Below are positions 1 to 64,000 of a stretch of 64,000 bases of DNA, in pieces. Position 1 is the first letter of the stretch. Each line of letters starts with the position of its first letter. The position numbers and the translations under genes are program-made. The stretch is from positions 7,457,501 to 7,521,500 of the forward strand of contig NC_060018.1 in the NCBI RefSeq assembly GCF_021134715.1. The letters are read 5' to 3'. Source of the stretch: Daphnia pulex (taxonomy: Eukaryota; Arthropoda; Branchiopoda; Diplostraca; Daphniidae). The notes beneath the pieces are model-generated. The model searched no databases. It was not told where the DNA came from and saw only the letters and a list, made by a program, of their open reading frames with translations.

Positions 1-349
1 TAATGGTCTCGTTTGCGACATCCCGGATTCCCGGACGTTATTAGCCGCAATCGTTTGAGCACACTCATTTATCTACGTCAAAGAAGAAATAGACTCTGCA
101 ACTGGCCTTGCCAGCTGTGTGCCATTGAACATACACACACACAAAGCCTGAAGCGAAGGAGGGATCAGCAAGTATCTACTTTTCTTTTGTACAAAAAAAA
201 TAAAGGCCAATAAAGGAGAATTTCCTTATGGGAGTACACAATCTCTTAGAATTTTGCTGCCAAGGTTTCTGGCTGGATCGGCACGTAAATAACAAAAAAA
301 AAAGGAATTTCCTTTTTTACAGAAAAGGACCGTTGGTTATTTTGTTTAC

Positions 350-3300
350 CTGTTGGATACAATTAACAATGTCGTGTTGAGTTGCGAGAGGAAGCCTTTT
401 GATGTCTTCAATGACGCTCTCCTTACTGGGACCCTGGACGGCGCAACCGAGAACCAGTAACAGGAGCGTTTGCATTCCAGCTAAACCGGTTTCACTGTCG
501 GGGTCACGACCAAGTGTCACAGGATCGGGTAAACGAACCAACACAAATTGACCCAACACGTCCTGTAGAATTGACACACAATTACAATATGGGCACAGCC
601 AGAATTTAAAAAAATAAAAGGAATATTTTATTTAAAACTAAATTTATACCTCATAGAATCCCTTAACGGCCCGCACCAACGCATCAAAGTTGCGGATCCG
701 GGTGTAAACATCTTCAGCCGGCTGGATATGGGCTCTTCCATTCGTCCTTGGGTCTCTAGTAAATTTCAAAGTCGAACAAAATTCAAATTAGACAAGGCAA
801 AAGGAAGCACATATGGGCTCGATCAATTATTGAATGACATGAAAAGTGGCAGACGTCGTTGTAACAAAAAAAAAAAATGAACATTTTGCAACATGGCATT
901 GATATTTTTTCGTCATATCGTCCGTCATTTCATGGGAAGGTATTTCTTTCTTTTTTTATTTGTCTGGCACCTTCCGGTTTCTTACTTCCAGTTCCCTCGG
1001 GTTATTTGGTGGTTAACGGTGCTAACCCCCTCCTAGTGGCTTGCGCTTCGCTGGATGCCTTGCGCCATGTTTCTTTTTTTTTTTCGAAATGGAGAGAAAA
1101 TAAATACTGGCTTCCTTTATTGGCAGAGTAAGACGACCATTTCTGCGGCTTCGCCCCAAGTTCACTACTGACGTCCGGTCGTATTCGGGTTTTTTTTTTC
1201 TATTAAGCAAAAGTGCTACCACTCGTCGAAAGAAATTCAACCAACTCAAATGATTTTTGGGTTTGGCTATACACTATCGGCGTATATATAGGATGCAAAG
1301 TCGATGATTATCCAATACTGTTGTTTTTTCTTTCTTTTTCGTCATGGGATATCCGTTCGTGATCCATCGACAATATTCTTCGAGTGGTTTCCGCTGGTAA
1401 TTCTGACACACCTTTCAATGTCGGGACAACGTGACTTGGCTAACATCTAGCGGCTTAGAAAAAGAAAAATACAAGACTCGTCGACGAATGATCAATAACG
1501 ACACAAACCGAAGCTGCGGTATAGCTGATGACTCGGCCAACAAAAAAAAATGGCTGAGCGCGGGATCATCTTATTTTTTTTCTAGAAAAAAGGATGAAGA
1601 ATGAGTGAGGAAGTGTAGCAGAGTTAACGCCCCTATGGAATCCCTCACGACGAATTTTCCAAAAGAAAAAAGAAATAGCTGATGTTTATTGTGGATGACG
1701 TGTCATTTCCCAAATGTTGAATAGAGAAGGAATGGGAACACGACTTTCATCTGAAAAAAGTTTTCTCGGTCAAGATCTCGTGTGCGAAAGCGAGTGGAAG
1801 AAAAACAACCAACAACAACAAAAAAGAGTTTGACTGTATAAGGAGAGAAAGTTCAGCTCTGCGTTTAGCCTCCAATCTTTTGTATACCTTCGCCTACAGC
1901 AGAGGTCCATACGTCACCTGCTGGACTCTCCCTTCTTGTTCGAAATAAGGCAAAACTCACGTGTACACATTTTAGTTACCAGCGCCATTGCGGTCGTCTC
2001 TGTTTTGTTGTTATTTTTTATGTTATTATTTTTGTCTTTCTTTTATTTCAGGCGACTACAGCACTTGACTACTACTACTGTACAACAATACGAATAAATT
2101 CGAGCTATTGTTTTCTTCGCAGCAACGGTGAAGTGAGACCGACTGGAACATTTTCCCACCGATCCCTTTTTTTGTTATCAAGGCGGCGGCCGAGTTCATT
2201 GCGCCTTTTTTCTTCTTGTGTATAGCTGCAACAGAGTACCGCTTGATATAACAACGCCTTCGATTGATTAAACTATCGATTCCAATATCTATAGTGCCTT
2301 GGCATTGTCAAAGACTCGGCTAGCTGCTGCTGGTCTCTTTCAACACGCTTAAAAAGACGAACGCGCGCGTGAGCCACAAAACGCGTTTCGGGAGCCGCCG
2401 GTACCGTTACGTCAAAAAAAGTCGTGACCCGTTGGGGTTTTTACCATGGCGAACTTTATATATAAATTCTATCCATCTTTTGATTCGCCACAGAAAACTT
2501 CTGGTTGATTTTAGACACAGTTGCGAGCTGTGTGTATTTGTCTGTCGTTTGTTAGATCACATGACTCGTAAACCGGTTCGAATCGATCATGGCAACTGGC
2601 GGAAAACTGTCACAACGGCATGCTAATGAGAAGAGAAAACGGAATAAATCACAATAACCCCTAAAAGCTAAGAGAAGCCGTTAGACGGAATTTTTGGATG
2701 ACTCGCATTCGATCGAATACAATGTGACAACGAAGAATGTGATGATCCGCTAGGAAAAGGAGATGAAGCAGCATCACGCCATTATCGTTAGACAACAATC
2801 AAAGCGAAAACATTTCAGCTGAATAATAAGTCTGCGGGCGGTTGATGAACTCGCTAAAAGGATAATAATGAAGAAAACCCGGTTTGATTCTAATTCATTC
2901 CCTTTCTAGCTAAAAATGCGAATAGAGGTTTATTCACCCAAGTCTCTCTCGTCTCTCTCCACTGAAATGATTTTGGAAAAAAGATTAGAGAAAACTTGAT
3001 TTTCAATCTATTCGACTCTGCGAATCGAATCTATCCAGCAGTGCCACTAACTGAAATTGTTTGCTATTCTTTTATATATACCAGTGAAATCGGTTGGGCA
3101 AAAGGAGCACGTCACGAGAGCTGGACGTGACGAGTTCAAAAGAGAAACGAGTGAAAGGGAAACGACGCGAGTGTTGATCTGAGAATCTTTTTCATATCAT
3201 TCCAAATGGCAGACCTTCTTCAAACACCGAAAGAATAACAATTTAGCGGCCGTGACGAAAAGAAAAAAAGAATCTAATCCAATCCGATATCGTCTCGTCT

Positions 3301-5609
3301 CTCCAGGATCGATCGCGACGCGGGCCGAGCAAAATCATCTCAGCCAGCCAACGAATTAATAAGAAGAAGCTATAAGGTCGGCTGGCCCATGTTTGCGCCG
3401 GGCCGGGGTCACGTGACTGCCTTGAAATGTCGACGCATTCTTTTGTTTACGAACGTGTGCGTCATATTTCGTTGAGGGGAGCCTGAGAGCTGAGACAAAG
3501 GACCGGCTTGGCTTTATTCGTGCGCCTATAGGTCATCCGATATGGAAAGCTCCTTTTTTTCTCTCTCTCGGTAGAATATACAACTTAAAGTTGAATACAT
3601 TTTCTTTGAAGAAAAAAAAAATGGGAGATGTTTATCCAGATGGCTAAGGGTGCAGCTGCGTTCTCATGGTGTGGAACAATTGACTTTCGTCATTTTTCGT
3701 GCGAAAGCAATTCTTGTAAAAGAAACAGAAACAGAAAAAAAGAAGAGAAAAACATGAATACGATTTCGTAAATGCGCGCAAGAATGTCTTGTTGGCTTGA
3801 CGTCGAGTCGTGCGACCAACGTGTCTCTGATGTCGAAATTCCGTGGAAATAAATATATACGGATGATGACGGTTTGAGGACACAATAACCAAGAGAAACG
3901 ACAAGTAATGAGAGAACCCAAGTAAACTTTTCTCTTCCGCCAAGAACTTAATCTTCTTCGTCTTCGTTTTCCCTATTTCTTTTTTTCTTTCTTCAGATAA
4001 TATTATACCTGACGACGACTAGTAGATGCTGGCCCCGATAAGATCCAGCCACCGAACGATAAGAAACAAAGGGGCCATCAGACCTGGACTCACTTCTTCT
4101 TCTTCTTCCAACATTTCAAACCAACCCCCCCGAAAGAAAAGAAAATGAGAAATGAAAAAAAGTGAGCACACAAAGAAAACAAGGGAACTGGTGGATGGCA
4201 TCTCAAACGGAACGGTTCCAGCCGGTGGTCGCCCACCGGGAGAACTAGTGGGTTCTTATATATTGCCACACCATCATCCACCCTCGTTTTTTTTTTTTTT
4301 TCTCCTCTCATTTCCTCGTCCGGGCGTCCAACGAGAGGAAGTGACGTCAGCGCCGCAGACTAGCTACTTCACCGATGGGTTTCCATTCACATTTTGCGCC
4401 AAAAAAGACAGATGGGAGCCCCATCGGGCCGGAAGATGACGCCATACCAACACACACGTCGGACTCATTTTCTAAGCGAAATAATAAGAGCCCCATCCAT
4501 TTGGCCTTGCATTTCTTGCATTAATAAAAATGTAAAAAAAAAGTGCCGGCCATTCCAATTACCAATGCCAAACCGACGGGCAAGTTCAATGGTTTCATTC
4601 AAAGAAAATTCTCCTATATAATCCCCGGCTCGTCTCCAGCCAGTACGGCGCAGAACTCAAAGAGAATAGACGAGAACAATGGAAACAAAACGCCGAGCTT
4701 TTCATTCCGCATTTCTACACTTTGCAACGGTTTTTAATCGGTTCAGCCTTCCGTTTAACCCTTTTCAATCGAGTTCAGTAAACGACTAAACGCTATTTGG
4801 CATTGAAAGATTTTCAATCAATACAGTCCGGAATCTTAAAACCTTTCAATCATCTCAACTGTTCAATAAACACAAGGAAGAAAGCAGTTTCTATTTAATT
4901 TTAATGGCATTTTGTTGTAGGCCTTCTTTTTGGTTGCAGGTAGTAGTTGCTCATTAAATTATACCCTAAACTACAAACATGACCATGACAATCAAAAGAC
5001 ACACCTGGTCACCCAAACTTGTTTAGGTCAACTATAAATAAATCTTCATCCCCCCTTCTCTTTCCCACTTGTTCCCCCCTTATGTCAAGTGACGGGGGCT
5101 AAAAAAGAAAACGAAAATCATTGTCTAATTGCTTTTGAATCTCCCACCCCTCGGTTTTTGGTTCTCTTCCGGTCAACCTGCTTTGCTGTTTTGTGTGTGA
5201 ACATCCGGCGTCGTATTAGGGACGGGTTAGGGACACATTTGTTACGTTATTCGTCACAGATGTGCTTTCCACATCCAACGTCAGGTTATTTCTTATATGA
5301 AAATGAGAGAGAAGGAAAAAAGGAAAAAAGGGCCGACTTACATTCGTGATAAAACGTTGTCAAGGAACGCCCCGTCAATCAGCTGAGAATAATCCAGTTC
5401 TGTGCGGCTCTCGTCGTCATCTTTGAAGGTTCGCACCTGTTCGATTCGATAACAATAAACAATAGACATATATAAAAACTTAGAGAGAGAAGAATTGAGT
5501 TGACAAATCATACCCATGCCACCAGAGGTCCCTGCATGAGTTGATCCATCGAATTGGCAGAAGACATCGAGTATTCTGGCTTCTTTGGATACTCTGGTCC
5601 GCTCGCCAT
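350..5609 (-). CDS. Girdin: Girdin/CCDC88-type HOOK-domain protein, 5' end (partial, continues beyond left edge)
   Basis: Four exons join in phase: 5609-5514 (start ATG, 32 codons), 5436-5342, 755-650 and 562-350, all with GT-AG borders. They give about 170 residues. The first exon ends in MQGPLVAW, resembling the N-terminus of mammalian girdin (SPLVTWVKTF). Exon 2 gives QLIDGAFLDNVLSR, exon 3 RIRNFDALVRAVKGFYE and exon 4 LLLLVLGCAVQGPSKE, together the HOOK domain that opens CCDC88 proteins. In that family the HOOK domain is followed by a long coiled coil, and the proteins link actin, dynein and microtubules or G-protein signalling. The coiled coil would lie left of position 1. A 4.6-kb intron separates exons 2 and 3, unlike the short introns elsewhere. 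HOOK1-3 are alternatives, but the GCAVQ segment fits CCDC88 better. Family assignment is firm; symbol by similarity. Confidence 0.9.
756..5341 (-). other. Large intron 2 of the girdin-like gene
   Basis: This 4.6-kb stretch separates the girdin exons at 5342-5436 and 650-755. It contains poly-T and poly-A runs and purine- or pyrimidine-rich stretches, but no open frame that I can tie to a protein family. Long first or second introns often carry regulatory DNA; that is inference, and no specific site is recognised. Confidence 0.75.
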
Positions 5610-7338
5610 TTGTTATCACACGACGACCAACTGTCGAGGTCGTTTTTACCAGCAGCCGACGTACAATTTTTGAAAGCACTTTCACAAATAATAAGCCGTG
5701 ATGTCGTAGAGATTATGCCACAGCACGATTCTCGCTCACTCTGCACATTGTGTCCGTCATTTTTTCTTCACCACACATACTGCGAGAGACGACGACGACG
5801 ACCAGAGTTTTCCTCACTGGATATCGACGCAGGCGCACTGGATCTATTAATGTGGTTTAGGCGGATTGGCTATATAACTGGTAGCGCAGAGATCTTTTTG
5901 TGTTGTCGGGAAAAAAAAAAGCACGAATTCGATGGAGAGCAGAGCGCTTTGTTCACAGTCGACGGCAAGGTCTTTTCGACTACTACTGGAAAAACCACTG
6001 GGAACTCTGAAGAACTTGAAACGAGACGCGCTTCTACCGTCCGACCCTCCTTCCTTTCTTTCGTATCTTGCCAGCGGCAAAACACTTCTAGTTCATTTTC
6101 CCCCGAGGCTCTTCCTTCCTGCCTTCACCTGCCACCGATTCCAGAGCCATCTATGCGACATTTTTACACACACTCTATTATTTTTTAAACTTTCCGTAAA
6201 AATAAGAACGGCACATTGAAAATAAAAACAGCACTCGTGCGAATTCTTCCTAGAATTAACTTCTTTTTCTAAATTTTCAGCCTGACCAGGTATTGATTGC
6301 AATTGGTGGAATTTATCGTAACGTTTATACTTTTCCCTACTCTCTCTACCCCTACAAACCTATCTATCACGTTTTCATGAATTAATTTTGAAAAGGTGCG
6401 GTTGTTTTAATAGTATTTTTTCATCCCTCATCGTTTTGACGTGGAGAAAGATAGGGAAAGTCAAAGTTGCCTACAAAATGCTTTCCTGATGACGGGAAAA
6501 ACAAAGAACCGTGAGCCTTGCGTGTTGAATTGATTCTCGGTCGATTTGACTTTCTGTGTACATGTCTCTGTGCATGCTGGTCTTCGATGGTTCCTCTTCT
6601 ACACCGACGTGTTACTTCACTCTATTGACCCTTGGATGAGAACCAGTCTTTTATTTCACTTATTTTTTTGTTTTTTGTTTATTTATATTTTCTGTCAGTA
6701 GGTGTCACGAGATAAACCAGATCCCTTGTATACAGTTCCATTCGTCGGCCCTTATGGAGATACACTCACGCAAGTCGCGTCAAAAGGCCATTTTCTTTCT
6801 TTTTGTATGCAACGTTTACACTCAGGGTTCAGATCGTCAGACGAGTTTTTGGATGAGGAAACAACCGAACTGCTATATAAAGCAATGCAATTTTATTTTT
6901 AATTTATACGCCTGGTACGCGTTCAAGGACGACAACTTCTGTGTATTTTATGATGGTCTAGAATGATCATACTATTAGCATCTCTAAATTCTCAACACAC
7001 CCGCTACAGAAACAGCCGTCCAACAAACACTGTTATCTTTTATTTCATTCATTTTCTGTCCGTAAGGAAAATGGCAACATAATGGCAGCCGTTTCGCATC
7101 ATCGTCTTCATTGAAGTGATAAATGTTTCTCTAATCAATTATTAAAGACCATGATGGTGAGTTTGGTTCATTGAATTCGAGATCGTTACGGTCAAAGACC
7201 CTCGATTAATCATTATCCTAGTGCCAAAATATATCAAGACAAAACGTAAAAAGAAAAGATGAAAAAGAAATTAAACATGTTTTATATTTGCATACATTTC
7301 GTTACACAAAAAATTCATAAATATTGCGTGATAATTTA
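5610..7338. other. Intergenic region upstream of girdin and downstream of TMEM218
   Basis: This is the presumed promoter and 5' untranslated region of the girdin-like gene (minus strand), plus spacer to the TMEM218 3' end. A 215-codon plus-strand frame at 5541-6188 overlaps the girdin first exon in antisense. It shows no family resemblance and has low-complexity composition. No transfer RNA or repeat was recognised. Confidence 0.5.
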
Positions 7339-7934
7339 TTAACGGATATTTTCTATCAGCTCCTCTTTGCTTGTTGAAACTTCTTGTTGGATTGGACATC
7401 CTGCCACAGTTTTCCTGTTTTGCTGAACCACTTCCAAATAAAACAGGAGGGATACTCCCAATAAAGTACTCACAGTTAAAGCACTCAAAATCATCATTCT
7501 GCCTAAGAAGACTGAGTCAATCTATAAAACAATAAACATAATTTTGTTATGAATACAAAATTTCATAGAATGTCTCAACATTTGTCTAACATGGAATTTG
7601 TGTAAATATACTGCAATTCAAAACTATGTTTTAAGTATAGAGATTAATTACGTCATTTAGGCCTACGTATATTTCAAATGAATAGTCAACTCACCACTTC
7701 TAACTGGGAAGCGCTAATTGTGTTAATAAGAGGATGGCCATCGTGTTCTTTCTGATCGGCTCGTGGCAGAGCCAAAAATATAGCAGTCAGAACGGCTGCC
7801 AAGCAGGTAAAGACTAACGAAAGGATGGTTTGGATTCGATAAAAGATTACAATCAAAATCAAAGCGACAAACCAGAGAAATGTGATTAAAAAAACACCCA
7901 ATCCGACATCGAAACCAAGAACTCGAACTGCCAT
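7339..7934 (-). CDS. TMEM218: Transmembrane protein 218 (TMEM218)
   Basis: Two exons, 7934-7695 (80 codons) and 7521-7339 (60 codons plus stop), with a GTGAGT donor and TATAG acceptor in phase 0, give a 140-residue protein. The start MAVRVLGFDVGLGVF aligns with human MAGTVLGVGAGVF. The FLALPRA turn and the second-exon IDSVFLGRMM match human LLFPRAGE and VDDFFIGRYV. Three hydrophobic segments are visible, near residues 8-32, 37-55 and 89-108. In vertebrates TMEM218 is a small membrane protein of the ciliary transition zone. An in-frame upstream ATG at 7949 would add five residues; I chose 7934 because it aligns with the family start. A CISD3 homologue lies upstream on the same strand. Confidence 0.88.
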
Positions 7935-8910
7935 TTTAATCTTGTTCACTTACGCGCCACAATTAAAAAACTGGGTTGCTGGTATTCTAGAAATGTGGTT
8001 TGTTTGGCTTAGCGTTGCCAGGGCGACGCGGAGGTTTGCAGTGTGCTCATGTAGCAGTGAATTATTTCCTGCACAGACCTCCTTGCTCGGAATGTCATTT
8101 GTCTTGATGGTTGATACCGATGTGGAATAATTTATAACAAGCTTTAAGTACAAGCTATAAAACAGAATGTTTCATTGCTGGTTAAAACGGAAAAATATTT
8201 TGTTTTTTCGTACAAATTTTCAAACTATTATTATTGGATTATGTGTTACAATATAACAAATTGCTACATTAATTTCGTAATTTCTTATGTGCTCGTAAAA
8301 ATTACGATTTTTTGTGTTAGTCCTTCGATAGACGTCTTATAATTCTTTTTTCCGGTTTTCCCATGGGCGCTTTCACCCGCTCCCCATTAGTCTGAACCAC
8401 AGTTATTTACCGAGCTGAAGGGATCAAAAAGATCCTTACTGTGATAAATTCTCGTAAAATTAAATAGCAAAACTGTTAACATTCCTAACCAAAAATAATA
8501 TGAAGCAATTCAAATAAAAAATAATAAACTGCAATTTTCCATAAGTCGATAAACAATTACGCTAGTACATAATGCGCATATCTAATGTCATATTCGTGAC
8601 ATACAATCATCATCGAAATTCATACGTTTAGAGAATTATGGAAATTATCTAAATTTCGCTCAGAATGCCCAGTGTTAATTTTCTTACTTAGATTTAAAGT
8701 TGAAATTTAGAATAAACTTCAAGCTGTCTGAGATATTGTTAAATTGATTCTAATAAATGGCCATTTGTTGAGCCCCAGCTAAAAAGATGCAGAGTATTTT
8801 ACAACATAAATTCACTCAATGTTCTATACCAACTGTATTTTTATCTAGCATTCATAAGCTGTAGGATGGGCAACAGAAAAAAGTAAACTCGTCTATCAAT
8901 AAAAAAATTA
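7935..8910. other. Spacer between CISD3 and TMEM218
   Basis: About 1 kb of AT-rich DNA separates the CISD3 stop from the TMEM218 start. It should hold the TMEM218 promoter and CISD3 3' UTR. No coding segment or repeat was recognised. Confidence 0.5.
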
Positions 8911-9419
8911 TCATTCATTTCTGTGAGATCCATCACAAAATGGACGACTATTGGTTTGCTTGCAATTGCAAAACCAATACTCTTTAGTTTCTTCAGGGAC
9001 GAACCTAACTGGCCTTAATTTGATCTTAAGAAATGGGCTCCTGTGTGTCCCATCACAAAAGGGCTACAGAAATTCAATATAGTATAGTTTAGTTTTGATT
9101 CAAATTTGTGCCTCAGTATATTACCTGTGTTTTACTATGACCACAAGCACACCACATGTAAGATTTACCCTTCTCACACATAAATTTAAATGGTTGTTTG
9201 TCATAAACTTTGCCTTTTTCTTCTTGTTTGCTTGAAGCATGGAATTCTGATACAGTGTTTACCTCAGGAACATCGTCACGTTTTCCTCGAGACTGCAACC
9301 ATACAACTGAACGAAACTACAGAGACAAGATAAACAATTAAAACATTTAAAAAAATATGTTATCATAGAATTCATACTAAAATTCGATTTGTAAAGAAGT
9401 TGCTTCGTATTAGTGCCAT
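8911..9419 (-). CDS. CISD3: CDGSH iron-sulfur domain protein 3 (mitochondrial, two CDGSH motifs)
   Basis: Three exons, 9419-9378 (14 codons), 9316-9125 (64 codons) and 9063-8911 (50 codons plus stop), are all phase 0 with GT-AG borders. They give 128 residues, against 127 in human CISD3. The N-terminus MALIRSNFFTNRIL continuing FRSVVWLQSRGKR is basic and hydrophobic with no acidic residue, as expected of a mitochondrial presequence. Two Fe-S binding motifs follow: WCACGHSKTQPFCDGTH and FCNCKQTNSRPFCDGSH, each with three Cys and one His. This double motif is diagnostic for CISD3, a monomeric 2Fe-2S protein of the mitochondrial matrix; CISD1 and CISD2 have one motif and a membrane anchor. The first motif is split by an intron between GHSKTQ and PFCDG. 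The 14-codon first exon was found by phase and sequence logic. Confidence 0.93.
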
Positions 9420-10148
9420 AGCTGACTAGCTGTATGTGTGTGTGAGTAGTCAAGTAAAAAAGGTAAATAATGCGGTACGGCGAGAAAAGTTGCACTAACG
9501 TCTGCTAGTTTTTATGGCGTTGTCAAGTTGGAATTTTGACCGGCTCTGATGGCACAAAAAAACAGAAAATTAAAACATAGAAAATCAAATGTTATTTTCT
9601 TCCAGAAATATTTGAAATATAGCAAATTTTAAAAATAGTTTCAATACGAAAAAGCTTCATTGGAAAATAAATCACTGCAATTTCTTGCATCGGCGGTATC
9701 GGCAAGAAAGGGGTTCCTCAGCAGAAAGCTGCTCTAAGAACGATGCTCTTTTTTGTTTGTGTTTTTTTCTTTCCGCTGAAGAAGTGAAAATTATGCGAAA
9801 CACCATGTTTTAATTTACTGTGGCCAAATTAAAAGAAATATAGGTGTTTCTCCACGCAATGGCCTTTGAATGTTTACACCGCTTGACAAACGTCCGATCA
9901 GGGATACATCCCTGACAAAAACTACCATGTTTTTGTCCGTTTATCCTGAGACATGATCACTGACGTTTTTGGATGAAATTTTCGCATCTGTTTGAGGTAA
10001 ATACACACCCATTACAAAGGATTGTATGTTAATCTCATGTATTAATAATTTCTTATTTAAGATGGATCTTACATTTCTTAACTTCCACTCCATGATGATG
10101 AAGTAATATTTGCTAATAGATATGGGTTGCAGTTTGTTTTGAAACAAA
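9420..10148. promoter_or_regulatory. Divergent intergenic region between CISD3 and the C5-epimerase gene
   Basis: CISD3 starts leftward at 9419 and the epimerase gene starts rightward at 10149. The 730 bp between must hold both 5' ends. No TATA box or initiator was placed with confidence. A shared regulatory region is possible but is inference only. Confidence 0.4.
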
Positions 10149-12494
10149 ATGGCTCGCCTCAATTTGAAGCTTCTATTGCTTCTTCTGATAGCTATAGTAT
10201 CATTCACCTTGATCACTTACACTTTTAATTGTGGGCATCCAGTCTCCAGCCATCCAAGTTTTATTCAAAGGTTAGAAGAGCCATCTTTAACAGAATCAAG
10301 AGGCAAGATTTATGAAGAACTTGATTGTTCCATAAATGGAATGTACCACATTTCATGCCGAAAAGAAGGAAGAGAAGTATTTATTCCTTTCTCATTTCTT
10401 GAGAAGTACTATGAAGTCTATGGGAAGTTGACCAAGTCCAAGGGTCATGAACAATTTGAATGGTCACACTCATATTCTAAAGTTTTTAAACCAACCACAC
10501 CATACAATGCATCAGGAATGTTCATGTATTTTAGTAACTAGTAAGTCTTAACTTTTAAAGTTTTACTTGAAATCTATTTTCTTGAACTAACAATATTTAT
10601 ACGAATGTTTCAGTAATGTTGAAGTTCGTGATCGCGTTAAATGTATTTCAGCCACAGAAGGTAACTGACCCATACATTTATTATTCTTTAAGTTTTCTCT
10701 CATTATTTTTCAGGTCAACTCTTATATTGCTTTTTTTTTTACAGGAGTCCCTGTTTCAACACAGTGGGAAGCCAGTGGATATTATTATCCAGGTAAGATT
10801 TTCTTTCCGAGATTTTGAGAAATAGTAAAAACTAAAAAATCTTAAAATAATTTAAAAACTTTTGTGATGCAGTACAAGTGGCCCAATACGGTCTCTCCCA
10901 TTACAGCAAAAATCTCAGTGAACCCCCTCCAAAAAGGAAAGTCTTGGAAGATGGAAATACGTTTACTGCCAAGTGGCAAGTCCCGAAAGGAGCATACATA
11001 AGAAGAAACTATGACAGCGCAAAATTAACTCATGTTTTAGAATTCAATAGCCGAGGTAGGGTTTTATTTTTAAATTTTCTTCATTTCTTTCCACAAATTA
11101 TCAATATTTGTTTTGAATTTTAGATAGTGCTGGTATATCATTAAGATTAAAGCAAGGGACCGATTTGGTGCTGAGTTTTGATTTGCGGTTCTTAAGTATG
11201 AACGGCTCCCTGACTCTTTTTTTAGAGGATCGTGATCGGTCACAAACATTTCCCGTTTCCTTTACTTGTTCTTCAGTTCTTGTGGAAGCCCATAACGCAA
11301 GTAAGGCATTTTCCCCAGATTTGTTTTTACGGACAAATAATTTATACTTTCCTTGAATCAGGTGGAAGTTATTCTACCATATATGGAATGGGCAATTGTC
11401 AAAGCTGGAACAGATTGACCCGGGATCTTCACATAGATTTGGTGAAAGGTCACGTCCTTTCAGGAAGGTATATTTGGAAACAGAAATAAGTAAATGTTCC
11501 GGGTGGAAAAAATTACAACAAATTTGTCTTTCTTTTTAGAGGGAAAAAATTGTCTAGAACAAAATTACGTGTTCATCATTTGCTGTTGAAGGGCAATGGG
11601 CAGCTAGACAACTTAACTCTTGCTTCCAGCAATCACATGGACATGTTTTATTCTTCCGCTGATTGGCTTGTCGTTCATCAAGACTCAAGCGGTGGATGGC
11701 CTATTGTAAACACTTTTATTTTATAAACATTTTAAGCTTTGAAGTAATACTTTGTCTACGTTTTGTCACTAGGGGGTCAAACGGAAGATAGCGTCAGGAC
11801 GGGCGGATCTCGATCCCGGTTGGTATTCTGCTATGGGACAAGGTCAAGCTATGTCACTTTTAATGCGAGCTTTTTATCGATCAGGTAAATTTTGATGGTC
11901 ATGCAGTAAGAAATCCAGATTTAAACTAATTCTCCCATATTCTGTTATAGGCAAACCTCACTATCTCGAAGCTGCACTTAAAGGAATGCAACCATTCAGT
12001 AAATCGAGCACTGAAGGAGGTGTACGTGCTTACTTCATGAATCAGTATCCGTGGTATGAAGAATATCCAAGTGAGTAAATTTTTCACAAATCCAATTCCA
12101 AGGTTTCGAAAAAATTATTTATATCGTGCGTATTCTTTATACAGCCGTACCTCCATCCTTCGTCCTGAATGGTTTCATCTACTCACTGATTGGTCTGTAC
12201 GATGTGGTTTCTCTTGCTCCACCCAATCAAGTCGGCGATGCTCAGCTTCTTTTTGATCAAGGAATGCATTCGCTCAAGAAGTTACTACCTCTTTTTGACA
12301 CAGGATCTGGTACAGTTTACGACCTTCGTCATTTCACTCTTGGTCTCGCACCCAATATAGCGCGATGGGACTATCACTCTACACACATAAACCAATTACT
12401 TCTGTTAAGTACAATTGACTCGGACCCTATTCTCACCAATGTTGCTGAAAGATGGATAAGCTATATGTCTGGAAAACGTGCTGCACACAACTGA
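10149..12494 (+). CDS. GLCE: D-glucuronyl C5-epimerase (heparan sulfate biosynthesis)
   Basis: Ten exons (10149-10540, 10614-10660, 10745-10792, 10873-11055, 11124-11300, 11362-11467, 11540-11705, 11773-11884, 11951-12070, 12145-12494) join in phase to 566 residues; human GLCE has 617. A type II membrane anchor is visible near residues 7-25, rich in Leu and Ile. Family signatures include [83 protein letters not shown] and the C-terminal KRAAHN. The enzyme converts D-glucuronate to L-iduronate in N-sulfated heparan sulfate in the Golgi lumen. The tyrosine-rich stretches near the C-terminus include the region known to be catalytic. All introns are 60-90 bp. The gene is intact, with no frameshift or missing exon. 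Confidence 0.97.
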
Positions 12495-13288
12495 TGATGA
12501 GACTGGCTTCATTGGAAAAGATTTATTATACATACTTGTACCTTCAGTCACTATCACACAAATTACTTTATTGATTCGAGTGAGTTTTTTATCAGTTCAA
12601 GACCTCGTTTATTGCAAGATTATTTCCAGAATCCCAAACTTTTGTTGTATGTTGCTAAAACAATAATTTCATTTTGTAACCAATTAATTTATATGCGGAA
12701 TAATTTTGAAGCGCGTGTAATTCGAATCTGATGTGTTGTAAACAATTTCTCTGTTTTCTCATCACGTACGTTTACGTATTTTTGCCCATGCTGGTGAAGG
12801 CCTGCTCTTTTTATTCTGATTTTTTTTTTTTCGTTTGGAAAAATTTTCTGTTATGCATTCCATAATTTGATAATTGTGTATTTGCACTGAAATGTAAAAC
12901 GATATACTAATTAGACTGACTGTACACGTAAAAACCTTCACCTCTTGGGTTTAATCAAGGAGTAGAAGGGAAAAACAGATGAAGTCCTCGTCCGGCTTTG
13001 GGAAAAATAATTAAAAAATATGTAATAATAATTAATTGGAACATAGAAAAATTCTAGAAGAGACCCTCCGACGATATTGCAATGAAAAGTTATACCTCCG
13101 AGAGATACTACTTCTTCACATAATAAGGACCTACAGTATATACCTCAAGTAAGACTGAAGGGATAACTAATAAAGAGAAAAGGAGAAGAAAAAATAAACA
13201 AAGTTTTCTTTTTAAATCCAAATATGTTTTTGGAATCAGCGACTTTTATTTAAAAGAAAAAACACTGATATTGACATCAACATAAGTT
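12495..13288. other. Convergent 3' region between GLCE and NRDE2
   Basis: The two genes converge here, so this stretch holds both 3' UTRs. On the minus strand an AATAAA is readable near 13250, about 40 bases past the NRDE2 stop, which would serve as its poly(A) signal. Nothing else was recognised. Confidence 0.55.
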
Positions 13289-16200
13289 TTATGTCTCGCT
13301 TGAATCATTGCTGAAATCGTTCTCACTTTCACTCGTCATTGACTCAATATTTTCTTCGGGGCTTGCTTTGGCGTCATCAAATGGAATATCTTTGATATCG
13401 GGATCTTGTTGAAGTTCATCGAAAATCTCCTCATTTTCGGTTTCAAGCAATACATCCAATTCTTCCAGGGGTACTCTAAGACGCAAATCTTTTTCTGCCA
13501 TTAATTTTGCAACTTCCCTTATGGAAGCTGGGACATATTCCACTACATCCATACAAATGCTCTAACAAAAAAAAAAGATAAATAAATAAATAAATATTGA
13601 TCATCATTTTGAATTGGACGCGATAACTACCTTAGACACAGGACAATCTCGAAAGGCCCGATAAAACAGATCTTTACATTTCCGAGAATCACCTGTCAGG
13701 TGTGCGCTATGCATCAGAATTCTCCACATCAAAGCTACATGGCGCGCAGAACATTGTGTAACACAGTATTCTGTGAGATGCTCCAGCTTTCGTCGGTAAC
13801 CTAAATGCAGCGTAGCGATTCCTCCAGCGTCACTTGCCCATTCTTTGAAAGTTGTTTCTTCTCCTTTTTTAATGGCTTCCTCCCTATTAGCAAGAGCTAG
13901 ACAAGCGGCCAGCGCTGCTCTGTAACTAGACTTATTTTTTGCATCTTTGGCACGCATTGTAAGACTATTCCACAAACCACTAAACATGCTGCATCGCTCC
14001 TGAAAATATAAGTAATTGATATTTATCAAAAGAAAATTCTAAACATATCAAAATAATACCTCAGAGTCAATCAAAACGGCTAACAGTTGCATACTGTCTG
14101 GATACTCCGCTAGTGCAGTGCAAAGTGTATCATGAAATAATCTTGGTTGAAAATCCTTCACCCATTCTCGGCACGCCGACAACAGGTCAAGTAAAGTGAC
14201 GTAAGCAGACTCCCGACGGATATGGTATCTGCGAATACAAGGTTTAAGAGAAAAATTTCGCTTGTAAAAAAAGGACATTTTAAAAATTCACCTGAGAAAT
14301 GCAATATTGTATCGATTCTCCGTAGTAAAATAGAAATCGCTTTTTTGAGAAGTTTCTAACCATTGTTGGACCATTTGAAAAGCAGGTAGGCAACCCTCCG
14401 AAAGGGATAAAAAATACGAGTAACACCGTAGAAGCTCGATGAATTCGTCTGGGCTATTAAAAAAGGGAGTTTCGACGTCAAAACTTGAAACGTCACATTC
14501 AATTGCAGATGAAGAGAAATCCTGAAGCATGGCGTGGTATTTTCTTTTGGCCTTTAAAAGAATTGCAGGAGTGGGAGGTGTACCATGTGGAGAGAATGAT
14601 ACACCCGCTCCAAGAGCAACTAATTGCGCCAAAGCTGAGGAGTGATTAGGCTGCTGGCGATTTTTACTCTGCAAAAAGGAACGCGAGTAAGAAAACCACG
14701 TTCGGATCAAAGCAGCTCTGAATCCTGTTTTCGACTGTTGTTGATCCATAACCAAGGGATTAGCGGAATACATTTGCAAGAGTTGACCCAAAATCTTTTG
14801 GTATTCTTCTTCGTTTCCAACTTCACGTTCCACTGCAGCGTATCCGTTATAGAGCAAAACAGTAGATGCAGAATCAGTACTAGGAATGTTTTTTAAAAAA
14901 GCTTTGATCCAGCACTTAGTCTCCTTCCAGCTCCGATTGATGTCACTTTGCTTCGACGATCGAACGATGGCGCGTATCCGAACTCTCTCTACATCCAACC
15001 ACCACAGAGCTAATTCCAATTGATGAGGTGGTGTCAACATACTATAGCACTGCAGAACGACGCGACGAACGAATGTCAGGTAAGAAATGCTGTTAAATAT
15101 GTCTGGCAGAGAACTAGACAATGATGCAACTTTTGGAACATTCGCAAGCAACTGCAGAAGGTTATCTTCGTGGACCAGAGGAGCCCAAAAGAGTTGAGCC
15201 TGGCTAGCCGGTAGAAGAGGTACGCCAAGGGATACGAGGCATCCCACTACTAGTCGAAACTGGAGGCGATCCTTTTTTTCGCATACGAAAAGGTATTGAG
15301 AGAGATCAGCGAACGAAACAAAGCGATCCTCATCGTCACAGTCGCTACTATTTGAGCAAGCTTGAAAATGTTGATGGGATCGTAAGTACTCCATTTTATG
15401 CCACACAACTGGGAAAGATTGACCGGAGTTGATAATCGCGTCTTCGTCTTCTAGTGCTAAAAAAAAATGAAAATCATCACAAACTGTAAGCAAAATTTGT
15501 CCATAAGAAAATAAAGAAGATATTTTAATTAATACCATCTATTCCATGGACAGCGCGAATAGGTTGTCGTTCAGTCATTTGAGCACCGGAATTGCAGTTC
15601 ACTTCACCAGTTCTAGGAACATGACTTTCCCATAAGGCCTTAAGCCAAATAAATGATAGCGAAAGATCATCAGGTCGTTTAAAGCACAACTCTAAAAGTG
15701 CTTGAGAAAGCGAAACTGACTTCTCTGTCCAACCGCACTGCCGAAGAAATGAGCACAGACGCATACCAATATCTAATTGAAACATGTAGTAGAGAATTTT
15801 TTTTATTTTAGAAAATTTAACATTTTGAATTAATTCACTTACCTATCATGAAGTCTTCCAAATTCGTTGGACGTTGATGAGAGGCAAAAGATGGTTGTTG
15901 CATTTGCACGAGTTTTTGAAAACACGATGCATACGTTTTCAAAACCTGAGAAACACTGAATCCTTCAAAACTGTTTTCTATAAAATTCAGGTACTCTTTC
16001 CACAGTTCGATTGACATGGGATTGACGAAAAGAACATTACGCCATTCTTGATGCAAGGCAGAGCTATCCCAATATTCAGCAGCAATATTCAAACGCGCTG
16101 TGAGTAATTTTGTACTCTTTGGATTCTGCTCAATCGCTTTATCCAAAATTGCAACCTTTCGTTCCAATAAGGCTCTTGGGTGAAGACTTCTCCCGTGACT

Positions 16201-17214
16201 TTTATGTTGATTTTTGCCATCATCAGCATTTTCTTCAGTCATTGATAAGGAAGCTATGTTTTGATGTTCAATAAAGGAAAGCCATAAATCAATGTCATGA
16301 GGGTTTTCTCTAAGTTTCTCATTGAACAATGCTGTTTGACGAGAGATTTCAAATTCTTTTGTTTTTACAGGTGGCTCATCCGGATTTGCAATATGATTGC
16401 CTTGGATGTACAAGACAGTGCTGGAATCGTAAATTCCGAAAGGATTTGTTTCACTAGGTTGTGGTTGTACAGGTTGTACAAGGTTGGTAATTTTTGCCAA
16501 TCTTCTCAGACTCTTCTTTCCAAAGTATCGTAGAGGTTTAGGCTTTTTCAGATAAGGTTTTAATGATGAATTGTGAGCACCTAATATTCCTCTCATTTGA
16601 TGATGCCTATAAGAAAGTGATAAGCAAGTTGTTAAATTAATATCCTTTGGAATAAAATATAAAATATTTTACCTGGCAACATTTTTAAAATACATATTTG
16701 GGAAAGCAAAATTGTCTTTACATCCTTTCACATCTTTGTAGAAGGATTCTTCAAGTTTCAATTGCAAACCACCAGAAAAAATTGATTTTCTGCCAATACT
16801 GGATAATTCCGGTTCAGGTGGGATGTTGGAAATGATTGATTTCTTCTTTTTTTTTAACTTCTTTTCAACTTTACTTCGATGTTTTTCATCTTTCTTTTTC
16901 TTTTTTCTCCTTTCAGAACTTTTTTTATATTCCTTGCTCGTTGTTATAACTTCTGCATCTGCTGTTGTTGGACTTTCTTGTGTAGTTGTACAAGTAGAAG
17001 TGGGGGTTTTCAACCCCAAATGATTATAACTCTGTCTCTGTTCTGCATTCAACAAACCTGAATTTTGTGACTGGATTCCAACGCTTGCAGCAACTGACGT
17101 TTTTGGGATAATACTTTGTTGAAAACTTTCATTCTTCAACCAACTGATCGTTTCTTCAGTCTTTTTGGACTCGGATGGCTTACTATCATCTTTTACGGAG
17201 TAAGCTGCAAACAT
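13289..17214 (-). CDS. NRDE2: NRDE2 homologue (nuclear exosome/MTR4-associated RNA-processing factor)
   Basis: Seven exons (17214-16673, 16606-15843, 15772-15536, 15456-14292, 14228-14060, 13999-13631, 13561-13289) join in phase to 1172 residues; human NRDE2 has 1164. The first 180 residues are polar, with WLKNESFQQS and a Lys-rich run. Next comes the conserved NRDE-2 block with PFGIYDSSTVLYIQGN, then HAT/TPR-like helical repeats such as NPHDIDLWLSFIEHQ. The C-terminal LRLRVPLEELDVLLE aligns with the human LRIRLPLEELELLLE region and precedes an acidic tail. NRDE-2 was found as a nuclear RNAi factor in C. elegans. In mammals it binds the helicase MTR4 and limits exosome recruitment in nuclear speckles. 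The ATG at 17214 matches the position of the family start. The LIPT2 stop lies 252 bp upstream on the same strand. Confidence 0.95.
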
Positions 17215-17465
17215 TTTAATTAATTTCCCCCGTAGTGTACGTTCGCGGTGCAATGTCACAAGCAGACGACTGGCAAAATTGTTGTTATTATTGAGGTAAA
17301 CATAGATGTCACTACAAGCTTTTGGATGCTAAAATTCAAATATCTTGCCCGCGAAAATGATTGTGTGTGCAGAATTTTTGACGTGTTTGTTTTTTATTTA
17401 TTTATTGACTAAAAATTTAATTTTTACCATTGTAACAGTTCGACTTTAAAATGTATTTGATCTAA

Positions 17466-18392
17466 TTACTTCAATTTTAAATCATTATTTCGTAATAACT
17501 GCGCTTCAGTTATATCGCTTGTTAAATTTTCTTTTTTAAGATGATTTACGACATCTTTCCGAACCTCATGTGATAGCATTTTCATGTCACATTCAAACTC
17601 ATGCGAGAAAGATTGCAAAAAAGGGTATATAACATCTGTAATGGTTAATGGCTTTCTCAGTTCTTGAGACAATGTAGTGACTCCTTTGTCAGGTATTCCA
17701 CAAGGCACTATATGAGAAAACCATGATAGATCATTGTTAATATTCAATGCTATGCCATGGGTTGTGATGTATCGGCTGCCATGAACTCCTGCAGATTTTG
17801 AGAAAGGTAGATTAGGAGATTAGTGCACACATTTGAATTTGAATCTGAAATACCTATTGCACAGATTTTGTTGTCTTTCACCCAGACTCCTGTATCTGAT
17901 GATCGCTCAGCCTCCACTCCAAATGATTTACACACTTCTATGACAGTTTTTTCCAACTTGCAAATATACCATTTCATGCTTTTATTGAAGCTTTTTAAGT
18001 CTAATATTGGATAGACAACAAGCTGACCAGGTCCATGAAATGTAATCAGACCTCCACGATTAGTTCTGTAAAATTCTGCACCTAGAGTCTTTAATCTTCT
18101 TTCTTCTGATTCAGAATAACCCTGTGTTCTTATACCAGTTGTGTATACTAAACATCAAGCTATATATTTTACAGATGTAAGATTTCAACATTTACACTTA
18201 TCATTTTCATATACCTGGTGAATGTTCCACTATTATTATTGTTCCATCTAATGTTTTTTCTTTATTTAACCTTTGGGATTGGAGGTTGGCTAAATACTGT
18301 TGAATATGATAAGCTGTTTGATATTTGAGGAAACCAACAGACCATACATTCACAGATCTGTGAAAATTTTGACTTACAACTGAAATTTTCAT
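17466..18392 (-). CDS. LIPT2: Lipoyl(octanoyl) transferase 2 (LIPT2/LipB family)
   Basis: Three exons, 18392-18215, 18147-17854 and 17788-17466, join in phase 1 to 264 residues. Diagnostic blocks are VYTTGIR, RGGLITFHGPGQLVVYP, TGVWVKDNKICAIG, THGIALNI and WFSHIVPCG. In LipB enzymes the Lys of the KICAIG block and the Cys of the PCG block form the catalytic pair that carries octanoate from acyl carrier protein to the lipoyl domain. This is the first step of mitochondrial protein lipoylation, needed by pyruvate and 2-oxoglutarate dehydrogenases and the glycine cleavage system. Both residues are present, so the enzyme looks active. The start MKISVVSQNF gives little room for a classical presequence; import could use the first basic residues. 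SDHAF1 lies 362 bp upstream on the same strand. Confidence 0.95.
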
Positions 18393-18754
18393 TGTGATTT
18401 TTTTAGTTCATTTCGCGAATCAAAACAACATTACTAACAGCAGACTAACCATGCTACTGATTATTGGGGGTGTTACTAAACGATGGACTTCTAAAAAAAA
18501 TATGCGACTTAGTAAATTCGTCTGCCAAGTGTCAAAAAAATTTTTTTTTTTTCTAACTGCCACAAACTTGTGCAGCAGGGATAAATCTCAACAATAAATT
18601 GTCCCCAACAGACCCAACAAATAGTATACAGACAATACAGATAGAATTACTAGACTGAGTTAAGTAATTTAACTATATTAGGCATCAATTATCAAGATGT
18701 TGATTACATTGTGTTATACAATTTAGCATGACTGTACACAAATAGGTTTCAAGT

Positions 18755-18994
18755 TCAAGTTTTATCCACAAAGTGACCCATTCCTGAAATATGAGGATCT
18801 TTAATCATTTCAAGTTTCCTGTGCCCTTTCCTCAAAAGAAACTCAATTCTTAAAGTGTCACTTCTGGGGATTGCTGCATGTTGACGAAATTCTTGCCTTA
18901 TAGTTTGTTCAAATCCTGGTTTTCCTTTGGCTGCAAATAATAAGTCTCTGTACAGATGTAATACCTCCTTTTGTAAACGACTTCTTCCAGCCAT
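18755..18994 (-). CDS. SDHAF1: Succinate dehydrogenase assembly factor 1 (LYR protein)
   Basis: A single exon encodes 79 residues; human SDHAF1 has 115 because of a longer unstructured tail. MAGRSRLQKEVLHLYRDLL carries the LYR motif at residues 14-16. FRQHAAIPRSDTLRIEFLLRKG aligns with human [22 protein letters not shown], including the Arg and Gly that are mutated in human complex II deficiency. The protein helps insert Fe-S clusters into the SDHB subunit in the mitochondrial matrix, by contact with the HSC20 co-chaperone through the LYR motif. The shorter C-terminus is usual outside vertebrates. The start ATG is the only one that keeps the conserved first ten residues. Confidence 0.95.
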   Translation of the reverse strand: MAGRSRLQKEVLHLYRDLLFAAKGKPGFEQTIRQEFRQHAAIPRSDTLRIEFLLRKGHRKLEMIKDPHISGMGHFVDKT

Positions 18995-19561
18995 TTCTTG
19001 GTTTGGTAATTATGGTTTATAGAAATGAAACTTCATATGGCATTGGAAAGGGATCACAAATGTACATGAATCCTTCAGTGATATTCTTGGTCTATAAAAA
19101 AAATTGGGTACAAAAATTGTTCCTCGTCAGCAGACTAAACTGTGAATGACTATAACTGAGTAAATTGAAGTTATTTTTAATGAATAAAAGAAATCTTATA
19201 ATGAAGCTGTTATTCTGCATGCTGTACCTGATTTTGTTTAAGGAAGACTGGTCTCTGATTGTTTTGTTTTCTTATGTAAAATCTTTTAGCTATTACTCCC
19301 TTGAATCTGGTGGCGCTAGTGCAATAACTCACCGAGCACAGACGCAGGCTCTTTTGGCTATTTTCCTTGACCTGCGAGACCGCGATCCTTCGAACTAACT
19401 TTAATTATAGTAGAGAGAGTTATAGAATATCATATATCATGATAGCTCTGGTGTAGAGTAATCTAAGAATCACAATATTTTATATTTAACGTTTTGTACA
19501 CAAATTTAAAAAAAAAAAGTACAACTGCTTCATTGGAAAAACAAAAATTGATCATTCATAA
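18995..19561. other. Intergenic spacer between LPMO 3' end and SDHAF1 5' end
   Basis: AT-rich spacer that should contain the SDHAF1 promoter and the LPMO 3' UTR. A 77-codon plus-strand frame at 19165-19398 has no recognisable homology. Confidence 0.5.
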
Positions 19562-21416
19562 TTATTCAGAGCATTTGCAGAAATCCGAAGGACAATAGCC
19601 GAGCCGACAGTTGTTATTACACCAGGCTGTCATTCCGGACATGGTGTTTTGCGAAGAGACAGGAATGTAGTTTGTACATTCTCCGTTTCCAACCGAGGCT
19701 GGAGCTGGAATAGGTTTGCCAGTGGTGGTGGTAGGTTTAAGAGAAGTTGGTTTGGGTTTCGGGGGCAAAGGTGTAGGTCGCGTGACGGGTTGGAATGGTG
19801 GTCGAGTAAACGAACCCAGTATTGGTGACATGGTAAAAACTCCTGGCGGATTGGTTCCATTAGGGGTAGTCGGCCTAATAGTGGGTCGTGTTGGGCGCGT
19901 TGGTCGGCCTGGCCGTACAGGTCTTAAGGGCCGATTTGGACGTTTTGTTGTAGTAAAAATAGATGGTGGTCGAGTCAATAAAAGAGTAACCGTTGACGGA
20001 TTAGTCACGGCCGCTGATGTTACGGGGACTGGGGTAGTGGCAGTTGTCATTTGGGTTGTGGTTGAATGAATTTCAGTGGTCGAAGTAGGTGTTTGAGATG
20101 GTACAGGTCTTGTTGTTGTAACTGGAAATGGAACCGTCGATATTGTAGTGGGAGACGAAGATCTACCAATTGAAAACAAATGTAAGTAAACTTAGCTGTA
20201 GTTTTTTTTTTATTTCTTCGGAAGAATTGGATTGAATAACCTCATCATCAATAATTTAAATTAGAATTTTGAATATATAGGCCTACCCTCCAATGGGGGA
20301 AATCGCTACGTCAGAACAGGCACGGAAGGACTCTTGTGGTCCGCAGCCTAATCTGCTCGTTTCATCAGGACAAACTCCCCATCGATTACCCGTCACGTAA
20401 GTCCACTATATGTCAGGATTGACAAGGAAGAGCGTTTGAACATCAAAATATTGAAGGAACGGTAGCTAATAGATATCTGTGGTATTTACCTGGATTACAC
20501 ATTGACTACACGTCACTTCGGACGGCAACTGAATTTGGATTTGGTAGGTAGCTGCAGATAGATTCTCCAGGCTGAATTTAGTAGTGGTGAATCCCGTGCC
20601 ATCAACAAAATTGAGTGGGTATCTATTTTTTTTTAATTCGTATTTTTAAATGATTTAGTTCTAACTATTATTCATCATATCTAAATACTATTTTTACTGA
20701 TTGAAACAAAACAAGTGCCATGAAATATTTGGGATGGAAAAAAAATAATCAACTAACTTCTCGAAACAGTCTTGGGTAGGATCTTTTTGTGGGTTGTTAT
20801 TTGGGCAGAGCTTAAATTCGTAGAATCCTCTGTGGGTAGCTGTTATTTGAATCGTCACGGATATAATTTGCCCTTGTATGTAATTGCGCACAATTGTTCC
20901 GGTGGCGAAAATCCCACCTGGAGCCTCGTGTGGCTTAATCACCTCGTCATATGGATCACCGCACACCCCACATCGGCCCGAGTTCACCAGCCATTGCCTC
21001 TGTTGATGTTTAAATTTAAATTTATTAGGAACTTGGCGTCAGAAACAAACGCATAGAATTAATGTACGTCAAATCCGCCGCAAAATCCCTCCACATCCTA
21101 ATTAAATCAGCGAAAGAATTTTGGTTTTTCATTACATAGGTCTATCAACAAAAACCAAATTATAATTTCTATAACTCACGTTATAATCTTTCGGTGTGTC
21201 GAAGCCTACTCGCCAAGCGGTAGAACGCGATGGTGGGTCAAACAATCTTCCGTGACCGTCAACTAAACTCACCTGTTGATTTTTCCAAATTTAAATAGTA
21301 ATTAGTTTGATTTAAAAAGTATGACTATACATTGTAATGATAAAGAATATTACCAATATTGACGCAAGAATAACCAATCCGATTGCTCTCCATTCCATTT
21401 GAGCCAGAAGATTCAT
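19562..21416 (-). CDS. AA15-family lytic polysaccharide monooxygenase with Thr/Pro linker and Cys-rich tail
   Basis: Seven exons (21416-21354, 21272-21180, 21097-21068, 20999-20758, 20622-20490, 20405-20287, 20162-19562) join in phase to 426 residues. A signal peptide ends before His28, which opens the mature protein as HGRLFDPPSRSTAWR. The second copper-brace His is in ATHRGFYEFKLCP (residue 118, mature position 91). CGGF, CGVCGDPYD, ATGTIV, QCVIQWTYVTGN, WGVCPD and GCGPQESFRACSD are AA15 landmarks with the expected cysteines. Residues of about 225-385 form a Thr/Pro/Arg linker. The last 40 residues carry a module of type WCNNNCRLGYCPSDFCKC. AA15 enzymes cut chitin or cellulose oxidatively outside the cell, in digestion or cuticle turnover. 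An alternative start at 21398 would remove six residues. Exon 3 has only 30 bases. Confidence 0.93.
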
Positions 21417-22528
21417 CACTGTTACTGCTGAGAGAACGAACTGCTCGGGGTGAACCACAGTATTGTTTTGATCGGTAGCGTTCAAATGTTCCATACTGCA
21501 AGGAGAGTTCGGAACTTTTATAGCCGAAGCAAAGCAGACCCGTTGAAACGCTGTCAATTCGAACTGAAGTTGTCTGGAGACTGAATGACCTGGAAGGGGG
21601 GAAATCATGCTCAGGCCAGACTATGATTTGGCGCGCGCACTCAGGACAGGTCGGCCGGAATGTCAGATACGCGCCTACAGTAAAATCCAAGTTCGTCATG
21701 GGCGCAGAAAATCACCAGACAAGATTGAAGTATTTTTTTTTTTTTTGTTTTGTTGTTATTATTCTTTTTTTTATTTTCTCTCTATCTTTTATAGGACATT
21801 TATAGAACCACGGAAGTATTCCATATTTGATTATAATAATCAATATCATACATTACCCGGGTGAAGCAGACGGTACACGTTGAAATCACATCCGTTCAGA
21901 ACAGTGAAATGATTACTGATGCACTAATTGAGATAGAGAATGAAAATTCACATTTGAAGATTAATATGACATCAAAAGGATTGGCGATTTCAAAAAACCG
22001 AAAAATACGGATAGTGAAGATATTGCGTCCGTATAGCACATACAGCTGGGCTGAACCATCTTGGTCGTCAGGTAGTAAGGGCCGACTAGACCGGACTAGA
22101 CGTCGTCATACTCGTTTGAGCCTTTTCTTTGTTCATCTTACCCCTCTAAAATGAGTGGATTAAATGAGCTCGACATGTTGGTACGCGGAGCGCGAGGCTG
22201 GACGTCTTCTCCCTTTCCGTATCCTATGATATGACCTAGCAGGCTAAACAGTTCTACAAAATCCCAAAGGTAAGACAGAGTATATACGGTATAGGTAGCC
22301 AGTAATTCTACTAGTGTCTTTTGTTTTTATCACGCCCCGTCATCAATCTGTGTATTGTATATGGCTTGGAAAGTACGTCACAAAAAGGGTTGAGCTAAGG
22401 ATCAATGGCGCCATTCCTTGCACGTTTAACAGTGATAAGGCTAAGGAAAAGGTGCGCTTTCTGGCAATTTTTGTTTTAATCTCTTTAAACTTATATTTAA
22501 AGGAATTAGCCTACGGATGTATACGTAT
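21417..22528. other. Region upstream of the LPMO gene
   Basis: The presumed LPMO promoter region holds poly-T runs near 21731-21780. A plus-strand open stretch at 21861-22154 without an ATG start has no family resemblance. No clear feature beyond this is seen before the repeat pair at 22.5 kb. Confidence 0.4.
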
Positions 22529-23071
22529 CACCTGGCAGTGAGAGGTGCCATTTTATGTCCGACTTATAAGGTTCAACGGAGAACAAACTTAACTTATAGT
22601 CCTTATCAACTTATTTACTTTAGTCTTTATAGAATAAAATGTTTATTCAATGTTTGGAAAAAAATTGTTGGATAGAAATATCCAATGTCTGGATAGTTAA
22701 GAAATCCCTTAATGAGGGGTTCCTACGGGAACTCCCCTCATATTAAGGGGTTGACCCTTGACAGCATAACATTTTCAACATAAACAATTTGCCTCAATAA
22801 TATTATTATAAAATACACTCGAAATATAATATATCCTTCGGGTTCCTTGCGGCGTACGCACGCTACCTATAGTGATAGTTGTCAGTTCGTAATTCGATAT
22901 AGTTGAGAACTTTTCGCTTACTTTTTCGGTTTAGTTCCAGCTTCCAGGCTTCCTGCTTCCAGCACAAAAACGAAAATGGCTGTTATTTTCTTCACTAGAT
23001 GGCGATAAATATTGTTGGTTAAGTCTATTGCCATGAAAAGGGTTATCGTGGCGCGACAGTCAAAACTGTCT
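22529..23071 (+). repeat. Direct repeat, copy A (about 545 bp)
   Basis: The segment begins CACCTGGCAGTGAGAGGTG and ends near GCGCGACAGTCAAAACTG. It recurs at 23847-24395 in the same orientation with only scattered substitutions and small indels. A GC-rich hairpin at about 22706-22750 has a stem formed by AATGAGGGGTTCC and its near-complement GGGAACTCCCCTCATATT. No open frame was recognised. The repeat resembles a nonautonomous mobile element or a segmental tandem duplication; the family is unknown. Confidence 0.8.
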
Positions 23072-23600
23072 ATTGGCGTCTGAAACAAACACTGCAACAA
23101 AAACATTTATTTAGTGGCCTAGGGGTCTATTACAGGTCTTGGGTCGCACCAGAAACATACTTTGGTTAGAAATCTTGTGGAATCTACGCCTTCTAATCAT
23201 ATTTCATCAGTATATTAAGAAGTAAAAAATATTGACAAAAAGCGATATCGTATTAATACAAATTAACAGGAGGAAATGTAAGGACTGGGAATTCCACCAA
23301 TGAATGCCCAGTTCAATGTCTTTACCCGTTGAACAGCTGTGTGTGCAGTTTAACCATGATTTAACTGGGGACGTCATATATATAATATACTTGTCCATCA
23401 ACAGGCACAGACTAGACAGATTTAAGCTATGCAATAGTTCCATGCAAACCATTGCCCATCCTTTCCATTGTGTCACTTTTTTACACCTTCCTCACCAGGA
23501 ATGATTTCTAACCTGACCCTTGTCCGAAGACGAGTCGTCAGTTACAGTTTACCTTGTTCTATCACCTGGCGGAATTCTTGAATAGTAATTTTGATCATAT

Positions 23601-23673
23601 GGGGGACCGAACTCGGGTCTCAAGATGACACGATTATCAAGCGACGACTTATCCAATTCAACTATCCATCCCC
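23601..23673 (-). repeat. tRNA-like segment (possible tRNA pseudogene or SINE head)
   Basis: Read on the minus strand, this stretch has a polymerase III A-box-like TAGTTGAATTGG and a B-box-like GAGTTCGGTCC at tRNA spacing, and it starts with GGGGATG and ends with CCCCC. Only four bases of the acceptor stem pair and the anticodon arm is irregular, so a working tRNA is unlikely. It lies between the two direct repeats. A tRNA-derived SINE fragment is the best reading. Confidence 0.4.
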
Positions 23674-23846
23674 ACTAACCAGGTTTTAATTTGCCTAAAA
23701 ATGTTCCGAAAAAATTATGTAATAAAAAATTTGGCTATTTCAAAAGTATTTTTTTGTAATTATTATCTCGTGGTTGATAGGTTAGAAAGGCATAATAATT
23801 TTGGTTAAATCTATTGCCACCAAAGTCGCTACAGGTTCTCTCCTGT

Positions 23847-24395
23847 CACCTGGCAGTGAGAGGTGCCACTTTATGTCCTTAAGTGTGACTTAAGTGACTT
23901 AAGGTTCAACGGAGAAAAATCTTAACTCATAGTTTTTATTAACTTTAGTCTTTATAGAATAAAATTTGTATTCAATATTTGGAAAAAAAAATTGTTGGAT
24001 AGAAATATCCAACGTTGGATATTTAAGAAATCCCTTAATGAGGGGTTCCTACGGGAACTCCCCTCATATTAAGGGATTGACACTTGACAGCATAACATTT
24101 TTGAAATAGTAAACAATTTGCATCAATAATATTACTATAAAATACACTCTAAATATAATATAACCTTCGGGTACTTGCGGCGTACGCACGCGACCTATAG
24201 TGATAGTTGCCAATTCGATATAGTTATAAGAACTTTTCGCTTACTTTTTCGGTTTAGTTCCAGCTTCCAGGCTTCCAGCACAAAAACGAAAATGGCTGTT
24301 ATTTTCTTCACTAGATGGCGATTGATATTGTTGGTTAAGTCTATTCACTCTATTGCCATGAAAAGGGTATCGTGGCGCGACAGTCAAACCTGTCT
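23847..24395 (+). repeat. Direct repeat, copy B (about 550 bp)
   Basis: Second copy of the 22529-23071 repeat, with the same start, the same internal hairpin near 24034-24078 and the same end region. A short extra piece resembling the repeat end (TTGGTTAAATCTATTGCCA) lies just before it at about 23802. This suggests a tandem array with a partly deleted middle unit. Confidence 0.8.
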
Positions 24396-27300
24396 TTTGC
24401 CGTATTCTATTTATTGCTGGACTATTGTCACGACTTCAGACTTTTCCATGAGAAGCTCAAGCCGATAAAGACACAGAAAAGCGACTTGGAGGATTCCTTT
24501 TGGGTGAAGTATTTCCGGGTTATCTGCAAAACTAAAAGGAATTGAATTCTATGGTCTTCTATTTCCAGCATTAAAACCGCTTTGCAGTTCTGCGCAATAT
24601 TGATCAAATTCAAATTTTAAAAATACTCTTGTAGGATTTATTTTTACAAACGGGACAAGTTATGTTGAACCACTAGAATCGCGTATTGCTGCTTGTTAAT
24701 CCAGGGTACCATAAGGATTTTGTTATTTTTTATTGAAAGGGCATATTTTGAAAACAACACCTTTTTTCTAGTTATTTCTACATCCCTATTCTTAGTTCCT
24801 TCTGTGATTTTGAAAACAACATCCTCCATCTGTGGTAAACACTAGCCTAAGCAGATGGCTTTCTACTGCCTTTTGATTTGACACTGATGACAAAACGTGC
24901 CTTATCTCGCGACAATACTTGAGTCCTGGGTGTCATCAAGCGTGTCACTAATTGAACACGAACATGCATGGGAAATGTATTTACGACCAACTTCGTGAGT
25001 CGTGACCCAACGTTGATAACGATTAATGTCACCAAAGTTTGTGTGTGAATTTTTGCCTTTCTCTTATTGATTGTATCGGCTGGGAAGCGGTGTGATACAT
25101 TACACTTGGACGGGATTTATGGGAGCACACACTGTTTGGGTTAAATAAAACTGCAAATATTTTGATTTTTGCTGGAATTTTGTCAATGAAATCGGTAGGT
25201 CTATGGGGCAGAAGGCCCTTATAGACCTTATCGCTTTGAGAGTTTATCGAGTTTATCACACTCGACTACTTCAGAGATTTATTTAGCTTACCATTTATTG
25301 AAGAACTTCTGTTCACGGTGAGAAAAACCCTGAATTTACAATATAATTAATAACAATAGAGGTTAAAGAAATAATCCTCTTCCCTTCACGTTCGTATGAC
25401 ATTAATAAAAGCATTTCCGAATAAAATAAAAATAAAAATAAAACACAACATTAAAAACAGCAAAAATAGTTTGCGTGTTTTCTCTTTCATAAGGAAATCA
25501 TGGATCAGTTTACTTACGTTTCGAGAAAGTAATACCGTAGCTTATGTAGCAAAATTTAATAATAAACAAATCACATCATACTTGACACATTTGTTATTCA
25601 ATTAAGAAAATATCACTAGATGAATTTTTTCATAACGAATACGACTTCGTAGAAAATTTAAAAAATATAAAAGTAAAAAAAATATATAGCTATAAAGTTG
25701 ACAATAAATTCTACAAAACAAAAATTTGGTTTTAAACATTTTTCTTTAGAATTTCTATTTGATTAGATGCTGTAAAATGCCTTTCGTCTTTTGCATGTAA
25801 CAAGTAACAACTTCACGGAACCACATTATTAAGGGGAAATTGTACTAGCCGCAGTCTACTACGCTACCGCAACCTACCTAATATCACAGCCCTTAATCAA
25901 ACAACCTTCAGCAAATTGCATAATTTAAATTAAGCCGAATTAAGCGAAAAAAGATTACAGAACAATTGCTACATCCTAAAGGTTTTACAAAGCTATGTTG
26001 ACTCAAAGACACACCCACACACATTACAGAGTATAGCCCCTGTTACAAATCGTAGCTTCTTATATGTCTGTATCTATTGGATTATAGATCAAAAATTCTC
26101 TTTAGTCTCAATATACATTTATGTCGACATATTTTATGTAAATACTCTCGTGACTTTTATTCTAGATCGAAGCTTTTTTTCCCCCGGTGTTGTTAATGTA
26201 ACTATACATAATCTAGCAACCACAAGCATGCGAAAACCCAATCGGCCAGCTGCCAATCATCCCCGCCGTTTTATGTGACGGTTTATTAGATGACATGGGT
26301 GATGGAGACCGAAGTATAGCCTGCCCTCCCAATATACCGTAGATATCTCGTCATCATCACCCTTGCTCTCTCTCTCTCTCAGACTGTGTTGACAGGTTTT
26401 TATTGCTTGCTTTTTGTTGCTTTTGCTTGCTTTTTGTTGGCTGGCATCGGAAGAGTAGCGCGGTAGCGCTCGGATAACCAAGCCAGCATGTCACGGCTTG
26501 TGCTGACTGTGGTGTGCGGTGTAGTGGATAGTTTGTAATTTATTACAAGGTTTATACATTAAAGATCGATACACACTTCTATATCATACAGGCTGAGAAT
26601 GGTGAATTGTTTGCAGGACAGCTGTATATATCTCTTAACAATGAACTCCGAGTTCATCATTTTATTGTGCACGTCGTATAATGCTGTGTTGAATATGCAA
26701 ATATTTAGTCACGCCTGATATGATATAATAGCTACCGATATGAGTAGAATTTAAAAAAAAAAAGTATAAGATAAAACTCATACATCATCTGATGGCTGCT
26801 GGATATTCTACCTAAGTGAACAAGATTAAACATATCCACATTGTTACCATCACCGTCACTAATACCGTTATTCTTATTAATACTTCTTCTTTGTATCCTT
26901 TTTTTCTTCTCAAACCGGATTTAAAGAGGAGTCGTAAAATCAGCTACAAATATATACTTATATATAGCTATTAGTTGGGATTTGTGCAACATTTTTCCCA
27001 ACTTTTTCTACCTAGAAAGACCACAGCAATTAATCAAACATTACCATCGCCTTTTCCCTATCGGCCTATCCCATTTCCCATCGCAAAAAGCTTCGCGGAT
27101 AAAAACGGGAATGAAATTTCGGACAAAATATTTGTTCACACCAATGCCAATAAGCTACTGCGTCGCAAAAATAATCTGTACAACTTAAAGTTGAAAATTT
27201 CAGAATGCTTGCAATAAAGAAATATTCAATCCATCAGCGATCCATAATTCGTTTACTGTTCACCTACCTTGTCCATATTATATGTATTGATCGAACAAGC

Positions 27301-30065
27301 ATTAAATCGTAAAACCTCTGGGAATGCACTATCATCAGTCACATGTTCATTAAAAATAAATCCATTTTCTATATTATTACTTATGCAATTCCTTCGATTT
27401 ATTAATCACATTTAATGATTTTGTCGGCTCGAACGTTATTATTGGTTAATTTTATCATTGCTAACAGAAGCAAGGATATAGAAAAACGAATATAGTCTTC
27501 ATAACATTACGACCACGACGGCACCAAACGGTATTCAATAGATTTTCTATAATGCGTGGGTTTCTATAACCTCGCTGATATTTCACGAAAACATATATAT
27601 ATGGAAAGACATCTGGAGAAGTTGAATGATTCTGGTCGTCAGGAGAAGACAAACAAATGCAATGCCGGTAATAGAGAAGTAGCTAAGGAATGCGTTATGA
27701 AGCTACGCGGTGGTATCAAAAGAAAAGAAGGCGAGTTTATAGTATAGCATCAAAGACCAACAATGATGCGTTTTCTTGAGAGGGTGGTGGGAGAGGGTGG
27801 ATCCTTCTGTTTTTGACAGCATTGATGCGTGTTTTTTATTCTTAGCTCTTAAACTGTTGCAACGTAAAATCTTGATATCCATAATCTGACTTTTACTTTT
27901 TCTTTTTACAGAAATAATAAGAAAGATGATCTACATATACGTATATAAGCATATAGTTGTACTAAAGGCCTATACTGTATAGCCACATGCATCCATAAAT
28001 ATGGCATAACATAGCCTACCCTGGCTGGCACATGATAAAAAAAAGCACTTTTCAGTTTGCTTGGCCCTTGAAACAATACAGGAACACACAGAAAAAAAAG
28101 TGGAGGGAGTAGAAAAATTGTGGCCTTTGTTTTTTTATTATTGTCGACCGACCAAAAAACTAAAAGTGTCGTCTTTTAGAAATATGTGCCACGGGTATCA
28201 TATTTTTGGAAGCGATGTGCATACCACGATTCATTTAAAAATAAAAACCCTATTTTTTTTCTTTATGAAATTGTATCTTGAAATATGAAATATTTCATGT
28301 TACCAGTGAAAGTGAATAAATGTGGTCGATCCTGATCAGAATTTGCAATAAATAAACAATTTGACAAAAAGTTTTAGCAACAACAAAACACGAGTAGTTC
28401 TATTAGCTTTTTAAAACAGGGCAGACGATTCAGATTGCGTCAGTATGTTTCTTAGTTATAGGGCAAACGGTAAAAAAATACTTCATAAAGATTTAAAACA
28501 AACTATAATAGACTAGTAAACGCATCCCATGAAAAAGCGCGAAAATGCTGCTGCCAAATCTTCTTTTTATGTTTCATCATTATTTCGCAAATAAATTCCT
28601 TGCCAAAAATATTCAATCAAATATGTCGTAAATTTTCTAGATTTGTTCTGGCGATGCTGATATTTAAAAAAAAATGTAATGAACCACAATGTCACAAAAT
28701 CTAATGGCGTAATGAGTCCAAGGTGCTATTTATTTTATTATTTCTTTGGTTGTCGGGTTTGTCGTCTAACGCGCCTTGTCGGCTCCAATGAGCACGGGCT
28801 ACACGAGAAACTGAAAAACAGACTTTTCCGCCGGTCTCTTTTAAAGAATTTGACGGGTAGTATACTTCTGAGACTCGCTGTGTAGTAGCATTACGCCCCT
28901 GTAGTAAAGAGAGGTGAGTAGGGGAGGAATCGAGACTTCGAATGTCAGTAGAGCTCTGACTCTTGTATAGGCGACTAGCCATCGATATAGCTTGATATTA
29001 TAGCTCAGCACCGCTGCTGGTTCTTCCTTGGTCAAGTTATTCCCATTCGAAATATGAACACGATCGTAGTTGCGCCATAGATCGACATTATTTAGACTGC
29101 GTGTCGAAAAGAAGGATTAAAGTGCATAATCATCGACGTACGCAATATAATTATTTAATTTTTGATTTCAACGACTGAATGTCAACGCTCAAGTGATTCT
29201 CTATAGGTAAAAAATAACAAAAAACCAAAAAAACGTTAACATCTGGTGACCGCACCTGACGTGAACCTGCAACAAGGTACGGACGTCCATCCTTAAGTGA
29301 TTGGCAACATAATTTGTGAATAACACACAGTACAGGGTATGTATACTAACTATATACACATAGACGTCTACATAGTGTTTGTGCATCTTGATCTATTGAA
29401 AATCCCTTTTTTTTCTGTTGCCTGTTATTCGAGTCAAACCAGAATGGGAAAAGTAACGTACAGCACAAGTTGTTAAAACTGCTTGGCGAATCTCTAGATA
29501 TCGTCTATTTCTTTCTTTCTTTCCTTTTTTTTTTACCAGGCAGCCAAGCAGTCAGATAGAGCATTCAAAAGATCTCTTTTTAAAAGCTAGTTCAAAGTCT
29601 CCGGCTAGCCTAATCCAATCTGCCTGATTTGATTGGAAGTCGAATCCAAAGCCTTAGGCAAAGAGAGCGGAATATCAATGGACCATTATTCCTCGTCTTG
29701 TCCCCACAGTGATATCCGACCATGAGTACATGGGTATAGATAGCGCAGTAACCGTAGGCCCATTTTCATGAAGAGCACAGGAAGAAGAAAAAAAATCATA
29801 CGACAATCACTCAAACAATATTCAGTTTCAGTTAAATCACTTTGTGCTGTTCGGTAATATTTTAGACGGGAATTTTGAAAAAAAAAGTCAAAAGTAGCTG
29901 TAAAGTTGGTATGAGATTTCCTCTGAAAACAAGTCGAGCGGGCATGGTTGTTTGTCTTGGATATGCTCTAAAGTATACGCGTGAATCGGCTTTTACAACT
30001 TTGTATTTCCGTTTGAATAGTTCCGCACACACGTTTTTTTCCTCCGGTTGTCCCAGCAATCTGTG
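24396..30065. other. Gene-poor intergenic region
   Basis: In 5.7 kb I recognise no coding exon, RNA gene or transposon with confidence. Short homopurine/pyrimidine tracts and AT-rich stretches occur. The part next to 30065 should contain the promoter of the beaten-path-like gene. Short minus-strand frames (24847-25035, 26257-26481) have no family signature. Confidence 0.4.
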
Positions 30066-33000
30066 ATGCTGCTGTCGAAGCGATCGGCGATGGAAGTCTT
30101 CCCGTTTCTTCTACTCTTCTTGACAACATCATTAACAGGTAAATATATCATAGAAAATATGCCTAAATTTCCATGAAAACGCTTAGAGGTTTAAATGTTG
30201 AATCTTCTGTTAACTATACTCTATCGTAATAATGATATTAGAAGACAGCTATAGCTAGCCTAGCTCATAATAGCCGTGACCATTTCTCGAGTAGGGGATC
30301 GCGCATAAAACGTGCAAGGTTGGCACACCAACGCATTGGCGTGCAGTGCAGCAGTTGTGGGTCAGTTATGCAGCAGCTGTCCTTTCTCGTACTTGTCTAT
30401 TATATTTTCTATGTAGTGCGCGTATATGGAAAATGAGATGTTTCCCACACACTAATGGACTTCATGTTTGACTATTTGAGTGGCATGTAAAATTAATAGT
30501 AGCTTGACAATTCAACGAAAGCAGCTAGCACCCGGTAGCACCCCCAAAAGTCGAAAAGAGTATAGCGCGATGAGAGAAAAAATAAATATTAAGTTGCATG
30601 ACGTTAACTACAGCAGCAGACTTAGAGCCCAAGGCAAAAAAGCCTTGAAATTTGTTCGACATTTTGCGCTATTGAATTTTTTATTCGCGTATACCGATAT
30701 CGATATGTGAAATGCCATTGGAATATTTTGAAATCCATATGGCAGTCTCAGTCAGTCGATATAATATGTGATACAACATTTGGCAAATGTCTGATGCGGA
30801 CCTTTTAAGAAAAAACTTGACGTGATGTTGAAATTGAAAGTAAAAGTGAAAAATTGATGGGGATGTTAATGATTTGTTTTGTTGGTGTGGCTTATTGCAT
30901 GCAGGATAATTCCTTCGGAAACTTTCACTAACCTATTTTGCCATATGCCGCCTCTTTATTTGGAATGATTGATGCTGTTTAAACTAACCCGTCTTAATCA
31001 GGTCTTAATAATGTTGCACTGCTCATGAATTCCGAGTTTGAGCTAAATATGTATGCGCTTTCCATTTTGACTTCTCTGCAGTCTACACGTATGTATAGTG
31101 CCAACTCACAACAGTGCTGATTTATTAAACTGTTGAATAGACGACTAAACCGGATTTTTCTCTTCCTACGTCGTGTAGCGTATATTTCGTTCCGGAAGAG
31201 TGCCCAGGAAAAGATGCGTCATTCCAGCTCCATCCTTGAAATAGTTGTCTATTATTATTTTATGTCGCAATTGTTTTTCCTTTCTTGAAGGACATTTGCT
31301 TTGAAAAAAAACTGTCGAGAAATCAAATTCTAGACAAAATTAATTAAGAATATTATTTAGGCATTAATTATTTTACGAATAAGGGATTTCTGGAAAATGA
31401 ATAGGATGTGACAATATTTTCCCACGTATTTTTAATTGGTATTTTATAAATAAAATAACTGGTACTCCCGGGTAATACTAATCCTGATTATATCCGTAGG
31501 TATTTTATATGCAGCAGGTATTTTATAACTGCTTAAATGTTTCATGTTAAAAAATAATTGGGTGCTGGATATTACGTAAATTAAGAAGGGACGCACATAA
31601 ACGAAATTGAATCTCGGAAGTCGGAATCTTCTCATTGATAACGCAGGTAGTCTATACACGCAGTATTACGTTTCATCTAAATTTGCGTGTTCGCGAACTT
31701 CTCCTTCCCGTTTCAGATGTCAAGAATAAACGTGCATAAGCATATTTACAGCATATTTGTGTATAAGGGGGGTTCCGGTACAGATGCTATCGCCGGCCCC
31801 TGCGGGAAAAGGGTGTTTCGATTTTCGTCCGGTCGCGATACAATTTCAAAGTGTCGATAAACTATCTTAGTTACACCTAAGCCCATTTTCGTTACATGAA
31901 ATAAATTCCGTACAAAATTCCATTTTGATAAATATCAGTTAGTAAGATCCAACCAAAATAATTTAATAATAAAATTCAACCAATTTTTTCTTTCTTTTTT
32001 CCTCTTTTAAAAAAGCTATGTGAGACGAATAAGCATATTTTAAACAAGATTTTGTTTTTTCTCAAATGCTTGGATGAGTTTTATCATAGTGACTTTTAGG
32101 GCTGAATATCCAGCTGGCGCTTTCGTCCTATTTAAGTGGGCACTTGAATAAATTTGAACTAAGACAATTTCGATGTCTGTTGTACTTTTCAAACCACGTT
32201 CATGTGTTTTTATCGTGTATTACGCGTGGATGGATGGCCTTGCCAGTATAGTCACCTATTAGCTACCAAGTTATCCAACCGCTGTCGAGATAGGCTTCTA
32301 TTACGCACGATTATTCCAACATTTTTCATCATTTAACATGAGTCTTATCATTCGCTTTGCTCTTCACTGACTCTCGTGAAAATGAGCGTCACGCATTTTG
32401 CATCCAATGTTTTCCGACCATACCAAATAGAAATCAAATTCTAATTTAAGTATTTGGGAGATCAACCACTGCGGTATAGCGTCGCACAACAACGCTTATC
32501 GCTATATTCTATGGAGTGCGTATCGGAGAGATAAGAAAGAAATCATTCAAAGCATTTGGTTTGTGTAAACGTGTGAAACACCATGTCATTTTTTTCCGTT
32601 GAGTGGACTCGTGTGCTCTATTGCTCTACACATAAACAAAACAGGACTTCAACTTTCAGTCCCTTTTTTTACCGTCTAGAAAATAAGAGGATTTTTTTTG
32701 TTTTTAAGAGGACTTGAACTCACGACTCAATATTATAACACAAACTTCATAATGGCCTTTTTTTGGTCCGGCTTTGTTCTGGAAAAAAAAGGAAGATAGA
32801 AGCTTTGAAATGTGACTTGTGTGTATCCGGCTCCGAATCAACTTTGATGGAGGAGAGAGAGAGATCGAGGGGTTGGGGGTGGGTGGGTGAGAGGTTGTCT
32901 AGATGACGAAAAGTCAAACTTTGAATAATCGCGCCAAAAGTTCGTACACAGGAGTGAGATCCGTGAAATGGCCCCTTCATCTGCTGGTCTCTCTCTCTCT

Positions 33001-36000
33001 CTTCTATCCAACACAGAAAATGGCATCGCGCGTTTTCGTCCTTTTCACCGCGGCCGTGAAGCAGAAGATGGGCGAAAGTTTGCTACCCATGCTGCTGTAC
33101 ATCTATAACCTTTTGATCAAATCAAATGATAAAAAGCGGAAATACGAGAGTGGGGGTGGTGCTGGTGGTTGGGCAGCTTGTGTATGTGTGTGTGTGTGTG
33201 TTCTTTTGTCTGCTGCTGGTCTCTTTTCGCCCCTTTTGACTCTTTAATGATCGAGTTTGACGCTCGGCCATTACTTGAGCGCTACCACCGTCGGTAACCT
33301 ATATACATAACATAGCGATAGACCGTTAAAAAGAGAGCGGGATGGTACAATACAAGAGCCGCATGATTGCTGCGCTCGGTGCTTGCAACAAGACTATACA
33401 GGCCAATTAGTGAGATGGTTTTTTACGGCGCTGGCCTTTGGAAGACATTAACGGCCGTTTCGTCAATGGATTATCATTTCAAAGTGATGATTCGCGAACA
33501 CAAAGTAGCCGACTAACATTACACAACGGCTGTGTATATGATATGGTTTATTAGGAGGGCCTAAGAAATTCGTCATTGCTTCTCGGTTTTCAGTTCATGT
33601 CAAGACCCTCCCAGATAAGCTATATGACTTCTCAATTCCCATGTGTATCTATATAGTTAAAAAGAACGAGCTTCATCTCAAGCTTGATCCGTGCCTTTTT
33701 TTTCATCCTTGGGGATGAATAAAGCAATTTGTAAAATACAAAGTGAAGTGTTTTGCCGTGTTGCATCATCTTTGCGTTCCAGTTGGCTATCCTATATCTT
33801 TATACGATTAACTAGGGCCAGAGAAACGGGAAGAGCAATTCGTTTGTAGCAAAGCTATATAGTTAATTGAGATCGGATTATAATTATTGTTTCAGACCAA
33901 ATTGATTATATTACTTTGATAGTTCAAATTGAGATTTGTCGAAAGATTCATTTATTTCTAAATTGAGATATTAATAATATCCTGTTGTTATTAGATCGAT
34001 GCGAGATTTTAAGATTCAATATTCTGATTGCATTACAATTAAAAGGATGACGGTGACGATGGCAAATGACGGTGCTTGGGTGGTTTTTGATCTGCACCAA
34101 TTAGTTCACATATACAAAATTCACTTTTAAAACACAAAACACATAGAGACCTTCAAGTTTTGCGACTGAATGCATATGAATGTCATGTGGTCATCGCGCG
34201 TCATCGCCATCATCGCCGTCATCGCCACTGTTCCGTAGATTGGCCGCTCCGTCGTGCCGGTGTGTCGTGGTCGTATCGCCACATAAAATCGAATTCCTTT
34301 ATTTGACGCACGTTGGTGACTGAGCATCAGGGCCTAATAGTGTTTCGTTTACTGAAACGGCCACGATCGTCACGGCCGATCGAAAATAAATTATTTCACA
34401 ATTCAATGCACTACTACCCAGCAAATGCGTCACCTTTCTGATTATCATTAACATATGATCAGACTGCCTTTACTAATAAGTAGTTATACTTCTATCGAAT
34501 AAAATTCTATTAATAAAAAAAAATTGCTATCGACTATCATTTGATAGCTTGGTTATTTCAATGATGCAAAGTTAACCAATCGAATTAATTTCGAACGTCT
34601 ACGTGCGTCTACGCGTTGGATTTAGTGTTTAATTTACAAAAGGATTAATAAATTCTTCTTCTTCGTGATTTTTATTTTTATTTTCCGCCTATGAATAGAG
34701 ATTGCTTCTTACATATTCGGCAATATTTCTCAGTTTTATACTGTTAATCACCTGAGTAAAAAATAATTTTTTTCGCAAAAAAGGCCTTGACATAAACAAT
34801 GTAGAAAATTGGCCAGAAAGACAGCAGCCTATGATTTCTGCGATCCACAAAAGCTTGTTGGTGAAATTCTGTGTGTGTGTTTGCGTATAACTATACATAG
34901 ATAGATGTACAAGCATTTTTTTCCGACACCGGAAATGGCGCGTCTAACTTGCTCTTGGGCGTTATTTAGAAGGGGACTTTGACTGCTGCGCGCTTCTTAA
35001 CTCGGTCGGCCAACCGTAACTCTTTGTATCATTTCTCTCCCGTCCTCTCCACCCTCTACATGGATGGCCAGCGCCGGCCATTGCGTCGAAAGGAAGAGAA
35101 AAGGAAAAGAGCACCAGCACAGAGACAAAAGGACCATACCTGAATACCCCGGCCGTGCAGAGAGAGACAATAGGAAATATAATATGTACCGAAAGATAGT
35201 ATGGTATAGAGGACTAGAGAGAGAGAGAGAGGTACAGGAGCGAGCGATGGAACGTAAAACATTACCAACATAAAAAAGCGGTTTAATTTCTCCCTTTTTC
35301 CTGTCCATTTATTTGTTCTTTGAGTTTCGTGATTATACAAAAAAATATTTTGTCTTTATAAGGAAATTTTAGATAAGGTGATTGTTTTCAAATTTCAATC
35401 ATAAAACAGAATTAATTAAATTATTTAATTAGTGCATGTTATTTGCGACTTTAAAAACAATTATATAATGTTTTGTCTAATGACGTGACAGCGTATACTG
35501 ATTACGGATCCGTGTTTACTGGGAATATCTTGGGTATAACTTAATTCAAGGCTTTTTGTTTCAAGTTTTCCACTCGTCTTCGATCACTTTAATGGTCTCT
35601 GTTGCTAACTTTCAAGAGCGTGATGTTCTTATACTCTTTTGCGATTCTCTCACGCCCGCGTTCTCTGTGCGGCCAATTTATTATATTCGCACCATCAAAA
35701 TCTATAGGGAATGGATCATTTTAAAAGTTCAGCAGAGCTAATACAGCTAGACAGCAGCTAGTTTCGTTTGCCAGTCTAAATTAAAAAGGCTTACGGAGGG
35801 AAAGGTGTTAATTGGCAGCACCGGAAGGAAAAGTATCGACTTGATTTCGACTCACGGCGATTCATCGAAGACAAGACCTTATGGAGTTGAGTCACAAGTT
35901 CATTTTCGAACTGAGAGTTGGTGTGTAATGCAGTTGGAATCGGAAAGCGCGTGCCATCGACATCAGAAGTGGAGGAGGAGAGGGCAGCAGTTATGAGCCA

Positions 36001-39000
36001 ATTAGTGACGCATGCTAACTTTGCGTATTGAACCAATTTCATCGAGCAGTGAACATCTGTGAAACGAGAGTCAAACGGTGATCAGCATATCGATCGCCAA
36101 TCAGAATCTCCCAAACTTGACTCTGCCGATTTTATAATCTGCCAAATGTCATAATCACTTCGCTTTAGGCCTCCTGATAGGGAAAATGTTGTTAGTCACA
36201 AGGCAATTAGCTGTGTACGATCATTTTCGTATTTTATTTCAATGCCAAGCAATTAACCACCGTCGCTGAATTTCAGTTATTTCCCCCCGGCCGCGCAAAG
36301 TAACAAATCATTTGAAAAACAAATGTCGACATTAGCTGTGGCAATTTATAATCAACAGCCACTAGGTGGAAGAAATGTTGCTAGCGTAGTTTATCAGGCC
36401 GTAACAACAGGACTATATAGATGGGAAAGAATTAGTTCATTGAGGGACTGCACTGTGTTCAACACCATCACGTACCGCGAGAGCGCACACGACTTATTTC
36501 TGTAGCAATTCCCAGCATGTATTTGCAACCTCCCACGTACATACAGATAACGAAAGGCATTTTCAATCACCTATTTTGTTGTTGCCATAGCCCTGCTGCT
36601 GCACAGCAAACCGTTGCGTCATTGTCGTGCCCGCCAACGCACAGCCAGACAACTGTCTGCTCCTAATAGATTGGATGTTCTGGTCAACTGAGAAAGGCTG
36701 GCGTGTCACGCCACCTCACAATCCAACTACAAACCTATGCTGGTTATACTGGTGGGCCAATCACAAACAGCATGTTAACTAGGCCGACAATACCATAAGG
36801 AGAGGTTATTTTTTAAGACCGGCCCAGGGAAGATTAGACGTCAATATATGTATGTAACAACTTGCCGTTGAAATCGGCCAGCAATTGTCCAAAGTTACGT
36901 GTTTCTGTTACATTCTACATCATCGGGCTTGCATATGTGAATTTCTAAAAGCGTTGGCATTCACCAGAGCATTTATATACCATGTTGACGCGGAATATCG
37001 TAAATGAAAAAGAATGTTCGTGAGCGCTTGCCAGACCATAAACATCGCCACAAAAGCCACCGTTCCCCCCCAATTTCTACAGAAAAAGAAATGGGCAGAT
37101 TGAAAACTATTTCATTTTAAAGCTGTATAAAAATAACCATTATTAAAATAGTCATATGATTCATCCGAGAATTTGTCGCTGGAAATTAAGTAATAGTGAC
37201 GTAATATTCTGCTAAATAGAAAAAAAATAAACTTAAAGACAATTTTAATTCTTAATGTTTTCCTATGGTTGACACAATTTTTTTGCAATAAATATTGTAC
37301 CAGTATTTATTGGTGTGTAATCTACTCTCTCCAGCGGTACGTACACCTTACCGCTTAAATAACAGTCGCCACAGATTTAAGAGTTCTAAGACTCCATGTG
37401 TGGTGCCAAGCTGATTCGACTTGTTTTAATATGCTGCGCTTTCTTGTTGACTTTTTTGGAGGCGCCAGTCACATTTGAAATTTCTCATTAGAGCGCGCAT
37501 ATAATGGGCCAAGTAGACGCTTATCTTTATCTTATTGGTTCTGGGGCTAGCCAAAAGAAAAAAAAAATAAGTATAGACGGAAACCGTTAAGTCTGGATTA
37601 TAGTTGGATTTTCAAGTAGGTATATATAGTAGGTATATATATAGCTTGGATAACTTTTTTTTTCGGAAAACTCTTGATACACCCTCGTTTGATTTCGTCG
37701 GCCGAGGCAGTTACGCAAACAGAAAATAACACAAAGGGAAATCCAAAACTCGACTCTGCTCGAACGTGTGACTCACTTACTCCTCTCTCTCTCCACCCTC
37801 TTCTGCTCGACTGCTCACTCTTTTCCCCTCTCTCTCTTAGTGTCTCGGATCATTTCCTGCCTCAGTACAGAGAACTCACCCTTATACACAAGTATATACT
37901 CTCTCATCCCTTTTCCTTCTCTTCTCCCAAGTCCTCCACCCACCCGTTCGCTGTTGCCAGCCGTCATCGTCTAGTAACTAGTGGAGCAAGCGGAGCAAGG
38001 GGCGAAGAGGATGAGGGTTTTCTGGTCGATCCGGATGGTTTAGTCCGAAGTGAATATGCACTGCATGGCGATGTGTAATCGACGGCTTCGCCTTCCATTT
38101 ATATACAATGCGCCTTGGCTACACAGAGGCAGTTGCTGTGGGCTGCTGGCCGCTATACACAATATAGATGTGAACATGTGAACCTATATATTGATAGCCC
38201 TGTACAGTGTACAGAGGATAATGGACACATGGGAGCATCGTCAATTCGAAATGAGGAGCATGACTATCGAAGGTCGCACTTCTTTTGTCATTTTTTCCCA
38301 TGGCTTTATCTATACAACTTTAGCTTCCTGGCTTCCTCCCCCAGCAGATCCACATTATTTCGATGTTGGAATATTTACTATTTTATTTTGCCATTTTATA
38401 ATTTCCCATCAGGTTCATCTCACAGTGCAGAATATTGAACAATTTGAGTAAATTATTTTTCCTTATAAACCGATGAGGCCTATGGTTTTGAGATTACAGC
38501 AAATCGTCTTATTAGGAATACTGCACAACTAAAGAAGAATCGTATAGATTATTCCGGTCGAAAGACATGTTTTAAACAGCACAGACCACTTCCCTAGGGG
38601 AGGATCACAACCAGTGCAGGGGTTGGACAAATGGAAGGGGGGAGAGAGAGTTTTAGTCAGAGATGGTTGAGTCATGGTATAATAGGAAATAAAATTAATG
38701 GTTTGTAATATCTATATTATTTTCTTCTATCGCTATACAATATTAAATGAATTAAAAATAATATTTAATTAACTGCGATTTTCAACTAACCTGCGAGAAA
38801 AAAAAATTTGATCCATTGGAACGGGATTCCTGTAGATCGACGCGGTGAAATTTAATTCGGCAACCATAAAACAATGTCGGAGAGAAAGTGCCATTGAAGA
38901 AGTCACACTTTCTTCCGTTCTCGCGCTGTTTACTATGAGCGCACTAAAATGCTGTAGGAATTTATAATAGCAGAGGACACTGCTGCGTATAATTTATCGT

Positions 39001-42000
39001 TATAAAATAATCATTGGTTGGCCCATGGCAAAACGTTGGTTCACACTTTCGAATATTACAACAACGCATTCATATTATCAAAATTTAAATATTGAAAATC
39101 TATTTTTAAAAAATGAAACAGGTGGAGTTTCGGCTCTGAAGATGGTCCAGGTCAAAGTCCCATTGGCGGCACTATCGGGTCACAGTGTACAGCTGGAGTG
39201 TATCTTTTCTCTTGATGGCGAATCTCTTTACGCTGTCAAATGGTACAGAGGTGTCGACGAGTTTTACCGCTACGTGCCCGCTGAGGAACCACATGCTACA
39301 GTCTTCGGTCTAAATGGAATAGAAGTCGACGTGAGTATCTTTTCGTTCATGGGAATAATGGCTTATCCAATATAGTCTCGACACAGCCGCTTCTTCCATA
39401 AATTTGGGAAACAAAATTTAATTGTTTAATGCGCTTAGCCCCCACTAAGCAGGAGGGACGGTAAACCGAAAATGTTTGGGAATCACATAACCTTTTTCTT
39501 GTATTCAAATCACGGCATCCCAAAAAGAATTGAAGAATTCTAATGGATCTTTAAAGCTTGTTTAGTCAGTCTATTAATATTTGTAGTGGATATCGACCAA
39601 AATTTACTCAAAAACACAACGCAATTGTTGTAAAGATATTGAACTCCAAGTTAACTTCTTTCCACTCTATCGGTGCAATTCAATTTTTTTAAATCAACCT
39701 TTAAAGAAATGAAATGCAGGATTGCAGATCAAACGCAAAGAGCTTGCTAGAATCACGGATAAGATCACAAAGCAAAAAAGCGGTTCATTCTATCGAGGTT
39801 GATTTGATTTATTATTTTTGATATCCCACTATTCAAAAGGATTTTTTTTTTAGCTTTTGATGATTTTCCATTGCCTCTAATATAATAAATGTAATGCAAT
39901 CTAAGATATAGACTAGATCGCTTTCATTTTTGAACAAAGCTTTGCGCTTGAATGCTATTATTGACTAGTATGTACTTTCCTTCAAAGAACAAACCAAAAT
40001 CAAGTATCAATCTCAAGAAAAAAGCAATTCCAAATTGATGTTCATTGTAAGACGAAAAAAAAATATGACGCAATAGTCGCAATATCCTGTGAATATTAAT
40101 TATAAGTACAATGTCTTTAATTCAAATCGCATTTTTTTTCTATACACGAGATATTTTTAAAATAATTATTTTTTTTAACTTAAAGTAAAAATCCTTGCAA
40201 TTCATTATACACTTGCTTTTAGTCTATTGAAATATTTATTCAATCTACTTTCGAGCGGTCTTCCTTTTCCGTTGTTCAGCTTAAACTTTATGTGCAGCCT
40301 ACACGATTCAATCATGCTATCACGGTGTCGGGAATCACGCACACACAACCCACCGAGTATCGAATTTGTGTGTGCCGCGCATCACATCCGACAATCCCAT
40401 ATAGTAGTACAGGCCAGCAGTTGGCAGATCAAGAGCGATGACCATCAGCGGCGATTCTTATTTCCAGAGCTGTTGGCTCGGGTCGGGTCGGTTCCTGTGT
40501 GCTGGCGTTGGTGTGAGCATGTCCATGTCTGCAATGAAGCATCTGCTGTATTAAAGATGGAAGTGTGCAACTGCGTGCCTACACGCAAACACATCTGTCA
40601 TCCCGATACAATTCGAATCTATCCGATCTAGGCAGCACAGCCAGTGCTTTACCTGATGCGGAAAGCGAAAGCTATATAAAACATTGCGCCAGACCCGATA
40701 CATATATCCCCCCGTATATCCTCACCTAACTTTCCGGATACAAGGGGGCATTGATTCACACAGAAACAAAAAAAAAAAATGATTATTCAAAACCTATAAA
40801 TATTTCATTCTTAGAGATTATTTCAATACTAAAAAAAACAAACAAAGATTTATGTATATGAATGGAAAAATAATAATTGTTAACGAAGATAAGATACAAT
40901 AGGTCACCGATAAAAGAATTTGTTCATAAACAAAATTCAGAAAATTGTTTTAGGAAATTAAATAACTGTGTTTTTTTGTTGTTGTTGTTGTTTTGATCTA
41001 TTTTGCATTTATTATCTCTTATATGCAGCTAGATGAATCAAACGCTAATCGATTGGTGTTGCGATCGATCACAGCCGAGACGGCCGGTCGCTTCCGCTGT
41101 GAGGTGTCGGCCGAAGCGCCCTCGTTCGAAACCGTTTCCGGTCACGCCGACATGACAGTAGTCCGTAAGTGTCGTTATTTTGTTCTCTTTTTCATTGCTC
41201 TTTTTTTTATGTACCATTCGCTTTTTCTTTCTTTTTTTCCTTTTCTTCTCTTTGTTGCATCAATGTGCGCATTACCGCCCATTGTCCTTAACAAGTAGCT
41301 TTATGTCTAGTCGATTTTTTTGTTCGGCTATTCGGCCGCCTCCTTTGAGTCGCCATTTGCCGCTTCCCTTTTTTCTCTCTCGTTGCATTGACGTGTGTTG
41401 TTTCATTAGCGTTAGCATTCCACGACTATTCATCACTATGGGCCCACTTATTTATCCAACAACGAGTAGTAGTAGAGCACACGGTAGCAACTCGTGACAT
41501 TTTGTCAACACGTTATATAGTATAGCTAACTAGCTATACATGGCTCAATATAGTATGTAGGTATATTTATTTATACGTAAGAGGGAAATAAGATTTCTAG
41601 TTTCGATTTGACAAACTTGTGATTTCTTTTCCCATCAAAATTTGACATTGAGCCGTGGGTGATTCCTTGGCAACCAGTCAGATGCGAGGTGACACCAAAC
41701 CAATTCCAACAGGCACATGCCCTCGGATTAGAGTGACGTCTATATACGTATATATATCATCTTGACGTTTTTCATTCACGTCGTGACTTATTTCAGATCT
41801 TTCTTTGAGTCACCCAGCCCTCCATATAGTATAGGAGCGATACTTCCAGAAAGCGTTCCAGAACATTTTTGACAAAGGCTTCAATCCTAAAATTTGGTTG
41901 AAATTTCAAATCTGTCATATTTCGATATGCGTTCTGAGTTCAGAATTATAGGTCTAACAAACGATAAAACTTACAAATGTCAGTTTAGCATTTATAGCTA

Positions 42001-43637
42001 AGCTTGATTGAACAGCTGGAAATAGTGGCCAGCTATTATCGTGTGTTTTCGCAGTTTTCTAAGAAAGAAAAACAAAGTCGAACAAAGTCCGCGGGCGGTG
42101 TCAGCACATTCGATTCCTTTTTTATTTATTTATTTATTTTGCTTTGATGGTTGTAATGGTTGTTCGTTATTACAATATTTGTTTGTATCACCTGTTCCTC
42201 GGTGCCACACTCCGGCACTTTGACGTTTGGTGCCGCCCAGACTGATGGTGAAAGTCCGCACTTGTTTGGACGATATCGACGGCCGCGCTGAAGTACCATA
42301 TACATACGAAATGTATTTAATGTATCCAACAAAGTAAAATCCCTAGACCTGACCTAGACATCCGTAGACACCTGATTACGGTTTATTTTCTCGCTTAATA
42401 TTCTACTAATGGGAGTTACGGTTTAGTTGAGTTGTGAAGGCTAACTTTTTTACAAGAATACTGTTCTTGGACTAATACTGTTCTGGGAGGTAAATAACGT
42501 AAATAACTTTATTTGTTCAGGACAAAAATCATAAATTCCTTGGCACAATTAAGATTTTTAGGTTGCGTCTTGGTCCCCTTCTCTCTTTTGTTCACACGAA
42601 AAGTGGGAAAACGCGCTGGATCTAGTGTAGTACTACCATCTAGCGAAGGGCGAAATAAGCGACTCCCTCATCTCATCCAGCGGGGATCCTAGGGATCGTT
42701 TACGATCGCTAGCGCTAACCCACACAATTATTTTGGACCGCTTCTGCTAGGCTTGGTTTAATTAACACCAATGCTGTCGAACGATTCTTCTAATTTTAAA
42801 TAAACCTGGGATGCTCAATAGAAAAGAACGTTAGCCGGATTATTCGTGATTTCCGTTTATATCAGTTGGCACTAGCGTCCGTGTGAGAACGGAAATACCT
42901 CTCATCTCGATCATAACCCGCATGTTTTGCTCTCGTTGAGTTATGAACTATTAGACTTGTTGTTGAGAAGCCATTTGATATTATTTTCCAGAACTTCCTC
43001 AACGCGGACCAGTCATTGCAGGGGGTAAGCCACGCTACTCTGTCGGAGATCAAGTCGATCTGAATTGCACGTCAATGCGCTCCTCACCCGCTACCAACCT
43101 CACCTGGTACATCAACGGAGAACCGGTAAGACACCAACTCCCATTTTGTTCATCGTTGATTATTTGTGAGTTAACATATAATTATCCATTTTCCCCATCC
43201 AGGCCGAGCGACATCATTTGAAGTTCTATCCGATTGCCGAAGACATCGACGGGTTGGAAACGTCCATGCTCGGCCTCCATTTCGTCATCAAGACGCGGCA
43301 CTTTCGAAAGGGCGATCTCAAATTCAAATGTACCGCCACACTGGCAGCTCTCTATTGGCAGAGCAACGAAGCTTCCGCCGAGCCGGATCGCCCTGTCCAT
43401 CACCAACGTTCGTCCTCCTCTGAAGTTTATCTGGACAGCCACCGCACATCGACATTGGCATCAGCAGCTCTCACCGTTCACTTTTGTGGTTTGTTTATAG
43501 ACCATCAATTAAAATTTAAGAAAATATCAAAATGATATTAACTCTTCTACAATCGATGTCTAGGGCCACTGCAACGATCCGCTCTTTCGGCGTGCTTTCT
43601 AATTGTGATGCTGATCTACGCAGTCAGCTTGAGTTAA
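30066..43637 (+). CDS. Beaten-path-like cell-surface Ig protein (Beat family)
   Basis: Six exons (30066-30138, 39122-39330, 41029-41164, 42992-43125, 43203-43488, 43564-43637) join in phase to 303 residues. Exon 1 encodes a signal peptide, rich in Leu and Phe. Ig domain 1 shows SVQLECIF, LYAVKWYRGVDEFYRYVP and TAETAGRFRCEVSAEAPSF; Ig domain 2 shows GKPRYSVGDQVDLNCTS, LTWYINGEP and DLKFKCTA. These are hallmarks of Drosophila Beat proteins, neuronal receptors of Side proteins in axon guidance. The last exon adds a hydrophobic tail (ACFLIVMLIYAVSLS) that could be a GPI signal or membrane anchor. AATAAA lies 28 bases past the stop. Exon 1 is linked by phase and signal-peptide logic across a 9-kb intron, so it is less certain than the rest. 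Which Beat paralogue this is cannot be told. Confidence 0.88.
30139..39121 (+). other. 9-kb first intron of the beaten-path-like gene
   Basis: Between the signal-peptide exon and the first Ig exon no other coding exon is recognisable. The stretch contains short (GT)n near 33181-33200, (GA)n near 35216-35231 and pyrimidine-rich DNA at 37780-37930. Large first introns are usual for beat genes and often carry neuronal enhancers; that role here is inference. Confidence 0.5.
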
Positions 43638-43664
43638 TTCAACTCCACGGAGGGAGCTTTCGCA

Positions 43665-43670
43665 AATAAA
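43665..43670 (+). terminator. Poly(A) signal AATAAA of the beaten-path-like gene
   Basis: A canonical AATAAA lies 28 bases after the TAA of the last exon, which supports the short sixth exon and its hydrophobic tail. Confidence 0.55.
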
Positions 43671-44548
43671 ACTTGTACAGTACAATCGGCGAAAAGCAAT
43701 AAGTGAACCGAAGACAACCCAATGTACAATGTGTGTAAATGGATTCTTATTTCTTTGATATATAGTTGAATGCGATAGGTAAAATAATTTGATTTTGCAA
43801 ATTTACGTGGTTTATATCTGTTCTTGGCTTTTTATTATCAAATTGAATTCGTCGAAAAAACGAAACACTTTTCATCGAGTTAAGGTTACATGCGTGTCCG
43901 TAATTAACCTTTTGAAATTTGAATTACTTTAACCACTTTCAGTTGACTTTCTGTTTCTTAGACGTACGCTTTAAACTACTTACATTGACTGAAACTTATC
44001 CTTTTATTACTGTCAAAATGTAATTTTTAAATGCACCACGTCATTAGTCTTTTACACTCGTCGAAAGTTGTTAATTCGAATATAACATTACTGCTGTATC
44101 ACTAAAGTAAACTTTACTCAATACAATAAAGTTTCACGATCGAACAACCCGTCTGTTTTGTTGTTGTTTCTAAGATGCAGTGCGGAAATTGAGGATGGAA
44201 ATCTAAAACTAAATATGATTAGACTTCAGTCCATTCACCACAAACTCTTCTCTATGGTAAAGATTTTTTTTTTTCTAATGGAAATTTACTGACCTGGGTA
44301 GATTTTTTCCTCTGATTAACATAAGTACCTGATGGGAACAATTCAATATGAATTTAGAATAAAAAAATCAATGGACAACGATTGTTGGAAATCCCACCGT
44401 ACCAAGAGACTAATCACTGAGTAGTCTTCCAAAATACATAGTAGCCTAATAAAAATTGATACATGAAACAGGTAATAATGTATTCTACGATTGAAAGAAA
44501 CAAAAATGTAACAATTAGAAGAAAATGTCAACAAGCATTGGATTTACT

Positions 44549-47500
44549 TTATTCAAAACACAATGGAACAGCACTAAAAGGGGCAACAGGACTACTTTTT
44601 TGGACTTCCAATGCCGTAGAGTAGCTACGCGCCGCCAAGTCGTAGTCTCCCATGGCTTCCAAAACTTTTCCCAAGTTATACCTTGAATAATATTTAAAAA
44701 AAAACGTAATTAATTTTATTTTAGTGGGCGTCCGCAACCAACTTATTCTAGCGACTCAGTACAAAAGGTTAAAATAACAAGATCGCAGATCTCAAAACAT
44801 TTTCAAAGATTTTAATATTGCTTTCCATTTCAAAATTAAAGGCCAATTAAACAAATCATCGTCTCCTGTCCTGGTGCAAGTAAAAATTAGAAACCCACCT
44901 GTTTTAGGGTAGGAGGAGATCTTTACGGTTACTTAATAAACAAATTTTAAGACAAACTTGATATGTCGCAGAGCCAATGCATTAGTCTGATATAACCTGG
45001 ATATAACCGATCTGCAAATAATTACCAAGAGTTCTCAGCAACAGGGTCGAGGCGAACAGTTTCCCTGAGTGTTTTTTCAGCTAAACGATGACTGCCTAGG
45101 TAGTGGACACAGAGACCCTAAGTTGACAGATAAAAATACGATGAAAATAAAAGCTCACGAGAATGTTCAATATGATAACATAATATAAAAGTCTATCTTC
45201 ACTAACAAGATGTTGAAGACTGGGAATGTGAAATGGGCTCAATGACGTAGCGTTCTTAAAATACGTCTTGGCTTCTGCGAACTCGTTCTTTGATTCATGA
45301 ATGAGGCCACGCTAAGGGAGGAAAAGTGAAATAAAAAAATAAAACCCAAATTAAAAGACAAAATAAGAAAAAGAATTAAATTGTTTTTAGTACCAGGTAC
45401 ATGACGTGGTGAGAGGCGGGACTTAAAAGTGCAGCCTCCTGGGCACAAGCGAGTGCCTCTTCACATTTTCCTAGCCTGACGTACAACTCTCCGGTCAAAA
45501 GCCAAATTTTAAGCTGAACGTGCCAAGCCGGACCCGGCTTAGGCAAACTGGAACACATAGATGACGTCACGTCCGACAACGCCTGTTCGGCACGGGCCGC
45601 AGCTACTGACTGGGCGTAAATTGAACCTAAGAAAAGTCAGGATTTATTTCAAATCTCCTCATTGTTAAACTAAATACCCAACAAACGCAATTAAAATAAG
45701 TTGAAACTTGAGATTATGATATGCCTTACTTTCACGCTCATTGGCGTCATTGGAAATATGTTGGGCCGAAATAGCACTCATTGCGAGGCTTCTAGTATCG
45801 TAGTTGCTGTAACTGTGACTGACGTTGTTTGGATTGCTCTCACTGGCCACCGGCCCACCCGATGACGAATCCTCGTAAAGTTGCTTCCACAAAGCCAGCT
45901 AACAAAAACAAAACATGGTTTTATTTACATAAAAATTATTTACATAAAAGATAACAAACCATGTGTTTGGCGGTGCCGAGCGCAACTTCGCCACCGAAAC
46001 AACGTTCTTCCAACAGCGTTTTGATATAGAGCAAGTCGAAATTGTTTGGGTATTCTTCCAGGGTAGCTTCCGCCAACGAGAGCGCTCCTTGGCACTGATT
46101 CACATGCGATTCCTCCTCGTCATCACCATTAGCGGTGGAAGAAGAAGAAATTTGCGACGACGGTGATGCAGCTGAGGTGGAAAGCAGAAGCGAAAGGAGA
46201 AGCAAAGACGGGAGGTGCTCCCCACGCAAACGCAGAGCCATCCGCACTTCGGTTAGAGCTTGAGTCACTTGCCGGCAGAAGGAGTGCGTTAGGGCCAAGT
46301 AAAAATGAACCAGGTGATCATGGGGATCGTGGTCGGCCGACTCACGCAGCGATTTTAGACATTCCGTCATCCAGTTTTGCTTCAGCGGTTGAATCCGACT
46401 CTGGCGCCACTTGATAAAACATGCAACTCCTCTTATCAAGCACGCTCTGTAAGGGAAATTAAACAGCACAGCTATTAGTACAATTTACCATTTGTTACAA
46501 CAGCATCAAAACAAATCAAGTCACCTGGAACTGATATTAGAATCCTGTTTCACCGCTCGTCGGACTGCCTCCGTGGCCAGATTGAACCCATCATCAATAA
46601 GATTGAGATGTTCCAGGCACACCTTGGCTGCCATTAAACAAGGGAGAGGATTGCTCGGACATAATCGTGCAACTTCCTGCGTTGAAAAGATGGACGGGTC
46701 AATTTTTCCCGATTGAATAAGATGGGTCGATTGATTGACAAACCTTTAAAACCAGAACGGCTTTGTTGAATTTCCCTGCAGCAATTAGTGAATAGGAAAA
46801 TTGCGACCAAATATGCGCATCCTCGAAGGAGAATTTCAAAGCTCGCTCCAGCGACTCGCACAGCATGGCAGTCTGCCCGTGCTGAATGCAACAAACGATT
46901 AACAAATCGTACACGACGGTTGCGTTTCGCATCGAGGCTTTGCGGAGATCACGAAATTCGGGCGATTGGCTCAAGACCGCATCTCGGACCGCCATAGCCT
47001 CGCTCAAGAGCAGAAGAAGAAAAACTTCTTCGTTTACATCGCGCGGCGAAAATAGGCTAGAACCAGTGTAGTATTTCGATTTCCAGTGACTGTTTGGACC
47101 TTTTGCTGAGCTTACAGCCCAATAATTTCCCTGAATAAGGATTTAAAACCGTTTGAAGAAAAGACTCGAATCAAATCAGTAAAAGAATTCGTAGTACTTG
47201 GCACATTTTGCGTAGTAAAACCTCTGCCAATTGTCTCGCAAAAGTCAAACGCAGTGTCTGAGTTGCAGATGATTCCATGGCGCGTAAAACGGTCCGGTAT
47301 CTGGCAATCGCTTCACTCCACTTCTGAGCTTTGATGTGAATCAAAGGAGCCCTTAGCAATGCTGTTTCAAGAAGCATTCCTATTCTCTGTTCATTTAAAG
47401 GGGGTAGAGGTGAATTTGATCCTGATGTTGCAATACTCCAATTACTTTGACCTAAAAAAGTCATAAAAAAATTTATGAACTTAAGCAGCAAAATCCTCCA

Positions 47501-48240
47501 CAGCAGCATATTTTTAACCCACCCTGTAATTTATCTTGCTCTTGTAAATACAACAGTGCAATGTCACCAGCTGTTTCCATACTTTTGAGAAGTTGTTGTT
47601 CTTTGCTTTCAGGTGTTTTCCCAAATGAGGTTCCAACAGGAATCTTTTCTAAAGCTAATGCTTGCACAGCAAAAGATTCAGCAATGATTTTGAGACTGCG
47701 GACAGGTAGAGGCTTCTCAGTCAGCTGATCCAGGCCTGCCTCAGACAAGAACTGCAAAGCTTCATTGTATTCTCCTAAATTGACAATTTTTTAAAATGAA
47801 AACACAAAAGCTCAAAAATAAAATTTTAACTGTGCATTGTTTACCACATGCAAAATGTAATTTTGCCAATAACAGTTGAGCATCCATAGACCCTGTCGTC
47901 CTAGATCCTTCTATTCCCGCTGATAGAGTCAAAAATTGCTTTGCTTCACTCAATCCAGTTTTGGATGCAGCAATCACATCACTGGACGCATCATATGGCA
48001 TATGTTCTTCTAGATATTGCTCCAGTTTGGCTTCTCCGAGTAGAAAATTACCCAATTGATCTGCAACATATCAAGCAAAATCATTAGTTTGATCAGATGC
48101 AAACTTGTTCAAAAAGATAACTTACCATTAATTCCAATTTTTCCACCTTCTGTTAATTCGATTAACTTTTTCCAATTCCCTTCATCTCGTAGTTTCTGCA
48201 CATCTATTTCTAATTTTCCTGTAGATTTCTTGCTAGTCAT
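44549..48240 (-). CDS. TTC7: Tetratricopeptide repeat protein 7 (TTC7), PI4KIII-alpha complex subunit
   Basis: Twelve exons (48240-48126, 48060-47845, 47774-47523, 47451-47198, 47130-46744, 46676-46525, 46446-45960, 45898-45730, 45626-45394, 45311-45207, 45117-45026, 44681-44549) join in phase to 864 residues; human TTC7B has 843. The start LEIDVQKLRDEGNWKKL, then FLLGEAKLEQYLEEHMPYD, SKYYTGSSLFSPRDVNEE, ERALKFSFEDAHIW and the end SSPVAPFSAVP all align with human TTC7A/B. The protein is built of TPR helices. Together with EFR3 and FAM126 (hyccin) it scaffolds phosphatidylinositol 4-kinase III-alpha at the plasma membrane. The human VLPFSIIP end is conserved. An Asp/Glu/Ser insert lies in exon 7. 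The gene looks intact. Its 5' end is 278 bp from a large foldback element. Confidence 0.96.
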
Positions 48241-48517
48241 TTCAGGCTGAGGGTTATTGTCTCAAGCTAATAGTTGTGAACCAAATCTCATTAACCGATG
48301 TGTATACTTTATTAACCACGTAACTATTGTTTTATCATATCAATTTATGTCCGTTTATTATTATTAGTGTCAATGTTCAAACTCTGACAGAGATTTTCTC
48401 CGTTTTTATCTTTAAAATCCGTCTGCTTTGACTGCAGCTGTCATATGGTTTACATGGGTACCATTAGTTCTCGGAACACTACACAGATGGCTTTTTGCAG
48501 TTCCATAACACTTCATA

Positions 48518-49187
48518 TAGAGTTGGCTAACGTCCGAAGTTGCCAGTTCGCTGAAATTGTGAAAAATCGATTGGACACGTAAAAGTAAAATGTCTTACAT
48601 AGCGGCTTATGGAGTTTCGCCCGTTTTAGTTTTAGTTTTTAATTTTCCCCTTTAAGTCGTCTTCAGTTGCTATTCTTAATTAGATAACTACATTCCTTAG
48701 TTATCAGGTATTCTTTTAAGATTTATTTCCCCTCGATAGTCATTGTAGTTTATTTATTATGAATTTTTAAGTAAACGTCCCTACCGTGTTTACGAAAAAA
48801 TATCGCCATTTCCTGCCCCAAGGGAAGAATGGAAAGAAGAGACGAAGGAAGAAACTAAGAGGGGACAAAGGGGTGGCGCGGGGTTCTCTTTCCTCGGGGC
48901 AGGATATTGTCCTTGAAAACCAAATGCCTTTTACTTAAAAATTCATAATAAATAAACTACAATGACTATCGAGGGGAAATAAATCTTAAAAGATTACCTG
49001 ATAACTAAGGAATGTAGTTATCTAATTAAGAATAGCAACTGAAGACGACTTAAATGAGAAAATTAAAAACTAAAACTAAAACGGGCGAAACTCCATAAGC
49101 CGCCATGTAAGACATTTTACTTTTACGTGTCCAATCGATTTTTCACAATTTCAGAAAACTGGCAACTTCGGACGTTAGCCAACTCTA
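48518..49187. mobile_element. Foldback (long inverted repeat) element, about 257-bp arms
   Basis: Left arm 48518-48775 and right arm 48931-49187 are inverted complements with few mismatches, from TAGAGTTGGCTAACGTCCGA at the outside to TTACTTAAAAATTCATAAT at the inside. The 155-bp centre includes a second small palindrome (TCCTGCCCC with GGGGCAGGA). The outer ends are flanked by TA, which fits a TA target duplication. No open frame for a transposase is present, so this is a nonautonomous foldback element or MITE. It sits within 280 bp of the TTC7 start codon. Confidence 0.88.
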
Positions 49188-49350
49188 TTAACTTGATTGT
49201 AATCATTGTTAAATTGAATCTGTTAATCAGCAGTTTTATTATGACTTTTCATTTTTTCAATAAAACCGATACGTAGCATGACATTTTTCAAATATTTTCT
49301 GAAATTTTGGTTGTAATCAATTCGGGTCATTGAAATTTTATAAAACTTTA

Positions 49351-49490
49351 ATATTGCACAATTCGCCATTTGAAATAATATTGCGGAATTCGCCATTTTG
49401 AAATAATATTGCGCAATTCGCCATTTGAAATAATATTGCGCAATTCGCCACTTTGAAATAATATTGCACAATTCGCCATTTTGAAATTGC
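49351..49490 (+). repeat. Minisatellite, five units of about 27-28 bp
   Basis: A unit of the type ATTGCGCAATTCGCCATTTGAAATA is repeated five times with one-base variants (CGCAATTC, CGGAATTC, CACAATTC; CCATTT or CCATTTTG). Frames read across this array, such as the minus-strand frame at 49338-49520, are repeat artefacts. Confidence 0.92.
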
Positions 49491-49532
49491 GTAGTATAGT
49501 AAAAGTCCCAGGATTAGCATTCTTCTCTAGTA

Positions 49533-50397
49533 GGGGAGACTGGAGTAAAACGGGACGGTTTTCGTTTGCCCCCTATATCTCCCCAACTAATTCTTTAATT
49601 TCGTTAAAATTTTTTTTTATGTATTCTTTATTGTAATGTACCCCCCATATTTTTTTAATAATTTTATAATAAACCATTTCCCCATAAAAGACCTTTAAAG
49701 TTTACTCAGATTTATTGGAGGAGCCTATTTTTTGGGGTAAGTGAGGACACTGGGGTGGGTGGTAAGGGACGTCCTCCGTTTTCGCCTTAAAATTCATTAA
49801 TAAAATTGAAAAAAATTGAAAAAGTGTTCCACTGCATAGACTCTTTGAGTTTATAAATGTTTCAATTAAATTATTGTGTTAATGAACCTTTTTTCTTATA
49901 TATACAAAAACCCTTATGGAGCTGTAGGACATCCTGCGTTGCTAGGTCAGGAAATCGAGCCTCTTAAAAATGCTGTACGCTGATTGGTCCGTAACTGTCC
50001 CATTTTAGGCAAAAACGGCTGTCCCAAACAACCCGATTATGACTCTTTTTTTTAAAAGTTCATACCGTCTAAACAAATTGGTCTAAAATTCTAATTTTTG
50101 TTTTAAACGATCAAGAAATGAATCAGCTTCATTTCAATATTAAATTTACATACCATTACCGTTTATTTGTTTCTATAAACATAAAATGGCGGAGACAAAA
50201 ATTTATAAATAAAAACCGTTTTTTAGTTTTGTCAATAACTCATGCAGTTATTGACAAAAATCAACAAAATTTCATGCCGAAGTAGATTATACAGATTTAC
50301 ATAACATACTAATTTTTTTTAAAGTTTTATTAACATCTACTATTTTTCCCCCCACTGTCCCTTTTGACCCGGTGTCCCATTTTACTCCAGTCTCCCC
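49533..50397. mobile_element. TIR DNA element of about 865 bp, TA-flanked, nonautonomous
   Basis: The left end GGGGAGACTGGAGTAAAACG and the right end TTTTACTCCAGTCTCCCC are inverted copies over at least 18 bases, continuing GGGAC on the left and GTCCC on the right with one mismatch between. TA dinucleotides flank both ends. The interior is AT-rich with no transposase frame. Terminal repeats plus TA flanks suggest a Tc1/mariner-like or similar DNA transposon derivative. The family cannot be named without a repeat database. Confidence 0.82.
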
Positions 50398-53300
50398 TAC
50401 TGTTTTCACAAAATTAATCAATTTAAAATTAATGTTATTAAAATAAATGTAATTGAATATTATTCTTTTTAAAAAATACAATCTTTGCTTCTAAAAAGGA
50501 TTCAATCAATTTTAATCTGACGAACACAAAAAGTGAGGTCGACAGATTCCCGGCCTTTTCAACCTTACATAATGGGTTATAGGAATGAAAACCGTCTGGG
50601 TAGAAAGCTGACCTCGACCGGACAAACGAAGCTTTTTCTACCCTACCCTCGTTCGGCGAGATTATGAAGACGTAAAGGGCTAGCGGGATCAAAATTCTTA
50701 GTTAGGCAATAGATAAGGAACTTTTTCATAAATATCGAGGGAAACTATTGCCAAGCCCTAGAGCAATATACCCGTTTTCTTAACCCAGCCTATTTTACAA
50801 AACCGTACAAATCTCACTTATTTTGTTCGTCAGATTAAGACACCTAACGTTAAAAATGGAATTTTCTGCTTTATTTATCGAAAAGCCCGAGTCGTTTTTA
50901 CGAAAGGTAGGCTACTGTACGTTAAATGGGTATCGAATTAAAGTTTTGTCAGGTGAACGTCATTATCACGATCCATTTTATTTTCTATTTTTCACCTTCT
51001 TCCTTATTGTCTTCCCTTCCTTAGCTTCCTTCGTGTGAATGAATGGAGCGTGGATTTTAAGAATGTGTATGAAGTTATATGTGCGTGATTTGAATGAATG
51101 TCTTAATAAAATTTCTGAAACCAAAATTATACCATAATTTGTTTGTCTTTTTATTATTTAGCATTAGCAAGTAATACTCACTCAACAGTTATGTATAAGG
51201 TATTTAACAATGAACATAATTAAATTCGTTTTCTACTTTTGAATAAACGGCGATTGCGTGAGCAATTGAGTTGTTCAAAGTCACCTTAATTTGTGGTTTG
51301 GATGCTTTGGATGACGATTGGATTGTCTCGCGCAGTTGACCAAATGCCAGGTCATCAGTCGCCTCCTTGATTAAAGGTGGATGATGGCACTTGTTAACGG
51401 TTTACTTTTTAAATCTTGTCAGTTTCAATAAGTTTTTTTTAAATATTTTACCATCTATAGAGGGGGAGGAGTGGAACGATGGAAGGATTACATTTTGTGA
51501 TCGTTTGTGATTCAATAATAATTGTTTATTTTGAACTAACCATCCGTGTGTGCAAAACTCCTCCCGCGTATACCAAAAAACCTTTATAGGAACCCTACGG
51601 TAAACAGTATTATCGAATTTTAAATTTTTAAATGAATATTCTTCCTGTTCAAGTGCTTGAAATTATTTTGGCCCACATACAGTACCCTCATGAAGTTTGG
51701 AAACACGGCGAGGGTTTCCGCCGGTTTCCGCGCTTCCAACATAGTGGCTTACGGACCAAAGTGCCTTTCTTTTTTACGCGATAACTCACGTTTGAGTTAT
51801 CGCAAAGCAAATCTAAAAAAATCCTCTTCTTGAGGAAAGAATTACCTTTCACCAAGATTTTTTTTAAATCACGGTGAATAGTAGTTTAGCCCCAAAGTCC
51901 TATATGTAAAGTTTGGAAACATCGGGAAACATCGCCGCATTCGCCATATGTTTCCAAGCTAAAGTGTTTGTTACTTAAAAAAAAAATTCAAAAAAATTCA
52001 AATATGTCAATTATTACTTGAAACTTGCACAAACTTTATTTTTCATACAGCTTAAATGTTGAGGATTCTACCGGATTTTATTGCATTCCTGAATCAATTA
52101 TTCTGTGTTTAATAAAATATTACAGAGGAGCACAAAACTGTCTTTGGGGTTTGACTTTGTAAGACATGTTTACCAAATTTATAAATAGCCTATTGGTAGC
52201 CTACTAAGTATAAATCAATTTTTTCTAGCCTTATTTTGGAGTTCACTGGGTGTCCTATGAATACTTGAAGGTATATTTGAAAATTCATCCCGCTTCAGTT
52301 TAGCTGAAAGATCAATGGTTGAGTAGTATGAAACTACTTCACTCTGGGGAATCACTGCTATGATTTGCATAATCTCAAATGAGACATGGAAAATGTATAG
52401 ATTGTTTGTATACAGTAGGCTATATTGACACATTCTAGAAGTGATTTCACAATAATGGTAAATTCAATCTTGCATGATTAAATTAACCGATTTTGCCTCT
52501 CCTAACAAATATTCCTTGCTTTTAGAAATAAATGAAGAAATTTTACTGTTTATGCACTTTATTGTTTCTCAACTTCCATACAGAAAGTTTCAAATTCCAG
52601 CTAATAAGTATTATGTATTCATTAATGTGTAGTGCTTTGTTCTTATAATCATAATTTATTATACATATTTCAAAGGTTGCATTGCAATTTGCGATATGGA
52701 CTGTTAAAAAAGAATATCGTTTTTCAATATTTTTAATCTCTAAAACCGATTTCCGCCAGGAAGACATTTTTAAATTATCTGTTTTCAAAAAACGATAGTT
52801 ATGCCTAAAAATGTATTACATAATTATTGAAAAAGATATTTTAATTATCTTTCTTATAAACATTTTAAATTCTATGTTACCGTTAATATAGATGCATGTA
52901 ACCCATAACAACAACAAAAGTTTATATTACACATATATGTATTACAGAATTTTCCGGCTATTGAGTATTTTGTTTGCGGCGCTCAGTTATGGGAAAGCAT
53001 TGTCTGTGAGATTTGATTTATTTGAGAAATTACAGAAGTTGAAGTTGGGGATCGAACCATGGTGGAAGAGATGAATGGTGGAGCCACGGGATAGGGATTT
53101 GGCCTATCAAACAGAAGCGTATGCTGAGGCAGGCCACTACGGCACCACCGTCGTTTCTCCCGGTTTCAAGAGCACTTATGGCACATTTACATGTAACGGG
53201 ATTTGAAACATTCATTTGTAATACTTAGACAGGTATGATGGTAAATCTACTTAACAAAAAGTAAGTTTATTTATCTTACAATACTAGTAACTTGAGCCCG

Positions 53301-53540
53301 GTCGAGAACGGGGAACTTTGGTCTATCGTAAAGTCGGACTCTTTTGCTATTCGCTTTTCTGTAGTTTAATATCCATACACGTTGATCATCGGGTGTCGGT
53401 AATCTGCATGACGCATGACGCATGACGGTATTCTGCATAAATTCATTGCATGAATCTGCTTGCATGACAGCCCTAATAATAGGATAAACTGCATAACAGT
53501 TATTTGCATAACTGATAAAGGCAACGTCGCAAAAGAGAGA
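50398..53540. other. AT-rich intergenic region
   Basis: No gene is recognised in 3.1 kb. Around 51680-51960 a sequence with repeated GTTTGGAAACA motifs could be a remnant of a DNA transposon end. The segment at 53405-53426 has three tandem GCATGAC units. Short minus-strand frames such as 50438-50692 and 53271-53465 show no family resemblance. Confidence 0.4.
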
Positions 53541-53544
53541 AAGT

Positions 53545-53785
53545 CATTGGCAATTTAGGAGGTGGAGTACAATAAAGAATACCGATGAAAGTTAAATGAA
53601 TAACATGGGCGCGCTAGTTGTATAAACTTGTGAAAAGGATGGGATTCATATAGTTACAAAGGGAGCAAGTCGTAGACCATTGAGGAGGTAGAGTACAATA
53701 TGATAAGTTTCAAATGAATTACCGAAGAAAGTTAAATGAATAACATAGAGCGCGCTGGTTGAATAAACCTGTGGAAAGGATGGGT
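53545..53785 (+). repeat. Two-unit direct tandem repeat of about 125 bp
   Basis: Two imperfect copies share GGAGGTGGAGTACAATA (GTAGAG in copy 2), GAAAGTTAAATGAATAACAT, GCGCGCT(A/G)GTTG and AAGGATGGG in the same order and spacing. The second copy has an insertion after ACAATA. The pair lies just upstream of the Mutator-like remnant and may belong to its terminal region. Confidence 0.65.
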
Positions 53786-53874
53786 TTTATCGCTGAGATC
53801 AAGTCATTCGCTTTTAAATCATCGTACGAAGATGTCATCTGTTAACATAACCGAGATATTCAATCTCCTTTTTC

Positions 53875-55865
53875 GTTTACGTTTACTCCATCACAGTTGA
53901 AGGCCGTGATTATAAGATTAAGAAAATACCCTTTTATTCGATTGTTGGGGCGGCCCTCTCTACTGATGTTGGTTTCAAACGTGAGGTCTTTTACCACCCA
54001 GAAATCCCTCATCGTGTTCTTCTTGTTTACTTGGGCGATTATACCCTTGCTAAGCCGCATTGTCATGGTAATGCTAAGTCGGAAAAGAAAAAAAAAATGA
54101 AAACTTTGTCCCGACCAATAACTCGACTAAGGAAAGACTTAAGAATAACCAGGGCTTCCCTTCCAACGAGTACCGTAAAGAACTTCTTGTGGGATCTACC
54201 AATTTACTCGAACAGCTAGTAAACGTCCCGCGTGACATGGAACAAGTTAGAAATTTTCAAAAGGCAGAACGTCGTCGAATTGCTCTTACCCAAGATGTGA
54301 ACTATAATCTCCAAGAAATTGCGGACGACACGAAGTTTATTCAAGAGATCGTGTCTTACCTAGACGTTGCAATTTTTATGTACGACAAGGAGTTGTGGGA
54401 CTTGATTAAGGGTTTGTTGAATAGGAATGACCTGCCATACATGGCCTTGACAGTCGATACTACGTTTAACATGACAGACGCTTATGTAACAGTTTTGATC
54501 GCACGTTTCACCGAATTTGATGAATGCCCCGTGATTTCTCTCGCCACAATGGTGCATGAACGAAAGTTGTGCAAAATTTCTGGGAGAAAGTAAAGCAGTT
54601 TCTTCCCGAATTATTCAAGGCCAACAATATCTTCCTGGTATCTGATGAAGAGAAAGCTATCGTCAATGCGCTGAAATATATGCTACCCGACGTTCCCGCC
54701 TTTCGATGCTGGAATCATATTTTTACTAACGCGAAGTTGAAATTACAAAAACTTAAGATGACGGAACAGAAGATTCAGTCTTGGTATGTTGATGCCTTAG
54801 AGTATTTGTTCGGACAAAAAACTGAATTAGAATACTATAAGGCACTTAACAAGTTTACTTCCAACTCGTCTTTGTGGCACAAGGTAATATTTTCTTAAAC
54901 GGTAAAATATGAACTTAAACGACTTTCATTATTTTTTAATTTCAGGAATTTACCGAGTACTACAGGTGCATCGAACCGGAAATAGACCGTACTGGGCGAT
55001 GGGTACTGGCCAAATATGAACATAAGAGAATGACCACAAACACATCGGAATCGATTAACTGCCTCATGAAGCGCTTCAATGAATGGAAGGAGAGGCCAAT
55101 CGACTCGCTTTGCCTAGCGCTTTATAACTTGTCGAAAACATTCATAATGGAAATCATCCGCGGAAGATACGAAAGAGGGGAATATACTATTCGAGAAGAA
55201 TTCCGAAAGAGCTACAACTTGGTGGAAGATGCCCCTAACCCTACTTATCTTGAAAATCCGGAAACGGAAGTGCAAATTTTTGCGAGGCTTAGGGTAGCTA
55301 AGAAGAACGTTGAAGCTGCAAAGGTAAATCGTCAATTACCTTAAATAAATCTTAATAAAACCGATTTCTTAACCAGGAAAGTGCCGCTAAACGTGTGGCT
55401 GGTGAGACTAAAAAGCTTGACGAGGACGAGGGTTTTGATGAAGTACCAACCTACGCCCGCGCAACAGAAGTTATCTCTAAAGACGGCATCCGAATTGACG
55501 GAAAAGCACAATGTTTCATCGTTACTGGAACGGCAGAAAATAGGATTGTCACTTTATTCCCAAAGAAAACGTGTTCTTACCCCGCTACTACAACATGTTA
55601 CCATATCTTGGCGGTACAAATCGCTGTAGGTATCGGCGACACCACCACAAAGAGACCGAAAAATTCAACAAGGTACAGGAAGAATGCCAAAAAAACTGGC
55701 GGACCCGGACATCATCTGGCGACACCCTTGATCATCTGCCCCATAATTTTATCGTGGGAAATCTGCCCCTGCACAGTCAGTAAATTCCTTTCTTCTTACC
55801 TTACTGGAATAAAATATTCATTTTTCTTTCGTAATGTTTTAAATTCGAAGATGCGCAATTATTAG
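53875..55865 (+). pseudogene. Mutator-like (MULE) transposase gene remnant with degenerate SWIM zinc finger
   Basis: Three exon-like blocks carry one protein: 53875-54882, 54946-55323 and 55377-55865, with 60-bp and 53-bp GT-AG introns. The block LTVDTTFNMTDAYV with LVSDEEKAIVNALK fits the DDE core of MULE transposases, and PAFRCWNHIFTNAK and TTNTSESINCLMKR continue the family pattern. The tail TCSYPATTTCYHILAVQ is a SWIM zinc finger (CxC...CxH) whose second Cys is Tyr. The frame breaks twice: at an A-run near 54082-54098, where the reading must move to EN-F-V-P, and near 54560, between HERK and QNFWEK. These breaks and the lost Cys say it is not active. MULEs of this kind occur widely in arthropods. 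The ends of the element were not found. Confidence 0.8.
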
Positions 55866-56407
55866 CCCGCGGTGTATAAGCCCGTGGTGTAAAAGACCTG
55901 TTTTTGCGTGTTTTTGAGTGGCCATAATGCCTGCGGTCTTCCCGCGGTGGTATTATATGAGCATGTGTTTTAATCAGCAATATTCACTTGCCGTCTTACA
56001 GTTAATAATTCGCAAGGTGTACACAAAAATTAGGATTTATATAAGACTTTATACAAATTGCGAAACTGTAAATAAAATATTTCCTGTTTACAATTGAATT
56101 GAGAAAAATATTTTAGAAGGAAAGTTCTAAGTTTAAAAAGTGCATTCTGCCCGTTATTTTTCAAAAATGGAATAGATTTTAATTTAATCTAATTTGCACA
56201 AACAAATTGGCAAGGGGTAGATGTAGTTACATTAAATGGCTATAAAAAGATTTCCTGCTTGGTTTTCAGAATGAGAAGGGAACGGTCAATTGAAAATTTT
56301 GAAAGCGCAGTCTCAACAGAAGTTTGTTCCATCAGCCCATTCTTATTGGATGGATGCCTTTTCTATGAAAATGCAGCAATTTGAATGTGTCAGGTTAAAT
56401 TTTACCT
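55866..56407. other. AT-rich spacer between MULE remnant and inverted repeat
   Basis: This 540-bp spacer has no recognised gene. A repeated phrase of the type CCCGCGGTG (near 55866, 55878 and 55940) occurs three times within 80 bases and may be part of a transposon end. Confidence 0.4.
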
Positions 56408-57351
56408 GGAGCTGCGGTAAAACGTATTTATCACGCATAAATATAAACTTAAGTAAAGATAGGATAACCGTAGTGAAATTGGAATACTGAAGAAATACGT
56501 CGTCTGCTCAGTTATTGCCAGATTTGATAAAATTAATAAAAAAATCAATTTTTTAAAATCAATATCTCTAAAACTAAAGAGTATTTAGACAAAATGTAAG
56601 CGAAAGTATTTTTAAATAAACTTTAAAAAAATAATATCGAGAAATAAAAAGTTGTGTTGTTTTCTCAAATTAACTTGTGTTGGGTTTTACACAACTTGCA
56701 AACTTTTGCTCGAAACTGAAAACGCAACCCACGCAAACTCGATCAGTAAGTGATAAATTGGCGCAAGTGTAGCAAAAGTTTGTTCTCCAGATCAACTTGC
56801 GCCTGTAAATATAATCTTGCGCCTTAAAATGAATCCAAACCATAATTTGTGCTATTACAAGAACAGCAAAAGTAGAGAACGAGAGGGTTTTGCTGTTCTT
56901 GCAATAGCACAAATTATGGTTTGGATTGGTTTTCAGGCACAAGATTATGTTTACACGCGTAACTTAATCTGAAGAACAAACTTTTGCTACACTTGCGCCA
57001 ATTTATCACTTACTGATCGAGTTTGCGTGGGTTGCGTTTTCAGTTTCGAGCAAAAGTTTGCAAGTTGTGCAAAACCCAACACAAGTTAATTTGAGAAAAC
57101 AACACAACTTTTTATTTCTCGATATTATTTTTTTAAAGTTTATTTAAAAATACTTTCGCTTACACTTTGTCTAAATACTCTTTAGTTTTAGAGATATTGA
57201 TTTTAAAAAATTGATTTTTTTATTAATTTTATCAAATCTGGCAATAACTGAGCAGACGACGTATTTCCCCAGTATTCCAATTTCACTACGGTTATCCTAT
57301 CTTTACTTAAGTTTATATTTATGCGTAATAAATACGTTTTACCGCAGCTCC
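56408..57351. mobile_element. Giant hairpin: inverted repeat with two 464-bp arms and 16-bp loop
   Basis: The left arm 56408-56871 (from GGAGCTGCGGTAAAACG) and the right arm 56888-57351 (ending CGTTTTACCGCAGCTCC) are near-perfect inverted complements. They are separated only by GTAGAGAACGAGAGGG. Differences are single bases. Such a palindrome could fold into a 464-bp duplex when transcribed. No transposase or other gene is recognised inside. It may be a foldback transposon or a recent inverted duplication. Confidence 0.9.
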
Positions 57352-58008
57352 CCTCTCATAAATTAAATAAAAAAGCAGTCTATTGTTTGACTGATATGGG
57401 AAATGATATGATGGAAATAAGAACTTGACTGCGCTTTGTTGATGTTGAGGGACCGGTCTCTTCTGTTCTTTACATTACAGATGTATGCCTCACCAATGGT
57501 CTTTCAAGATTCCAAAGCGTAATCAATCTTATCCTAACATGTCAAAACTACAAATTTTTGTTGTAAAAATCTGAGGAAAACAACATTCTCTCAACGTAAT
57601 TTTGGAAATGCCAATTTGAATTTGGTGTCTTTTTACAGTATCGATATCGTTCATGACAATCGATACAAATGAAGCTGTGTTGTGAGTGTGTAACTCGTTG
57701 ATACCCAACCTTCATTTTGCAACGGCGCGGAAATTGACCCCCATTGTCTTTCCCCCCTTTCCCCTTTGCAGTCACTCTCCTTTTTGACCATCATCAAGGA
57801 GGGTGATAGCCTGCGGCGGTTTTCACCCTCTTGAAGGGCGACTGGACTGACCAATCACAGCGTGTACGCATTGTGACAGACACAGGCTCCTCCCCAAAAA
57901 GCTTGTTCTTTTATTATATATGGATTTTAAAATTATCACGGAAAGATATTCTCCAAGTCATAATGTAGAAATAAAAGTTTGAAATGTCGACGTTCGAGGC
58001 AGTAATAT
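57352..58008. other. Intergenic sequence, no gene recognised
   Basis: The minus-strand frames at 57548-57854 have biased composition and no family resemblance. Nothing functional was identified. Confidence 0.4.
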
Positions 58009-58114
58009 AAGGGATGCTGTTTAGAAACCAGGGAAACTGACAGCTGATGAAACAAAAAAGGGGCAGAGAAAACCAAAACATAGGTAATTAGATGGTTTCT
58101 AAACAGCATCCCTT
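58009..58114. repeat. Perfect 22-bp inverted repeat with 62-nt loop
   Basis: AAGGGATGCTGTTTAGAAAC (continuing CA) at 58009-58030 is the exact complement of the stretch at 58093-58114. The 62-nt loop has no internal symmetry. A stem of this length with a loop could be a short foldback element, or a precursor-like hairpin resembling a microRNA gene. No known microRNA is recognised. Confidence 0.7.
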
Positions 58115-59799
58115 CAATCCCAGAATCTTCAAGTCCCAGAAAAAACGTCTCTTATCACCCCAAAACGCCCCCCCCCCCCCCAAAAAAAAGCGTTGCCAAC
58201 TCGTTCTTGCGGTTCCTCGAGCCGCAACACGTCGTATAGCTGTTTTTTTTTCTCCTCTTCAACTCAATCAATACGCGCCGGCGTGACTTGAAAGATCTTG
58301 AAGGCTCACGGTCATCGCACATATGAAAGATACAAAGATAGTGATCCTTTTTGCGTGCTAGTCCAAAGTCAGCGGGCCGCGATTTTCTTTTTTTCTTACA
58401 AGAATTTATTTCGCTTGGCATTTGATTTCCACTCCAGTGTTTCTTTTTGGTCCCTTTATGCTACGCGGCTATATGAGCAAGTAAAAAAAAAGTGATGGAA
58501 GAAAATCCCAAAAAACTGTTCGTCTGACACATACATCGTATTTCCTTTTTTCCCTGTCTTGTTCCTTTCTTCAGAGGAAAGCGAAACGACATACGTGTTT
58601 GACGAATCATAATATCAATTTATGATTTATCCTTTTATTTTTCTATAGGCCTACGTTTTGACCTTTTTAAATTGTAAAATCTATTTTGATGATCTGGGAG
58701 TAGGCCTATAAGCCGATGGGTAAACGAGAGAACACCGGAGAGAACAGCTAGTCATTAACGGACCCTGTCCGATCATCCGTCAGTCCACCCATTCAACAAC
58801 CGGGATTGATAATTTCTTGTAGTTCATAACCAACGGCCATTCTGAAAATGGATTAGTGAAACAAGCAGGCTCTCGTGTACACGTTCAACTATGCACGTGC
58901 AAGCAGACTTTTTTTTTGAAGACGATAGGACTTTGGGGGATTTGCCTTTTACTCTTTGGCTGTCTGCTTGTTTGTCTCTGACAGACATAATTTATTGGTT
59001 AGATTTTTTCTGAGGTCCCTGACCTTCCTCATCTCATTGGTCATTTTCATTCTGCTGCGGACCATCGTCTTTATCTTCTTGTTCAATTCATATCCTTACC
59101 AGTTAATCCTATAATAATCTGTTACTATTAGTTACTTTGCTCATCCTTACCGCTTTCCTCATCCTCGTCTGAACATTCATCCTCTTCTGAACTTTTGGTG
59201 TCTTCCTCAGTCTCAGAGTCCGAAGGGGCTTCCCTAGAATCAATCTCCCCAAACTCATCATCAGACTTATTAGTCATCCCTATAAACCAATGGCTGTATC
59301 TTGTCAAATAAATAAATGTTAAAAAGTTAAAGCTATAATTGTTGGAAAAAGGAGGCAAGCAGAGGCTTCTTTTTAGGTAATGCTCGTAGAACGCTCGTGT
59401 AACATTCAGCATGAAGTAGATCTGCCCATAGACCCTCAAGAAGTGGAAACTCCCAGCTCCAACCATAGTTGGACATAAGTTGCCTACCACATAAGGCGAC
59501 CTATATTCGGCAACCTAATATTATATCCTGGTGTGCTATAAACATAAAGATTAGTGTTTATTCAAACATTTTAAGAATTTGTGAAAGTTACCCGTACTAC
59601 TCTGCGTAATCCATGTTTGTTAAATCAAGAAATCCTGTAAAGTTGTTCAGAGTTACGGTGGGAATTCTGGGAACAGGTGAAACGGCTGTGAACTGTCGTG
59701 AAAATAGCGTGAAACTAAGTTTTTTTTTCGTTAAAGACGTGTGTTTTGAGTCGGTTGTATCGGATGCAAAAATTGAACAAATTAAAAAAAGAAACTTAC
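58115..59799. other. Spacer left of the twitchin-like fragment
   Basis: A poly-C run at about 58169-58180 followed by poly-A, and T-rich stretches, occur here. A minus-strand acidic frame at about 59128-59280 (EEDTKSSEEDECSDEDEE) is low complexity and cannot be assigned. An exon-like stretch at about 59597-59690 is not twitchin-like. No confident gene. Confidence 0.4.
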
Positions 59800-60734
59800 A
59801 ACCAACGGTAACCTCTGAATTGGTTTCGTCTGCGTTGGTATGGGAAGTGTAGTGTCCAGCATCGTTCATTTTGATCTCTTTGAAAAATAAGCGACGCTTT
59901 TTGCCCTCTACTTGGATCTGAATCCTGTAAAACCACACATGTTAATAAAATCGACCGTTTCGTTGAGAGTTTCTTATTTTAAAACAAACTTTTTATCTGT
60001 TGGTTTGAAGACTTCACCGTCCTTCTTCCAGATCACTCCCGCGTCATCCTCGTCAACTTCACATTCTAGCATCGAAGAAGAGCGAAGCCATTGCAAAACG
60101 TAGGGTCCGGGTGGATCAACGAAGTTAAAGATTGGGATTCGCCTGTCCCCACATTCTCACAAAGACTCACCTTATATTCAATGACATAGCCAGTGATCGG
60201 AGAACCTCCGTCATTTTCAGGCTTAGTCCAAGTAATATCTGCGTGATCAGCATCCCAGTCGACGACTTCAGCATTGCCTGGTTTCCCTGGTTCATCTGTT
60301 ATTTAAAATACCAAATGTGAGTAAATTGAAGATTCAAATCCACTATTGAACCTTACCCCAAGGATCTTTGGCAAGGAAGACTTTGGGAAATAGACCGGCT
60401 CTGAATTTCTCATCTTGTTTACAGCCACAACACGGAATTTGTATTCTTTCTTGTTGATTAATCTTTCACACTTGAAAGATAGAGGCTGATTGACTGGGGA
60501 TTCACCAACCGGATTCCATCCACCTGTTGGAAAGAAATGATCAAGTATGACGATTGCAAATATTCAATTAACGACCACAAAAGTGACACTCACCCTTGAC
60601 AGACAAGTCCTGGCGCTCGATGATATAGTTGACAATGGGCATACCACCGTCATCCTTTGGTTTCTTCCACTTGAGAACGAAAGAATCTTGGAATATATCA
60701 TGAACTGAAATGTCTTCAGGTGCGCCTGGCACAT
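59800..60734 (-). pseudogene. Twitchin/projectin-like fragment: FN3-FN3-Ig remnant
   Basis: The exons are 60734-60594 (DVPGAPEDISVHDIF, WKKPKDDGGMPIVNYIIER), 60523-60357 (GWNPVGESPVNQPLSFKC, EYKFRVVAVNK), 60295-60171 (DEPGKPGNAEVVDWD, PENDGGSPITGYVIEYK), a stretch ending at 59990 (MLECEVDEDDAGVIWKKDGE) and 59924-59800 (GKKRRLFFKEIKM, NADET). These are FN3 and Ig domains of giant muscle kinases of the twitchin family. Decay signs: exon 60523-60357 is 167 bases, so FLAKDPWG is reached only in another frame and the next junction no longer fits. The second Ig cysteine (expected YTC) reads YTS. The intron between the last FN3 and the Ig stretch has collapsed to about 28 bases at most. The fragment is far shorter than twitchin (thousands of residues). 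Confidence 0.8.
60074..60165 (+). repeat. 92-bp tract shared with helicase exon 2, copy in the twitchin-like fragment
   Basis: It is identical to 62326-62417 except for one C/T difference, in the same orientation and without indels (offset 2252). It spans the start of the Ig stretch and the collapsed intron before it. Confidence 0.97.
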
Positions 60735-60825
60735 CTGTTAATGAAAAGTAACCAAAATAGTTCATTAGCTATTCACAGACGTCAATAATCAAAGGGGAGA
60801 ATATTTAAATTCCGGAATTATTTAC

Positions 60826-63264
60826 CTTGAATACTAAAGTTGACATCCTTGTTCCAACACACAAGCTTGCTCATTCCGAAGGCGAGCGGCATGAGAGATT
60901 CTGGCTCGGTACACTGGGACGATTCGTCGATTATGCAACAGAGAAATCGTTTGCTAGACGCTGGCCTTATAAAGAATAAAGAAACATAAATTTATAACAA
61001 CATTAGGAGCATTAATAGTTATTACTCAAGAAAAAGCTGCTCCATTTCTTTACTGCGAGAGGAATTGAGCGTCGAGCAAATAATGTTTGCTTGAGACAGC
61101 ACTTTTTGTCGCATCGCACGAAGATTGTTTTGAGTGTTCAGTAACTCGAGGTGGGTCAGAAAGCGATCTTGATAAGACCTTTCCACTTTGTCAATATCAA
61201 CTTGTAGCTTTGCCAATTTTTTTTCAATCATCTGAGCTTCATCTGAAGATCCATTCTATAACAAAGAAACATTATTAACTGCACAAGTCTTGAAAATAAA
61301 TTAAAAAACAAAACAAAAAATAACCTTGTTAGCATTAAGAATTGCAGCTACTAATTTTTTTTTTTTTCTCTGGAGAGTATTTGATTCGGCTTTCAAAGTT
61401 AGAAGATGTCTACTTTCCGAGGAAGTTGTTTTAGCAGCATCATCTCGTAGTTTTTTCCCCGATAATTTATCAAGAGAAATTCTAACAACGTCAGGATTCA
61501 TGGTCGCTGGCACACCAATGCGTACAACTGTAATGGAAAACACAATAATAAAGATTGCGAACAGATCATATTTAATTACAATTAACTTACTGTCGTATTT
61601 CGAATCAATTTCGTTCATAAGGTGATTTGCTATCTCATCAATTGCGTTGTTAGAAGGTGCACATACTAGAATGCATGGGTAGCAGCCGGTTGTTTCGTAA
61701 TGCATACACCTCACGCGTTTAATCATTTCCACAATGACGCGCGTTTTTCCAGTACCTATATGAAAAGTGCATATTAGGACATTTAAATTTAAAAAAAAAG
61801 ACAACCGAGGACAAAATATCTAACCTGGGGGTCCCTGTAAAAGGGCAACTTTGGGTTCGCGTTCTGCTGAGCTTACTTCCTTTGTTATAGACGCCACAGC
61901 TTTATATTGAATAGGATTCAAAAAAGCATGATTATCATCCAGCACTGCGTCCAACTTGAATGCATCTTCATAATCGCTGGGATGAAGGATAACTTCGCAT
62001 AATGGGGAACGAGCTAACTCGGCGATTTGAATTATTTGTTTAAAGACCGTGTTAAGTCGTGATATTCTAGTGACAGTGAAAATACTGCCCAGGTTTGGAG
62101 GGACATGATACATTAAAATCCGCAAAACGAACGATGTAATGGGAATGTTAGGGTCCTGACAAGTTTTTAACAGGCGTGGATCAATTTCACCAATCTCCCA
62201 GCTCCGGTATCTCACGTGTTCGGCAACAGCAAAAATTTTCTTAGGGGGTTTCTGGCGTGAAGTATTGAATGTGATGGAAAAGAGGTCCATATTTGTTATT
62301 CTTGTAGGCGACAGAGCTTCACACAGAAGAAGAGTGAAGCCATTGCAAAACGTAGGGTCCGGGTGGATCAACGAAGTTAAAGATTGGGATTCGCCTGTCC
62401 CCACATTCTCACAAAGAGTAGCCCATACCTCGTGGAGAATAAGAGAGGTGAAAGTGCTACAGTAATCTTCTAGAGTGGAATACGCTGAACCAACTGGTAT
62501 CAGCGAGAGCTCTGGAAGACTTTTATAACCCTTTCCTTGTACTGCATTCATAATTGGAAACGTCTCATCCTTAAACATGTTTGATACCTATTTAAAATAC
62601 TTTAGTGAAACCGAATTTTTAACACAAAAATGTAAATATTTACTTCAATCCAGTCATATTTCCAGTTAATTATCCTGTAGATTAAGTCGTTAATTAATGC
62701 AACCTTATCGACGGGATGTTCAATAGTTTTCGGAGGAAGACGTTTTAGACGTTCAAATGGCTTGGGAACTGTTTTTGCCGGTTGCTGGGTAGACAGGACA
62801 GTCTGTTGCTGGCACGGTGAGGTTAGAATTGGTTCATGTTCCGCTGATTGGTTATCCGTTTCCTTACTAGATGAATCATCAACAGTAGCGAGAGAAAATT
62901 TTACTTTCTTGGTGGGTGGATACTTAATCCTTGGTTCAGTTCCTCTTTCTTTTTCGTTAAAAGGACCGGACTTCACAAGCGGATTCAATATTTCCGCGTC
63001 AGTTTCCTTCATAGAGATTTTCTTTAATAAGCTTGTTTCATCTTCTTCCTCCTCCGAAGAAATATTCCGAGATTTTTGGTGTTGCGTAACTTCTTTTGAT
63101 GCCTTTCCTACGTTTCCTTTGGTTTCCATTCCAATTCGGGAATCTTTAGCGTGAGTCTTGGATGGTCTCGAGGGTTTTGAGTGATGTTTTTGTGCAGATT
63201 TGCCCGCCGAACTCAAATCATCTTTCTTGGGTGACCCTCCTTTGGATTTCTTGCTTACGTAGAC
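60826..63264 (-). CDS. Senataxin/Sen1-like SF1 helicase, truncated after motif II
   Basis: Six exons (63264-62644, 62587-61825, 61755-61591, 61527-61325, 61255-61026, 60965-60826) join in phase, with further 5' exons expected upstream. The first exon is Lys/Ser/Glu-rich. Exon 2 holds SAYSTLEDYCSTFTSLIL and NPIQYKAVASITKEVSS and ends in LLQGPPG. Exon 3 completes the Walker A motif GPPGTGKT and has VLVCAPSNNAIDE-type motif Ia (seen as CAPSNNAIDEIA). Exon 4-5 is a coiled insertion. Exon 6 has the motif II IIDESSQCTEPESLMPL. The family then needs LVGDPKQLPP and motifs IV-VI, but after MSKLV the sequence changes to CWNKDVNFSIQ and the gene runs into twitchin-like exons. Sen1 proteins resolve R-loops in transcription termination. 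Without motifs III-VI this copy cannot be an active helicase. Confidence 0.75.
62326..62417 (+). repeat. 92-bp tract, copy inside helicase exon 2
   Basis: Partner of 60074-60165. On the minus strand it lies within the continuous helicase frame (ENVGTGESQSLTSLIHPDPT region), which stays open across both borders. The same bases are read in a different frame in the twitchin-like fragment. Confidence 0.97.
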
Positions 63265-63827
63265 CTATCGCAGAGCATTTTAATAAATGAGATTTTGACA
63301 GAGCTGGCGCTGATACCGTTGAAGAACAAATTTCTTTACATTACCCCCCCCCCCATGTTTTCTCTGCAAGAAAACTCCTCTATACATAGTTCTCCTCTTT
63401 TGTCTCTTTTTCCCAAATCCAATTTTTCATATAAAATTGATTCACAATGGAAAAAGATAGTATTACAATTTTTATCCAAAAACATCATGAATTCCCTCCG
63501 TCGTCGGGGTTTCAAACACCGTTTTCCACAATGTCGTTTTCTCTCTGTTTGGCTTGGTCATGTTTATCACCGTCAACAAACACGAAACGACAGGCGTGGT
63601 AGTGCGAGAGAACAACCTGGACCAACTCGCCAAATGACCAACTGTCGCTGCCCTTAGTAAATTCCTATCAATAAAAAACAAAAGGAGATATTATTTTTTG
63701 ATTTCAGTCAATCCTGTTGTTTTTGAAAAACGAAGGAAATGTCAATTGTTTTTTTTCTTCCCTCGGTAAAAAAGGTGTTCTGCTTATCGTCGCTTCCTTC
63801 CCTTTCATTCTTCGTGTCGAGTACGCC
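63265..63827. other. Region upstream of the first visible helicase exon
   Basis: The exon at 63264 begins at an intron acceptor (GATAG), so more helicase exons should lie upstream. A minus-strand open stretch at 63472-63681 could be one of them, but neither of its frames matches the family in a way that I can support. Confidence 0.35.
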
Positions 63828-64000
63828 ATGGCAACTGCAGAGAAAGGATGCCGAGATCGTTTGAATATGTTCACCTCAGTTGCTCAACGACTGTTGGACC
63901 GAGAGGGTCGTTCGAATCGCCAAATTGAAAAAGCGTTATTTTTTAAATTGTTTTTGGATATCTGCTTCCACACAAGTTTTTCTTTGGAGTCGACTCTCAT
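63828..64000 (+). CDS. Possible 5' end of an unrecognised gene (open to right edge)
   Basis: An ATG in context GTACGCCATGG opens a frame of 57 codons that reaches the window end without a stop (MATAEKGCRDRLNMFTSVAQ, then LLDREGRSNRQ). The first 32 residues look protein-like, charged and helical. After that the sequence becomes AT-rich and may be intron. I do not recognise the family. A chance open frame of this length is possible. Confidence 0.3.
   Translation, partial: MATAEKGCRDRLNMFTSVAQRLLDREGRSNRQIEKALFFKLFLDICFHTSFSLESTL

Follow-up and report, generated by a model that had tools for sequence, protein, structure and literature searches.

A 3′-truncated Sen1/senataxin-type helicase paralogue in Daphnia pulex with a probable templated insertion of muscle-gene DNA at its broken end

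In Daphnia pulex, a paralogue of the Sen1/senataxin-type helicases ends abruptly within its sixth modelled exon, and the broken end very probably bears a complex templated insertion, more likely a dead scar of muscle-gene DNA than a working fusion gene. As judged from the sequence, this insertion is fairly young and probably arose by template-switching repair. The window, i.e., the whole stretch of DNA analyzed, comprises 64,000 nucleotides of contig NC_060018.1 (C2:7457501-7521500), and the genome searched amounted to 133,188,837 bases on 13 contigs. Coordinates given without a contig name are positions in the window.

Results

The helicase gene was modelled on the minus strand as six exons between 63264 and 60826, which form a single open frame without a stop; all six are preceded by AG and followed by GT, and the sixth closes in phase 1. 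The first modelled exon (62644-63264, with the acceptor ...CGATAG in front of 63264) was delimited by its open frame and borders, as were exon 3 (61591-61755, from TGKT onward), exon 4 (61325-61527) and exon 5 (61026-61255). Exon 2 (61825-62587), an open frame that reaches the start of the Walker A motif (QGPPG), also holds the source of the filler described below. Within exon 6 (60826-60965), the helicase-derived part identified from the open frame and by tblastn (60860-60965) contains motif II (DESSQ), its last residues being MSKLV. The AAA_11 profile (PF13086) matched residues 443-696 of the predicted product with 150.8 bits (profile positions 8-242 of 257), and both GPPGTGKT and DESSQ were found, in agreement with an earlier note on this DNA that had described the helicase as normal through these two motifs. 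An fn3 domain (35.9 bits) follows AAA_11 in the same predicted product.

Sen1-type chains were the closest solved structures to the helicase (6e-19 to 4e-11; PDB 8ftm and 8ram), with weaker matches to NAM7/UPF1 (9e-9 and below) and SMUBP-2 (2.8e-7). On these comparisons, the window gene is a paralogue of the Sen1/senataxin-type SF1 helicases, closer to Sen1 than to UPF1 or SMUBP-2. It resembles them in its domain 1A with motifs I and II, while differing from them in having no motifs III-VI (RecA2). We take 8ftm, as well as 8ftk and 8fth, to be fungal Sen1.

Four long paralogous stretches with 69-71% DNA identity were located on contig C2, together with shorter matches, and the paralogue at C2:4.316-4.321 Mb codes for both RecA halves. 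No upstream exon or start codon of the helicase was found 5′ of exon 1, and a search of the 20.2 kb on that side (the remainder of the window together with L030 and L039) gave no match to the long N-terminal exon of the paralogue. The N-terminal blocks of the two genes are not collinear (window 62644-63300 against positions 4236-4850 of the paralogue DNA, L027): relative to the acceptor region that both share, an acidic EEEE...KKIS block is downstream in the window gene but upstream in the paralogue.

Related helicase sequences elsewhere in the genome include a 2,275-bp repeat on C2 (6821360-6823634 and 6825726-6828000), whose two copies, about 4.4 kb apart and 99.96% identical, represent the 5′ part of a related helicase. 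This repeat extends to the edge of the sequence compared and may be longer; its second copy has no 3′ half, and a further copy of the same helicase is present at C2:6.84 Mb with 97.6-99.3% identity. These repeats reflect either recent growth of an array or a duplication in the assembly. On C8, gene pieces with AAA_11/AAA_12 matches of near-equal score lie 21 kb apart (6803541-6805217 and 6824977-6826653), probably as a recent duplicate.

With regard to the 3′ end, the window gene departs from the 4.3-Mb paralogue at 60860, immediately after MSKLV, where the paralogue continues with LIGDPDQLPA. This agrees with the loss of family sequence inside exon 6 that the earlier note had placed after the same residues. 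When the C-terminal half of the paralogue was compared with the window by tblastn (E up to 1), matches extended up to 60860 only and covered its first 33 residues. Similarly, none of the 28 genome matches to the RecA2 profile (AAA_12, PF13087; motifs III-VI) lies inside the window. On these profile and tblastn results, we rejected the possibility that the missing half of the helicase sits farther along the window, behind the inserted DNA.

At C2:7780310-7780879 there is a fragment of a Sen1-like helicase that extends from CTEPESL into RecA2 and next to which an upstream half was not detected. It was considered as the severed half and rejected, because it begins upstream of the break, overlapping a part that is still present in the window gene (CTEPESL...), and because its sequence differs.

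At the break, the helicase match ends at 60860 and the muscle-gene match starts at 60854; the five bases between them (60855-60859, minus strand) were assigned to neither parent and preserve the frame across the junction. The inference of the earlier note that a breakpoint within an exon indicates a rearrangement is borne out by these borders. From there on, three pieces follow on the minus strand. The first (piece A, 60166-60854) is a copy of C2:6431066-6430378 and consists of the end of an Ig exon followed by three FN3 exons with their introns, the FN3 exons being placed at 60734-60594, 60523-60357 and 60295-60171 by the match to the parent and by frame reading. Next comes a filler of 92 bp (60074-60165), which is a copy of part of helicase exon 2 and is identical in 91 of 92 positions to its source at 62326-62417. 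Lastly, piece B (59732-60073), comprising part of an Ig exon, an intron and the next Ig exon, is a copy of C2:6432030-6431689. The muscle-gene part thus runs to about 59732, past the end at 59800 that had been assigned to the feature earlier. The downstream flank (58271-59731) consists of about 740 bp without a match and then of repeat-like pieces that match C1:2538381-2540120; for 58991-59731, none of the 40 candidates scored (of 168) gave a match.

The parent of pieces A and B is located on the same contig, about 1.09 Mb away (C2:6430370-6432030), and its Ig and FN3 exons read in frame. Counterparts of both halves exist elsewhere in the genome, as had been proposed for checking: this parent on the muscle side and the two-halved paralogue at C2:4.316-4.321 Mb on the helicase side. 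Identity to the parent was 95.3% over 698 columns for piece A (29 substitutions and 2 indels in 689 bases) and 96.5% over 342 columns for piece B (12 of 342 positions differ), and it covers the introns too. Ancient exon shuffling was rejected on this account, given that exons and introns alike are 95-97% identical to the parent and that the break falls inside an exon. Since piece B lies 5′ of piece A in the parent and both keep the orientation of the helicase in the window, their order has been swapped and their orientation has not. For comparison with the filler, the stretch that served as its source shares 78-82% identity with three helicase paralogue matches.

Titin (PDB 8g4l) provided the best solved-structure matches of the muscle-gene part, with twitchin (3uto) lower in the list. 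In line with the twitchin-like FN3 exons that the earlier note had recognized, the fn3 score and the Ig/FN3 parent indicate that these pieces derive from a long gene of Ig and FN3 exons that belongs to the titin/twitchin family; the name twitchin is taken from that note. The likeness to that family lies in the FN3 and Ig exons of a recently copied long Ig/FN3 gene; the difference is that the window has only about 1 kb of it, in two shuffled pieces with a frameshift, so that neither the exon order nor the frame of the parent is kept. A second copy of the helicase/muscle composite was not found among the 9 and 7 genome matches. The swapped pieces, the 92-bp filler, the absent second half of the helicase and a one-base deletion at about 60398 (see below) go beyond what had been described before.

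The arrangement of these pieces suggests a multi-step copying repair. A break or a stalled fork in the helicase gene would have started it; copying would then have moved off the helicase onto the muscle gene as template (piece A), from there to the local helicase exon 2 (the filler) and, in a third switch, back to the muscle gene at a site farther upstream (piece B), with loss of the 3′ half of the helicase. Both templates are still in the genome (C2:6430370-6432030 and 62326-62417), and the filler, as it is still present at its source, was copied and not moved. Where piece A joins the filler, 6 of 8 bases are shared by the two templates at the point of switching, an imperfect microhomology with a chance of 0.0064 for one random pair of 8-mers, although the site was picked by eye. 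The join of the filler to piece B is blunt, and for that of piece B to the flank no partner turned up among the candidates scored; of the three testable junctions, just one has microhomology-like sequence. With 1 difference in 92, the filler is less diverged than the muscle-gene pieces (one-sided p 0.03 when compared with the intron rate, 0.17 with the exon rate), a mild sign that there was more than one step.

In place of template switches, end-joining might have captured free DNA fragments, for instance a broken or circular muscle-gene segment. We regard this as rather unlikely, albeit with some evidence in its favour: one testable join is blunt, another carries five unassigned bases, and the order of B after A could stem from a circle opened elsewhere. 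Against it, the filler remains at its helicase source and must have been copied, and all three pieces are co-oriented, which independent fragments would be expected to show only 1 time in 4. For the muscle-gene pieces, we infer copying rather than fragment capture.

We also considered whether the composite could be read as a protein. The donor of exon 6 (60826) and the start of the next exon (60734) are both in phase 1, and the whole first FN3 exon can be read, exactly as the earlier note had claimed for this pair of borders. The phases are compatible because the acceptor and the donor at the 60826/60734 border are the muscle gene's own; and since the borders are parental and a join internal to an exon is in frame 1 time in 3, a splice-compatible junction requires no selection. 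In FN3 exon 2, a one-base deletion relative to the parent (minus strand, at about 60398, the exact base being ambiguous in a run of C) disrupts the frame late in the first FN3 domain, and beyond it parental splicing yields foreign residues. If the donor of the third FN3 exon is left unused, a stop is reached just beyond that donor, with a predicted product of 852 residues. If that donor is instead used with the parental acceptor ahead of 59924, the shifted frame happens to fall back into that of the Ig exon, with no stop until just after 59600.

Differences between the copy and its parent amounted to 16 of 462 positions in exons (3.5%) and 13 of 226 in introns (5.8%; 95% interval 3.1-9.6%, half of the point value being 2.9%), and did not separate the two classes (Fisher p 0.16). 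The first FN3 exon carries six differences, all but one of them synonymous, although the sites are few. The muscle-gene copy looks to have diverged like unconstrained DNA, close to the expectation for constraint acting on the parent alone, and this part of the composite is probably non-functional. Any transcript would encode a helicase without RecA2 that terminates within or beyond a single FN3 domain, and its product would probably be inert or degraded.

As for the helicase half, it contains neither a stop nor a frameshift in 2,085 bases. In simulations of neutral decay, for which the age and the indel rate used are rough, an intact outcome occurred in 0.15-15% of the runs at 1.5-2.6% substitutions, depending on the indel rate assumed, and in 0-0.6% of the runs at 4% substitutions. 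This hints that the truncated helicase may have been kept under selection for a time after the insertion. A truncated or fused protein may be made and kept, since the helicase half is free of stops and frameshifts, and a translated product terminating within or past the first FN3 domain is possible.

The evolutionary rate of the helicase half was examined in a trio comparison of the window gene, the 4.3-Mb paralogue and, as the outgroup, the 6.84-Mb paralogue, in which one of the two near-identical copies of the C2 repeat described above was used. Of the 485 helicase residues, 476 were included, the remaining nine lacking a codon in both paralogues. At these codons, unique amino-acid differences numbered 85 in the window gene, 33 in the 4.3-Mb paralogue and 61 in the third copy, with 77 codons different in each gene and 220 the same in all three. 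Both the excess of 85 over 33 (p 2e-6) and the ratio of nonsynonymous to synonymous changes on unique codons (70:36 in the window gene against 25:32 in the 4.3-Mb paralogue, p 0.008) indicate, by this sequence comparison, that the window helicase has evolved faster than its 4.3-Mb relative. With a dS of 0.65 between the paralogues, the faster evolution would mostly predate the insertion, if the intron divergence is split over two lineages and set against that dS.

These data also bear on a live chimeric or truncated gene, in which exon 6 is spliced into the FN3 exons and the resulting protein, domain 1A (motifs I-II) plus one FN3 domain, serves some function, such as that of a dominant-negative partner or of a nucleic-acid tether without helicase activity. 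The frame and phase match at the junction, the six open helicase exons with their AG/GT borders, the breakage of the helicase half in most simulated runs, the restored Ig frame open to 59600 when the third FN3 exon is joined to the acceptor before 59924, and the mostly synonymous changes in FN3 exon 1 (5 of 6) would all fit this explanation. We nonetheless deem it improbable, given the frame lost in FN3 exon 2, an exon divergence near that of an unconstrained copy, the RecA2 half and the 5′ start that were not found, and the rough age and indel rate behind the simulations. In its more specific form, namely that the insertion gave rise to a protein that continues to be made and kept, with a single FN3 domain at the end of the ATP-binding domain 1A, and that competes, e.g., with the intact Sen1-like paralogues of this chromosome, it is distinctly improbable.

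Two further origins of the insertion fare worse. Helitron and Pack-MULE elements can carry shuffled gene fragments, introns included, and the DNA downstream is rich in repeats, but capture of the muscle-gene fragments by such a transposon followed by its insertion into the helicase is very unlikely, as no second site with both halves appeared among the genome matches and the filler originates in the target gene itself. An assembly artefact, with muscle-gene reads misjoined into the helicase locus, is likewise very unlikely even though related helicases on C2 form nearly identical copies, which are difficult to assemble, because substitutions relative to the only close genome match are spread throughout pieces A and B, the order is swapped with a filler from the target gene, and the window contains no N over its full length.

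The remainder of the window holds several other features. At 56408-57351, an inverted repeat whose 464-nt arms are 97% complementary and separated by 16 nt, with several relatives on other contigs, is probably a foldback-type mobile element. The stretch 53391-55704 matches C7:7745354-7747866 at 94-97% and is possibly a recent mobile element; open frames there (171 and 168 aa) had no Pfam match. On the minus strand, a homologue of NRDE-2 (PF08424, 'necessary for RNA interference') is represented by open frames at 14288-17328, with 132.8 bits for the middle frame and 30 bits, below the cut-off, for a second one.

Discussion

Three readings of this locus had been left side by side: a new chimeric gene, a dead junction or an assembly error. 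Our analysis favours the dead junction on account of the lost frame, the unconstrained divergence, the shuffled order and the repair filler, while an assembly error is unlikely on sequence grounds.

Our literature search found no paper that pairs Daphnia with senataxin. Complex chromosomal insertions in humans, discussed in terms of FoSTeS/MMBIR and chromoanasynthesis, show templated insertions and microhomologies and have been likened to iterative template switches (Gu et al. 2016, PMC5120786). The Daphnia locus resembles them in that segments from a distant site were inserted, with templated insertions at the joins. It differs from them in that those cases are clinical, human and found by array, whereas the Daphnia insertion is about 1.1 kb long and of an age that has let it become about 4-5% diverged from its source. 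For PLP1 rearrangements, template switching aided by microhomeology, i.e., at least 5 bp at at least 70% identity, is described in PMC6902434. The second junction of the Daphnia insertion, with 6 of 8 bases, recalls this description, but a single junction is only suggestive.

Closer to home, newly gained introns of Daphnia pulex itself are described in PMC4202315 as insertions into exons tied to double-strand breaks, of which few inserts have an identifiable source. The likeness to our case is that the species is the same and that the exon insertions are linked to breaks; in contrast, those inserts became introns, whereas here the sources were identified and half a gene was lost.

In this animal genome, the locus can be regarded as a still legible relic of copying repair in several steps, with three pieces each traced to its source. 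It also illustrates that a splice-compatible 'fusion gene' can arise without selection, and therefore that a phase match alone is not proof of a working chimera. If selection is shown to act on the helicase half even now, the locus would offer a case for studying how chimeric genes begin; and, should the fusion protein turn out to be kept, it would represent a recent chimeric gene of a wild animal, produced by template-switch repair from known templates.
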